Origin: Cyrtodaria siliqua
Lineage: Eukaryota > Mollusca > Bivalvia > Adapedonta > Hiatellidae
Length of the DNA stretch: 64,000 bases
Direction of reading: 5' to 3'
Assembly (NCBI GenBank): GCA_037043455.1
Contig: JAWPHD010004372.1
Coordinates: forward strand, 1-64,000
The notes below the pieces were generated by a model, which was given only the letters and a program-made list of their open reading frames with translations, was not told where the DNA came from and searched no databases. A program made the translations under genes and the position numbers. Positions 1 to 64,000 of this stretch are shown here, piece by piece (the first letter of the stretch is position 1; each line of letters opens with the position of its first letter).

Positions 1-311
1 CACTATTTACAGCCCACTTTATTTGACAGACAACACAAAGTGACCTTACAGATAATTCAGTTAATTGACAAACAGCACAAATTGACAGGACAACAGAATT
101 CAGCACATATTGGAACACATATTAGTTAACTGACAGACGGCACAAATTGACAGTACAGAATAAAACAAATCAGCACACACTGACAACACAAAGTAATCCT
201 CAACAGTTGATACCATTAATTTATTGACGTTCAGAACAAATTGATAGCAGCAATGTATGCAGAAAAACTGATAGCTTAAAATAATACAGCAACACATAGC
301 ACAAATTATTC

Positions 312-652
312 CAGCACACATTGACAACACAGGACACATAGCACAAATACGTGCATCACAAACTGGCAGCACAAAGAAGCTAGACGGACAGCACACATTG
401 ACAACACAGGACACATGGCACAAATACGTTCATCACAAACTGGCAGCACACAGAAGCTAGACGGACAGCACACATTGACCACACAGGACACATGGCACAA
501 ATACGTTCATCACAAACTGGCAGCACAAAGAAGCTAGACAGACAGCACAAATTGACAACACAGGACACATGGCACAAATACGTTCATCACAAACTGGCAG
601 CACAAAGAAGCTAGACGGACAGCACACATTGATAGCACACATTTATTTAGCA
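312..652. repeat. 77-bp tandem array
   Basis: About 4.3 copies of a 77-bp unit, with unit starts at 312, 389, 466, 543 and 620, each opening with CAGCACACATTGACAACACA or a close variant. Units differ by a few bases. The flanking sequence (1-311 and 653-745) is built of degenerate ACAGCACAAATTGACA-like words, so the array looks like the best-preserved part of a longer, decayed satellite-like tract. Overlapping minus-strand open frames here are cysteine-rich by-products of the repeat and are not genes. Confidence 0.9.
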
Positions 653-749
653 CACATTTACTTTAAACAATATAGACTGAACAAATCGATAGAAAAAAAA
701 ATTAGCACCAATGGTCAACACAAACTACTTGACAGCCAAAAAAGTAGAT

Positions 750-1050
750 ATAAAAGTCGAACAGGAAATAAAACATTCACAGAACAAAGAAGTCAACCAA
801 AAACAACAATAACAATAATAAATAGAAACAAAGAACGAGACATCACAGACGTAAGAGGGTTGATAACAGAGGTCAGGAACGGTCAGGAGAAAAAAGGTCG
901 ATTGTAGTGTGGGTGAGGGAGGGTTGGGGGTGTTAAACCCGGTTCTAGTGTGCACCAAAACGTACTCTTACCCTATTGTCATCCGAATTAAACGGGAACG
1001 TGTAAATAAAGAAATCACGTTTTCTTGTTATAAAGGGAAATTGTGTTGAA
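750..1050 (+). repeat. Dispersed repeat family R1, diverged copy
   Basis: Shares ordered blocks with copies at about 1800, 12245 and 23815: 'ATATAAAAGTCGAACAGG', a purine-rich stretch, 'TTAAACCCGGTTCTAG', 'TGCACCAAA', 'CCCTATTGTCATCC' and 'GTGTAAATAAAGAAATC'. The ends are not sharply defined. Family identity rests on these shared words; no coding capacity is visible. Confidence 0.7.
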
Positions 1051-1799
1051 CATAAGCGGAAATAGTAAAACAAATCTGCTCTGACGAAGTTTCGCATTCG
1101 TTTGAACTGTCTGACGCGTGTGCCATGTACACATGTCTTAGTCGGTTGAGACACAGACCTAATATCAAACAGATTGGAAACTTCCTATCTGAACCAATGA
1201 AGAAGCCAAAATAGCATGTGGCACCTTAACTTTTCCTTCTAACTCATCTCTCAGAAATTCATTGATTTTGATGAGAATACATTCAAAAGATTCATAATGA
1301 ATAGCAAAATGAGATTATACTAATATAATAATTGTCTAAAAAGCTGTTTAAAGTTAAAAATATTATCATTTTTTGGCTTTTCCCTTAAACACCAAGCAAC
1401 TCATGTAATGAAACTCCTTCAAACTCATGTTTTGCTTAACATGTTTGAGTAAGCCAAAAAAAACATCACTAGAAAGACAAATACATTTGTGATAGGTTTT
1501 GACATAAATGAAACGTATATGCATACAACTCTTCGTGATATGTGTGTTCAAAGTTAGGCAATATTTTGTGAAATTTCCGCACTGTGCCACCTGAAATTTA
1601 GATAAATTTCACAGTTTCCTATCTATTTGTTATTATGTCTGTGGTTGAGAATATACGTCGAGGCTTACACAGTAAGAGAATATACCTAACAATGGCGTCG
1701 GATTCTGCATTACAAAAGATATTATATAAAACAATTTCCTTAAACCGATGCGTTCACCAAAACTTGAGCCATGTGTGTATTGTTCCACGTGTGTAAAGA
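1051..1799. other. Non-coding, nothing recognised
   Basis: AT-rich sequence with no convincing exon, RNA gene or repeat boundary. The short open frames here have no recognisable protein character. Confidence 0.6.
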
Positions 1800-1985
1800 A
1801 ATATAAAAAGATCGGACAGGGAAAGTAGCATTCAAGGAGGACAGTCAACCACAAAACACAGAAACAAACACGCAAACAGACAAACAAGAAAGCAAAAGTA
1901 ATAATAAATGCAAACGACATCACAAACACAAAATGGTTGACAATAGGGCTACCGCCTTGGAACGGTCAGTGGCAAAGTAGGCCAC

Positions 1986-2017
<32 letters not shown>

Positions 2018-2311
2018 ACCGCTTCTAGGGTGCACCCAACCTCACACTTACCCTATCATCCCATTAAAACAGGACAGTGTAAATAAAGAAATCCCCGCCA
2101 TGATCAAATCTCTAACCAACAAGGCAGCATCAATAGGCAATATAAGTAAAACACAAATATGCTCGTGTAAATATAATACAAAAATAACAATAGCATAGAA
2201 AGCCGCAATGAAGTTACTCAATGACTTGGCAGAAGCCAGAGCAACAAGAGAATAAACCATTAAGGGCACGACAAGAAAGATCATGGACAAACAGCAAACG
2301 CCACCGTCCCC
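1800..2311 (+). repeat. Dispersed repeat family R1, copy with a 28-G run
   Basis: Parallels the copies at 12245 and 23815 over most of its length ('GTAGCATTCAAGG', 'GGAACGGTCAGTGGCAAA', 'GACAGTGTAAATAAAGAAATCC', 'GGGCACGACAAGA'). At 1986-2013 there is an uninterrupted run of 28 G where the other copies carry only a short G-rich word before TTTAAACC, so the homopolymer is an expansion or an assembly artefact within the repeat. The copy ends abruptly at about 2311, at the junction with the Tc1-like transposase relic. Confidence 0.8.
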
Positions 2312-2870
2312 AGACCATAATACTGCCACTACCAAATCTGTCTCTCTCCCGAATACAACAATCTGCAAGTCGCTCATTTTTGATAGATGCGTATTCTGCC
2401 ATCTGCATGGCTGACAGTAAACCGCGACTCATCGCTGAAAAGTAACGATTGCCACTGGTTGCGCGTGAAATGCAAATGACGTCGTGCCCAATACAGTCTG
2501 GAAGCTCGGTGACGAGGTGTGATAATCTTTCCAGTATATGGAGGACGAGCACGAATAGGAACTTGGTTCTGTCTCAAACGATTTATGATCGTCTGTGCAT
2601 GAACCCCGTAACGCCGAGCAGTAATGGTTGCTGGTAAAAAACGATTACGTAGGTGAGTCAACGTGATAACGCGATCAGTAAGTAACGTTGTCGCACGTAC
2701 GCGACCGGGTCTTGCACGATCTCTGACAGACCCAGTAATGTTGTACCGGTTCACAAGATTATGAATAGTCTTCTGGAACAGGCAAAATGACGCGCAACGT
2801 TATTTACCATTAACCGCGCCCTTAACATACCAATAGCTTGGTTTCTCTGATATTCAGAAAGACGTGGCAT
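2312..2870 (-). pseudogene. Tc1-like transposase relic
   Basis: Reading on the minus strand, an ATG at 2870 opens MPRLSEYQRNQAIGML, the helix-turn-helix start typical of Tc1-type transposases. A frameshift near 2770 is followed by the second DNA-binding segment (VRDRARPGRVRATT), then LFSDESRF, which carries the first catalytic aspartate of the DDE domain, then a second frameshift near 2380-2440 and FGSGSIMVWG. The frame then breaks off into repeat R1, so the C-terminal third with the remaining catalytic acids is gone. Tc1/mariner family membership is clear from these motifs. The copy is dead through frameshifts and truncation. Confidence 0.9.
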
Positions 2871-3204
2871 CACTAAATGCAAAAGTTTTTAAAAACAAAT
2901 TAACTTTTTATTATTAGTGCTGAGCCGCAAATGATTACTTGTCGGTGTAAAACCTGTAAGTGAAACACCTGTTGCTGCGCACGTGCAAAGTAAGGAACAC
3001 GTTTTTCATGCTTGGACGCATGAATAGACCGGCGATTTTGAAAACAATTGCATAATCGTTATCCGCAATGAAATCGTGATAATCATGTGTAAAACTTACA
3101 ACAACATGTTTGCTAATAAAACAGATATTCAAACAAATAAAGTGTAAAGTTTTCATTTTGGGTTAGTGTAGTTGTAGAAACACGTTAACTTGACAGAACA
3201 TTAT

Positions 3205-3590
3205 AAAAAAAAAGGAGTAAAATGGTCCTATAGAAACCACAGCAATCAAACGCAACGGCACCGTAGGTCCGCACTGCACCACAAACCGAAATATGAACAT
3301 ATTTAACATGTCAATGAAAAGGACAATACGTAACATAAAGAGTGGAACCATGGTTACCGATTGGAAGGGTCAGTAGGCAATAATGCCTACAGGTCAGCTT
3401 AAATCGATTTTATGTGTACATAACCTCGCTATTATCCTGTCTTTAACGCCCAAATTGACAAAATAGTGTAAATAAAAGTACATCCCATCAAAAGGAAAGC
3501 CCTAACATACAGTCCATATCCAGAGAAATTAGAAAACAATACACTTAAATGTTGTTGTAAAGATATATAAAAACATAATTAGAAACACCT
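3205..3590 (+). repeat. Dispersed repeat family R2
   Basis: Closely resembles 22262-22835 and in part 4385-4600. Shared words include 'AAATGGTCCTATAGAAACCAC', 'GGTCAGTAGGCAATA', 'CGCTATTATCCTGTCTT', 'GTAAATAAAAGTACATCCC' and 'CCAGAGAAATTAG'. R2 has the same overall layout as R1 (a GGTCAGT block, then GTGTAAATAAA), so the two may be distant relatives. No coding capacity. Confidence 0.75.
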
Positions 3591-3804
3591 CTGGATGTAT
3601 CCAGAATTGTACTGCACAACCATAGCAGTTGCAGCCAAAAAGAAAACCAATCTAGGGCACGACCAAAACCTTCGGACGAAGTTTCATGCACCTACCTCCA
3701 ATGTCGATGTACTCCATGTCGTGTGCAAACATATTATACACACGACTCATCCGTTATTGACTGTTGACAAGTTGATTGATACTAATTATAAATATATAAT
3801 TTAC

Positions 3805-3957
3805 CTAACTCAGAAATGGTCACCACAACGTCAGCAAAGTTCGTGCCGTCTGATGCTCGCACTGTCAGAACGTAACTAGGAGATGTGGAAAAATCTATGT
3901 AACTGTTTAACACTGTTATTACACCTGTAGTCGAGACGATGGTGAACGGGTTTCCAG
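3805..3957 (-). CDS. Cadherin gene exon 4 of 4 seen
   Basis: 153 nt. The acceptor is ACTCATTTCAG and the donor is GTTAG|GTAAAT. It encodes GNPFTIVSTTGVITV and SYVLTVRASDGTNFADVV, the second half of a cadherin repeat. The donor shows the gene continues toward lower coordinates, but no further exon is recognisable in 1-3804. Confidence 0.85.
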
Positions 3958-6900
3958 CTGAAATGAGTTTTTTCGTAAATGTAAATTATTGTTTAAGATT
4001 TACATACTTTTGGAAGATAATTGAAATGAAGTATTTACAGGAAGAAGAACATCATACGTTACTTTCGTTTTAATCCATTTTTTCTATTGTGTACAAATAT
4101 CATGATGTAAAAAATAATGGGAAATAAAATGGTTTAAACCAAGTATTTATTTAAAGAGGGTAGCCTAGTTAGTAAATGTATTCTTCCCTGCATGAGGCCC
4201 CTTTACAAAGCAACATATACAATAACGCATGTTGGTGTCCACCAAAAACATGTTACGACTAATATCATTAAATTTCCATCAGAAACAACTGCAGTTATAT
4301 TATGTTTTGTATCAATGTTATACAATATTTTGCTAGGGAATTGCAGGATTAGAGCATGGCGGGGATTGCTTTCTTTTTACTGTCCGGTTTAACTGGGATG
4401 ACAATAGGATATGAGTGTCTTCAGTGCCCTAATTGACAAGGCAGTGTAAATAAAAGTACATGCCATCAAAAGGAAAACTAACAATAAAGTCCACATCCAG
4501 AGAAATTAGCAAACGATACACATATATGTTGGTGTAAATATATATATATAAATACACACTTAAAAACAAATACTATCATGCAAGGACAATGGCTCTTAAA
4601 TGAAGCTTGCCGCCAACATAGTAATTATCACATACCATTTATTTGATCAAATGTATGTAAAATTGAAGTAGAAATGATTAAACAAGACTAAACACTATGC
4701 AATTTAAAAATGAATGGCCACCCTTTTTGTAGTATTATCAATTAACATATTTAACTCTTAAACATCATATGAACATTTCTTGATAGTCCCGGAGAGAAAC
4801 AGATATGTAAAACCGCTACTAAGTTGTATGTACAAATAAGTATTATTTGCATGACGTAGATACTACTTTTACCACTGCGTGACTGCACAACTATTGCCAG
4901 ATAATTGATAAATACATTTACCTGTGGATTAATTTACCTGTTCAAAGTTTTCTACGTCATCAAATAAAATCTTATTCTCGCTTTTCACAGATATTGCAAT
5001 GCGTGAATTGTAAATATCTATTGTTGTGTATTGATTTCGATTTAAATAAACATAAACACATGTTCATGAAACAAAACATGGCCGGAGAATTTTAATTACT
5101 AAATTGTTTCGAATGCCTTTGTTCTCTTGAAATAAACATCAGTTGAATAAACCAAACTAACGTTTTAGTTTAATTGGGGGATGGGTGTGTGGGGGATGGG
5201 TGTGTGACATGTGTGTGTGGGGTGTGCAAAAAATCTGGAAAAGTGACGTATGTATTGTAGTATGTAACACAATCGTGAACTGTTTCGTGATAACAAACCG
5301 ATCTGTCGATATTTGGAGGTGGATAAGGGCTTCAAGATGGCCACCAAAATAGTGATCTTTACCTACCAACCTAATTTGACCTTAAACGTTAATAAAATTG
5401 AACAGATATGATAAATGAAGACTGTATGCTATGCTTTATGTTTAGTTATTGTGTTGAGTTGTTATAAGCGTTCGAATATAAGGCTTGACCCTGAAATAAT
5501 GCAACACAACTTGTTTAAGCATTTTAATAATTGGTGAGTTGCCCTGAGTTACAAACATAACGCCCCAATTATCTTCTTTTTTTTTTGCCAAAAGCTGCAA
5601 ATTTGAAAAATCATTATTTATTTCATTAAACGCATACTAGGCTAGGCAATTTAGAGCTAAGAATGCTCGACCCAGAACATATTACAAAAGAAATTGATTC
5701 AACATGTTCATAATCGGCGAAGTGCACTGAGTTACAGAAAAAAAAGTTGCAAATGAACCAAATTTAGAAGATACCATGTATCGGGTACATAAATTTGAAT
5801 AAAAATAAGATAATAATACAAACCTCTGAAAACGGAGGTTTTTTCTAAATAGGATTATCATTGCAATCTCAGGGAGCTGAAACTTTTGAAATTCGTATTT
5901 TACAGTCATATTCATTTTATTTAGAATGAACAAAATACATACATCTTGAAAATTTGCTGACAAATCAGCGAAACAAGAAGATTCAAATCACATTTTCTTT
6001 CTGGAATAATTGTGAAAATATAAACATTTATTTACACTAACAACAAAGAAAGTGGAATTTGTTATAGTTATTTCCTCATTTAAAGAAGTCCGGAGGTACA
6101 GAAAAAAAAAGTCCAAAAAGATCAAGATTTGGAAATGCCAAATGTTGCAAATTTAAACCAAAATTTGATGAAAACGAGATTATTTTTTTAAATATAATTT
6201 TCTCTGCAATATAAGATGATTGAAGTTGTCTATTATATATATGTGCATTGCGAAACAAATATACATCACTAATGTTGGGGTGGGGAGGGGTCCGAGAATC
6301 AACAAAATATGTTTTAAGTTGCTGATTTTCATGGAATAATTTTGAAATTTAATTTACACTTAAAAGGAATGTAGTGACACAGCCAAACCATCTTTATTAC
6401 TGAGCGTTCTGAAATACTTGAATAAGGGTGAGAGAATTATCAAAATCGGATGATAAACAAAGAAGATATAATCACTTGAAGTTTCTGTTGAAACGGATAT
6501 TGAAGCGGCCATTTTGAGAGCTATGACATCACGGTTCTAAATGACCATATATGGAATATTTATAAATATGAAAAATTACTGATTTATAGGGGTAAAATGA
6601 CAGCAACTGTACGAAAAATATGTAATACTTAATTGCAATAACGCTTTATATGACCAGTAAAAAAAATCATTCATTTGCAGATATTTTCTTCGTTTTAAAT
6701 GATATTTATCAATATTCCATATATGGTAATATGGAACTATGACGTCATAGTTCTAAAAATAGCGGCTCACATATTCGTTTTAGAACAACCTTTAAATAGT
6801 CATATCCTTTTTGTTTATCATCCGATTTTGATAATTCTTTCACCTTATTCCAAGATTTTCAGAACTCTCAATAATAGAGCTTGTTTGGCTGTGTCGCTAC

Positions 6901-9900
6901 ATTCCCTTTAACCAAAATAAAACAGAAAAGGTATGGGGTTGTTTCTTTTTTAATTTCCGATAACGAGGTGGACTTTATATTTTCTATACTATTAAATTTT
7001 AACAAATTATAAAACTGGTGTAGATATTATAAGCTGTAAAAGGTCACCACTACTACAAGCAGTGCTGTTATGACTTACTGGTCCTTGTAAGTATTCGAGT
7101 CCAATGTTTGTAGCTTTAACATATAATACCGCTTAAGCCCGTTGCAGTGCTTTGGGCGTGAGAGATGTTGCAGCATGAACAAACTCAATATAATCCGGTC
7201 TCCCACTTTTCACTACTGTTTATGTTCGTGCATTATAGTTATTACGTAATGACTATTTAGTGTTAGAAATGCTTCAACATACCAACAAGATTCCGTGGCG
7301 TAGTAGTAATACCTTCATGTATTACAAATAAAACCGAAAGGTTGAACTTTTTTTCTTTCTTTTTTTTTTTATGAAATATATTTGGAAGCCGTAAATGTAT
7401 ATGAAAGCTAGATAAACGTGATAGTTTAAGCATCGATTTCGGGCTTATATACCGACTTTTTGGATGTTTGTCGAATTGAAACTACTTCAACCGTGACTTC
7501 ATATTCATTTTCAGTATTTATTGACATTCACACTAGCGTTTGTTTAGTGCTTTGTGGCGGCCGTGAAAAGTTGCCCCGGCTACCAACCAGTAGTGTTATT
7601 ATTCACTTTTCCTTTGGAATTATCAAGCCTATTCTGCTTTGCTTTAAAGTAGAATATCGCTTAAGCCTGTGCTAGGACGCGTGAGAGATGTTGCATCTTA
7701 CAATTACCTCTCACGAACAGACTCAATAAAACCGAGTCTTTTCTGTCTTGTTTGTGTTTGTTGCTTCCAAGGGATCACCTTTTCAGTATTTATTAGTATC
7801 AGTTTAAATATAGCGTCTGTAGCTTTAACGGGAACTAACTGTGTCAAAAAGAATTTATTAGTATCAGTTTAAATATAGCGTCTGTAGCTTTAACGGAAAC
7901 TAACTGTGTCAAAAAAGAATTGCACATTTTTGTATATAGCCGTCATAGCACCCATTGCAAAAGTATGAGACAAATCGTTGTTTGGCTGAAATTAATTAGC
8001 GTATATTATTGTCAAGCTTTTAGTTGTAAATTTCAAATTGATAGGCCGTTTTGACATTTGGTACTTTGCTTCAACGATTGAACACCGCATATATTTGTAT
8101 TCATATATTTGTATTAGCATATATTTGTATAGCATATATTTGTATTAGCATATATTTGTATAGCATATATTTTTATTAGCATATATCTGTAAAATATATG
8201 TTAATGCATATTACTTAAACAGTATGAATTGTTGCAAGACCACGTCTGGTATTACGCCACTCCCAAGTCTCTGTGACCTAATTTAATTTATTATATATAA
8301 GCATTATTATAGTCAAGGCAATACATTTACCTGTTATAGCATAGCTGATCCTACTGGTAACATCCTTGTCCGTTGCTTCAACGGTGACAACATAATTAAT
8401 TCCTACAAATAAAGCAAACAGACCAATAACTTAAAAGCAAACAGACCAATAACTTAATGGGAGAACAGACGAAACTTCTGTCGAGTGCAAAGAAATAAAA
8501 AAAAGTCGTATGGTGCGAGTCGATCTGGCGAGTACGGGGGATGGGGTAGGACAGTAACCTTTTCTGACTTTAAGTAAGAGGTTACAATGTGTGAGATATG
8601 GGCTGGGGCATTGTCGTGCAGAAGACGGACATTTCTGATTCCTGTGATTGGGCGCCTTTTTAAATACTATTTCTTCAGTTTTTTCAGTACAACATCACGG
8701 TAATACCTTTCTCACGCTTTTTCCCTTTCTCACCGGAATTTGAATCGCCAAACCGTCACATGTAAAAAAGATTGCATATAAAACTTTCTTTGCGCTCATG
8801 GTTCGTTTGGCATAATTAACTGATGGCCTTCTGCACTCTTTACTTGCCCATAATTTGTTACCCATTTTTCGAACTGGTTCAAAATAGTGTACCCAGGTTT
8901 CGTCGCCAGTAACAACATTGCTTTTTGTCAAACTTGGGAAACACTTTCAACAGTTTTTTGGCTGTTTTAACACGTGCCTTCTTTTGAGCCTCTGTCAAAA
9001 GGTATGGTACCCACCGGGCAGAAATCTTTCTAACTTTTAAGATATGCCTTAATATAAAATGAACTCTGGATGGTGATAAATTTCCTATATAACTCTTTAT
9101 TTAAATCTATGACACTCAGACCGGAAAAGATTTTACCGCAATGGTTCAAACCTCCAGGGGTATTTTGCCAGAGAAGGTAACCCTATTGTCAAACCAATTA
9201 TGTCTGTGGTGTCACATATATAATTGCTTGTTATTGTTGTTTGTTATAAATGGTTGTTTTTGTTTGACTGTGTTCTGTGAGTTTGACTTGTACACCTACT
9301 TTATTTGGTTTACACTACCATGTAAAATTATAAACTATAGGTCAAAACAGATTGTTCGTAAAATGACATTAAATCGCCTCTATGTCCATGCATTTTTTAA
9401 ATATTAAAGTTTACAAATACAGAATAGCACTTTGAAGTAGTTGGGACCAATACTCATTCTGTATTACATGACGTTGTAGCATGGTCGCTGAAATTCTATT
9501 TGTATTTCAAAGCTGTAAGTCGTTTAATTGAAAATAACAAATGGTGTACTCTAACTACCATTTATTGCAAGTTAGAGTATGGCAGACAGCCGAAATAGAC
9601 ATGCTACAAATATTACTTACTGTCTGCGTCAAATATATCTGTAAAATGTATTTACTTCTAAAGCGGGAAATAGAAAGTGCTGTGCTGAATTAAAGATTTC
9701 AATACAGTTTACGATTCAGTTGATTCACTTGTATTATTATGCTCGAAGTGTTACTGAAGAATGTATTAGTTGAAACAAAAGAACCTGAGGCGTCACCAAC
9801 TGTGACTGAACCGGAGTATGATGGCGACATGAATATTGGTATAAATTCATTAATATCGGTGATGTTGACCACAAATTCTACACTTGTCGCCCTAGTCGTG

Positions 9901-11662
9901 CCGTCAGATGCCCTAAAATAGAAGCATGAACTTCATCGGATAATATTATACATTTTATAGTCTTGAGTTATATAATGAAATTCTAAGTGTCTGAAAGGTT
10001 CCAGGGGTTATCAGTCACATTATATATGTTTTTTTAAGTAGATTTTTAATACGTTTTATGTACACATTATTTATAACATACCATTTCAAACTAAATTGAT
10101 ATACTTATTTTTTTATCACAGATTTCAATTCTGTTACTTTCTACTATATTGTTTAAACATGCCGCATGGTCATCTAGAGACAGACCTTAGTGCTATAACT
10201 CTCTATTCGTCCATGTAATCGTTTTCTGTAGAATTTATAAACAGGCAATGCCTTACTGCTATGGGGTACGTTTGTTGTTGTTCATTTCAATAAGGGATAC
10301 ATGTGTGTGTGTACTTGGATCTCATTTCAAACATTTTAAAATACATTTTCAGGCGGTTTTACATAATCCGGACAAACGCTTTCTTCTATGGTTTTATTTA
10401 GGACAACAGGCTTACGGAACTTAACGAGGTTTCAAAGTAAAAATTATACTTAAAAACCCTAAAACGAGTTCGCACATTATTAAACTTTGGTTTTATTAAA
10501 AAAAAAAAGAAGACATATTGTATTCCGATGTTAACAATGAAGAGGATCGAAATAGAAAGGTTTAAATATGTAGGCCTAATTGTTTAAACATAATAATTAA
10601 TGGTATTATAGGTAGAACTTTTATTAACGTGTTTGCAACAACTGCATTATAGTCCAAATATAAAGCTACTAATGTATATTCAGAATGTTGTAATAAGCTA
10701 GGTTTTACTATTTGTACTATGTTGCTGTAGAAAATTCAATGAACGAGCAATTTAAAGTTCTGCTCATATTTGTTATCATAGTTTAATATTTCTTTTGTAA
10801 CTTGGAAAACTAAGCTTTAATGTCACTAATTGTCAATCAGAACGTTATTTATTGGAAAAAACATAATAACACGTAATCAATGTAAAATGTTGGAATCACC
10901 GAAAGTTTAAAATTTAATAATATCAGTACACGATTTCTAATATAATTTCTAAATCGGTAGTCCAACATTACTTAACACTCCGAAAACCGTAGTCAATAAA
11001 AGTCAAAAACTGTACATCTCAAAATCTCTTACATAAAAATGTGCATTCCATAGAACTTACCACGGAAACCAGGAGAATATAAACATCCATTCGATATCTT
11101 GTCCAATAAAAGGCATTTATTTTATACTTAAAATGACCCCCTCCCTCCACCCCAAACCCCACACACACCTCCTCTCCCTCAGGTGTGAACTGCTATCTTG
11201 GATCAACTTCCTTTGTGATATAATCTTTTATTGCAGTCGTAATTGTTGAACATAAACATTTAATAAAATAGATGATTTAACTTCTGGGTTCGATTATAGT
11301 TAAATCCTTTACTCGGTGGAACCACAGAGAACCACACGTGCAACATCTCGTGTAGGATTTCCTTATAATCGATCCTAGCAGTTAAATAATCTCTATGTAT
11401 TTAATATCATACCCAAAAATGAAAGTGAATGTAGTCATTGTCTCTGCATCCAGACCAGAAGGTGCTTGTAACACATCAGTGCCACCAGTCACGAAAACGG
11501 GTAAAGGGGGCACCTGGGACTCTATAGTATACGTGAGTACATCGTTTTCACTGTCTGCTGCAAACAGAATTATTATCTCGGTTCCAGCGCCTACGTTCTC
11601 TGCAACTGTTTTAAACGAACTGCTAGAAGAAGGTACGATCCACATCGGAGAGGCACCTGTCG
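3805..11662 (-). CDS. Cadherin-repeat protein, four internal exons (partial gene)
   Basis: Joined minus-strand exons 11413-11662, 9785-9912, 8331-8402 and 3805-3957 give 201 codons with matching phases at each junction. The product covers about two cadherin repeats. Visible hallmarks are AENVGAGTEIIILFAADSEND (repeat start and calcium-site acids), FGASDGT, VVNITDINEFIPIF (the DxNDNxPxF-like linker), VEATDKD, and TTGVITVL followed by YVLTVRASDG. In known cadherins these acids bind calcium between extracellular repeats and mediate cell adhesion. The first exon needs an upstream exon ending with one codon base, and the last has a donor to a downstream exon. I found neither, so the gene probably extends beyond these exons. 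Introns are filled with repeats. Which cadherin subfamily this is cannot be said. Confidence 0.85.
4385..6356. other. Cadherin intron: partial R2 copy, otherwise unassigned
   Basis: 4385-4600 is a shortened R2 copy ('GTAAATAAAAGTACATGCC', 'CCAGAGAAATTAGC'). 5175-5225 is a GGGATGGGTGTGTG-rich tract. The remainder is AT-rich intron with no recognisable exon. Confidence 0.6.
6357..6911. mobile_element. MITE family R4 (palindromic, TTAAAGGGAATG ends)
   Basis: About 555 bp whose two halves are imperfect reverse complements. The left end is AAAAGGAATGTAGTGACACA and the right end is TGTCGCTACATTCCCTTTAA. Internally, 'ATCAAAATCGGATGATAAACAAAG' is mirrored by its complement near the right end, and 'CTATGACGTCATAGTTCT' lies in the right arm. 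Two relatives are at 31176-31765 and 48365-48828. There is no coding capacity, so this is a non-autonomous inverted-repeat element. The TTAA at the ends may be target sequence, which would fit several superfamilies. Confidence 0.85.
7040..7910 (+). repeat. Two copies of repeat family R5 plus a local duplication
   Basis: Copies at about 7040-7330 and 7470-7830 share 'CGCTTAAGCC', 'GTGAGAGATGTTGCA' and 'ACTCAATA(AA)A'. A third copy is at 18870-19050, which also has 'GGGATCACATTTACGG'. Immediately after, 7848-7910 is a near-exact tandem duplication (about 65 bp) of 'AGTATCAGTTTAAATATAGC' and the bases that follow it. Confidence 0.65.
7920..8330. other. Cadherin intron with CATATATTTGTATTAG microsatellite
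   Basis: 8088-8205 holds several imperfect copies of ATATTTGTATTAGCAT. Nothing else is recognised. Confidence 0.7.
8331..8402 (-). CDS. Cadherin gene exon 3 of 4 seen (72-nt micro-exon)
   Basis: 72 nt. The acceptor is TTTATTTGTAG and the donor ACAG|GTAAATG is strong. It encodes INYVVTVEATDKD and RISYAIT, the segment of a cadherin repeat carrying the DxD calcium residues. Phases fit on both sides. Confidence 0.85.
8500..9016 (-). pseudogene. mariner-type transposase relic
   Basis: The minus-strand reading contains the mariner signature order: RWVPYLLTEAQK, then VVTGDETWVHYFEP (first catalytic D), then SAKKVLYAIFF with CDGLAIQIPV, then VRLLHDNAPAH (second catalytic D), then VTVLPHPPYSPD (third acidic position of the mariner DD34D triad). 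Frames are broken between these blocks and there is an internal stop after VVLKKLKK. The N-terminal DNA-binding domain and the inverted repeats are not seen. It sits in a cadherin intron on the same strand as that gene. Confidence 0.92.
9785..9912 (-). CDS. Cadherin gene exon 2 of 4 seen
   Basis: 128 nt. The acceptor CTATTTTAG ends at 9913 and the chosen donor is CTCAG|GTTCTT at 9784. One base completes the previous codon (GGG), then ASDGTTRATSVEF and ITDINEFIPIF follow. The donor is not a strong consensus. Two other in-phase GT sites lie slightly upstream, but this one gives the best cadherin alignment into the next exon (DASG, then INYVVTVEATDKD). Confidence 0.8.
9913..11412. other. Cadherin intron, nothing recognised
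   Basis: 1500 bp of AT-rich intron between two confirmed cadherin exons. A C-rich patch (CCCCCTCCCTCCACCCC) lies near 11135. No exon or element boundary is seen. Confidence 0.7.
11413..11662 (-). CDS. Cadherin gene exon 1 of 4 seen
   Basis: 250 nt. The acceptor is TTTATTATAG before 11662 and the donor is TTTGG|GTATGA at 11412. It starts two bases into a codon and ends after two bases. It encodes the first half of a cadherin repeat with ENVGAGTEIIILFAADSEND and ends in TFTFIF. No stop codon lies in this frame. Confidence 0.85.
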
Positions 11663-12244
11663 CTATAATAAAGTATATCATGCTATAAGATAGAAATTTA
11701 CTACGTTTTTCGAAGTAGTTTTATGAATTCGAATGTGTTACAGATGCTTAGTCTTTTCGATGTGATTAATCACATCTAGAAGAGCATTAATCCGCGCGAA
11801 CAGCTACAGCCACGACTGCACCGTTTTGAATGTAAGTATCATTTGCGAAATTTGTCAATGCAGTTCCGATTTAAACCAATCCTTGAAAAAAATGGGTGAA
11901 ATTTGGTGCTGATAAATCGTTTCATTCATATACTTCAAAAATACCTGGTTTGTATTATTTTCTGCAACCATTCTCATACATATTGTGTCATCTAAGCTTC
12001 AGGTTCACATATTGAACAAATACGGTTACATTAACGCTATTCCCTTTTCATTAGGAAAACACCCATTAAAATAAATGTACATGTGTACCACTATATAAGA
12101 TGTAAAATAATGATATGGGCATAAAACGACACCAATGTTTTCATGCAAAGTGTATGCTGATAATATTCAATTTGCATTGCATTTGAAGTTCAGTGTCCAA
12201 CGCAATCATTCCATGCTATTGTAATAAAAGCAAATTTGTTTTCT

Positions 12245-12710
12245 TTTTAAAATAACGGAAATGTAGCATTCAAGGTCCACAGTCAACCACAAACACGCAC
12301 AGAAACAAAGATGAATAAAAGGCAAGATATGGCATCACAAACATAAAAGGGTTGACAATAGGCTACTGCCTAGGAACGGTCAGTGGCAAAAAATGCCGCT
12401 GACGGTTTAAACTAGGTTCTAGGGTGCACCAAACTCTTACTCTATTGTCATCCCAATAAAACGGGACAGTGTAACTAAAGATATCCATGCCAGGTAATAT
12501 TCTCTAACAATAAGGCAGCATTAGTAGGCAATATAAGAATAACACATACATGATCATGTATTTATAATATATAAAAAAAAAAAGAAAGCCACAAAGCAAG
12601 TACTAAGTGACAGAAGCCATAGCAACCAGAGACCAAACCGCTGAGGGTACGACAAGACACGATTTAAGACAAACATCAAACGCTACCGTCCTATGAGGAT
12701 TTAGGTAGAC
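12245..12710 (+). repeat. Dispersed repeat family R1
   Basis: Matches the copies at 1800 and 23815 in order: 'GTAGCATTCAAGG', 'GGAACGGTCAGTGGCAAAAA', 'GGTTCTAGGGTGCACC', 'GACAGTGTAACTAAAG', 'GGGTACGACAAGACA' and 'GATTTAGGTAGAC'. No coding capacity. Confidence 0.8.
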
Positions 12711-12810
12711 GTTGTCATACCTCTTTAACCAGCAAAATTGTTAATTATTTAAATGTTACACGTTTAGTTCTTATTTAACAAACAATGAATGCGGGTTTTT
12801 AAAGAAACTA

Positions 12811-13152
12811 ACCCGCCACATATCCGCAAAATTACACTACAAAACCGTCAAAACTCTATCCAGGTGTTCAGGTCATATAATAATGTATATGTGTCGATTA
12901 AATGTATAGGATTTTCCATGGGTTCTTAAAATGCTCGTGATTGAATATGCGTAAAATGAATTATTAGTTGGTAACTCTTAATTCAACGCTCCAATTTTGG
13001 GGTTTGGCCTGGATGGTTAAAGCCGTTTATATTGTGTCTATATAGTTTGGATTTTCAAAATATCTTCAGTTATATATACACATCGTCGTCAGTAGGTTTA
13101 GAAACGGTGTACATATGTTACACAATTTGACTGTTGATGGCGGGATAGCTAC
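12811..13152 (+). mobile_element. MITE family R3 (CCCGCC-ended), copy 1
   Basis: About 340 bp starting ACCCGCCACATATCCGC and ending TGGCGGGATAGCT, so the termini are short inverted repeats (CCCGCCA/TGGCGGG). Interior words such as 'TTGGTAACTCTTAATTC', 'TTGGGGTTTGGCCTGG', 'GTTTAGAAACGGTGTACATA' recur in copies at 19156-19478, 19700-20600 (reverse, split) and 58487-58788. No coding capacity, so this is a non-autonomous element. Confidence 0.85.
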
Positions 13153-13486
13153 TTTAAATAATCAAGTATCTGAGACAATTTTACTTCAAATAGGATGCAA
13201 TGAAAATGTTGTTTTGTTGTTGTTGTTTAAATATTCTTAAAACTTCAATGTAAAAAAATCGTCAAATTATACACAAATATATACGTACATCCTATATTTA
13301 GGTGAGTAAGGAATACCTTAACACAAATTTTATAGTAATGCTTGAAATCATACGTAACCCCAAGACCGCAAGATTGCCATGTGTCCCTTTAAACTATTAT
13401 AACATATACGATGCTATATTCATATTCTGAAAATGCAAATAATACGATTAACAAATCATTGAACTAGTTTCCACATATGATGCCTG

Positions 13487-13985
13487 AAGTGACGTCTCTT
13501 AATATGTTCGTACATGACGTCAACATTTAACGACCAAAGGCGACTTTTTTAATATCATTCATCACAACATAGATCTACATAGGGACTTGTATATCCATGA
13601 TCACAGTGTTGGAGGGCTTTTTATTCTCTTTAAAACTGCAAGCAATACTACTTACTACTATGCTAGACGTTTACCCACGAAATGGAAAACGCGGGGAATC
13701 GATACAAAGGATATGGGTTCCACAAAGAATCGGCAGCTCTATATCCGCCATTTAGTTTTAGTGCATTGGAGGTATGGGGCACACATGGGGAAATCGTCAA
13801 ACGTACAGGTCGCGAGACGTAGACACGGGAATTTGATTTGCAGTATGACAATAGGTTGTTTGCAATTTTAAAGATAAAAAAACAACAACAAAACATAGTG
13901 AACAAAATCCGCCAAATTTGGAGACGTTTAATGTCGTTGTCATGTACATAAACATTTAGAAGCGTCAGTTCATGAATGAAAAAGG
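13487..13985. repeat. Diverged inverted-repeat element
   Basis: The left part ('TGACGTCTC', 'TACATGACGTCAACATTTAACG') is mirrored imperfectly at the right ('GACGTTTAATGTCGTTGTC', 'CATGTACATAAACATTT', 'GCGTCAGTTCATGA'). The spacing suggests a decayed MITE of about 500 bp. The open frames inside have no recognisable protein character. Confidence 0.45.
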
Positions 13986-14129
13986 TGTCTGATACGAGGA
14001 AATTGGCCAAATGAAAAAGAAGAAAAAAGTGTTTTATGTTGTTGCTGTTGTTGTTTTCGTGTTGTTTTTTTTTTTATTTTTTTTTTTTAATAAATGGCAT
14101 CATAGACATCAATCAGGAGATATAGAGCT

Positions 14130-14495
14130 AGCCGAGATCCCGCGATTTCTCGCGCTACTCTAGTGTTCTCAGTCACGTGACCGAGAGATGCGCGAGAACA
14201 GTGACAATTGCTTAGTTACGTAAACAAATGCGTGATGGTTGCTTCTGTTTTCGTGATTTTGCGATGTTATATGAACGATTTCGTGGGGAAAAGCATGTTT
14301 ATTCTATTTTTATTGTTTATTTTATCGATCGATATAGTTACATATTAGTTAAATAATGAAACATACGCACACAAATGTGTGTATTATGCGCGTTTCGCAA
14401 AGTATGGCGTTATGATCGTTGTTGCAGTTTTTCCATTTCTATTTGTAAGCGGTTATTGTGATAATGCGCAGAGCAGGTGAAGGTAATGAAGGTAT
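14130..14495 (+). promoter_or_regulatory. CpG-rich segment with E-box palindrome, possible promoter
   Basis: 14140-14230 is unusually CpG-rich for this window and centres on GTCACGTGAC, a perfect palindrome containing the E-box CACGTG, flanked by TCTCGCGC and ATGCGCGAG. Downstream, AATGAAG|GTATGT at about 14494 could be a first-exon donor. Promoter function is inference from base composition and position just 5' of the zinc-finger exon. Confidence 0.35.
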
Positions 14496-14537
14496 GTATA
14501 TCTGGTATGTACTGTTGGTGACAACTGACATCTCTAG

Positions 14538-14735
14538 TTGGAATACACACCGCTGAGGAGGTGTCAGCAGAATGCACACACACAATCAGAAGTTCCTGAC
14601 ACCTCCAGCTGTATTACAGGAAATGCCAAGGAGAATGGTCACTTTCATGCAGAATACACAGTTGACTCCCAACAATTTTTTTTAAGATGGCAATTTTTGT
14701 TTTATGTTTTCATATCAGAACAGGTTTTTGTCTAA
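14538..14735 (+). CDS. Possible exon upstream of the zinc-finger exon
   Basis: An open frame follows an acceptor-like ACATCTCTAG at 14536 and encodes LEYTPLRRCQQNAHTQSE and onward, with no recognised domain. An in-phase donor-like AACAG|GTTTTT near 14725 would join it to the zinc-finger exon, but the intron would be only about 64 bp and the 3' part is low complexity. This is weak and could be chance. Confidence 0.2.
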   Translation: MEYTPLRRCQQNAHTQSEVPDTSSCITGNAKENGHFHAEYTVDSQQFFLRWQFLFYVFISEQVFV

Positions 14736-14787
14736 AGAACATTTTCAAATAGAATCTAGAGGTCTAGATTTACAATGGCAAATTCAG

Positions 14788-15002
14788 ATTTTATGTCCTG
14801 GGGGATGATATTAATTTAGACTTCTTATTTGAGGAATACACGGATTATGAGAATAATGAGCCTTGTGTTAAGAAAACAAAGTTAACAGAGGAATCAAATG
14901 ATTTGTGTGTCTATGTTTGCCCAGATTGTTCTACGGAGTTAAAATCTATTTCTGGTTTCCGAGGACATGTTACAAAAAAGCATGGTCGAAATTTTATAAA
15001 GG
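14788..15002 (+). CDS. C2H2 zinc-finger exon
   Basis: After an acceptor AATGGCAAATTCAG, 71 open codons run to a strong donor (AAAGG|GTAAGT). The exon starts with one base of a split codon. The encoded segment begins with an acidic stretch (DDINLDFLFEEYTDYE) and then carries YVCPDCSTELKSISGF and GHVTKKHG, a single C2H2 finger spaced C-x2-C-x12-H-x4-H. Such fingers usually bind nucleic acid. Nothing downstream is recognised as the next exon, and nothing shows whether this belongs to a host gene or to a mobile element. Family unknown. Confidence 0.5.
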
Positions 15003-18000
15003 GTAAGTTTGGTGGTTTTTTTTAGGGTAACTGTATACATTAGTTTACGGCTGCTTGTTTTATTATTTATTCCCCCATGCGGTTGCCAGGATAGAATACA
15101 ACCACTACAATCTCACAAAAACACCGCCACACACATAGGGATAGGACCACCCCATTCATTTTGTCATTTTTTATCAGGCTCCTTCAAGGTCTTTATCATG
15201 ACACCGCATATGCAAATGTGGAAACATGGCTCCATCATAAATGAAGAGTCTACTATATAATTTGTTCTGACGGTAGAGCGATTCTCCATATTTTTATCTC
15301 GATGTAAATGGAGGATGAGCCTGGCACGTTCATTCATGTTATGCGCCATCCTTCCATGCGTTCCCAGATAGGTGCCATCCCACATTTTTCAAACAGACAG
15401 ACAAGCAGACAAATATGTTCCGACATACTGAGATAACTGTTTAGATATATAGGTAGACAAATAGCATCAGATCAGGACAGACAGACAGACAATTTGATAG
15501 TTTCTGAGTCTTTGGGAAGGGAAATATACAATCACCAAATAGAGTGATTTAACTTTCTCTCTGTTTAAAATACAAGAAGGCAAACATTGACAGATGTATT
15601 ATATGAGGTGGGATCAAGAAAAAAACAAATCAAACCAATGTGTACAATCAACAATGTATATTCACATTAATATAAACAATATGTACAATACATGTACATG
15701 TATTTGCACAATCAGAAGTACATGTAGACGCTCTACCGGTAATATGTGCATTTAACATAGCCGTAGCCCGGGTTGATGTTTGTTCGACAGTAATAACAGT
15801 ATTTCAACTAACATAAATACAATATTTTGATTATAACATTATTTTTGCATAATCTTAAATACCTTATAACTTTGCAACTGCGAAAATGGAACTTCCCAAA
15901 AAAGAAACATGCACATACTTGTCTAAACATCAACACTGTAAATTTCTTAAATAGAGTTTAATTAACATTGTTGAAGTGATACCGGAAATAATTCCCGAGT
16001 GAGACAGATTCTTGCGATATAGAAACGAGTGCATTTTCGCACGAGTGAATTCTCTATATATTTCAAATTATTTTCCGTATCACGATAAAAATGTTAATTA
16101 AAGAGCATACCGTACATTTTAATTTAAACAATTATTATTCAGAAGCTCTTAAAAATCCTATCTATGTCTATGATGGCATCCACGTTGCAGGATGACAAAT
16201 TAGTTATTTAGATTCTGGACAGTTGACATGGGACATGGACTCCCATGCTCTACCAGGAAAGTATATTCCCTGTCCCATGTCAAGAATCAAAACAGTTAAT
16301 AATATAATTCTACATTATTAGTTTTTTCACCAGCTCCAGAAACGATTTCAATGAAACTTGGCATACTTATAGATTCAAGTTTGATAGTCGACCAACATAA
16401 ATAAATCACCTCTCACTAAAATGTCGACATAATATACGTTATAATGCATTTTGTGAGGTCAATACCCATATGTAACGTTACATGCTGCTGCAGACGGGAT
16501 CAAGTTTCCGAAAATCTGAAATCCCTTCCGTTTTAATAAATATTTTCTTTGATGAATAACCTTAAATGCGATGATTGCAACCTATTGACGTAAAAAGGGA
16601 ATTTAAAATGTGCATTGATTTGCTAAATACATATTTTGGACGAGAACATTCTGGCTTATGTATACATGTGTTACTTTTGTTTGAGAGTTACACATGGAAT
16701 AATGTTTCTGTAAAATTTTACAGAAAAGTTTCACAGAAAATATTTCAATCATGAAACATTGAATCATTCAAATTCGTTGTATGATTAAACTGATTAAATA
16801 ACTGATATAGTTGTACACGGCACTAACCTCTTAATGTGTGGACATTCAAAAGAACTAGCAGACATGTTAAAATACCTGAAATAATACAAAACACTAATTT
16901 TATTTAAAGCAATAAAGATGATGATGTCGAAAATGATGACCACAATAATGGTGAAGAGTACATTAATGACGACGAGGAAAATGAGAAGGTGAGGAGTATG
17001 ATGATGAGGAGGTTAATAATGATGATGACGAGGAGGAGGAGGAGGAGGAGGAGGAAAAAGGGGAGGAAGAGGAGGAGGAGGAAGAGAAGAAAAAAAAAAG
17101 TATCATCGGTTTTGCCACTGACTGTTCAAAGGCTTAAAAAACTGTCAACAACTTCACATTTGTTGAGTACTTATTTACCTTACGTTTATAATTATCTCTA
17201 GAAATTAAACCATGCACAAATTAAATCAACAGCAGGACAGTTAAGCTCAGCTAATTATATTCCATTCGGAAACATACTGTTGGTGTATGTGACCTTTATT
17301 TCAATTGATACACACGTGTATAACTAAAATAAATAGTCACATATTTGCATACATCAAATGCCAGTAGTCAAATGTTTAACTAGAATGGAACTGTGAAAAT
17401 ACATCCAATTATGGTTAAATTTTAATTACAACTGTGGGATTCATTCATTGACAATAATTCAAAATACAAAATAAAAAGTTGCACTTTGCCAATAACAAGT
17501 TACCTCTATACGGCCCATGTGTTGCCTCCTTGACAGTCTTCATTTTACCTTATTTTCTTCGACATGTGCAAATGTAGACTGTTTTTCTCCTTTCATACTC
17601 TTTTTACCTTTATTCAAGTATCGTGAAAGCACATTGACTGAAAATATATTTAACATATAGTCAGTTTAGAAAAACAATGAGGTCATTAATACAATAAATT
17701 GGTCAATTTGGTTTAAGTGTTTTGGACACGGAGCCCGTCGGCTTTAACTGTTGTGAATCTGGCAAAAAGGTTCAAAAGTGTTTAATGGTGTGCCTTTGTC
17801 CAAATGACTAGGAGGTTTTTGAATATTGTGTATCTGGAAAAATTGTGCAGTAGAGATTTTGGATCGAACATGTATTTTTTATTGTTAATGGATGTCATAC
17901 GGGCACAAATGTGGATCCTGATGTACGTAACCTTTTTCCCAACATGATATCTTAAGTCTCATGTATACTGACGGTCAATGAAAACGTACCAGTAGATATT
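15003..18000. other. Non-coding region with small repeats
   Basis: 15285-15370 resembles the 3' half of SINE-B (see 59748). 15970-16095 is an imperfect hairpin ('GTGATACCGGAAATAATT' against 'AATTATTTTCCGTATCAC'). 16915-17098 is a purine-rich GATGATGAGGAGGAGG tract; its arginine-rich translation is a low-complexity artefact. The rest is AT-rich with no recognised gene. Confidence 0.6.
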
Positions 18001-18002
18001 AT

Positions 18003-18514
18003 GATTCAAGATTCAAGATTCAAGATTCTTTATTAACGTAAACATTACAATGTTTCTTGTTACGTGATACGATGAATAATATTATTTTATACAACAGTCA
18101 GTCATGATAAGTATGTGCATAGACATAAAGGCGATGAGCAAAACATGATTTATACGGAAAAGATATACAAACAGATATTGAACGTGAGGTTGTACTAAGA
18201 TAGAACAATGCAATGTGTATGTATGTACATATATACATATTGAAATATCATGAAGAACGTTAAAGCATATAGATGTGCAAAAGATGGTAAAGTATTTACT
18301 TTAAGAGAGATTTACAGTACACTTTCATGACGGTTAACTATATTGTCGCTTGATATACAAATTTACAAAGTTTTGAGATAACAGAAAAACTAACAGACTG
18401 CATTAGCTCAATACATTTAAAAACGCTTGGTCTAACACAATAACGTGATTTAATATATTGTTTTCGAATGTCAGTGTATGCTTGACATATACAAATAAAG
18501 TGATATTTATGGCT
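18003..18514 (-). mobile_element. LINE 3' fragment, minus strand
   Basis: Minus-strand codons from 18514 to the stop at 18338 read KYHFICICQAYTDIRKQYI, then RPSVFKCIELMQ and onward, aligning with the C-terminus of the LINE ORF2 at 38492-40750 (EYHFILECTLYKELR, RPNIPKCIELL). A 3' untranslated part follows and ends in AATAAAGAATCTTGAATCTT with three CTTGAAT repeats, a 3' tail style seen in jockey/CR1/L2-like LINEs. It is 5'-truncated. The CxxC half of the zinc-binding motif lies at the broken edge. Confidence 0.8.
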
Positions 18515-18689
18515 GTTAAATGTTATTGCTAAATAATTTATAATAAGAGGTGCCTAGTTTGAAATTAAAATGATATTTAATTAACAATTGCAAACACTGG
18601 TTGTCTAAAAATGTTAAACATGATGTATAGTGTTCAATATAGTCAGACGGGTAGAAACAAAAGCCATACATCTTTATACCGGGTATGTC

Positions 18690-19050
18690 CAACCGTCTTA
18701 CCGTTCCTAGGAAATAATCCCAACGTCACGTTGCTGGAATAACATGACGTTATTCCAGCAAGATACGGTCATTTGTAACTTTAGCTGAGTGTGACCTGGC
18801 GTTATCTTGCTGGAATAACGTGACTTCAGGATGATTTCCTCAATATATAATGAGCAAAGTATTTTGTGTTTTATAAACTAACAGTTACGGCTAGTGTACC
18901 TTTAAGGTGCAAGGGGCGTTAGATATGTTGCATCTTATATATTACTTCTATGAACACTCAATAAAACCGATTCTGACACTTTATTCTCCTGTTTGTGCTC
19001 GTTGTTCCCGGGGGATCACATTTACGGTATTTATCATGTTTATGTTTGCT
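18690..19050. repeat. Short hairpin and R5 copy
   Basis: 18728-18835 contains GTTGCTGGAATAAC and its complement GTTATTCCAGCAAGAT, then CTTGCTGGAATAACGTGAC, forming an imperfect hairpin. 18870-19050 is an R5 copy ('GTTAGATATGTTGCATCTTA', 'ACTCAATAAAACCGA', 'GGGATCACATTTACGG'). Confidence 0.6.
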
Positions 19051-19155
19051 TTATATTTCTCTATATTATTTTAACAAAAATAATGTTCAGTGTTTATAAT
19101 GTATATTGTCACTGTCCACATCATTGTCTTTATAGTTGATTCAACACTTCAATAA

Positions 19156-19478
19156 CATCTCGCCAAATAACGGCAAAAAACGTCAAAACTCTAGCCAGGT
19201 GTTCAGGTCATAGACTAATGTACATGTGTAAAGATGTATTACGTGTTCTTAAAATACCCATGATTGTATATGCGTAAAAAGAAATATGAGTTGGTAACTC
19301 TGAATTCGACGCTTCAGCTTTGGGGTTTATAGCCTGGTTGGTTACAGCCGTTTTATATTGTGTCTGTATAGTTTGGATTCTCAAACTATGCCAGTTATGT
19401 ATACCTTGTCGTTAACAGGTTTAGAAATGGTGTACATATTTTGTAAAATTTGACTGTTGTTGGCGGGATAGCTACTTT
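19156..19478 (+). mobile_element. MITE family R3, copy 2
   Basis: Starts CTCGCCAAATAACGG and ends TGTTGGCGGGATAGCTAC. The interior matches copy 1 ('TCTAGCCAGGTGTTCAGGTC', 'TTGGTAACTCTGAATTCGAC', 'GGTTTAGAAATGGTGTACAT'). Confidence 0.85.
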
Positions 19479-19699
19479 AACAAATTGACCACATAATATA
19501 TACTATATATTAATACCAGTACGTGTGTATTCTCATAAATACTAATAAGAGAGTGTCAAAAAAAAAATCAAAATTTTTTATACGGTTTCCAATATACCAA
19601 CGCTTGTTTAGGCTTAAACAGACAATATGTCAACATACAAGACGCATATTCGCTGACAATCACGATAACATAATCTAAGTTTCCTGGTTACCTATCAAG

Positions 19700-20600
19700 T
19701 AGCTATCCCGCCAACGACAGCCAAATGTTACAACATATGTTCAATGTCTTCACATAGGTTACAAATTGAAACAGGACGTTGGCACACATGCAAAGAATAC
19801 CTGTAAATGAAAGAAAATGCATCGTGTGTAATAAACTTGAAGATGAATTTCATTTCGTCATGGAATGTGCACTGTGTAATGAACTGAGACAGAAGTACAT
19901 TACAAATTATTTCTGGCAAAGGCCAAATATTCCTAAAATCATCGAATTGTCAACATCTGAAAACGAAAACATTGTCAAGAACCTGGCAACATATATTTTT
20001 AATAATTTTTAACTATATTAATTAATGTCTGCTCTCCCATATTTCTTTAACAAGCCATATTGTCAAATATTAATTAGACGCATATGTGTTGGGCTTAGAG
20101 TTTATAATCCATTTTCATTGTGTAATTTGTTATCATTATATTGATATTCATAACTATATGTATTGTTTGTTATATATTTAAAATATGTCATAATCCTGAA
20201 CTGTAACCTGCCATTGACTATATGTATATATGTTATGTTAAAATGTATACTCATGGACCAAGCGGTCTTTTGTATTATTGAATAAAGTATATGTAGTATA
20301 TGTTCACGGTTTCTAAACCTACTGATGGCGAGGTATATATACAACTTACATATTTTGAGAATCCGAACTCTATAGGCACAATATAAACAGCTTTCACCAG
20401 CCAGGACAAACCCCAAAACTGGAGTGTCGAATTAAGAGTTACCAACTCAAAAAATCATTTTACACATATTCAATAACGGGTATTTTAAGAACCCGTGAAA
20501 AAAAGCTATAAACGTTTAACTGACAAATATTCATTATTTTATGGCCTGAACACTTAAACGATTTTGTACTTGTAATGTTGCCGTTATTTGGCGGGTTAGT
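19700..20600 (-). mobile_element. MITE family R3, reverse copy split by a LINE insertion
   Basis: The two halves of a minus-strand R3 copy are 19700-19743 (AGCTATCCCGCCAACGACAG and onward) and 20298-20600 (CGGTTTCTAAACCTACTGATG through TTGGCGGGTTAG). The material between them is a LINE 3' fragment bounded by a 9-bp duplication. Removing it restores R3 continuity, so R3 was here first. Confidence 0.85.
19744..20297 (+). mobile_element. 5'-truncated LINE copy with 9-bp target duplication
   Basis: ATATGTTCA occurs directly before (19735-19743) and after (20298-20306) this segment. The segment aligns with the end of the LINE at 37-41 kb: 'ATGTCTTCACATAGG' against 'ATGTCTTCCCATAGG', then the open part 19797-20012 encoding NERKCIVCNKLEDEFHFV and WQRPNIPKIIEL, with the CxxC...H...C zinc-binding motif. 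The shared 3' tail GTATACTCATGGACCAAGCG ends in TATTGAATAAA. Stops lie upstream of 19797 within the frame. It is a classic target-primed insertion lacking the endonuclease and most of the reverse transcriptase. Confidence 0.92.
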
Positions 20601-21021
20601 GCCTGTACTAACATGAATTTGTTTGCGTGTGATATATTCAGTTTAAACGTATCAGAACCTTCTGATATCTTAGTTATACATGTCAACTTTAAAGTAAAGG
20701 TTACGTGAATATGAACATGTTAAATGTTTGATGCAATGCAACATATGCCTTCGAATTTTAAGATCGTATGACAACTTCCTGGCAACCGGGTTCAACTACG
20801 TCATTAACTAGTCTATGTATGCATTGTATATGTGCATTTATCCTCTCCGAAAATAGAGCTGCTATTGTAATGCGTGTTTTGCTTTGGTATATGAAGAACG
20901 TCCTAGTTTTTTCAACAATAAAAGAAAACATCAAAAGCTTTGGGATTAAGTTTTGATTTTCACATATATTAATAAAAATGTAGATATTTACTATTTACAT
21001 ACTTTATGTATGCGTTGTATT
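20601..21021. other. Non-coding, nothing recognised
   Basis: AT-rich sequence between the split R3 copy and the next inverted-repeat element. No exon or repeat recognised. Confidence 0.6.
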
Positions 21022-21298
21022 TTAGTATACTTTGTTTACGTATACTGAACCAAACAGCTAACGCACCAGTAGACAATATGTGTGAACTTATTATATGTAT
21101 GAACTTATTATATGCCGACTGGTACCGTTGGAGACAGGTGGTTTTAATGTGTTTTTTTAATTCACAGTCGTTATTGACAAGATATTTGTCTCGTTCAGAA
21201 TGACATTGTTTTGATTTATTGATTGTTATTATTGAGATATTAAAGGTATTGTCTGCTGGTGCGTTATTTGTTTGGTTCAGTATATATAACAAAGTAAT
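21022..21298. mobile_element. MITE with TATACTGAACCAAACA terminal repeats
   Basis: The left end reads ACTGAACCAAACAGCTAACG, then CACCAGTAGACAATAT. The right end is its complement (ATTGTCTGCTGGTGCG, then TTATTTGTTTGGTTCAGTATA). The outer bases TACTTTGTT also match on both sides. About 275 bp with terminal repeats near 45 bp. No coding capacity and no clear target duplication. Confidence 0.75.
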
Positions 21299-21609
21299 AC
21301 ACTTGAATGAAACATCATTATTATATATCTGTTATAACATTAAATCATGTTTTAATCACAGGGATTTTTTTTCATAAACAAAATATATTTGATCCTGTCT
21401 ATACTTAAGTTATTTGATACATTTAGCGTGTCATTTATACATGTAGATCAGTGAAAAATTAAAAAAAAAATCTACAAATAATATATGATCAAGCGGGCTC
21501 ATACTTCTTTTGTATAATGTTGATGCAAAAAATGACTTGGGCTCGGCTTTAAATTAAAAGTTCGGATCTCAATGTGCAATCAAAATGCAAATCGGTGCTA
21601 TGGCGAAAT

Positions 21610-22250
21610 AAATATGGAAACCCAAGCGGGGAAGCTTAGTCAAACAGAACTAAGCAATAGTGACACCCCGATTGTGTTGGATCCCAAAATGGAGGACATT
21701 AACTCTAACCTGCAGAGGCTTGATATTATAGAAAAGAAAGGTTACACATTTGAAATTGAATTTAAAAAGTTGTGCATTTTCATCAGGGAGTAAGTATACA
21801 ACCGGAAGTAGTCATTTTCACGCAGTAGTGAAACATGCGAGTCGACATAAAACGGCAAAACGATCCTTTTCTCCTCCCCGTATACTTACTCCCTGATTTT
21901 CATGAATGAAAAGTATAAGAAATTAAAAGAAAACTGGCCACCAAGAAGAGGATCGAGTAGACGCAAGTCTTTTTTCGTCGGGTATGATGGTATGGAGGAT
22001 GAACATGATGGATAATACGAAAGAAACTACAACGAAGGATGTGCTTGACTTGCAGTCACATTCTATGAGAAACAATTTGGTGTTCGGCAATATTACATAA
22101 AATGCTTATGAAACAGGGAGACATTTGAAGCTAATTTGAGAAAGTTTGTGATGGAGAAGTTAGAGATCACGCGGCAGGTAATGGATAACAACAAGTTCGA
22201 GAGAGAACATAGAATGGGATGGAAGAAGAAAAATGCAGCGGGTACACAGT
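21610..22250 (+). pseudogene. LINE ORF1 (RNA-binding protein) relic
   Basis: The frame beginning METQAGKLSQTELSNSD (ATG at 21614) continues with MEDINSNLQRLDIIEKK, a short coiled-coil-like start. After an insertion at 21784 and stops, NLVFGNIT and then NLRKFVMEKLEITRQ and KFEREHRMGWKKK appear in shifted frames. The order LVFGN...LR.F...EKL....I.FERVHRMG is the conserved core of L1-type ORF1 RNA-binding domains. At least one stop, one frameshift and an insertion disable it. No reverse transcriptase follows; the sequence runs into repeat R2. Confidence 0.75.
21784..21895. mobile_element. 112-bp hAT-like MITE
   Basis: Perfect 16-bp terminal inverted repeats CAGGGAGTAAGTATAC / GTATACTTACTCCCTG, flanked by an exact 8-bp duplication ATTTTCAT at 21776-21783 and 21896-21903. 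An 8-bp target duplication with CAGGG-type ends is characteristic of hAT transposons. It interrupts the LINE ORF1 relic and so is younger than it. Confidence 0.92.
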
Positions 22251-22261
22251 AGCAGAACTTT

Positions 22262-22835
22262 GAAAGTGAGAAAAATGGTCCTGTATAAACCACAGAACTC
22301 AAACTCAATGGCGCCGTATGTCCGCCCTTTAACACAAACTAAATGAAATGGGCAAATTAAATAGAAAACTGCGAAAACGCAAAGAAATGGATAGAAATAT
22401 ACGAACTACTGCATAAATGAACTGTTCCCAAGGAAATTACAGATAGACGAAATAGCAGAATGAAAGAAGTAATGCGGTAAAAATGGAGAAACCACAACAC
22501 CCAAACTCAATTGTACCGTAGGTCTGCAAGATACGACAAATTAAATCAAATGAACAAGTCAATACGACAATATACACAGCATGAAGAGTGAAGACATGGT
22601 TACCGACTTGAACGGTCAGTAGGCAATACGTCCTATTGGTTAGCTAAACTCGATTGAGTGTATACACAGCTTCGCTATTATCCTATCTTCAGCGCCAAAT
22701 TAACGAAACAGTATAAATAAAAGTACATCCCATCAAAAGGAAATGTCTTACAATAAGTCAACACTCAGAGAAATTAGCAAACGATACACATAAATATTAT
22801 TATAAAGATATTTAACATATAATTAGAAACACCTC
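22262..22835 (+). repeat. Dispersed repeat family R2
   Basis: Matches 3205-3590 ('AATGGTCCTGTATAAACCAC', 'GGTCAGTAGGCAATACG', 'TTCGCTATTATCCTATCTTC', 'AAATAAAAGTACATCCCATC', 'AGAGAAATTAGCAAACGATAC') and carries a second internal 'GAGAAACCACAACACCCAA' block, suggesting an internal duplication. Confidence 0.75.
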
Positions 22836-22844
22836 CGGCGATCA

Positions 22845-23090
22845 CGGGTTCGAGACCGATTTACTTAGGCAATGTAGTTCCTTTAACCTCGTCCGTCGGG
22901 TGAGGGCGTAAACCACCGGTCGTCCAAAGAATTGGAGTCTATCCTCCAGAAACGTTAATGGACCATAGGAATTTATTCGATAGAAGAGTAATACACGGTT
23001 AACGGATTTCTATGTCTCATGCCCTTCTTTCTGGAGCGACTCGAAATAATCTAACCAATGTGTTGATGAGTCGCTAAACACATATTCAAA
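22845..23090 (+). repeat. Dispersed repeat family R6
   Basis: Shares 'CGTCCGTCGGGTGAGGGCGT', 'AATCTATCCTCCA-like' and 'CTCGAAATA' blocks with 42838-43080 and a partial copy at 59100-59290. The ends are not sharp. It may be a SINE-like or MITE-like element; no RNA-polymerase-III boxes are convincing. Confidence 0.6.
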
Positions 23091-23204
23091 TGTATATACA
23101 TGAGATATAGGGACCTCAGAGGACATATTCAAATACTTTATTGAACATCATGCTATATGCCCAATGATCAATTGCTGCAGTGGTCAGTTATACTTTATAT
23201 GCCC

Positions 23205-23600
23205 CCACTACCGAATGGTGAGGGGCATATAGCGTTAGCCATGTCCGTCCGTACGTACGTCCGTCCGTCCCGAACAGTTTGTGTGTCTATCTCCTCCCAC
23301 ATTTTTCTGTCGATTGTTTCGAAACTTTACAGGATACTTACCTATGATGTCAAGATGTGCATGTCGTTTCGGCGTTAAAATCGACCCGGTATTACCGGAG
23401 TTATGGCCCCTTTTTTCCGTCAAATTTTCCGTTAAAATACCTTGTGTGTCTATCTCCTTCCACAGTTTTCCTCCGTTTCTTTTCAAACTTTACAGGATGC
23501 TTACATATGATATCAAAATGCGCAAATCGATTCGGCGTCAAAATCGACCCAGTATTATCAGAGTTACGGTCCCTTTTTTGTCAAATGTTACTTTTTACAC
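23205..23600 (+). repeat. Two tandem units (about 164 bp) of a CCGTCCGTCC-led repeat
   Basis: After GGGGCATATAGCG and a CCGTCCGTACGTACG tract, two units begin at about 23279 and 23443 (TTGTGTGTCTATCTCCT...ACTTTACAGGAT...ATCGACCC...CGGAGTTATGGCCCC). This style of repeat is, from general knowledge, frequent in bivalve genomes. The long open frames across it are repeat by-products. Confidence 0.75.
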
Positions 23601-23814
23601 TGATTGTTTTCAGTGGGGGAATCCGTGTCCCATGGACACATTTCTAGTTTTGCTTATCATGTGCCAACTCAGTATCAGCTGCGAACGTTTGTGTTCTAAT
23701 TTCGTTAAGTGTATAAGTGGTAATTTGTTTAATACCTAAATGAACAACAATCAGCGGATGCCCTATTTTATCGGAGTTTGTTTGGACAAGCATATATTTT
23801 CAAATGGACACAAG

Positions 23815-24275
23815 TAAATATAAAAGTCAAGAAGGAAGTGTAGCATTCTGAAAGGACCACAGATAAACAAACAGACAAACAATTATAAGGATAAGGTATA
23901 TATCACAAAAACAAAAGCGTTGACAATAGGGCTACCTCCTCGTAACGGTCAGTGGCAAAAATGGTCGCTTGGGGTTTAAACCAGGTTCTAAGGAGCACCT
24001 AACCTCACACTTACCCTATTGTCATCCTAACGGGACAGTGTAAATAAAGAAATCCACGTCAGGCTATTTCCTCTAACAAGATAGGCAGCATTAATAGGAT
24101 ATGTAAGTATTATACCAATATGATCATGTTTATATGAATATAACAATACAAAAGCCTAGAAAGCCACAAAACAAGTACTCAGTGACTTGGCCAAAGCAAC
24201 AGCAGAATAAACCATTATGGGTACGACAAGACAAGATTGGAGGCAAACGTTAACATCCTCTCAAGATTTAGGTAG
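23815..24275 (+). repeat. Dispersed repeat family R1
   Basis: Fourth R1 copy, with 'GTGTAGCATTCTGAAAGGACC', 'GTAACGGTCAGTGGCAAAAA', 'GACAGTGTAAATAAAGAAATCC' and 'GGGTACGACAAGACAAGATT'. Non-coding. Confidence 0.8.
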
Positions 24276-24529
24276 ACACCATCTGTCCGTTCATCGCACA
24301 AAGAGGAAAGCATGAACTTGAATGGGTTAGCCACTAAGCATGCAGTGCATTGTAAATTGATAGGGTGATAGTCCACCATTAAACAAATTGTTCATAATGA
24401 ATATTGTTCAAATGCTTGAACACTGTATAAGCTGTAAATCCTGAATTCTGTTTACCCTTTTGCGATATGATTGCCTTCTTGGAGAAGGGGCATTGTTGTG
24501 TTACATGTAGTAGAATACGTTACGATAGT

Positions 24530-24825
24530 ACACTGATGATGATGATATGATGGTTTATCCCTTTATCACCGTCTTACCATCGTGCCATCGCACCATCGCC
24601 ATCGTAACATCGTACCATCGCGCTGTCCGTTCATCGCGCTGTCCGTTCCATTTTTATTCGAAGCATAATTCACTCACTCACTCACTCCCTCAATCACCCA
24701 CCCAACCACCCACCCACCCACCCACTCACTCACTCACACACTCTCGCTCTCTCACTCACAGACTCACTCACTCACTCACTCAATCAATCACTCACTCACT
24801 CACTCACTCACTCACTTACCTACCT
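24530..24825. repeat. ATCG-type and ACTC microsatellites
   Basis: 24574-24650 is made of CCATCGTRCCATCGC-like words. 24668-24825 is (ACTC)n with CCCACCCA interruptions. Confidence 0.9.
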
Positions 24826-25700
24826 GCTTGTTAAGTATCAAAAACTGATAATACAAAAAATATATAAAGGCACACACGGCAATCTTGAAGTTGTTATCAA
24901 GCATTAATTGGCGCCTCGATTTACATATCCAGTATCATTTAAACTTTAAACTTGCTTCCATACAATTAAATGAAGAAACAAGTTTTCCTTTGTCCCTTTT
25001 TATTCTACCACAGGTTTAAATATATGATTGCTGCAATCAACAGTTACCAATATGCAAAAGCAATTTGCTTTCAACTATTCATATAATAAATATAATATAT
25101 AATGATCGAACAAATGCATGCTGTGAAGAAAAACTAACGGGACGCCGCGTGTTAAACAAATCAAGATTGCTGCGTGTCCCTTTACAATGTTCTTACCTTT
25201 GTTTTCGTTTAAGACGTTTTAAAAAAGGGTTTACATTGAAGTGAAAGTATTATAAAATCCGAATGTTTACCATTAACAAAATGGCCTCTTTTTAACTATA
25301 TAACACCACTTCCTCTATATAACTTCCTCGATACACAAGTGCGTATATATGTCGTTTTGGATCATAAATTCTCTATAGACAGGTATTGTACGAATTCATT
25401 TTGAAAGTTATTTGTACCTCGGCGGTTTGAAATAGTCGTTCTTGTGCAGTGATCATGTTTGCTTGAAGGATTATGTCCCTTTGAACAATAGAAAGATTTA
25501 AAGATGGATATCTAAAACACTTATACCTATTTTTACATTAAACTTGAAGTACTTTATCTCATTATCCTAGTTAGAAACAAAAGAAAATGATTTCATAAAA
25601 TATATAAATAAAGAGGTTTTAAGGTGAATGTACTCTCAACAAATAGCAAAGTTAAAAGTAGGATAAGTAAAACAACGACTAAATATTTTACATGAAATGA
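24826..25700. other. Non-coding, nothing recognised
   Basis: AT-rich DNA without recognisable exon or element. Confidence 0.6.
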
Positions 25701-26125
25701 AACTTACAGTATATCACATGGTTATCATAAACATCATATATAAACTTACAGTATATCACATAGTTATCATAAACATCATATATAAACTTACAGTATATCA
25801 CATTCATATATAAACTTACAGTATATCACATGATTATCATAAACATCAGATATAAACTTACAGTATATCACGTAGTTATCATAAACATCATATATAAACT
25901 TACAGTATATCACATAGTTATCATAAACATCATATATAAACTTACAATATATCACATAATTATCATAAACATTATACATAAACATCATATATAAACGTAT
26001 AGTATATCACATAGTTATCATAAATATCATATATAAACTTACAGTATATCACATAATTATCATAAACATCATATATAAACTTACAGTATATCACATAGTT
26101 ATCATAAACATCATATATAAAAGTA
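25701..26125. repeat. 42-bp tandem array
   Basis: About nine or ten units of roughly 42 bp, for example AACTTACAGTATATCACATG followed by GTTATCATAAACATCATATAT, with a few partial or shortened units near 25800 and 25970. Because 42 is a multiple of three, a 66-codon minus-strand open frame with a 14-residue repeat appears; it is a by-product. Confidence 0.92.
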
Positions 26126-27077
26126 AAATACTAAACAAAATTATTATGAAGATGTATTTAAACAGTGCACCTTACAGAGAATCTAGCAGGAATTAGAACT
26201 CACCAATATCAGACTATGTTTTACATTTAACTTGTAATATATTACCTTGATATTATTGTCTAGGTTGTGCCAGCCATTAAAAAGTAAAATAAAATATGTA
26301 TAAAGTTGTTATATGCAACTTTTGCTTAAATCACCTGACTTGAAATCAAATGTGTACAGGTACCAATCAAATACCATGACCAGGTATGTAAATGACATAT
26401 GTATGCATTTAATTTCTGCATTGATTATGAACATTTATTTTGTTTCTTTAAAAACAACTTTGACAGATTATTTGAGATTTTAATTGATAGCACCAGCTAG
26501 CTAAGGATATCAAGGTAACATATTGCAACTTTTATTGTAAAATTAGAGTTATACTGTTGAGTTCTAATTCATTCCTGTTGGATTCAATTTGAAGTGCCCT
26601 ATTAAAACCTCTTTATTTATATTATTTTAGTTTTGAAATCATTGTTATGTATGTTCTAACTGGGATAATGAGATGAGGTACTGCAGGTTGCATGTAAAAA
26701 TATGTAGAAGTGTCTAAAATATCAAACTTTTAATTTTTCTATTGTTCAAGGGGACATAAACCTTAGTTTAAACATATTTATTTTACATCGATTGCGATTA
26801 AATTATTTTAACGTGCTTTCATATCCTTTTCTCACGCTCTTTAAATGTAACGCTTCTCTCCCAGTATTACTTAATACGCACATGAATGTGTGAACTAGCG
26901 AACATCCTTAATTTCAATAACGGGCATTCAGTAGCAGACAGATCGATTCGCGATGTCTCAATGTGCAACCTTCACAACGACTTTCACATTGCTTCATGAA
27001 CAAGGACGAATTTCAATGTTAAATTACCTCAGTATGAACAGGGGTGACACAGTGACAACTGAAACAAACACGCCGTC
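26126..27077. other. Non-coding with an inverted echo of flanking sequence
   Basis: 'GATTCAATTTGAAGTG' and 'AAAACCTCTTTATTTATA' near 26580-26625 are complementary to 'TATAAATAAAGAGGTTTTAA' near 25605, and 'ACTTGAAGTACTTTATCTCATTATCC' near 25545 mirrors 'GGATAATGAGATGAGGTACT' near 26663. The 42-bp array is therefore enclosed in a larger decayed inverted repeat (about 25530-26690). Otherwise unassigned. Confidence 0.55.
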
Positions 27078-28036
27078 ATGTCGCTTAGCCATAACCAAAG
27101 TTGTAAGTGTCTTAGACATAACCTAAGATGTATATTTCTTAGCCATAACGTAAGTTGTATGTCTCTTAGCCATAACATAAGCTGTATCTCTTAGCCATAA
27201 ACTAAACTAAACTGTTTGTCGCTTAGCCATAAACTAAGCAACTAAGATGTATGTCTCTTAGCCATAAACTAAAGTGTACGTCTCTTAGCCATAAACTAAG
27301 ACATATGTTGCTTAGCCATAATCTAAGTTGTGTATCTCTTAGACATGAACTAATATGTATGTCTCTTAGCCATACACTAAGCTGTGTCTCTTAGCCATAC
27401 ACTAAGTTGTATGTCGCTTAGCCATAAACTAAGCTGTATGTCGCTTAGCCATAAACTAAGCTGTATATCGCTTAGCCATACACTAAGTTGTATGATTCTT
27501 AGCCATAAACTAAGTTGTATGTATCTTAGCCATAAACTAAGCTGTATGTTTCTTAGCCATAAACTATGTTGTATGTCTCTTAGCCATAAACTAAGTTGTA
27601 TGTCGTTTAGCCATAAACTAAGTTGTATGCCATAAACTAAGATGTGTGTATCTTAGCCATAAACTAAGCTGTATGTCTCTTAGCCATAAACTAGACTGTA
27701 TATCGCTTAGCCATAAACTAAGTTGTATGCCATAAACTAAGTTGTATGTATCTTAGCCATAAACTAAGATGTATGTCTCTTAGCCATAAACTAAGTCGTA
27801 TGTCTCTTATCCATAAACTAAGTTGTATATCGCTTAGCCATAAACTAAATGGTATGCCAAAAACTAAGTTGCATGTATCTTAGCCATAAACTAAGATGTA
27901 TGTCTCTTAGCCATAAACTAAGTTGTATGTCTCTTAGCCATAAACTAAGTTGTATGTCTCTTAGCCATAAACTAAGATATATGTCTCTTAGCCATACACT
28001 AAGCTGTATATCGCTTAACCGTAAACTAAGTTGTAA
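27078..28036. repeat. CTTAGCCATAAACTAAG tandem array
   Basis: About 30 imperfect units of roughly 32-40 bp, most containing TCTCTTAGCCATAAACTAAG then TTGTATG. Each core CTTAG-CCATAAA-CTAAG is itself a small perfect 5-bp-stem hairpin, so the array is a run of mini-palindromes. The open frames it creates (SLSHKLSCM-type peptide repeats) are by-products. Confidence 0.93.
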
Positions 28037-28079
28037 AAAACAACACTTTCGATAAATCTCCCCGCAACGATACAAATAC

Positions 28080-28240
28080 AATAAGAAGCAATACAGTGCA
28101 ATACAATATAATATAAACGCTACATTACACTACACTACACCACACCGCATCACACCACACCCCACTATACTACATCACACCACACCACACTACACCACAC
28201 CACACTACACTACACTACACCACACCACACTAAAAATACA
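28080..28240. repeat. CACAC / ACTACACC microsatellite
   Basis: Degenerate ACACCACACTACACCACAC simple repeat. Confidence 0.9.
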
Positions 28241-28429
28241 ATATGATGCATACGTGTATACAAAACTGCAATGCAAAACTAAGAAACGCTTTAAATAAAT
28301 AGTGTTTAAAGCAGGCAAGCGGAAAATCTTTTGTTTTATTTCCAGTACTCCCATATTCACCTTGTCTCTTTTAAACATCAAGTATAGTTTTCATGTTCCT
28401 TTATCCTATATATCCATATCACCCAAAGA

Positions 28430-28935
28430 GTATCTTCCTTGCTCAGAAATCTAAATAATGTCAAGGTAAGATGTTAAGGTAAGACACCATCTTTACGTAT
28501 CGTTCTGAAAATTATCCATTGCTACACGTTTTGATAACAGGCTTACAATCGTGCAAACTCGGTCAATCCCGTCATGTGTCGGGATAATGTCTCGTGTGTG
28601 TTTCGACTGATCGTTATGTTCAAAATCTTGACATTTTGTTAGCCGGAAGGCAAAGAAACAGAAAATAGTGCACTGTTGCTATATAAACAATATGGCCGCT
28701 CGCCTCACGTGATTGTGTATGAATTGCGTTACATGTTTGTTATTGACAAAACAAATGAAGATTGTATCACTGGTTTCGTTCAAATGAACTATAGATGGAT
28801 CAATCGGCTATGTTACAAATTAATCGGCTTTGTCTTGGTTTATAAACGCTTTGTGCATCAGCATCACTGAGAAGTACTGTACTCGCACAAGAGATCATTT
28901 AATTATTGTAACGCAGAGGCAGCTTTAAAAAGTCA
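28430..28935 (+). repeat. Dispersed repeat family R7, copy 1
   Basis: Shares 'CTTGCTCAGAAATCTA', 'CATTGCTACACGTTTT', 'CATCACTGAGAAGTACT' and 'GAGATCATTTAATTATTGTAAC' with 45830-46070 (there 'TATTGCTACACTTTTT', 'AATCACTGAAAAGTACT', 'GTGATCATGAAATGATTGTAAC'). Boundaries unclear. Non-coding. Confidence 0.6.
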
Positions 28936-29152
28936 CGAAGCAGTTTGCAGAACGCTAATTTCCTATACAATAAACATGATATTAACGGTATAATAATCAT
29001 GATAATGAATAATCAGTTTAAAGTGAATTCAGTTCCTCTTCCGATTTATTTCCGATGTAAGATTTGTTTGAACTATAAATTTCCTTTAAGGCAGACGGAC
29101 ATCAAATCGGAAATTGCTCGATCAAATGTAATTTATAATGTATATGTATGAC

Positions 29153-30030
29153 TGAGCCGAAGCACGCGAAAACGACCCTTCAGACAAAAATTTCACACTT
29201 TATGTTTTTTTATGTTTATGAAACACGGTGATTTTCTCTTTCCAAATCTCTTTATTTTATGTTGATATCTTAATTAAAAATGATTTTATCTCAATTTGAA
29301 AATTAAAGATCGTATTCACCATTAATTTTGACGCTGACGTCGTCGTCTTGGACAACGTCGTTCATTAAACGTCTCACACCACAATTAATTTTCCATAGGG
29401 TCCCATTGTAATGTTTTTGTTCGTGGCATAGAGATAAAAAAGATTTTGCAACATGTATTTATGCTTAAATTCTTCATTGATCCAATATCTGCATGCTATT
29501 AACTTTTAACGAATATTTACCAGATTGAACTTTTTTTAATTTCATGTTTGCCTGACACCTATCAAAATTTAGACAAAAATACAACCCCGTGGAGATTAGA
29601 CCCATGATGTGTAAAATGAGGCAGAATTAGCTAGAAATCTTATATCAACATGCATTTTTCTGGGATCTCTTCCTAAAATGCTGTAGATTTAGAACCTGGT
29701 AAAGATAAATCAATGTATCCTGTAAAATGTAGAAAAGCGAACTTGTTTTTTTTATCTACCTCCTTCATCTGTAGGGCAGGAGTATTCAAGGGAGATAATA
29801 GTGGTGTGAGTCCTTAATAACAACAAAAAACATAAACAATTACCATTTTCTATAGCATCAACTATTTATATTAAGAAACATATTCCCTATGATATAATAA
29901 TTACGTAAAACACAGAAGTGGCGATACATTTGATTAGTAATTAACTGATTACCGGCCGACGTCATAAATTGTTACGTTATGACGTTGTCGTCTAAACGTC
30001 CGAAGGGACGTTTTCGCGTGTTGCGGCTCA
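29153..30030. mobile_element. 878-bp terminal-inverted-repeat element upstream of GRHPR
   Basis: The left end TGAGCCGAAGCACGCGAAAA-CGACCCTTCAGAC and right end (reverse complement) TGAGCCGCAACACGCGAAAA-CGTCCCTTCGGAC match at nearly all of 34 positions. The interior has no open frame of note. No target duplication is evident. Its right end lies only about 200 bp before the GRHPR start codon, so it forms part of the promoter-proximal region. Superfamily undetermined. Confidence 0.8.
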
Positions 30031-30233
30031 TGTGTTTCAAGTAACGTTAATGTATATTGTCTAAGTATTTCAAGTATTTAATCAGTAATGCATATGCGTT
30101 TCAAGTAATTTGAAGAAAATGTATGAGTGCCTTATACCATAACTTGATCGATACCCTTGTGTATAGCCGGCTTCGTGGAGACAGACAGCATCAAATAAAG
30201 CAGTATTACGTAAATGCTCATCAGTCTGAGAAA

Positions 30234-30438
30234 ATGGAGGCAACTAAGAAAGTGTATATAACCAGGCGGATCCCGCAATCCGGGGTGGATATTTTGGCGC
30301 TGGCCGGGATTGAGGTTACGTATTGGGACAGCGATGAGGCTATAGACGAGGCTGGGTTGATGAAGGGTATAGAAGGCGTGGATGGATTATTCTGTATGCT
30401 AACGGATCAGATAGACGATCGTGTTCTGGATGCTGCAG
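30234..30438 (+). CDS. GRHPR: GRHPR exon 1
   Basis: 205 nt, codons 1-68 plus one base. Donor GCTGCAG|GTGAGA. The open frame extends upstream to an ATG at 30123 without a stop. A separate out-of-frame ATG at 30119 opens a 7-codon upstream frame ending at 30142, which could damp use of the 30123 start. Confidence 0.93.
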
Positions 30439-33400
30439 GTGAGACAATTTAAGAAGAATATATGTTTAGCTTTTCAATTCCTAAAGGGGCACATGGCAAT
30501 TTTGATTTATTTTTAATTGGCGGCGTCCCTTTTGTTTTTCCACAAAACTTGCAAATCAGTATTAATACTATTTGATTATTTTAAAGCAATTGCAAATTTA
30601 TTTTTCACATAACTAATTGTTGCTTGCATTGCACCAAGAAAACAAAATAATAAATAAATAAATAGATAAATAAATAAAAAATAAATAAATAAAGGTAAAT
30701 TAAAACTCAAAATGCCATGAACTTTATTTAATTATATGCATGCATGCATATATACACATCAAAATGACACTGGATTAATACATACATGTTCAATTCTTGA
30801 TAATACGCCAAGATTTATGTATATACCTTTAAAGGGAGCATCAGGATTTTTCCAGAAATATATTAAATTATAAAAATGTTCCAGTTCATGATAAAACACT
30901 TATATCCATCAAAATATGATGTTCGAATCATATTGTTAAGGTTTAAACTTCGAGTACACCATATAGCTAGGACGGAATCGTGCATACAATGCTGAAATTA
31001 ACCCTGGTGCGTAACCTAGGATAGCACGTATTACTGTACAGAATGAATTTCATTGTAACTAAGGGGTCATTGTTAGGATCATTTATTATGTTTAGGCGCT
31101 TTAAAATAGAAGATATCATTATTTTTCAATTTTAAGTCGGACCCCTAGACCCCTTTGAAAAGCCTGATGTACTCCCTTTAAAGGGAATGCAGACACACTG
31201 CCAAACAACCGTTATTATTGAGAGTTCTTAAAAATGTCGTCAAGGGTGAAAACTTTATCAAAATCGAATGATAAACAAAGAATTGATCATTTGAAGGTTT
31301 TTTTGAAACGTATATGAAAGCCTCCGTTTTAAAAACAATGACATCACATTTCTAAATTACCATATATGGAATATGTGTACATATGTTAATTAACTTATTT
31401 ATAGGGGGTAAACCACAGCAAAGGAATGAAAAATAAATATACTAAAGTGTCAGTTTAATAAAATAATAAAATATAAAATAATAAAATATAGAATGCATTA
31501 TATGGTCAGTAAAATAGTTTGCATTAATTTGCGGCGATTTTCTTTTTTTTAAATTTACCAATAATGAATATGTCATATATGGTAATTTAGCACTATGACG
31601 TCATATTTCTCAAAAAGAAGGATCCGATATACGTTTTAGAGCAACCTTCAGATGGTCATATCTTCTTTGTTTATTATCCGATTTTGATAATATTTGCACT
31701 GTTTTTCAAGTTGCTCAGAACTCTCAATAATAAATATTGTTTGTCTATCATAACTTTCCCTTAATCCAGATAGAATTGACATTCAATTATTTTTTTTGAT
31801 GGTCATTGCTAATGTTCTAAACTGCCATAAGTAAGCTAAAGGCATTCTTATTAAAAAAGAAAAAAAAGGAAACTGGAATGGTTGACGAAGAATTTAAAAG
31901 CCTAATAACTGAGGGAATAAGACGCATTTCAATCAATAAACACTTTTCAAAAAACTGTGCCATATAAATAGTTTCAATGTATGAACTAATGTACTTTTAC
32001 GTTGTGTCACATGAACATTGTGCTAATGCATAAAATGTGTAGCGAAGTTGCGGCTATATATCGAAATCACGTTGTCTGTAACGTCCCGTCGCGTCGCGTC
32101 CCGTCATGTAACACAGTTTTGTCCAGTCGCGTCACATCCTGTTGCGTCGCGCCCTGTCGCGTAACACATTTTATTACTTGCATGTATTTAACAGTTTTGA
32201 ATGGGTTGTTCCCAATCTTCATATACACTAACAACTGATGACCTTATGTCCCTCTACATCACCCATTGTTGATTGCCTAGTTTATTACAGAATTATGGGC
32301 CTTTGTTTGACTTAGAATTTAAGCAGGGATAGGTTTCGTTTCCGCTCGATAACTTTAGTTAGGAATGAGATATTGGCATGAAACTTTATGGTTAGGAAGG
32401 AATCTTGGGATTGCAGGTCACTGGGGTCAAGGTCATTGTTACTGAAGATAGAAAAACGGTTTGAGAATATTTTCAGAATTAGCATCTTTGAATATTTTCT
32501 GGATAGGAAGCTTATATGAACCTTGGGGTTGCATTTGCGGGCACTGCGGTTAAGGTCAAGGTCACTGTTACTAAAAATTGAAAAACGGTTTCCGCTTAAT
32601 AACTTCAGTTAGGAATGAGATATTGGCATGAAACTTTATGGTGAGTAGTTTATATGAAAATGGAGCTTGGGATTTCATTTGAGGTCACTGGGGTAAGGTC
32701 ATTGTTATTGAAGATAGAAAACGGTTTGAGAATGTTTTTAGAATTAGCACCCTTGAATATTTTCATAATTAGTCACGTTTCTTTACTTAGAATTTGCTTT
32801 AAACTTTACGTCCAGTTTGTCAGTAACTTGAAAAAGGTTGTACCACAAATACTGCATGTGGAAAAGAAATTAAAATCTATTGTAAACATCTTGCATACAC
32901 TATTCAAATGACTCATCTTTCAGACTGTGGATAACCCAGCTTTAACGCCAACATGCGTTTCTCTTGTTGTTAGCGTGTTTGGAGTTAAATTATTTTACAA
33001 CTGTTTTGGGGTTTATACACAATATACAGATTTAGGGCCTTTAACGGTAGAGCGAAATACTTGCCACGTCAATAAGTAGTTCTTGCGAATCCTTGTTTTC
33101 TTATTTCAGGACCTAATTTGAAGGTGGTGTCCACTATGTCGGTGGGCTATGAGCACATTGATCTGTCAGCATGCCAGAGGCGGGGTATACGTGTTTGCAA
33201 CACGCCCAGTGTGTCCACAGACAGCGTCGCTGAACTGACAGTGGCGCTGCTACTCCTGACAGCGCGACGCTTACAAGAAGGTAAACTGAACGCGAATACT
33301 CCAAAACTAGTTCAGTATATATATAATTATCATGCAGATATGCACTTTTCTGCCTAATAAAGGGGTGACCTTTTAACGTTTGCTTTATTAGGCAATGACC

Positions 33401-36400
33401 AATAGAGCAAATCAATGCGGAATCCCTCGACGTTTATTTTACGTAACGTTATCCACACCCGATTACCGGCAGCCGTAGGCACAGTTCGGCAGCCGTAGGC
33501 ACATTTCCCGGTAAAAACAAAACAAGTTTCAAAAGGGTAAATAAATCTAGTTTTATGACTTGTTAGCCTTAAACTATTAGAAAAGTGAATCGGCCATTTT
33601 AATTTGGAAGGAATGCTGTGTATGTCACCTGATTCCCGTGAAATTTGAACCGATATTACGCGAGTTACGGTAGGTTAATTGTTGAAATTAAGCTAAGAAA
33701 TGTGACTGCAGAAAGTTAGAGACCTGGCTCTTGGTAAATAGTCAAGTTTAAGAGATTTCAGACATACTGCCATTAAATATAATCTTTCCTGAATAAACAG
33801 TCCAAATTTTAGCCCACAGAACATTTTATTAAAATAATTGTGGGTTTTTAAACACGACCGGGTATTGAAAAATGGCAGGAGTACGCTACAGTTGCATTAT
33901 TTATTGGCAGGTAGCTAGTACAGTTCCGAAAAATGGCAGGCGTATGGTACAGTTCCAAAAACATCGGACGCTAAAGTCTTTTCTCCTTTGGTATAGTGGT
34001 GTAATTTCGAAAACACTAATGAAGAAGTATTGTATATACAATTATATACATCTTCGGTCCTTCCATAAACGTTTAAAAAAAAACACCAACTGTAGGGAAA
34101 CGTGAATATAGGCTCGTTTGAACCTTCATTCCGACGGTACAGTACAGAGAAAGACACGTTTTAATAACAATCGTATGTTGTGCTGAGTTACGTCCCCTTT
34201 TTATAATTCACCATTTATGATAACAGGCGTTTGGTATTTAGATGTTTTGGAATAGATTGCTGAATTTTAATTATTGCATAGTTGAACACGTCACATTAGT
34301 TACGTTTTAAGGCCACTCTATGTAACTTAATGTACCTGAATCAAACGTCTACTGATATATAGGACACGCATATAAACCAATAATGTAGTCGCTCAAAAGA
34401 TACCCATGGTAACGCAAAAAACACTTTATGCAATAACAGGGCTTTACAAAAATGTCATCATTAACCAAATGAGATTATGTGTCATTTAATTATGACCATT
34501 TAAAGTTTGCCTAATGAGCATGTTTAAGCTAAAATTTAAGCTAATTATGTACACTTAAAGTGGTCACATCTTTATGATAGATATTTTGATTTTGCCGATG
34601 AGGTTATTTTTGGGAAATTCAGACACTAAACGTTTATTTAGACAACAGACATGTACTAGTATTTCGTCTCACCAAAGCAAAAAAGTTTGAATGTCTGCAT
34701 GTGTCAACTTTGAACTTTCGTGGTATCTGCGCTATATCCGTTACAATTTGATACCAACTTTAAGTAATGTCCTATGATTATTACTTTTTGAGTTAAGTAC
34801 ACTTTTGAGCGACTACATTATTGATTTATATGCGTGTCCTATATATCAGTAGACGTTTGATTCAGATACATTAAGTTACATAGAGTGGCCTTAAAACGTA
34901 ATTAATGTGACGTGTTCAACTATGCAATAATTAAATTAAGCAATCTATTCCAAAACATCTAAATACCAAACGCCTGTTATCATAAATGGTGAATTATAAA
35001 AAGGGGACGTAACTCAGCACAACATACGATTGTTATTAAAACGTGTTTTCCTCTGTACTGTACCGTCGGAATGAAGGTTCACACGAGCCTATATTCACGT
35101 TTCCCTACGGTTGGTGGGTTTTCTTAAACGTTTATGGAAGGACCGAAGATGTATATAATTCTATATACAGTACTTCTTCATTAGTGTTTTCGAAATTACA
35201 CCACTATACCAAACGAGAAAATACTTTAGCGTCAGCTGTTTTTGGAACTGTACCATACGCCTGCCATTTTTCGGAACTGTACTAGCTACCTGCCAATAAA
35301 TAATGGAACTGTATCGTACTCCTGCCATTTTTCAATACCCGGTCGTGTTTAAAAACCCACAATTATTTTATTAAAATGTTCTATGGGCTAAAATTTGGAC
35401 TGTTTATTCAGGAAAGATTATATTTTATGGCAGTATGTCTGAAATCTCTTAAACTTGACTATTTACCGAGTACCAGGTCTCTAACTTTCTACAAACACAT
35501 TTCTTAGCTTAATTTCAACATTTAACCTACCGTAACTCGCATAATATCGGTTTAAATTTCACGAGAATCAGGTGACATACACAACATTCCTTCCAAATTA
35601 AAATGGCCGATTCACTTTTCTAATAGTTTAAGGCTAACAAGTCATAAAACTAGATTCATTTACCCTTTTGAATTTATTATTTTTTTTACCGGGAACTGTG
35701 CCTACGGCTGCCGAACTGTGCCTACGGCTGCCGGTAATCGGGTGTGTTATCTGACGCCATGCTCGTAACGTTGCCTGACGTCATACAACAAACAAAAAAC
35801 AACAACATGGCGGCGTCCTCGATAAGCGTAACATTCTGAGAAAAAGGTAATAATAGTAATTCATACAGAAAATGTTGATAATCTACATGATAAAAAGAAT
35901 ATTATGTCAGTGCCTTTTACTATCAAGTTTATTAGGCTCGGCACGAAAACGAAGAGCCTCGCCATTCTTTGTTTTCTAAGCCTCGTCTAATAAATTTGAT
36001 AGTAAAAGGCACTGACATAATATTCTCTATATATATTGCTAACATAATTGTAAAACACTGCTAGTAGTCGCCTTTGTTTTCGACATTTTACTCTCGTATC
36101 TTGCAAATGCATCATGATTAACTTAAACAAGAAGAAACTGATGCAAAGCATCAGGGCGGGGCAGAATGTTTTCAAAAGGAGGAAACAAACGTGTATTTAT
36201 TTGCAAGTTTTTATTATATAAAAACAAAAATGTAGAAATATTTTAAAAAGTATAAAAGGGTATATGGCAACAGTAAGCAATAATAACTTGAGAACAAATG
36301 CATATACTTAAGATTCAAAACATATTGAAGTGTTTACATTGATTGCTGATGATATATATTTCTAAAATGTTATGAAGATTTTTAGAATGTTGCGGTAGTT

Positions 36401-39400
36401 TGAATTAAGTAAAAAAATATATCAAAAAAGAAGCTGGTATGAGGTCTAGATCTATCGTACGTAGAGGAAATACGAACAAGGGCAAGCAGTTAGTGCGAGA
36501 TAATTCTTCCAAAAGTGGTGGGAAACGTAGTAATACTCCAACGAGCAGCGAAAATGTTAATGAACAGAATGGAAATTCGAACAACGCATCTGCCCTATTG
36601 TTTGGGGCGCTTGTTTCAGCCAAAGGTTTTTTGGACTTTTAAGATAAAATTAATCTACTACCTATATAAGTTATATATCAGTGGAACAGACATTTTTAGT
36701 GGTAAATAAAAATACCTTACTTTTCAAAATCGGTTGAGAAATAAAAATTTCATGTGCGAAAGTTGATTTTGATGGGTCATTTTCAATGCAAAATTCTGCT
36801 GCATGAAAAATTCGAAAAATATATTTTTTTAGATTTTTTATTCAAAAATAGTTTTAAATTGTTGGATATTACTACATTAAGACACCCTGAAAGTTTTATA
36901 AAAAAATATCAAGTTTTACTGAAGTTATTTGACATTTTGTAATTATCTGCTGTCCCACCAACAAGGAATTTACATAGGAAAAGCCCCATCAAAAAATCAT
37001 TTTGGCTGTAAAATATGTATTTCTCAACTGATTTTCAAAAGTAAAGTAGTTTTATTTACCACTAAAAATGCCAGTTCTAATGCTATATGACTGATGTACG
37101 TATTATTTAAATTGCTCCAGTTACTGCAGAAAAACCTTTGGCTGAAACAAGCGCCCTAAACAATAGGTGGAAATGAAGGCGACGGTAGAGATAAACTGTC
37201 AAATACACAGGGAACTGAGTCTGAACATGAGAGCATTGATGATTAACTTTAGGACGTACGATTAAATTTGCGTTGTTAAATGTACAGGGATTTAGAGGTA
37301 AACGTTATAATAAATTGGAATCTCCGGAACTGATTGATATTTTTGATAAACATGACATAGTGTTACTGACAGAAACATGGACAAATGAAAGCTCAAATGT
37401 TGATGTAGATGGTTTTGAGTCTTTTGTGTTAAATAGAACGCTTAAAGTAAAAAATACTAAAAGGGATTTAGGTGGGTTAATTGTTTCTATCGCAGATAGA
37501 TTAGTAACTAATGATATCTTAATCAAAAAATTTAGTGATTGTGTAATTTGGGTTAAATTAAACGGTGCATTATTTAACTAAAAAGAGGATGTTTATTTAT
37601 GTTTATGCTACAATATACCTATGGGAAGCGGTAGAGGCTTATTCGAAGATAACAGTATTTTTGATATTATGTTGAATGACATGATTCTTTTCGAAAACAT
37701 GTCTGATAATAAATGTAACTTTATTATATGTGGGGATATGAACGCCAGATCGGCAACAAGTTGTGACTTCGTTGAAAATGACTCTTTACATATATCTGAT
37801 ATTTTACCAGATGACTATATTGTTGATACACCAGTTGAACGTTTTTCTGAAGATAAAGTATTAAATGAATATGGTAGAAATTTGTTGGAATTGTGTATAC
37901 ATACAGGATTAAGGATAATGAATGATAGGGTAGGGGGAGATAAATATATTGGAAGGTATACCTGTATCAAAAATAAAGGAAGCAGTGTAATAGATTATGT
38001 TTTATGCAGACCAGACATTGTTAATCTATTTCGTACGTTCGAAGTTCAGGAACCGACATTACTATCTGATCACTGTGTTGTAAGTTTTTCATTAAGCGCA
38101 AATGCAGTTATTAAAGAGGAGGTAAAACATATACAGGGTAAAAAAACAAAACTTTATCTATAAATGGGATAACGATAAAAAAATAAATTACATTGATGAT
38201 TTTAACCAACTACATGTTAGAGAAAAAATGAGTCATATAACCGAACAACTACCCAAAATTCTACATCCGGATGAGCTGGATATGAACTTAGATGCATTTT
38301 ATGATATTATTAGTAATGTATGTGACCCATTATTTAAGAAAACTGTAAATGCAACAGAAATTAAACACAGAGGTAATACATGTATTAACAATCAAAAGTG
38401 ATTTGATGATATATGCAGATCAAAACGAAAAGAGTTTTATCAACTGTTAAACATATATAGGTCGGATAAAAGCGACATTAATCGAATAAATATGGCACGT
38501 TCCAGAACTGAATATAAAAGTTCTATTAGGCAAAATAAATACTTATATGACAAAACACAGACACATAAGTTAGAAATAGCGCGTTTTAAAAATGCAAAAC
38601 AATATTGGAATATGCTGAAAGGTGAGCAACTTCATAAAAAATCAAAAACGTTATCTGTCGATCACTTTGCGAAATATTTTCAAGCTATAAATGATCCAAA
38701 TGATGTATTTTACCAACCAGATGAGGACGTTATATTATTCAATGAAAGATATTTAAATGGGGAGTTACAAGAAATGTTTGAAGAATTAAACGTTGAAATA
38801 TCGATCATTGAAATAACAAAAGCCTGCAAACAATTAAAAATGGGTAAAAGTGGGGGACCAGATAACATGATTAATGAATTTTTTCGTTATGGAATTGATA
38901 ATACAGGTGTTTTACCTTATATTTTCAAATTATTTAATAATGTGTTTAATGTAGGTTATTTCCCAGATAAATGGACAGACGGATATATTGTACCATTACA
39001 CAAAAAAGGTAGTATTAATGAAGTTAACAATTACAGGGGTATTACACTTTTAAATACGTTTGGCAAACTATTTACAAGAATTTTAAATAACAGGTTAAAT
39101 GATTGGGCCGAGAAGTATAACGTTTATGTAGAAGCGCAGTCTGGATTTAGAAGAAATATGGGAACAGTTGATAATATTTTTATTTTACACGGCATTATAC
39201 AGCATACAATTAATGAGGAAAAACGTTTATTTGCTGCTTTTATAGCTTTCACAAAAGCTTTCGATTACATAGTAAGGGACATATTGTGGTTAAAACTGAT
39301 TAAGTTTGGTGTAAGAGGGAAAATACTTGATATTATTGAATCTATGTATAAATCAGTGAAATCATTTGTTAAATATGATAATGAGTTAAGTGAGGATTGT

Positions 39401-42400
39401 TCATGCTACTTAGGGGTAAGACAAGGAGAATGTTTATCATCTTTTTTATTTGCTATGTATTTGAATGATACTGACGATTATCTCATTAGAAATGATGTTA
39501 AAGGTATTGAAGTTGGTTTATTGAAGATGTTCTTGCTTATGTATGCGGATGATATTGTTGTATTTTCTAATACTGAACAGGGCCTTCAGAAAGGATTAGA
39601 TGTTTTACATGATTATTGCAATAAATGGAGATTAACGGTAAATACCGTGAAAACCAAAATCATGATATTTAGAAGGGGTGGTTTATTACCAAGAAATTTA
39701 CATTTCATGTATGATGGTAAAAATATAGACATTGTGAACCATTTTACATATTTGGGTATTGTTTTTACTACGGGTGGGTCGTTTTCTACTACTCTTGATA
39801 CATTAGCTGGTCAGGCAGGCAAAGCCATCTTTAAACTTAACAAATATTTACAAAAATTTACAGAATTATCTACAAGACATGTGTTTGATTTATTTGATAC
39901 ACTAATAAAACCAGTATTGCATTACGGTTGCGAAATTTGGGGGTTCTTAAATGCAAACGTAGTAGAACGTGTACATCTCAGTTTTTGTAAAAGTACACTT
40001 GGGGTAAAAAAATCTACTCAAAACGATTTTATGTATGGTGAAATAGGCAGGACACCTTTAACACAGCAACGATTGATATCTGTGATAAAGTATTGGTTAA
40101 AAGTTTTAAATTGTGAAAGTAATAAATATATAAAAGCTGTCTATAATATGATGCTCTGTGATACTGCGATGAGGCCAACTAAGAAAAACTGGGCATCAGC
40201 GGTACAAACTTTGTTAGAAAACTTGGGGTTTAGTTACGTCTGGATATTCCAAGGAGTTGGAAACATGAATATGTTCATATCAATTTTTAAACAAAGAATG
40301 ACAGATACATTTATTCAAAACTGGAATACCCGTATACATGACTCCTCGAGAGCTAAAACGTATTCACTTTTTTGTGTATTTTCTCAGAAATCATATCTAG
40401 AAACTGTTAAAATAAGAAAATTTAGAGTAGCATTATCAAGATTGAGAATGTCTTCCCATAGGCTGCAGATAGAAGCGGGGCGTTGGCATAAGCCATTAAG
40501 TATACCTTTTAATGAGCGCAAATGTATTATATGTGACGTTCTAGAAGACGAATACCATTTTATTTTGGAATGCACTTTATATAAAGAACTAAGAACAATG
40601 CTTATCAAGCGGTACTATTGGCAGAGACCAAATATTCCTAAATGTATTGAATTGTTGTCATCAGAAAAGAATATTACTGTAAAGAATCTAGCTACTTATG
40701 TTTTTGATGCTTTCAAAATCCGAAACGAATTATATTATAATACTTTTTAAATACTGGTACTCTCCCAAGAGGTACTCTACATTTTGAATATGTCAAATGG
40801 TATTTTTGTCTGTGAAAGGTAGTATTGAGTTGCGTTTTTATACTAAATAAATGCCTTTGATAACTATTTGTATAGTATATTGGAAATATTATTAATTAAA
40901 TCAATTTAGCATGCTATATTAAGCAAATGGTAGTAATATTTAAGATTTCGTATTGCCATTGACTTCTGTATTTGAAAATTATTTGTAATTCTGTATACTC
41001 ATGGACCAAATGGTCTACTGTATTATTGAATAAAACATATGTTATGATCAGTGAAATGTGTACTGTGACAAATGGCTGGGGTAGGTGGACATGTATTCGG
41101 AAGAAGTGGTTTGTAGTGGTAAGATATCATACAGTTTGGGTTTTTTAATGTTTGACACTGATTTTTGTCACATGTGTGTGCCACGTAGGGCTGATCATGA
41201 GATTTTCCTGGTGGAAACCAGTATTGCATGGCCTGCGTCAGGAAATAGCATGCTCAAGCAAAGTTTCAAAGCTGTATATGTTATAGTTACTGAAAGGAGT
41301 GCACCTTAAAGACACAGTAGTCGTTGAAAAATCATGGATAGCATGCTTTTTAACTGCTTACTTCTCGCTGACTGATTACCAGAGACATTATACTGAGGCC
41401 CCATCACAGTTTTTCTTTTCATTTACTATTACCTTAGTTTTTAGTATAAAATATATTGTAACTAAAAACACTAGATTGTTTATTATTGGGGAGCATAAAG
41501 TCGCCGGTTTTCCGTCCGTCCGTGTGTGCGTCCGTGCGTCACTTTTTGTCCGGGCATAACTCAAAAAGTATGCTTGATTAAAGTTCGTGTGAATGATTAG
41601 GACACTGGGGCGGGTCCAAATTTGACCTCAGGGTCAACATTAGAACAAACTAGTTAGAGGACCATAAGACGATGTTACATGCAAAATATCACAGCTCTAT
41701 ATCTTGTATTTTTGCAGAAGATTTTTTAAGATTTGTTAAATGAAACTGATAGGCCCCATTGCGGGGGCATTTATGACCTCAGGTGCACCATTCGAACAAA
41801 CATATAATGATGCTTCACATAAACTTGAGGTCGTCCGTGGTCGAGTGGTCTCAGACTTGAAATCACATGTCCCTCACCGCTGTGGGTTCGATTCAAGCTA
41901 TCCAGCTTGCTTGCGGAACGTCGGTGGTTCTACTCAGGTGCGCGCCCGTGCACGAAAAAATGCCCGGGTTTGCACCTGGGGTTTTCCTCCACCAATAAAA
42001 GGCTGGAATGTCGCCAAATGACCTTAGCTTTTGGTGCAACTATAAAATCCAGTTTAATGAATTCATATAAGATTTGGTTGAATTCCGACAAGCGGTTTTT
42101 GAGAAAAAGTCGTCAGAAGCAAAAGATAACGACGACGACGACGGACGACGGACAGACAACGGACGGACGAAGAGTGATTCTAAAACATCACATTGAGCCT
42201 TCGGCTCAGTGATCAAAAACACTGACAGATGACAACGATTTTTGAATTTTGAAGTCCCGATGAGTTACTTGCATTTGAGATTTACTAAAACATGGCAGAG
42301 AAGTAACTGATAATAGAGTATATTGTGCTAAAAATACAAAAACTATTAATTGTTAACACGGGTCTTTTAAGAAAATCCATCTATACCTAGTTGTTTTAAC

Positions 42401-44160
42401 ATATATACAAGTGCACATAAAATGCAAAACGGTTATAATTTAATTTTAATCACGTGCTCCTCCATATGTCACGTGCTCCTCCATTTGCAGCATAAAAAAG
42501 CAAATACAAATATAGGCTGAGCGCTCAGGGCGCGCCGCCAATAATAAATGTGTGGGTTTCACTACACACTCAGATGTTGCTATTTTGGCTACATAAATAC
42601 ACTATTGGTCCATCTAAATCAAACATTTACAAGCTAAAGTTCATGTAATGTCAAACATTGATATTTGCTCCTATTAAAATGCACAAAATTGAGTGCATAC
42701 CACTTCAGGTCCCATTGCACAGTTTGATCCCTTGTATATGACTGTAGGACCATATGTAGGAATATATTCAGTTGTAAGAATAGAGCACCTTTTCCGAATT
42801 CCTATGTATCTTTCCATTCTCTCTCTGGCACGGGTGACCCCGTGTACAGCAAGTTTGACTTTGTATCCGGAGACAAAACACTTCCCCTAGTCTCGCCCGT
42901 CGGATGGGGACGTTAAATGGGCGATCACGTGTATCGGAATCTATCCTCCAAGCACGATAAAGAATTATAGGAATCTGACTGTCAGTAAGAGTAAGGCAGG
43001 TTCCTGGATTCCTATGTACCCGTCCCCTCTCTCTGTGGTGGCTCGAAATAGCCTAAACAATAGACTGGTTATCAATTCAAACCGGCGGGGGCGTCCGTGG
43101 CCGAGTGGTTAGAGTCTCTGACTTTAAATCACTTGCCCCTCAACGCTGTAGGTTCGATCCCTCAGGGGCGTAGGAATCGTTATGTGAGGAAGCTATCCAG
43201 CTGGCTTGCGGAGCGTCTGTGGTTCTACTCAGGTGCCCGCCCGTGCACAAAAAATAAAAAATGCCCGGAGGGGCACCTGGGGTCTTCCTCCACCAGTGGA
43301 AGCTGGAATGTCGCCATATGACAGCTGTTTGTACTACTATAAATCCAATTCATTTCAATTCAAACCCTGGGGTGGCTAAAACACATGTTACAAAGTGTTG
43401 ATGGGCCGTTAAACAACGATTCAATAAAAATAAAACTATACTGTGAAAAAGAAACAAGCTCAGTCTCTCCTTGTGTGGCTCGATATTTGTTGATGAGACA
43501 TTAAACAATAATTCAATAAAACTAAAACGACACTGAAATAAATTAATTTTAATCTATTTTGCAGGCGTACAAGCGGTTAAATCCGGTGAGTGGGGAAAAT
43601 GGCGACCGATGTGGCTCTGTGGCATGGAGATGACCCAGAAAACAGTCGGCATACTCGGTCTCGGACGTATAGGATATGGCGTTGCTAGGAGACTAAAACC
43701 ATTCGGTGTGCTTTCAATTCTGTATCATGATATTTACTCAGCAGCCTACGCGGAGGATATTGGAGCTAAGTTTGTTGACTTTGAAACTTTACTGACAGAA
43801 TGCGATATTATATGTATCTGTTGCAACCTAACACCGCAAACAAGGCATAAATTCAACAAATCAGCTTTTCAAATCATGAGAAAGAGCGCCATATTGGTAA
43901 ACAGCGGACGCGGAGGAGTTATAAATCACGACGATTTGTTGGAGGCATTAACTTCCGGTGAAATTGCTGCTGCGGGATTGGATGTTACCGAACCGGAACC
44001 GCTTCCGGCGAATCACCCTCTCATTCATTTGAATAACTGTATCGTTCTTCCGCACATGGGAAGTAGTACATGGGACTCTAGAAACAGCATGGCGGAAACA
44101 GCGGCAAGCAATATTGTAGCTGTATTTGAAAAGAAACCAGTGATAGGACTTGTTCAATAA
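30234..44160 (+). CDS. GRHPR: Glyoxylate/hydroxypyruvate reductase (GRHPR-like), three exons
   Basis: Exons 30234-30438, 33110-33280 and 43565-44160 join in phase to 323 aa; vertebrate GRHPR is about 328 aa. The enzyme reduces glyoxylate and hydroxypyruvate with NAD(P)H, removing glyoxylate. Residues 1-68 start with KVYITRRIPQSGVDIL. TMSVGYEHID is at about 77-86. GLGRIG at 157-162 is the nucleotide-binding turn. The catalytic triad of D-2-hydroxyacid dehydrogenases is intact: Arg241 in NSGRGG, Glu270 in TEPEPLP, His289 in LPHMGSST. An in-frame ATG at 30123 would add 37 residues; I prefer 30234 because it matches the family start and has a GAAAATGG context. Intron 2 (10.3 kb) holds a LINE, a fold-back element and SINEs. 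AATAAA overlaps the stop codon. Confidence 0.95.
30439..33109. other. GRHPR intron 1
   Basis: Contains an AAATAAATAAATAA run (30640-30695), an R4 MITE copy (31176-31765), a CGTCGCGTCCCGTC-rich stretch (32078-32165) and a roughly 250-bp unit repeated in tandem almost twice (32330-32790, 'GGAATGAGATATTGGCATGA', 'TCACTGGGGTCAAGGTCATTG'). No exon recognised. Confidence 0.7.
31176..31765. mobile_element. MITE family R4, copy 2
   Basis: Starts TTAAAGGGAATGCAGACACA and ends in AACTTTCCCTTAA. It carries the same mirrored 'TATCAAAATCGAATGATAAACA' / 'TTATTATCCGATTTTGATAA' arms and 'CTATGACGTCATATTTCT' as the copy at 6357. Confidence 0.85.
33110..33280 (+). CDS. GRHPR: GRHPR exon 2
   Basis: 171 nt. 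Acceptor TTCTTATTTCAG, donor CAAGAAG|GTAAAC. It encodes PNLKVVSTMSVGYEHIDLS and VAELTVALLLLTARRLQE, the hinge between substrate-binding and nucleotide-binding domains. Confidence 0.95.
33454..35746. mobile_element. 2.3-kb fold-back element with 5-bp target duplication
   Basis: Two arms, 33454-34399 and 34802-35746 (about 945 bp each), are near-perfect reverse complements around a 402-bp spacer. The outer ends are CACACCCGATTACCGGCAGC / GCTGCCGGTAATCGGGTGTG, followed inward by two tandem copies of CGGCAGCCGTAGGCACA(G/T)TT. TTATC occurs immediately outside both ends (33449-33453 and 35747-35751). Mirror-image open frames in the arms (at 33915-34157 and 35043-35285) encode nearly the same peptide but resemble no known protein. 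It lies in GRHPR intron 2. A 5-bp duplication with CAC termini is what Transib/RAG-type transposition produces, but without a transposase the superfamily is inference. Confidence 0.88.
35897..36025. repeat. 129-bp near-perfect hairpin
   Basis: GAATATTATGTCAGTGCCTT with TTACTATCAA on the left is matched by its complement GGCACTGACATAATATTC on the right, around a loop with AGGCTCGGCACGAAAACG. A MITE-sized palindrome with no coding capacity. Confidence 0.85.
36439..37246 (+). pseudogene. Possible LINE ORF1 relic, interrupted
   Basis: An ATG at 36439 opens a basic, Ser/Asn-rich frame (RRGNTNKGKQLVRDNSSKSG) that runs to the MITE at 36594. Beyond the MITE an acidic frame (GNEGDGRDKLSNTQGTESEH) ends in TAA at 37244-37246. 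The two frames become continuous when exactly the MITE is left out. There is no RNA-binding motif, so ORF1 identity rests only on position before the endonuclease. Confidence 0.4.
36594..37167. mobile_element. 574-bp MITE with long inverted arms, nested in the LINE
   Basis: The left end CCTATTGTTTGGGGCGCTTG then TTTCAGCCAAAGGTTTTT matches the complement of the right end AAAAACCTTTGGCTGAAAC then AAGCGCCCTAAACAATAGG. The arms remain complementary further in ('TTTTTAGTGGTAAATAAA', 'TTTTCAAAATCGGTTGAGAAATA'). No target duplication longer than 2 bp is visible. Confidence 0.85.
37259..38163 (+). pseudogene. LINE apurinic-type endonuclease domain
   Basis: One frame with a TAA stop at 37579-37581 in the middle. 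Catalytic motifs of APE-type LINE endonucleases are visible: LNVQGFRGK, LLTETWTN (metal-binding Glu), ICGDMNARSA (Asp/Asn pair), VIDYVLCR and LLSDHCVVSFSL (Asp-His). The enzyme nicks target DNA to prime reverse transcription. A frameshift in the A-rich run near 38140-38160 separates it from the reverse transcriptase frame, which then carries a TGA at 38399-38401. Confidence 0.88.
38492..40750 (+). pseudogene. LINE reverse transcriptase with C-terminal zinc motif
   Basis: An uninterrupted 752-codon frame. It carries the RT fingers motif GKSGGPDNMINEFF, then VPLHKKGSINEVNNYRGITL, QSGFRRNMGT, motif A FIAFTKAFDYI, motif B GVRQGECLSSFLFAMYLND, motif C YADD (residues 351-354) and the C-terminal CIICDVLEDEYHFILEC (CxxC...H...C). 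In active LINE RTs motif A is F-[IV]-D, with the Asp binding the catalytic metal; here codon 252 (39245-39247) is GCT, Ala. So despite the long frame the enzyme should be dead. The upstream linker and endonuclease are joined in the original ORF2 but broken here. Confidence 0.93.
41041..41479. other. GRHPR intron 2 sequence after the LINE
   Basis: No exon or repeat recognised. The open frames have no protein character. Confidence 0.6.
41480..42230 (+). repeat. GGGCATAACTC / GGACGACGGAC dispersed repeat, interrupted by a SINE
   Basis: Contains CCGTCCGTCCGTGTGTGCG, GGGCATAACTCAAAAAGTA, repeated 'GACCTCAGG' and 'GAACAAAC' words, GGTTTTTGAGAAAAAGTCG, then ACGACGACGACGGACGACGG and AGCCTTCGGCTCAGTGAT. 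These are, from general knowledge, typical words of dispersed bivalve repeats. SINE-A is inserted at 41828-42066. Confidence 0.7.
41828..42066 (+). mobile_element. tRNA-derived SINE-A, copy 1
   Basis: The head has A-box-like GTGGTCGAGTGG and B-box GGTTCGATTC. The body contains GGTTCTACTCAGGTGC, CACCTGGGG, TTTTCCTCCACCA and GGCTGGAATGTCGCC, and the tail ends ACTATAAAATCCAGTTTAAT. The same order recurs at 43087-43365 and reversed at 54001-54274. Confidence 0.85.
42838..43080 (+). repeat. Dispersed repeat family R6
   Basis: 'GTCTCGCCCGTCGGATGGGG', 'GGAATCTATCCTCCAAGC', 'GGCAGGTTCCTGGATTCCTA' and 'GGTGGCTCGAAATAGCCTAA' match 22845-23090 and partly 59100-59290. Confidence 0.65.
43087..43365 (+). 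mobile_element. tRNA-derived SINE-A, copy 2 (best preserved)
   Basis: A box TGGCCGAGTGGTTAGAG and B box GGTTCGATCCC are typical RNA-polymerase-III promoter elements of a tRNA head with a long variable arm (Ser/Leu type). Then come GGAAGCTATCCAGCTGGCTT, CAGGTGCCCGCCCGTGCAC, GTCTTCCTCCACCAGTGG and a tail AAATCCAATTCATTTCAATT. The downstream stretch to 43560 has two copies of a TTAAACAA(C/T)(G/A)ATTCAATAAAA tail, probably from another short element. Confidence 0.88.
43565..44160 (+). CDS. GRHPR: GRHPR exon 3 (terminal)
   Basis: 596 nt including the TAA stop. Acceptor ATCTATTTTGCAG. It encodes the whole nucleotide-binding domain, all three catalytic residues and the C-terminus (FEKKPVIGLVQ). Vertebrate genes split this part over several exons, so intron loss here or gain there is implied. 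Confidence 0.95.
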
Positions 44161-45171
44161 ATATGTCATTGTATTGTCAGAATTTAAAACGATAACTCTG
44201 TTTTAGATAACTGATGACATTTTAATTTCCCACGATACTGTTATGGTAAGATTAAGTACTACATGGGGGAAAAGGCACAGATATAATAATAAAAGTATTT
44301 GTTATTAGTTCTGTGAGTAAATGAACTATGAAAGGATTCGCAATCAGCTTCGTTAAATGCAATGTCTGATAAACAATGAAAAACAATCAACATTATTAAA
44401 GCTCGCAATGATTTGTAAAACTATATTATCTGTTTGTAAATAAGAACTTAAATACTGTACTCCTACATAAGAACTTAAATACTGTACTCCTACATTCAAA
44501 TTATATTTCATTGTTATATCTTACTTCATTCCAATTTGTTGTTACATGCCTATTAATTGTTCAGTTGTTCTTTTTGATACATGTTTGTCAAATGCTCTTA
44601 ATAAATCTTGATTTCTGAAATAAATCTGGAACCTTGAAATTTATCATCATTTGGTCTTTAGAGATGTTATGTTTTCTATAATAATAATATGTTTTCTAAT
44701 AAAAATAATAATAATTTTTGGCACAGCGTGTTGAACAGATTTAAGATATCGTATTAAACTAGTAGTATCTAAACATAACGGTGTGTTTTCATTTAAACTA
44801 AATACTGAAGCCGCTTAAAGATGATGACATTTTGATGCAATATGAGTAATATATATTATATACAACTAAGGGTGTTCCACGGAACAAATGTGTCGCCTGC
44901 GTGTGCTAATTCCAGAGCTTGGTTAGGTTGCAGATTTAAGTTTTATGATAAGGGGCATAACTCTGTCAAAATGAAAGTCAAAGTTATTGTACATGTTTAA
45001 CGACATTCCGAGAGTTAAGATGAAGATCTGTGTAAAGTTTTATGAATATAGGTCAAATACTTTTCAAGTTATGACCAATGTTATGTTGCAGGTTAAAGTG
45101 GCACGGACGACGGACGGCAGACGACCGAAAAAGTGTCCCCTATAAGTATGCAGGCGACATAAAAAAGTGGT
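44161..45171. other. Intergenic region between convergent GRHPR and FAM151
   Basis: Holds both 3' UTRs. AATAAA-type signals on the plus strand occur at 44156-44161 (overlapping the GRHPR stop), near 44600 and near 44622. A 'GAACTTAAATACTGTACTCCTACAT' direct duplication lies at 44440-44495. 44870-45165 is another GGGCATAACTC / GGACGACGGACGG dispersed repeat. Confidence 0.65.
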
Positions 45172-45690
45172 TTAATTAACAAAACTTGGCCGGATTTCTG
45201 CAGGAAGATCAAAATATATTCGGGACGCCTCGGCTTGCGTTCTTATGAAGTCCATATCCGCTTTCGTGACATCGTCGCCAGGAGCAGTCCATACCGTGAT
45301 GGTGAAGCGTCGTGACTGTTGAAGAAGCCAGTCGAATGATGCCCACGAATCTCTAAACTGCTCCGCTCTTACCGGAAACGTAACTGGCTGAGGCAAATCC
45401 TTAACAACATCGAACATTTCTCCTACCATGCCCATGGTGTAATTCAAATTATAGTTGCTTCCCTTTCGAACAGTTGTCCAACCAAGCGACAGCGTCACGT
45501 CCGGAAATATTTTGACCGCGTCTAAAAATAGATTTGGTGCTATTCTTGAATCTGCAGCGTTTGGACCTTTCAGTATGTCGGAATTCACCCACACCGGACC
45601 CTTGATTTCAGATCTCTTGCTGGAAACAATTTCTAAGGCCGGCAGGATCGCTTCTACATATTTACAATCTAGCTTCATGCCTTTGTCAAC
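45172..45690 (-). CDS. FAM151A: FAM151 exon 6 (terminal)
   Basis: 519 nt including TAA. Acceptor TCTAATTACAG. It encodes VDKGMKLDCKYVEAILPAL, GPVWVNSDILKGPN, VTLSLGWTTV, PVTFPVRAEQFRDSW and YFDLPAEIRPSFVN. Confidence 0.95.
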   Translation of the reverse strand, partial: VDKGMKLDCKYVEAILPALEIVSSKRSEIKGPVWVNSDILKGPNAADSRIAPNLFLDAVKIFPDVTLSLGWTTVRKGSNYNLNYTMGMVGEMFDVVKDLPQPVTFPVRAEQFRDSWASFDWLLQQSRRFTITVWTAPGDDVTKADMDFIRTQAEASRIYFDLPAEIRPSFVN

Positions 45691-48600
45691 CTGTAATTAG
45701 ACGTCATATACCATAGTGAGTGTTTAAAGGAGACAAGAAGGGTGGATTTTTCATTATTATTTTTTTTATTTTCAGTTATTCACATTCTTCATATTAAGCA
45801 TCCATTACTCTTTTATCTTATGTAACCACATGGCACAATTAAATTTCTTTGTTCAAAAATCTAGATAATATCCAGGTAAGTCACCATTGATAATATTGGT
45901 AATCGATCTTTGCTTATCGTTCTTACAACACTCTCGCTATGTATTGCTACACTTTTTACAGATAAGCGTATTGCGTATCAGAATCACTGAAAAGTACTAT
46001 ATTATCACGGGAGTGATCATGAAATGATTGTAACAGGTATATGCAGATTTAATGTAAAACATAATAGCCCCATTTGGGCTATTTGCTATGCATACATTGG
46101 CTCTAAAGCCTTTTAAGACACAAATCTTTACAACTAAAACACCTTGATGATTTGATCGATCCACTGAACGAACGTGATGTTGTTGTCATCACCAGCATCG
46201 TGTGCCATTATGGGAATATTTGTCTGGTTTGGCGTACCTTGGCCCTTCAACATTATGTCTCCCTCTATCATCATGACATCACCTGGATTCGAAAAAGAAA
46301 GGGGAATAAACCATGTTTTCCCGATAGGCTTAATTCTGGATAATTACCCGCGTATAAACTCCAACATCGACGGAAAACTTAGATATATATCGTTTAATTC
46401 GATATGTATCGTTCACTGTAACAAATTTCTAAAAAAAAATACAGATTGGACACTTGCTCAAATCTTACATAATCTCGTATGGCTTAAGGTATAAATACAA
46501 AATCTCGTTCCGAATTTTCTCTTATATTATATTTAATACAGTAACAATATAACAATACCAATGCTCTTAGGATAATATTCTCTTTAATTTTAGACCAGTT
46601 GCAGACTCCTGTTATGAAAAATGATAAAATCTATACAATTTCAATCCCCAGTAAAACTACAACAATAATAGGATGCCATTTGCGGACTTCTTAAATAATT
46701 CCTTTTGACATTTTTAGTAAACAAAGAAATATTTTGAAAATACCAATTCATTCAAGATATAATGTTCTTTATTTTGATACCATTTGCAGCTTTTGTTTAA
46801 GGAAAACACCTGATTATATCAAGGACTTACAATAAAATGTTACTTATAAATCCTTGATTATATAAACATTCAGTTAACATTCAAAAACGTTCTTACATGC
46901 TACATTAGAAAACTATGATCTGGCATTGCTAAATCACAACAACATCTCAACTTTTCTTTAGTGAACTTTGAATGTATGTATGTTAGCAAACGTACAAACC
47001 TTTCGTAGCAGTGTTCAGCAGAACCCATGTATCCGTGTTGTGACTCCAAATTATTTTACCAGCATCACGCGGATGAATATTAAAGTACAATAACGAACTT
47101 CCGGCGGTAGATGCCAACTTTAAGAACTGGTCGTAAATAGTTCCTCTCATGTTGTAAAACACCCTATCACTGTCTATATCATTTCTAACGGTAAGAATAT
47201 CATAATTCGTGTTATTGTTTATTTTCTTGTTTAGCGAAACTATCAAGTTTGTGTCGGCTGTTTTATCAAGAAACCATCGAATATTTCCCAAAGATTTAGG
47301 AAGACTTCCTGAATCGATTTCTACAGTTGCCGAGAAATTAAGCGTTTGCACAAGACCAACAATATATTCCAGTGCTCCTAAACCGATTCCCGTATCACAA
47401 CACTCGTCTCTTAGATTAAAATTAACTGCAATTGGCGCTTTGAGACGTCCATCTTCAAGAACTTGCAGAAAGCTGAAAAGTAATGTATTGGTAATTAAAG
47501 TGAGTATATCAGCCAATGTTGCTAAATTTGATTAAAAAACAACAAGCAATTTAAAAAGTGAAGTGGTTCAAAGATATGGATGGAAAATTAACAGAGGTTC
47601 ATATAAAAGCGCGATAACAATAAATTACAACACGGCCATAGGGGATTCCCCAAGTAATAAATAACTATTACGCGAATCACCTCGGCGTTGTCTATAAATA
47701 ACGCTCACGCTGCAACTGCGATTTAAAAAAAATACTGCCAAAAAATACTGCCAACTTTTAAATAAGTAACTCTGGCGCGTAAACAATAGAAAATACCTCC
47801 TTCTGGTCTTCTATTTTATATGTTCAGTGTAATTTCTGTTGGTGGTTTATAGCTCATATCAATTTAATACGTAAACCATGTATTTAAACAAATCTCTAAA
47901 AGATAATATTTTACCTCCGCCGCATTCATCCTGTACTTTCTGAAAATAGCGGAGCTGAAAATATGAAAGCGATCTAGCAGAGCTGAAATGAAAGCGATCT
48001 GGCATAGATGAAAATGAGAGCTATCTAGCAGAACCTTATTGCAAGTCAACCAATTCTGAAAACTTCAAATACAGAAATATACTCACCTAGCCCAGTTAAA
48101 GTCGTGTGACAAAGCGGGTACAGAAAAAATGACCGGTCCGGCAAACCCAGAGCTTTGTAAAGCCTTTATTGCTTCAGCCGTGGCGCCCACTGTCTGTGTA
48201 TTAAGCTTGACCCCAGCTGAGGATGCTTTCAGCAGGTTTAAAACGGTCACCAATGGGAAGTCAGTTCGAGAAGTCGGAACAGAAGCAGTAGCAGGGACAT
48301 TCACGTTCGTCTCCAACATGTGATACTGCCCTGAAATAAGAAGGATCATATTTGAAAGAATTATGCAAATCGATTGATCACAAAAAATATATGACCATTT
48401 GAAGGTTATTCTAAAACATGTGGGGAGCCGACATTTTTAGAACTATGACGTCATAGTTCCAAATTACCATAAATGAAATATTGATAAAGCAAAGAGAATC
48501 ACTGCAAATGAATGCAAAAATTCTTTACTGGTCATACAAAACATTATTGTCATTTAGTATACATATTTTTCATACAGTTGCTGTCCTTTTTCCCCTATAA

Positions 48601-51600
48601 ATCAGTAAAAGTTCATATTTATAAATATTTCATATATGGTCATTTAGAACTGTGATGTCATAGCTCTCAAAATGGCTACTTCTATATCCGTTTCAATAGA
48701 AGATTCAAATGATCATATCGTCTGTCTTTATCATCCGATTTTAATAATTATTTCACCTTTATTTAATATTCAAAACTCTCAATATTAAAAATGATTTGGC
48801 TGTGTCGATACATACCCTTTAAATATGAATGAGTTGAATTAGGTTTTACGTCGCACCAACGCAAACATGTTATATGGCATCAATATGAATGAACAATCCC
48901 GGCCCACCCTTCATTTACATCAAGATAAAATATAAAGAATGCGCCTAGAACCTCACCTGCAGATTTGCAGAGATTCTGTTGTAAACACTCCATTTTTCGC
49001 TGAAATAAAATAGCAGCTGTATACTCTGTGAATCTGAATACACGCGGTAACGAGGAAGTAAAGGAAAGCGGGTGCTAGTGAGTGGGAGAGGGTGATGATG
49101 GAGAGGGTGATGATGGAGAGGGGGAATATGGAGAGGTTGATGATTGCCGTCAGGATAGGTATGCAGGTAGGTACTCACAACACAATATAAATGAGCAAGA
49201 CTTAAAATTGTGAAAATCATGTATACACAAGGTATGGTTGGGGTAAGAGTTGGTTGATAATTGACATGGGCAGAGGTAGAGGTATTTATATGGAAAATAT
49301 AAACAAGACAGAAAATTGTGGGTAAAAGTTAAGGAAATGGAATGGTTGGAGAGGCGACTTTGGAGACTGGGATGAGCAGAGGTGTTCTTTAAGCACCAGT
49401 GAAAGACATTACCTACAAATTATATTTACAAAATCGCGGGGTGGCAGTATTCCTCCACCCCACCCCCCTCCACCCCCACCACCCCCACCCCCCACTCCCA
49501 CCAAACCCACCCCCTGGAATGGTTGGTCAAAATGAACACCGCTTTAAACAATTAAACATGTCATCATTTGCAATAAGTATAAAGAAGTATTATGTACTAA
49601 CCTGTAATCGCTTTCCTGACGTCTTGCTCGGTGGTGGCGTCAGAGAACCACTTAAGTCGTAGTCCGTCCTTAACCTTGAAGTAAGCAAGCAGATTAAACC
49701 TAGATGCCGCAACATTGCAGTCTGGTTGCGCAATTTTGCCCGTGTCTGTAATTTATTAAACATTATAATAAAAACCAATCAAAGCATTCTTGAGTATTGT
49801 TCTCTCTCTTGTAATGGATCATGTAAATTATTGTAGTTTAACTATTCTGTGCTCACACTGTCATTTTTGTCTGTAGGCGAAAAGCGAGACTTAGTCGGCA
49901 CAACGGCGTACGTACGGACGTCTGTTAAATATTTGTTGATAACACTTTCAAACTGGTCAGTTGGTGTTTAAGGACATATAATATTCATATGGAGTCCATG
50001 ACCACGACATTTATCTTTAAAATGAATTAAATATTAATACAATTAGAAACTTATACTCTGCTGGATATGCAACAAAAATAGGTCAAATTGTGGGAAAGAT
50101 GTAAAAAGCACCAAACGTTAACCAATTCAACTTAAGGATACGTGCTTTCAAAAAATGCCAGGAGACAAGCATGAGAGGCCCTTTAATCCATAATTATGAG
50201 GCCCCAATGAGGGGCCCTCTATTAAATTAAAAAAATATACTACAATTCTTAAAATAATAATATTGTTTTATACAATCAATTGATTCAAATATTTTGATTG
50301 ATTTATGCATAAAAAGTATTAACCTTGTTTTCTAAATAAAAAAAAATCATGTTTATGCGCTTCTGTTAATGTAATAGAGGCCCAAAGGTGGTATTTTGGT
50401 AAATTTTATACTAAAACTGAATGTATGTTAAATAAAATGTTCTCTTCGTGAATTATGTGCATGCAGTTTAAGTATTACATTACCATTATGTTGCCATGAC
50501 ACTGCTTATGCAATTTTAAGTCTTTATTCTAAATAAGAACATGTATTATCTAGTAGTTAAGGCCCTAATAAGGGTATTTAAAATGTTTAAAAATTGTAAA
50601 AAATGAGTTGTTTTTATAACCTTGTAACAAAGAATGATCTTCAATTCCTATTACCTTTAATTTATTTTACATTTACAATGATTTCCAAATATGTATAAAA
50701 AAATTCGTTTTCAACCAAAACATAAATTAAATGAGGCCCTTAAAGGTTTGTTTTTGTAATATTTTTGGGTATATATTTGTATGTACATAAAAGACAGATC
50801 ACATATTCATGAATTTGTAATTATAGTGAAAGTTATATGCACTTATATACACATTGAACACATACCTAATTCAACACTGAACATCAAATTACATTGTGCA
50901 GCAAGTTTTTTTACAAACAAATCCTAATAGAGAAATAGTATCAATAAGCTTTAATTGATTGAGGCCCTGATTAACAGTTCTTCCAATATTCAATCATTGC
51001 GAAGGCCTGACTATATAGATGACGGTGGGGTTGGGGTGTGGGGGGGGGTGGGGGTGGGGTTCAGTGTGAGATCGAAATTTATTTCATCGAGTGATCTTCG
51101 AAAATGGCATTCTCAAGATTGGCCAACAAAAAAACAAATGTTCTTTTTATTTTATGCTTTAGTCATGTTTTACAGCGTTTTAATAGCCGATCAGATAGTT
51201 CAATTCCTCACGTGTAGCCCCATCTTTACAGACAATTTACTATAACTCAATAAATACTACGTAAGTGAAATAGTGCACAAGAATTGAATTAATTAAAAAT
51301 TGATTATGTTCAAAATATCAGTTTTAATACACGCAAACAAATGAGTCTCAATTGTAAAAAAGTAGTCCCAAAAACCAGTGAGATAACATTGGTATTCTAC
51401 TGTTTTCAAACAGTGAGATACCAATTTTATCTGATGTCGTTGCAAAGCATAAAATAAAAACTATTATTGGTCATCCGGTTTCATGTGGAAAATGTCAAAT
51501 TAGCCTAAATTGTACATAACTTTAACGGTTATTTTCTCTTTCGCACTGCCCACTGCACATGCATTGCTGAGTACATAGGAGGTTTGCCTTGTTGCACTTG

Positions 51601-54600
51601 CAGTGTCTACGGCATGTTGTTGTACAGTTGCATTTGACCAGTTCTTGACAACCTTTTGAAGCCTCAGGGAGAGTACTCCAGAACGGAATCCAGTTACCAG
51701 ATTCTTTAGCCCACACCCACTCAGTGGTCGATGGCAGTAGGCTACAGCCATCCTAAGGAGCATTTTATCCAAATGTGACTGCTCTAGTGGACAGCTCGCA
51801 GTATATGCTGGTCAAGCGCACTCTGTAATCGTCAATTTGTCTATTTCCATATGAAAACATGGTTCCTGGCAGTGTTGACAGTTTCAAAAGCCAATTTTCT
51901 GGAGTACATGAGAATAACAAATCTCTCGAGCATGTCAGTATCCTTATCAGTGACTTGTTCAAGGGCTGAAGATAAACGCTTGAAGAGCCAATGTATTTCT
52001 GGCATAGGTTTCCACATATTAAACGCAGTCTTTTTACCAATGCCATTAAATGACAAAACCGTATCAAACATGAAATTGCAAGAAACAGTAGAAGTCCCCA
52101 AGAAGCATCGGGGCCAAGACGCTCAGAAATCATATGTGCTGGTATGTATTGGAAATTCTTGGCATGACCAAATGCATTCCAAAGGCAACAATCGGAATTA
52201 GCAAATGGACTGGCAATGGCAATAGCTAATACTACTACGTCAGTAATAGTGGCATATAAAAGTATGTTTTTGCAATCGCTATTGAAAGCATGCGCTGTGT
52301 GGAGATCATCCTGTAATCTGCTTCCTCGAGGTTACATCTATTTCGACGTTTCGTTGCCAACCTTCTCGCCTCTCACCGCTGCCGGTTGGTATCCCACTGG
52401 TAGCTCGACTTATGAGAAAGTGTCGATTCTTACGGTTTTTGGGAGGTCTACAGTACTGGTTATACCCAGGAAAAGTGTGTGGTCTGCCTCCACTACAAAC
52501 AAATATAACCTTGCATGTGTTGAAAATGACGTAAAACACAATACAAACAAACAATTCTATTTCGCTATCTCCAATATACTTCAGGTCATTCTCTCCTTAT
52601 GTCGAAATGACAGTTTTCCCTATCATAAATTCGAAACCCTTTACACACTTTGAAAGGTACTAATACAATCCAATTTTGTTTCTGTCATTTTGCATATTTC
52701 ACTACCGCTCATCAACAGTCTCAAATAAACCGAGACTGCAATCTTTCGTATGTGTCGTGCTTGGCCGTTTCCAAAAGTCCATTATCATACTCTTTTTTGA
52801 AGAAATGTTTTCCAATTTTGAGGTATCATGGTTGTAGGTAAGACTTTCACAGATTCTGCTATACCTCTAATCTGTCTTGTATAGGCCTTCAAACTGTCAT
52901 CTCAATATACATCCCATACAATGTCAAGTCGTAGCTACTTTGTGATTTTTTGGCAGAAATACTTTGTTGGCATAGTCTTCGAATGTTGTTATTATATCAT
53001 TGGCTTTATGTGGGTCAAGTCATTGAACTACAGCCGCTCCGTCAATGACAATACAATCAACAGCTGGGCATTCATTGGTTTTATAACATAATTTCTCAAG
53101 TGGTTCCAATAGATCGGACTTGCTACCGAATTTCATTTCATTGTTCTCAGCCATTGCTAGTGGCCAACCGTGATTTCCATGAGCGAAGAAGTTATCAAGG
53201 TCCCCATCTCTATTTTGGCAGGCTTTATACATTCTGAAGAACAAGTCTATGTCTGTCTTCATGGTCTTCTTTTTGTCTTTGTTCTTTAATGATTGTTTTT
53301 GCCCGAAATAAGGGTAAGTTGTTTCTGGTGAGCGGTTCGTAGAATGACCTCCTCATTGCCTATTTTCTCTGATACCAAATTATCATACTGTTTTCACCTT
53401 TTCCTTTCGAGTCCTATGTCTTTAAGCAGAATCTGTAAACAACAGGAGGAGTGCTGTTATCGCCGGTGTTCTCTTGGATCAAGTACATGTTTTTGTGCAA
53501 AGTATGATGACCATGACAAGAAGTCATATTTGTCTATTGTTGACTTACCAATGTTGCTTTTAACATGTTCTAGCCAGTCTGACTGTAATGTGACAGAACC
53601 TGGATACTGCTGATTTGGTGGAGGTTCACATCCGTAAATCACTGTGGGTTGCAGAGTGTTAGTCCAGAACGCTGTCGGTAGTACATCTAAGTACTTCTCT
53701 GGAAGACACTTCGTAACTGTTCGTCCCTGTAATGATCGTACACTGAGGGAATTGGATTCAGAATCCTCAAGATATTCATATACATGTTGTGAAAGTGAGA
53801 TGGCTGTTCCATGAAAAGCATCAGTTGACTTACTGACTGTGGGTTATGGTCTATATTGTATAAGGTTTCCAGTCGTGTAAAGCCCATTTCTGATATTTGG
53901 CGGGCACACAATTCCGGCTCTTTCGTAGTCATCTATGTGTATACTTTATTTGGCTGATATACATGATACTTACTATAGTTTTCATGTCAGGCCACCTTGG
54001 AATTGAATTGAATTGGATTTTATAGTCGCACCAACAGCTACATGTAAGGTCATATGGCGACCTTTCAGCTTCCTCTTGTGGAGGAAGACCCCAGTTGCCC
54101 CTCCGGGTATATTTTCATGCACGGTCGAGCACCTGGGTAAACCACCGACGTTCCACAAGCCAACTGGATAGCTTCCTCACATAAAGTTTCCTAGGCCCCT
54201 GTGGGATCGAACCTACAGCGATGAGGGGCAATTTATTTCAATTCAGAGACGTTTACCACTCAGCCCAGGCCATCTTTTAAACAATCATTACATGCAAATA
54301 ACGTCCGTGTCAACACTGCCAGTGTCGTCTGCAAAATGTTTGGTAAATGGCGAATTTTAAAAAAGGGAAATAACTGAAATATATCAAACAACCATTTCCT
54401 TACTAAGGGAATAAATAAAAATTGTTGTTATAGGATATACATTGTTTTAAATAGCGTTGCTACTAAATTAATATATATTTCTCGGTTTTAGACAATTTAA
54501 GTTGATTTATGGCAAAAAAAATTCAATCAATCTTTTGAACCTCAATATGGGCCTCACCCGGGCTTGAAATTCAAGTACGGGCCTCATATATGCATTTTAT

Positions 54601-55282
54601 ATTTAAATAAGACTTATTTATTACTTACACATGTTAGTGTTGTGTAAAACTATGTTTGAGTAATTATAATACTACATATTTATCAGTAATAGTAACACCT
54701 TATCACTGGGCTTAGACAATATCATATGCCCCCTTTGGGGCCTCATTTAAGCAGGAGACAGAGCCTCTCATGATTGTCTCCTGGACTTTTTTTCACAAGC
54801 TTGGCCTATAGTATAATCATGCCAAGTTTGGTGATTTTTACACCATTTCCACATTCATGTTGCATATCCAGCAGACTATTAGAAAACAAAATTTAATTAG
54901 CTTGACATTTTTTCTTCCGACAATGTATTTCAAACTTTAAGTGTACAATTTTCATATTTGGTCAGTGGTGCATTTTTTTAAAAATGTTATGTCACATGTT
55001 TCCAGACGACAATCAATCAATCAATCGATCGATCGATCGATCATTGGTCTGTCATTGGTCAGTCATTGATTCAGTCAGTCAAGTAACCGACCGACCGACC
55101 GACCGCATACTCTACTCAAACAACCATTACATAGATTAATTAACCAATTCAATCAATCAATTATTACCTCCTTTTGCCTTGTTGCCAGTTGTGGCTAATA
55201 CAATGACGGCGATCAGCAGGGCGACAATGACCGCGAATATCGTACCGTAGCACAAAGCCTTCCGTGTTGCAATTTTACTCAT
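45172..55282 (-). CDS. FAM151A: FAM151-family (menorin-like) two-domain membrane protein, six exons
   Basis: Exons 55168-55282, 49602-49745, 48087-48330, 47000-47472, 46143-46282 and 45172-45690 join with every phase matching to 544 aa. Residues 13-31 (YGTIFAVIVALLIAVIVLA) form a single membrane segment, placing the rest outside the membrane. Domain 1 starts at about residue 62 (DGLRLKWFSDATTEQD, then MLETNVNV). Domain 2 contains MMIEGDIMLKGQGTPNQTNI, then PIMAH, DKGMKLDCK, GPVWVNSDILKGPN, SLGWTTV and ITVWTAPGDDV, the core of the FAM151/menorin fold related to glycerophosphodiester phosphodiesterases. The family has a two-domain (FAM151A) and a one-domain (FAM151B) form; length and anchor favour the former. 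The biochemical role is unsettled. Domain 1 lacks the acidic/His motif of domain 2. Confidence 0.93.
45691..46142. repeat. FAM151 intron 5 with R7 copy
   Basis: 45830-46070 matches repeat R7 at 28430-28935. The rest of the intron is unassigned. Confidence 0.6.
46143..46282 (-). CDS. FAM151A: FAM151 exon 5
   Basis: 140 nt. Acceptor TTCGAATCCAG, donor CATCAAG|GTGTTT. It encodes DVMMIEGDIMLKGQGTPNQ, then IPIMAHDAGDDNNITFVQWI, the most conserved family signature. Confidence 0.95.
46283..46999. other. FAM151 intron 4, nothing recognised
   Basis: AT-rich intron. The open frames overlapping its 46290-46494 part are shadows running out of exon 5. Confidence 0.7.
47000..47472 (-). CDS. FAM151A: FAM151 exon 4
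   Basis: 473 nt. Acceptor CATTACTTTTCAG, donor CGAAAG|GTTTGT. It covers the end of domain 1 (KAPIAVNFNLRDECC, LGALEYIVGLVQTLNFSATV) and the linker into domain 2 (SSLLYFNIHPRDAG). Confidence 0.93.
47473..48086. other. FAM151 intron 3, nothing recognised
   Basis: AT-rich. A short local duplication of 'GAAAATATGAAAGCGATCTAGCAGAGCTG' type words lies at 47955-48030. No exon. Confidence 0.65.
48087..48330 (-). CDS. FAM151A: FAM151 exon 3
   Basis: 244 nt. Acceptor CTTCTTATTTCAG, donor GGCTAG|GTGAGT. It encodes QYHMLETNVNV and GVKLNTQTVGATAEAIKAL; the equivalent of the domain-2 motif E-G-D plus downstream P-I-M-A-H is not conserved here. Confidence 0.93.
48365..48828. mobile_element. MITE family R4, copy 3 (left end lost)
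   Basis: Shares 'AACTATGACGTCATAGTTCC', 'TATCATCCGATTTTAATAAT' and the terminal GGCTGTGTCGATACATACCC with copies at 6357 and 31176. The outer left terminus is missing. It lies in FAM151 intron 2. Confidence 0.8.
48833..49012 (-). mobile_element. SINE-B copy
   Basis: The minus strand matches 59748-59955: CAGCGAAAAATGGAGTGTTT, then GCAGGTGAGGTTCTAGGCGC, ATATAACATGTTTGCG, and the tail TGCGACGTAAAACCTAATTC. It lies in FAM151 intron 2. Confidence 0.75.
49013..49601. other. FAM151 intron 2 remainder
   Basis: GGAGAGGGTGATGATGGAGAGG-type tandem words at 49083-49150 and a C-rich CCACCCC tract at 49455-49515. No exon. Confidence 0.7.
49602..49745 (-). CDS. FAM151A: FAM151 exon 2
   Basis: 144 nt. Acceptor AATAAATTACAG, donor ACAG|GTTAGT. 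It encodes GKIAQPDCNVAASRFNLLAY and KVKDGLRLKWFSDATTEQD, the start of the first FAM151 domain. Confidence 0.92.
49746..51514. other. FAM151 intron 1, distal part
   Basis: AT-rich with a GT-rich tract at 51025-51060. Phrases such as 'GAGGCCCCAATGAGGGGCCCTC' (50200) recur in complement near 54730-54780, hinting at one decayed repeat in two orientations flanking the pseudogene. No exon. Confidence 0.55.
51515..53935 (-). pseudogene. Degenerate copy of a repetitive cysteine-rich gene family
   Basis: Minus-strand segments in order: HNPQSVSQLMLFMEQPSHFH, WLEHVKSNIGKSTIDKYDFL, RDGDLDNFFAHGNHGWPLAM with CIVIDGAAVVQ, LDIVWDVY, TDVVVLAIAIAS, WNAFGHAKNFQYIPAHMISE, then FNGIGKKTAFNMWKPMPEIH, LERFVILMYSR and the tail WIPFWSTLPEASKGCQEL followed by CNCTTTCRRHCKCNKANLLC. 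From memory this order characterises a multi-copy gene family of unknown function in mollusc, cnidarian and fish genomes, presumably mobile-element borne. Stops (after AAVVQ, after VY) and frame changes throughout show it is dead. The segment 52350-52780 has no recognisable match and may be an insertion or strongly decayed. It lies inside FAM151 intron 1 on the same strand. Confidence 0.8.
54001..54274 (-). mobile_element. tRNA-derived SINE-A, copy 3
   Basis: Reverse copy. The minus strand reads GGCCTGGGCTGAGTGG (A box region), GGTTCGATCCC (B box), GGAAGCTATCCAGTTGGCTT, GTCTTCCTCCACAAGAGG and the AATCCAATTCAATTCAATT tail. It lies in FAM151 intron 1. Confidence 0.87.
54275..55167. other. FAM151 intron 1, proximal part with microsatellites
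   Basis: 55008-55042 is AATCAATCAATC running into GATCGATCGATC, and 55087-55105 is CCGACCGACCGACCGACC. Otherwise AT-rich with no exon. Confidence 0.7.
55168..55282 (-). CDS. FAM151A: FAM151 exon 1 (start and membrane anchor)
   Basis: 115 nt from ATG at 55282 to donor AGGAG|GTAATA. It encodes MSKIATRKALCYGTIF and the hydrophobic segment. Just upstream, TATTTTGTTTCAG|TAAACTGAAAAATG looks like an acceptor, so a 5' untranslated exon probably exists further out. Confidence 0.9.
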
Positions 55283-55376
55283 TTTTCAGTTTACTGAAAC
55301 AAAATACAGGTAGTTTAAACACTCGACTAGTGTCTGTGAATGCCTGAATTTAATATGCTCACACCGAAACTCAATA

Positions 55377-55450
55377 GCGCCGGTGAGACTTGAACCATGG
55401 TCCTTCAGCTGAAATCAAGTCCAACGTGTCATCCAATGGGCCACGCCAGT
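55377..55450 (-). tRNA. tRNA-like sequence, probably a decayed tRNA or tRNA-derived remnant
   Basis: On the minus strand TGGCCCATTGGAT resembles an A box, GGTTCAAGTCTCACC is a good B box, and the 3' part ends CCGGCGC. The 5' acceptor half does not pair with it and the anticodon stem is imperfect. It resembles arginine tRNAs in its A-box arm and T arm. I regard it as a pseudo-tRNA; an anticodon cannot be assigned safely. Confidence 0.35.
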
Positions 55451-56839
55451 ACTTTAGACACTGACGAGACAGTTGGGGCGAAAGTATTCAACGGACGCGT
55501 TTCGGCAGTTATTCATTACGAAAATTGGTTACGGAAACATGACAACGTGCGAGAAAATATGAAAGTACCCTTTTCAATGAATATTAAACATTTTATAGGT
55601 ATACTTTCGACATATTCTGAAATACATTGACTATGAACCTAAGAAACAAGATGTACAAACCTGATCGGCAAAATAAAAATCTACTCACGAACCGTCGAGC
55701 TATCGCAATCGTACATCTTACCATCGCGCATCGATGTGTAAACGTCGATACGCGATGGTGCGATTGCCCTAACGGAACATCGTACATAAAGGTTTCTCAA
55801 TCCAAAAGTTTCTGAACTATGCAGAAGTCATGAAATGATCACTTAACCCGCGTTTTGACCTTGATGTTTCGTTTCCAAATATGAATCTAAAAACCATAAA
55901 AATGTGCCTCAACAAATAACGAATATCGCAGTGCATGTCACTTAAACAGCAATTTATTATGTAACATTTAATTGATAAATGCAGTGATTTAAGAAGTTTA
56001 TTACATCTCAGATAAAAGAGATTGACTTTAAGAAGTATTTGTTTGTGATAGAAGTATATGTTATTGAATTGTTTGTATAACTTTCAGCAACAAGTAATAA
56101 CCAATGTGGTTGTAGCATTATTTTAAAATGTTATTTGGAAAGTGGAATACTTTGTATTACATAAGATTGTGGTAAACACACTAAATTTTCTCAGCAATAT
56201 CTTTGGAACACTACTGGGGGCGGCGGAATGGGATGGGGGTAAACTTGCATATTATTGGCCCATAAATAACTCTGAGGCATAAAATAACGTTCAAATCGCC
56301 TCATGTTCCTTTAATGACATTAATTAAGTCAGTTTAAAGTCTAAATAGGAGAACCATTAACCTGCTAAGCACGACTACAATAGCCTTTGCGTCTATTGTA
56401 AACCCAGATCAGCCTGGAACAGTCCATTATATATATGTAGCAGCCTGGAACAGTCCATTATATATATGTAGCGGGTTTACGGTTAAAATTTGTCATGGAA
56501 ACTGACTGGTCGCATGCTTAGCATTTACGGAACTTTCCAGTAATACCTTGAATACGGTCCCGGAAAATAATTGCGTTCAAATAACATCAGCACCTCAGCA
56601 TCTAATTGTCCGGCTTAAAGAAATTGTATGTATAGCGTTTAGTATGGGACAATTTTAACCATGCTTGGAAATAAATTGGCAAGTTACAGAGTAAATAAAA
56701 CCAGAGCCTTTTATTTCAATTTTCATCACAGATGAAACATATTTTCCGGTCACAGAGTGAACAAGAATATCAGTAGAATCGATGGATGCTCCTCGAATTG
56801 GGTGCTTTGTATTAGAAAGGGCAATAGAATTTAAATGCA
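55451..56839. other. Intergenic, nothing recognised except small repeats
   Basis: 55700-55770 is an imperfect hairpin of ACCATCGCGCATCGATGT and its complement. 56410-56470 is a direct duplication of 'CAGCCTGGAACAGTCCATTA'. No exon is seen; upstream FAM151 5' UTR exons could be here but cannot be recognised. Confidence 0.55.
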
Positions 56840-57355
56840 GCTAGAGCTATGGTTCTTATGCTCTCTCGCATTGCCTTTTATCATTGTGTGGATTTTCATT
56901 ACAGTCCCTTTAGTAGTTTTCGAGTCATATTCCGGACAATAATTATAAGTACAAAATTACCAAGGGAATAACTCTAATTTGAATGAATATAGAGTAATGT
57001 TATTTGTGTTCTGCATCTCCTCTCATATTCCTCTATTATTGTGTCAAGTTTCATTGCAGTCCCATCAGTAGGATTTGAGTTATGCTCCAGACAAGAATTA
57101 TAAGTATAAACTTACCAAGGACAATAACTCTAATTTAAATTATGATAGAGTTATGGTTTCTATATTCTGCACTTACTCTCATTGTCCTCTATCATAGTGT
57201 GAAGTTTCATTGCAGTCTCATTCATAGTTTTAACGTTTCAGACAAGAATTATAAGTATAAAATAACAAAGGCCAATAACTCTAGTTTGAATGAAGACATA
57301 GTTACGGTTATTGTGCTCTGCATTTCCTCTTATTGCCCTTTATCATTTAGACCGT
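56840..57355. repeat. Tandem repeat, about 155-bp unit, three copies
   Basis: Units share 'TCATTGCAGTC', 'AGACAAGAATTATAAGTATAA', 'AATAACTCTAATTTGAAT' and 'TTCTGCA' words. Confidence 0.8.
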
Positions 57356-57529
57356 GAGCCATACACTTTTTTGTTACCATCTCAAGGGACAAATTCTTAC
57401 TAGTACCATGTTATTGAGTACCTTGTAGAGAAACAAAAAATCCATGATAGCAGTGTGAACAGGGTAGTTGATTCCTGTTATTAGAGTTATCTCCCCCTTT
57501 TAAACAAAACTCTTGTTTCTTTAAAAAAA

Positions 57530-58290
57530 TCGTTTTCGCTGAAACTAGAAGAGCTACAGGTCTAATATTTTGCATGTATTATACATTTAGGGTCCTCTAC
57601 AAAGTATTTATAAAATTGTGACCCAGGGTCAAATATGGCCCAGCCCCGGGGGTAGCATTTTTTCATACAGTTATATAGGAAATCTTTAAAAAATAAATGA
57701 TTTGCTCTAAACCTGTAAGAGCTAGAAATCCAATATTATGCATGAAGCATAAGCTTACGATCCACTAGCAAGTTTGTCAAAATGTTGACCCAGGGGTCAC
57801 TTTTGTTCAAATCGTGACTCTGTGTCCAACTATGGCCCGGTTCTGGGGTTAAAGTTTTACAAAGAGTTATATAGGAAAGTCCATAAAAATATTCTTTTTC
57901 TGATACTACAAGAGCTAGAGGTCTAATACGATGCATGTAGCATAAGAGTATCGATCTCTACCAATTTATTTTGTTAAAATGGTGATATTATGGTCAAATG
58001 TCGCCTGGTCCCGTGGGGTCACATATTTACATGACCGTCTATAAACATCTTCTCTGAAACTACAAGAGCTAGAGGTGTAATAAGCTACATGTCGCTTAAG
58101 ATTATTGTCCTCTACCCAATAATTTAAATGGTGTCCCTTGAATCAAGTCTGGAATCAAATTTGGCCCTGTCCCGGGGGTCACACTATAACACTGAATTAT
58201 ATAGGAAAACATATTCAAACAGCTTCTCTGATACTTCAAAAGCTAAATAATAGTTCGCATGTACCATAAGCTTATAGATATATAGAGAAT
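57530..58290. repeat. Tandem repeat, about 155-190-bp unit, about four copies
   Basis: Units share 'CTACAAGAGCTAGAGGTCTAAT', 'GCATGTAGCATAAG', 'GACCCAGGGGTCA', 'GGCCC(A/G)G(C/T)CCCGGGG' and 'GAGTTATATAGGAAA'. Confidence 0.85.
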
Positions 58291-58486
58291 GTGACTTTTG
58301 ATAAGGTATTCCATTATGAAGACTTAACCATGTTTACAAATCGCATATTGAATAAACCACGAACTAAAATCACAAAGTAGACCATTGCATTTTCGACAAA
58401 TTGCCAAAAAAAAACAGAAAGAAAAAGAAAAGGCATTTTACGGTTTAACTGTTGATTTTAAGTTGTTTGTAATACAAATTTTAAAA

Positions 58487-58788
58487 TAACCCGCCAAATT
58501 ACGACAAAATTACACTACAAAAACAGTTCATCTCATATAATAATGCATATATGTGTCGCTTAAAAGTATATGTTTATTCATGGGTTTTTGTAATATCCGT
58601 AATTGAATGTGTAAAATGAATTATCCATTTTTGTTTTGTTTTGTCTGGCTGGTTAAAGCTTTTTATATTGTATCTATAGAGTTTTGATTCTCAAACGATG
58701 TAAGTTATATATATACCTGGTGGTCAGTATGTTTAGAAACGATGTACATATGTTGTAAAATGTGGCTGTTGTTGGCGGGATAGCTACT
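58487..58788 (+). mobile_element. MITE family R3, copy 4
   Basis: Starts AACCCGCCAAATTACGAC and ends GTTGTTGGCGGGATAGCTAC. The interior matches copies 1 and 2 ('GTTTAGAAACGATGTACATA', 'TGTCTGGCTGGTTAAAGC'). Confidence 0.85.
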
Positions 58789-59290
58789 TGCAGAAGCACC
58801 TGTATGTCGGATATAGCTTTTAGAGTAAACATCAGTAAACTAACCGTGATCACTAAATGTAATCTATTTCGATGCACTGGGTACCGATTCTTATCTGGAA
58901 GCGTTTAATTTTTTTTATATCTTATATGTATATTATATTGTCACATTAAGTTATATTATTTAAATCAGATAATGTGTAATGAGTATTCTTAATTGTCCTG
59001 TTTTATCCCAAGGCATTAATTGCCAAGTTTATCAAAACAGCAATGAGCTGGCATATATAAGTTGCAACTCGACATACTTGAACTTGGTGCTAACTTACTA
59101 GATAAGTGATCACGGAGCCAGTGAATTTTGTCGGTGTGTTCTTGGTCAAGACACTTTTACCCTCATCCGTCGGATGGGGACGTAACCCAGGCGATCCCGT
59201 ATATTGCTTGTTTTTTTTCCATCATGTTAAAGAAACATAGGTGTCTATTCGTCAGTAGGGCAGGTTCCTAAATGCCTATATAATATATCC
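58789..59290 (+). repeat. Unassigned sequence followed by a partial R6 copy
   Basis: 59150-59290 has 'CCCTCATCCGTCGGATGGGGACG' type words and 'GGGCAGGTTCCTAAATGCCTA' as in R6. 58789-59100 shows nothing recognisable. Confidence 0.55.
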
Positions 59291-59747
59291 CCCAACCCCT
59301 CAACCCACCCACACACACACACTCCTCTCTCTCTCTTCAATACACCTTCTTTTTTAGGTAATAATCATTCCAATTGCACTTGCATGCGCAAAAGTAGGGT
59401 TAATGCTTACTATCCTAGGTTAATTCCATACTCTAAATCAAGTACGGAGAACATCACAACCTATGCTTAGATACATATATGTTTAGATACATATCCTAAG
59501 CAGGTGCTATTGTAACAACTGCACCAATACTAACAAATAGTTGCCATGGTAAGTAGTTAGTACAGTGATCTGGGTATCACCCTAAAGATATTTCTTCGTC
59601 GACGCCGTGTGGTTCCCGGGCAAGAATATGACCACTGCATATCCAGGCATAGGGATAAAATTTCCCCGAATTCATGTTAATTTTGTCATTTTTGTTCATT
59701 ATTTTCATCATGAAACCTGTATTGTTTCAGGTCTACTTCAGTGGTGG

Positions 59748-59955
59748 CAGTGATCGTGGCTCCAGCGAAAAATGGAGTGTTTACTAGAGAATTTGCAGCA
59801 ACTCTGCAGTTCTGCAGGTAAGAAGGTTCTAGGCACATTCTGCAATTTTTTATCTAGATGTTAATGAAGAGTGAGCCGGGTCGAATGTTCATTCCTTTTG
59901 GCGCCATATAACATGTTTGTGTTGGTGCACCGTAAAACCCCAATTCAATTCATCT
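59748..59955 (+). mobile_element. SINE-B copy
   Basis: GGCTCCAGCGAAAAATGGAG, then CTGCAGGTAAGAAGGTTCTA, AAGAGTGAGCCGGG, GCGCCATATAACATGTTTGT and the tail GTGCACCGTAAAACCCCAATTC. It matches 48833-49012 in reverse. The tail is similar to but distinct from SINE-A. Confidence 0.75.
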
Positions 59956-61021
59956 TCGTCGATTTTTTTTTCAGTAACACAAAAATGGTTCGTGCAAATG
60001 CATATACTACTATTTTTACATGTCATATGCAGAATTCTTCATTGTGTTGTATATGGGTGGGGAAATTCAGGTGTAAAAATCCTTAAAATATGCATAAATT
60101 GTAATTAAAAAGTATTAAAATAACTTTTAAGATTTTGCGTTGCAATATGCAATGTTTAATTCATGTATTTATGTGTAATACATACACATAAATAATCCAA
60201 ATGTGTAATCATAATAAGTATTGCGATGACGCATACACCTGAAAAAAGACTTTTGTTAAAAAAAAACACGTTAAACCGCACATTTCCTTTATCTAGAATC
60301 CTTTGGACTATGTGTTGTCTGTGCAATATATGTATATATCAGAACATGTTTATACTATTTATGTTGCAGTTACTTTGAGGAAGGCTTATACTTCCAGTTT
60401 GGCATGTGTCTCAACTTAGCAGGCTTACTTATGAACACATATGTGCAATGCCATGAACATTGCTTAGTACTTAATTTCATCAATATATCATAACAATCCA
60501 TTATTCATATTATAATATTATTTAAATCATGTAGTGGGGTTGTAAACTACTGATTCTTACAAGTTTACACGTATATTGTAAAAAATATTAACTAAACTAA
60601 ATGCATAAAAATGTGTCAATAGTGGGTGGGGTAAATTGACTTCTAATTTGAAGCAAAATCGAGATTTTAAACTGAATTCAGTGCTAAAAAAGAGCTGATT
60701 TACGCTTTATGTAACTCAATGAATTGTAAACTTAAGTGCATCTTCAAAAAGTACATCAATAATTATTCACACAAGCATGACATTCAAAAATGAACATCAA
60801 AAACTTATATGAAAGCGCTACAGTGATAACCTATTAATGTTCGATTTTTTTTTATATAAGCTACCTGTTCCAGACTGCTATCATGGAAAAATGTAATCTA
60901 TATACATTGCTCTTTTCAAAAAGTGATGGTAGAATTTGTCCCTTGAGTTGGTAACAATATCGAAAATGTTGGGTCCTGGCTCAAGGCCTAATTGTATGAA
61001 GTTTCAATGCAGTCCCATAAG
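59956..61021. other. Non-coding, nothing recognised
   Basis: AT-rich. 'GTCCCTTGAGTTGGTAACAATAT' near 60940 is the complement of a similar phrase near 57375, probably scattered repeat pieces. No gene. Confidence 0.55.
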
Positions 61022-61580
61022 TACTTTCGAAGACAATATTTTTCTATTTGACTAATATGTATATGATATGCATTAAAAATATAAAGGGCAATAACTCAGT
61101 GGAATATTATCGAACCGGAACGTCACGATAACATGCGCATTTCCACTTGATACTGATACTTCCTACCTAGTTTCGCGAAACTCTAACAAGGGGTTATAGA
61201 GAAATAGCACCGACAAGAATTTTCTCTTTGACTACTATGTATATATGCATTAAAAATACAAGGGCCATAACTCAGTGCAAAATTATCGAACCGGAATGTC
61301 ACGCCAATATAATAATCTCCACTTGATATTGATACTTCCTAGCAAGTTTCACGAAATTCTAACAAGGGATTATAAAGAAATAGCCCGGACAAGAATTTTC
61401 TATTTGTCTACTATGATGTATATATATATGCATTAAAAATTCAAGGGCCATAACTCAGTGGAAAATTATCGAACCGGAACGTCACGACAATATGCGCATC
61501 TCCACTTGATATTGATACTTCCTAGCAAGTTTCGCGAAATTCTAACAAGGGGTTATAGAGAAATAGCCCGGACAAGAATT
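61022..61580. repeat. 179-bp tandem repeat, about three copies
   Basis: Unit starts are near 61022, 61201 and 61379, with 'GAAATAGCCCGGACAAGAAT', 'AGGGCCATAACTCAGTGGAA', 'TTATCGAACCGGAACGTCAC' and 'GATACTTCCTAGCAAGTTTC'. A GGACGGACAGACGAACGG tract and (CA)n/(CCCCCA)n follow to 61690. Confidence 0.9.
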
Positions 61581-61739
61581 GTACGGATGGACGGACAGAC
61601 GAACGGACGCGCGCACGCACTGTCAATGCGGCGACGATATCACCCCCCCCCACACACACACACCCACTCATACCCCCACCCCCGCCCCAAATAAAAAATG
61701 TTCGGGAGCAAAATAAAACATATATTCCCGTCGACATTA

Positions 61740-61890
61740 GTTTATTATATTAATGAGTTAAGAGAAAAATATAGAAAAAAATATTATTGGAAAAGACCAA
61801 GTATGTTTAAATTTTTGGAACTTTTGTGAAAATCACAAAATTATAAAAAATCTGAGTGTCTTTGTTTTTAAAGCCTTTGAGATAAGAGGG
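61740..61890 (+). mobile_element. LINE ORF2 C-terminal fragment
   Basis: The frame encoding YINELREKYRKKYYWKRPSM then FKFLELL, and after a one-base shift ENHKIIKNLSVFVFKAFEIR, aligns with the last 55 residues of the LINE at 38492-40750 (YKELR...YYWQRPNIPKCIELL...VKNLATYVFDAFKIR). It is a diverged relative, 5'-truncated, followed by an AT-rich tail. It ends about 60 bp before the virus-like block. Confidence 0.75.
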
Positions 61891-61952
61891 CTAAATGTGT
61901 TATAATAGTAATTAGTGTACAAAACACATTTTATTATTAAAATATATGGAAC

Positions 61953-63104
61953 TTACTCTTTAATATTAAGACCAGTCAACTTTGTTTTGTTCTGTTTTTT
62001 AGCATAACCAACATCATCTTTCATGATGCTTATTCCATCTATTGTTGCTTCAAACAATACAATCCAGCTTGCATTGTCTATTTTTACTTCCAACTCATCA
62101 ATTATACCAAGAAATGATGTGTGCCGACTATCAGACTTTTGATTAAAATGTTTCAATAAAGCTATTTCATTATCAAAAGTTTTGCTTTTTCCATCCTGGA
62201 CAGCTTTTAATTTCTTTGAAGAATCAGCAATAGCAGTCTCTAGTTTATTAGTGTCAACCATTGTTTCATTAATTTTATGTAATTCTGTTCTAATGCACAT
62301 TTGAGAGTTATGTCTTTATCAAAAGCTTTGTTTTTTCATCCTGGGCAGCTCTATCAACCATTTTATTTAAAGCAGTCTCCAACGACTTACCATCAACCAT
62401 TTTCTTTTTAATGTCTTCAAACTCTTTGTTGATATCGTCAACGTTAGTGTTTATCTGTTCATTGGATATTTTAATTTTAGTTATTTCGGTAGTAAAAGCA
62501 GTTCTCATTTGTGTTGTAGCTTCAGCAATAGCAGCTTCAAGTTCATTGTTATCAACCATTTGTTTATTGATTTCTTTAATTCGCTCATTAATACTGTCAA
62601 CACCAACTTGTATTTTTTCGCCTAACTTTTTATAGAGCTCGCTATCATCTTCCAATCCATCTTCTTTCTTTTCTAACTCTTTCAAAGTATCACCGAGAAG
62701 TTTTATATCATCTTTCAAGCCATTTTGAATTTCGATCATTTTCTCACGGTTTGTCGGTAATTGCTTTTGTATCAGACTTATTTTGTCACCACATCTGTTG
62801 TCAAATTTTTCATCATGTCTGGAATTTTATCCATACTATAATCACGTATGATCTATGCTACTCTTCTTGCAGTAAATTGCTTTGTTGCCACATCATCTGC
62901 TTTTTCTGGATTGCCAACATTGATAATTATATTTTTATCCATATCAATATCACTTCTCAGAATATTTCCCTGGTTTTTACCCTTGTGAAGAAAATTAACT
63001 AGATGTTACTGTTTTACATACTCAGACAGTACAATACCAAAATTTGTAATATTAACACCGCCTGAACTAGCTTCCTCGCTTCCAAGATCATTAAAAAGTC
63101 CCAT
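61953..63104 (-). pseudogene. Virus-like coiled-coil fibre protein, disrupted
   Basis: On the minus strand an ATG at 63104 opens MGLFNDLGSEEASSGGVNIT and soon stops. A shifted frame carries ILRSDIDMDKNIIINVGNP, then ADDVATKQF, a module familiar from phage tail-fibre proteins (xMxxNxIxNVxxPxxxxDAATKxYV). After another break an open frame (62739-62308) is heptad-rich, with repeated (M)VDxxxLExAI words, and a further frame (62300-61953) repeats VDTNKLETAIA and ends with SWIVLFEATIDG. The layout, a short N-terminal attachment part, a long coiled coil and a C-terminal globular end, suggests a trimeric fibre or spike. It is an old, broken copy. Function is inference; no exact family is recognised. 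Confidence 0.55.
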
Positions 63105-63135
63105 TAATATGATAAGATTAAATTCCACCAGTGAA

Positions 63136-63732
63136 TTATTTTTTTACCAACTTCCTAGGACGATCTCATACTGTTTGCCAGTTGCTTTTTACTAAAACCC
63201 TGTTCGTTGGAAAGCATACCCAGCTCACGATTAACTGGAGTTGCGAAGAAAATATAATGAGAAAGGTCAACCGAATGTCTTTGGGAGTTTTGTAATAAGA
63301 TTGTGACAAGTAAATCACGCAACAATTCTTATGCCTGCCTTGGATGAAATAATTGACAATATTATTTTGGTTACGCTCGCAAAATATCATCGAAAATAGC
63401 TATCTTTTGAGTATCAGAATCCAAATCATTCACAGGGATAACTTGATCATCTGAACACTCCAGTATGTCTTCGACTGAGAATTTATTCTTTTTTGCTATC
63501 TTTTCAAGTTTTTGCGACAAGACCTGATACTTCGACTGTTCCAAGATTTTAGCAAACAAGTAAATCCTTCATAGTAAACTAAAGGTTTCAGCAACATGTG
63601 AACTAATGTGTTTGTCTTGACAGATCCTGAATTACCGCATGTAAGCATTCTAAAACAACAGACCGGCATGAAGTTCCATATCTGTTTGAAATTACTGTTG
63701 TCTGTCTTCATATCATAGTTTGGAATTTCCAT
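63136..63732 (-). pseudogene. Virus-like FtsK/HerA-type packaging ATPase, disrupted
   Basis: An ATG at 63732 opens a frame with the P-loop region TCGNSGSVKTNTLVHMLL. The Walker A glycine before the Lys is Val here. A frameshift near 63550 leads to a second frame with QKIAIFDD (Walker B), and another near 63385 leads to NNIVNYFIQGRHKNCCVIYL and SQSYYKTPKDIRL, the sensor region characteristic of A32-like genome-packaging ATPases of Polintons/Mavericks, adintoviruses and large DNA viruses. An in-frame TGA precedes the last residues, which end at TAA 63136-63138. Length (about 199 codons) is near the usual size for this family. It is clearly a dead copy: Walker A change, two or more frameshifts, one stop. 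Confidence 0.8.
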
Positions 63733-63836
63733 TATAATAATACTTGGATAATACTTAACTAGTCTTAACTCATGTTATTTTATCTAACCCTATAGTATAC
63801 ATGTCTTTGTTAAAGTGGAAATAATTAGCGAATAAA
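63733..63836. promoter_or_regulatory. AT-rich divergent spacer
   Basis: 104 bp between the minus-strand ATPase start and the plus-strand open frame. It is strongly AT-rich with TATA-like words (TATAATAATA, CTATAGTATA) in both directions. A shared bidirectional promoter would fit the compact layout of such elements, but this is inference. Confidence 0.3.
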
Positions 63837-64000
63837 ATGCAAATATCGAATAATCGTGTTAAAGAATATGAAAATAAAGTTATTCAAAAAAGACTAGAAA
63901 CAGGAGCTAGTAAGGATTTATACCAAAAAATGCTCGAGTCAGTAACTAGTAAAATAACAGAGCAAACAAGACAGCTAGCTGAACATTTGGTTACCCTTCC
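63837..64000 (+). CDS. Open frame running off the window, virus-like block
   Basis: An ATG at 63837 opens 54 codons without a stop to the window edge (MQISNNRVKEYENKVIQKRL, then LETGASKDLYQKMLESV). The translation is Lys/Glu-rich and predicted helical, with A-rich codon use like its neighbours and an AATAAAATG start context. It is divergent from the ATPase with a 104-bp spacer. I do not recognise the protein. Confidence 0.45.
   Translation, partial: MQISNNRVKEYENKVIQKRLETGASKDLYQKMLESVTSKITEQTRQLAEHLVTL

What the first reader, a model, noticed from the sequence alone, without database searches (positions are those of the whole stretch)
61953..64000. Old virus-like element (Polinton/Maverick or adinto-like) at the right edge
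A packaging-type ATPase relic (P-loop, Walker B, SQSYYKTPKDIR sensor), a coiled-coil fibre-like gene on the same strand and a divergent open frame are packed with short spacers, unlike the rest of the window. The ATPase family is used by Polintons and related DNA viruses for genome packaging. The element is broken in the genes visible, but its other half lies beyond the window.
Basis: partly seen in the sequence, partly recalled or inferred. Interest (0 to 1): 0.75.

Follow-up and report, generated by a model that had tools for sequence, protein, structure and literature searches.

The report
Broken Maverick (Polinton) copy at contig edge
The right edge of the window holds one decayed, left-truncated copy of a repeated virus-like DNA element (a Maverick or Polinton) that is present in dozens of copies in this genome; it is a new member of a well-known kind rather than a new kind of system.

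Summary
Window 62002-64000 is the left part of an 11.4-kb relic that ends at contig position 73411. Beyond the window the same copy carries endonuclease-VII and family-B DNA polymerase frames and a VLTF3-like gene. The stretch is repetitive: 63 alignments over 40 scored places, a lower bound. The window copy is cut off inside the fibre gene. A sister copy on contig C6960 is full length: 14,756 bp, terminal inverted repeats (a 343-column stretch is 92% identical), termini AGTAGT//ACTACT, and a perfect 6-bp target duplication. It also carries integrase with chromodomain, a parvovirus-type PLA2 protein, and protease-, capsid- and penton-like frames. The ATPase of sister copies is Pox_A32 (best E 7.9e-12). 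The gene set closely matches published insect Mavericks (PMC5803895, passages). At least 7,994 polymerase relatives exist in public proteins; the 120 listed are 58-63% identical. Less usual are the VLTF3-like gene (already reported in adinto-like insertions of Amoebidium, PMC11244446) and the fibre gene. Verdict: new member of a known kind. Capsid, penton and protease identities rest on position and recalled motifs, not on profile hits.

The parts
62002..64000 (.). Part of the Maverick/Polinton relic inside the window; it continues on the same contig to position 73411 (L009:9411)
   Evidence: blastn against ten sister copies: 6 of 10 matches begin at 62016, one each at 62002, 62013 and 62077, and only the C2806 copy continues further left; right terminus in L009
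62016..63128 (-). Fibre-like gene relic: N-terminal part (63006-63128), then coiled-coil frames; broken into several frames and cut off before its C-terminal part
   Evidence: tblastn with the 448-aa frame L016:1060-2403 hits 62939-62016 in four main pieces in three frames, plus one weak piece; N-terminal junction read; no Pfam family above cut-off, no solved-structure match at E <= 0.1
63121..63765 (-). Packaging-ATPase relic (Pox_A32 type in sister copies), broken in this copy
   Evidence: tblastn with L022:2609-3289 hits 63765-63121, 49% identity, E 3e-61; Pox_A32 in sister frames; the window frames alone give no Pfam hit above cut-off
63837..64000 (+). Start of a divergent gene (proline-rich and acidic N-terminal part; conserved domain beyond the window at L009:799-1308, read as the same gene by eye), function unknown
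   Evidence: open frame running off the window; continuation frames in L009; the domain has one weak relative, P0002, 35% identity over 45% of the query
61953..62001 (-). Not part of the element: flanking sequence left of the truncation point, read in frame with the fibre relic by chance
   Evidence: no match to the left sequence shared by sister copies; of the ten copies compared only C2806 shares it

Best explanation
A dead, left-truncated copy of a Maverick/Polinton (adinto-like) element. Shown: dispersed copies; inverted termini with (AGT)2//(ACT)2 ends; a 6-bp target duplication in the full-length sister copy; and integrase-chromodomain, Pox_A32 ATPase, family-B polymerase, endonuclease VII, PLA2 and VLTF3-like frames. 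Inferred from the named families: a virus-like linear dsDNA is inserted by the integrase, copied from its ends by a protein-primed polymerase, packaged by the ATPase into a capsid, and carried into cells with fibre and PLA2. The VLTF3-like protein would switch on late genes. The window copy cannot do this: its left half is gone and its visible genes are broken.
For: Copies: 63 alignments over 40 scored of 3448 candidates. Same-copy polymerase module: Endonuclease_7 8.7e-7, DNA_pol_B_2 2.8e-5 and 6.6e-6, Pox_VLTF3 2.5e-6. Left module in C6960: rve 1.3e-7, Chromo 1.5e-6, PLA2 1.7e-15, DUF5679 4.6e-12; the PLA2 protein matches solved chains named Capsid or Capsid protein VP1, best 5.2e-10. A32: 3 of 3 ATPase-bearing frames. 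Termini: 343-column repeat at 92%, 18-base identical tips, TSD CGGATA/CGGATA, size 14,756 bp. End motif, TSD length and size range as published for vertebrate Mavericks (PMC8097293, passages and section 7 read). Polymerase relatives listed are 58-63% identical; one of them, P0014, scores DNA_pol_B_2 1.5e-20.
Against: No profile or solved-structure hit supports the capsid, penton or protease assignments. The rve score (32.2 bits) and the single-piece polymerase scores (23.6 and 25.7) are just under their Pfam cut-offs. The 482-aa polymerase frame L016:7602-9047 gave no Pfam hit at E <= 0.01 and no solved-structure match at E <= 1. TSD and both termini were seen in one copy only. The VLTF3 frame of the full-length copy gave no Pfam hit.
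Confidence: 0.95

Rival explanations
1. A fragment of an inserted giant virus (Nucleocytoviricota), which also uses A32-type ATPases and VLTF3.
For: Pox_A32 and Pox_VLTF3 in the near-identical pair C4372/C2806 and in C315.
Against: The full-length unit is 14,756 bp with inverted termini and a 6-bp target duplication and carries a retroviral-type integrase with chromodomain; the polymerase is of the DNA_pol_B_2 plus endonuclease VII type. No other giant-virus gene appeared among the frames scanned, but not every frame was scanned.
Confidence: 0.02
2. An ordinary cellular P-loop gene or a bacterial-type insertion sequence next to an unrelated coiled-coil gene.
For: The window frames alone have no Pfam hit above cut-off.
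Against: Sister frames hit Pox_A32 at up to 7.9e-12, against 6.8e-4 for Zot, 1.2e-3 for Septin and 6.7e-3 for AAA; the block repeats together with polymerase frames, and with integrase in C6960.
Confidence: 0.01
3. ATPase and coiled-coil are one fused gene (packaging ATPase with a coiled-coil tail).
For: One open frame of 496 aa spans both in L004; frames in L005, L014 and L018 span at least the ATPase C-terminal part and the coiled coil.
Against: In L016, L024 and L030 a stop follows the ATPase a few codons before a methionine that starts the fibre-like protein; several other copies need a frame change at the junction. The fusion looks like decay of two adjacent genes.
Confidence: 0.1

Closest known systems
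Spodoptera frugiperda Maverick 1 and 2 (PMC5803895; passages read)
   Same: A32-type ATPase, rve integrase with chromodomain, capsid-like protein with parvovirus-type PLA2, protease ORF, polymerase B2 with recombination endonuclease VII domain (several of these with weak E-values in that paper's table)
   Different: The passages read name no VLTF3 and no fibre gene; sequences were not compared here
Vertebrate Mavericks (PMC8097293; abstract, passages and section 7 read)
   Same: Two gene modules with polymerase and integrase; TIRs; 6-bp TSD; (AGT)2//(ACT)2 ends as the most common motif; sizes 12.7-24.6 kb
   Different: In vertebrates the ATPase sits in the polymerase module and PZ/PM/PW are named; here the ATPase lies with the fibre, penton-like and capsid-like frames on the strand of the integrase, opposite to the polymerase
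Adintoviruses (defined in PMC11071296, passages read; original paper not held)
   Same: Integrase with C-terminal chromodomain; PolB; adenovirus-like virion module inferred
   Different: OTU-like PolB domain and BLAST-recognisable hexon were not established here
Adinto-like insertions of Amoebidium (PMC11244446; passages read)
   Same: VLTF3 together with PolB and capsid proteins
   Different: Complete insertions about 30 kb; an ichthyosporean host; a Dam methyltransferase is named there

Membership tests
Maverick/Polinton | Family-B (organellar/viral type) DNA polymerase | tested here: met
   DNA_pol_B_2 2.8e-5 and 6.6e-6 on two pieces of this copy, just under the cut-off; relative P0014 1.5e-20, from a listed set 58-63% identical to the C6960 frame. 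Protein priming itself cannot be tested with these tools
Maverick/Polinton | RVE integrase | tested here: met
   rve 1.3e-7 (32.2 bits against cut-off 32.6) and Chromo 1.5e-6 in C6960; absent from the window copy
Maverick/Polinton | A32/FtsK-type packaging ATPase | tested here: met
   Pox_A32 in 3 of 3 ATPase-bearing sister frames
Maverick/Polinton | Terminal inverted repeats | tested here: met
   C6960 ends: 18 identical tip bases and a 343-column stretch at 92%; the window copy keeps only its right end
Maverick/Polinton | 6-bp target site duplication | tested here: met
   CGGATA on both sides of C6960:85548-100303; one copy tested
Maverick/Polinton | Double-jelly-roll major capsid and penton | tested here: inconclusive
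   Frames in the expected place; no relevant Pfam or solved-structure hit; assignment by position and recall
Maverick/Polinton | Adenovirus-type cysteine protease | tested here: inconclusive
   L032:3394-3861 has HW, DPFG and CGYFC stretches (motif recalled, from no call); no Pfam hit at E <= 10, no relevant solved structure
Adintovirus | Integrase with C-terminal chromodomain | tested here: met
   rve and Chromo frames in C6960, in overlapping frames
Adintovirus | PolB with N-terminal OTU-like domain | tested here: inconclusive
   Candidate Cys and His stretches seen by eye in L009 and L028 frames; no profile or structure test
Adintovirus | Hexon recognisable by BLASTp against adintovirus hexons | not tested
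   No adintovirus reference proteins were on hand
Nucleocytoviricota insertion | Giant-virus core genes beyond A32 and VLTF3 | tested here: inconclusive
   Among the frames given to Pfam only A32 and VLTF3 hit; not every frame was scanned. The 14.8-kb unit with TIRs and integrase speaks against it

The most novel reading that the evidence does not exclude
The element is a distinct Maverick lineage that carries its own VLTF3-like late transcription factor and a dedicated attachment fibre with a C-terminal head. It would then run a virus-like early/late programme and cell-to-cell spread, rather than only moving as a transposon.
Probability: 0.3. Interest if true: 0.4.

Novelty: new member of a known kind. 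Interest (0 to 1): 0.2.

Why it matters
It confirms that a P-loop relic, a fibre relic and a divergent frame read by eye from raw sequence were enough to recognise a Maverick. It also adds a family with a VLTF3-like gene and a PLA2 protein to the record of virus-like elements in a large eukaryotic genome. Mavericks are already listed at thousands of copies in a bivalve genome paper (PMC8905726; one table passage seen, with 7,091 and 6,453 copies in its two column sets, column headers not seen), so the presence of one is not surprising.

Tried and rejected
Rejected: 61953 as the left end of the element (flanking sequence from 62001 leftwards). Rejected: 62016 as the true left terminus of the family; sister copies share more sequence to the left, up to the 1.5 kb looked at in four of them (L020, L022, L024, L028) but only 93 bases in L014, including penton-like frames. 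Rejected: an ATPase-fibre fusion gene. Led nowhere: six scans of viral contigs (polymerase, capsid-like, divergent-gene domain, penton-like, integrase, protease-like frames) found no relative; these scans need exact short peptides, so they do not show absence. Protein search with the VLTF3-like frame found nothing at E <= 0.001. Solved-structure searches for ATPase, protease-like, polymerase, capsid-like and fibre frames gave nothing useful. PHROGs gave endonuclease VII, and otherwise only coiled-coil noise. VLTF3: of five frames scanned, two hit Pox_VLTF3 (C4372 and C315) and three did not: L020 (C1188) and L016 (C6960) align only with the N-terminal part of the gene, and L014 (C4925) aligns with most of it but still gave no hit (alignments). 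C2806 also hits but is a near-duplicate of C4372. In C6960 the DNA of the C-terminal half is present (86.8%) without a Pfam hit. Literature: VLTF3 in an animal Maverick was not seen in the listings of searches (25 of 115, 15 of 24 and 15 of 119 papers listed, as titles and abstract starts). These searches cover open-licence PMC papers only, and the adintovirus founding paper is not held. How many copies keep the left half could not be counted, because the genome search did not complete.

Full report
Observation. The ATPase frames of the window alone match no Pfam family above cut-off. The DNA stretch as a whole gives 63 alignments over 40 scored places out of 3448 first-look candidates in the 2.88-Gb genome, 76-100% identical. 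The tool calls such counts lower bounds.

Right side of the same copy. The contig continues to 189,761 bases. In 64001-74000 (L009) the frames in order are: the rest of the divergent gene (+), an unknown conserved domain (L009:799-1308, +), a protein with two membrane-like stretches (by eye; L009:1384-1698, +), a VLTF3-like gene (L009:1791-2273, -; Pox_VLTF3 2.5e-6), an endonuclease VII piece (8.7e-7) and polymerase pieces (DNA_pol_B_2 2.8e-5 and 6.6e-6). The copy ends at contig 73411 with the terminal motif read inward as AGTAGTATAGAAACTG. A 1.5-kb direct duplication covers the right end and about 175 bases of flank (70591-72086 and 72085-73588, 97.5%). About 1.7 kb at 66602-68274 is absent from sister copies other than C2806 and holds tandem repeats (67270-67794). 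At 66.25 kb this copy lacks 0.84-0.99 kb that is present in L014, L016 and L020. There it holds the cysteine-rich start of the VLTF3-like gene and, read by eye, the start of the polymerase gene.

Left side. Ten sister copies were compared (L012-L031). Six of ten matches begin at 62016, one each at 62002, 62013 and 62077, and one (C2806) continues into the flank. To the left, the non-C2806 copies share sequence with each other that the window lacks, from 93 bases (L014) to the full 1.5 kb looked at. So the window copy is truncated inside the fibre gene, before its C-terminal part. Sister proteins for integrase, PLA2, protease-, capsid- and penton-like frames find nothing in contig 1-94000 at E <= 0.01. 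The C2806 copy is 98.3% identical over 62002-66254, 98.8% in the first 0.67 kb of right flank and 92.7% in 1 kb of left flank: an allele or a segmental duplicate.

Full-length sister copy. On C6960 the element runs from 85548 to 100303, 14,756 bp. Both tips read AGTAGTATAGAAACTGGGGG inward. The repeats are 92% identical over 343 columns, with shorter blocks nearer the tips. The flanks carry CGGATA on both sides. Each repeat also holds an inverted, slightly changed copy of its own tip; such pairs are also seen at the right ends of the window copy (L009) and L028, and one arm in L023. Genes from the left, all on the - strand: integrase (rve 1.3e-7) with chromodomain (1.5e-6); a protein with parvovirus-type PLA2 (1.7e-15) and DUF5679 (4.6e-12); a protease-like frame; frames that recall membrane-active virion proteins; capsid-like frames; penton-like frames; fibre; ATPase. 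On the other side of a short divergent spacer come the + strand genes and polymerase described above. The protease-, membrane-, capsid- and penton-like labels are by position and recall. PLA2 matches solved chains named Capsid and Capsid protein VP1, best 5.2e-10, one of them named Adeno-associated virus DJ.

ATPase. Three of three ATPase-bearing sister frames hit Pox_A32 (7.9e-12, 1.3e-11, 8.1e-11; cut-off 22.8 bits), with Zot (6.8e-4), Septin (1.2e-3) and AAA (6.7e-3) far behind and below cut-off. Next to it, one 496-aa frame spans ATPase and fibre in L004. The junctions in L016, L024 and L030 show a stop and then a new methionine, so these are two neighbouring genes.

VLTF3. Pox_VLTF3 is reached above its cut-off in C4372 (2.5e-6), its near-duplicate C2806 (2.7e-6) and C315 (1.1e-6); frames from C4925, C1188 and C6960 did not reach it. 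DNA of the gene region is shared by further copies.

Relatives. The 482-aa polymerase frame of C6960 has at least 7,994 relatives at E <= 0.001 (only the 7,994 candidates sharing most words were scored). The 120 listed are 58-63% identical; the five with names are Montipora and Oculina. Relative P0014 carries DNA_pol_B_2 (1.5e-20) and endonuclease VII (3.2e-6), and is 55% identical to the endonuclease piece of the window's copy. The divergent gene's domain has one weak relative. Six viral-contig scans found none.

Comparison with the known. Spodoptera Maverick 1 and 2 encode A32-like ATPase, integrase with chromodomain, a PLA2 capsid-like protein, protease and polymerase B2 with endonuclease VII (PMC5803895, passages). 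Vertebrate Mavericks have 6-bp TSDs, most commonly (AGT)2//(ACT)2 ends, and sizes of 12,723-24,620 bp (PMC8097293, passages and section 7). Adintoviruses are defined by PolB with an OTU-like domain, a recognisable hexon and integrase with chromodomain (PMC11071296, passages). VLTF3 occurs in adinto-like insertions of Amoebidium (PMC11244446, passages). Mavericks are listed at thousands of copies in a bivalve genome paper (PMC8905726, table passage). The present family is therefore a Maverick/Polinton by ends, target duplication, integrase, ATPase and polymerase. Whether it is an adintovirus in the strict sense is open.

How it works. Inferred from the families, not shown here: integrase-mediated insertion, protein-primed copying from the ends, packaging by the ATPase, attachment by the fibre, membrane passage by PLA2, and late-gene control by the VLTF3-like protein. 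The window copy is inert by its anatomy.

Noticed in passing
L010 and L011 (contig C4372 74853-80334 and 81490-87497): Large inverted repeat right of the element, arms 98.7-98.9% identical in two blocks of 2.06 and 3.29 kb, with parts also in C2806: a palindromic duplication or an assembly feature.
   Followed up: partly
L032 from 1524, L009:9221-9411, L028:2126-2209, L023:2481: The terminal repeat contains an inverted copy of its own tip (pairs in L009 and L028, one arm found in L023, slightly changed copies in C6960), so each end could fold back on itself.
   Followed up: partly
L009:799-1308 (contig 64799-65308): Conserved domain of unknown function at the end of the divergent gene, with one weak relative in the protein collection (P0002).
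   Followed up: partly
window 37582-38163 and 38402-40750: Endonuclease-like frame followed by a 782-aa reverse-transcriptase-like frame, typical of a LINE-type retroelement (family recalled, not searched).
   Followed up: no
L011:3517-7643: Frames that look like a Gypsy-type LTR element (zinc knuckle, protease, reverse transcriptase, integrase) near the Maverick but outside it (recalled, not searched).
   Followed up: no
window 43537-44160: Exon-like frame resembling a D-2-hydroxyacid dehydrogenase (recalled, not searched).
   Followed up: no
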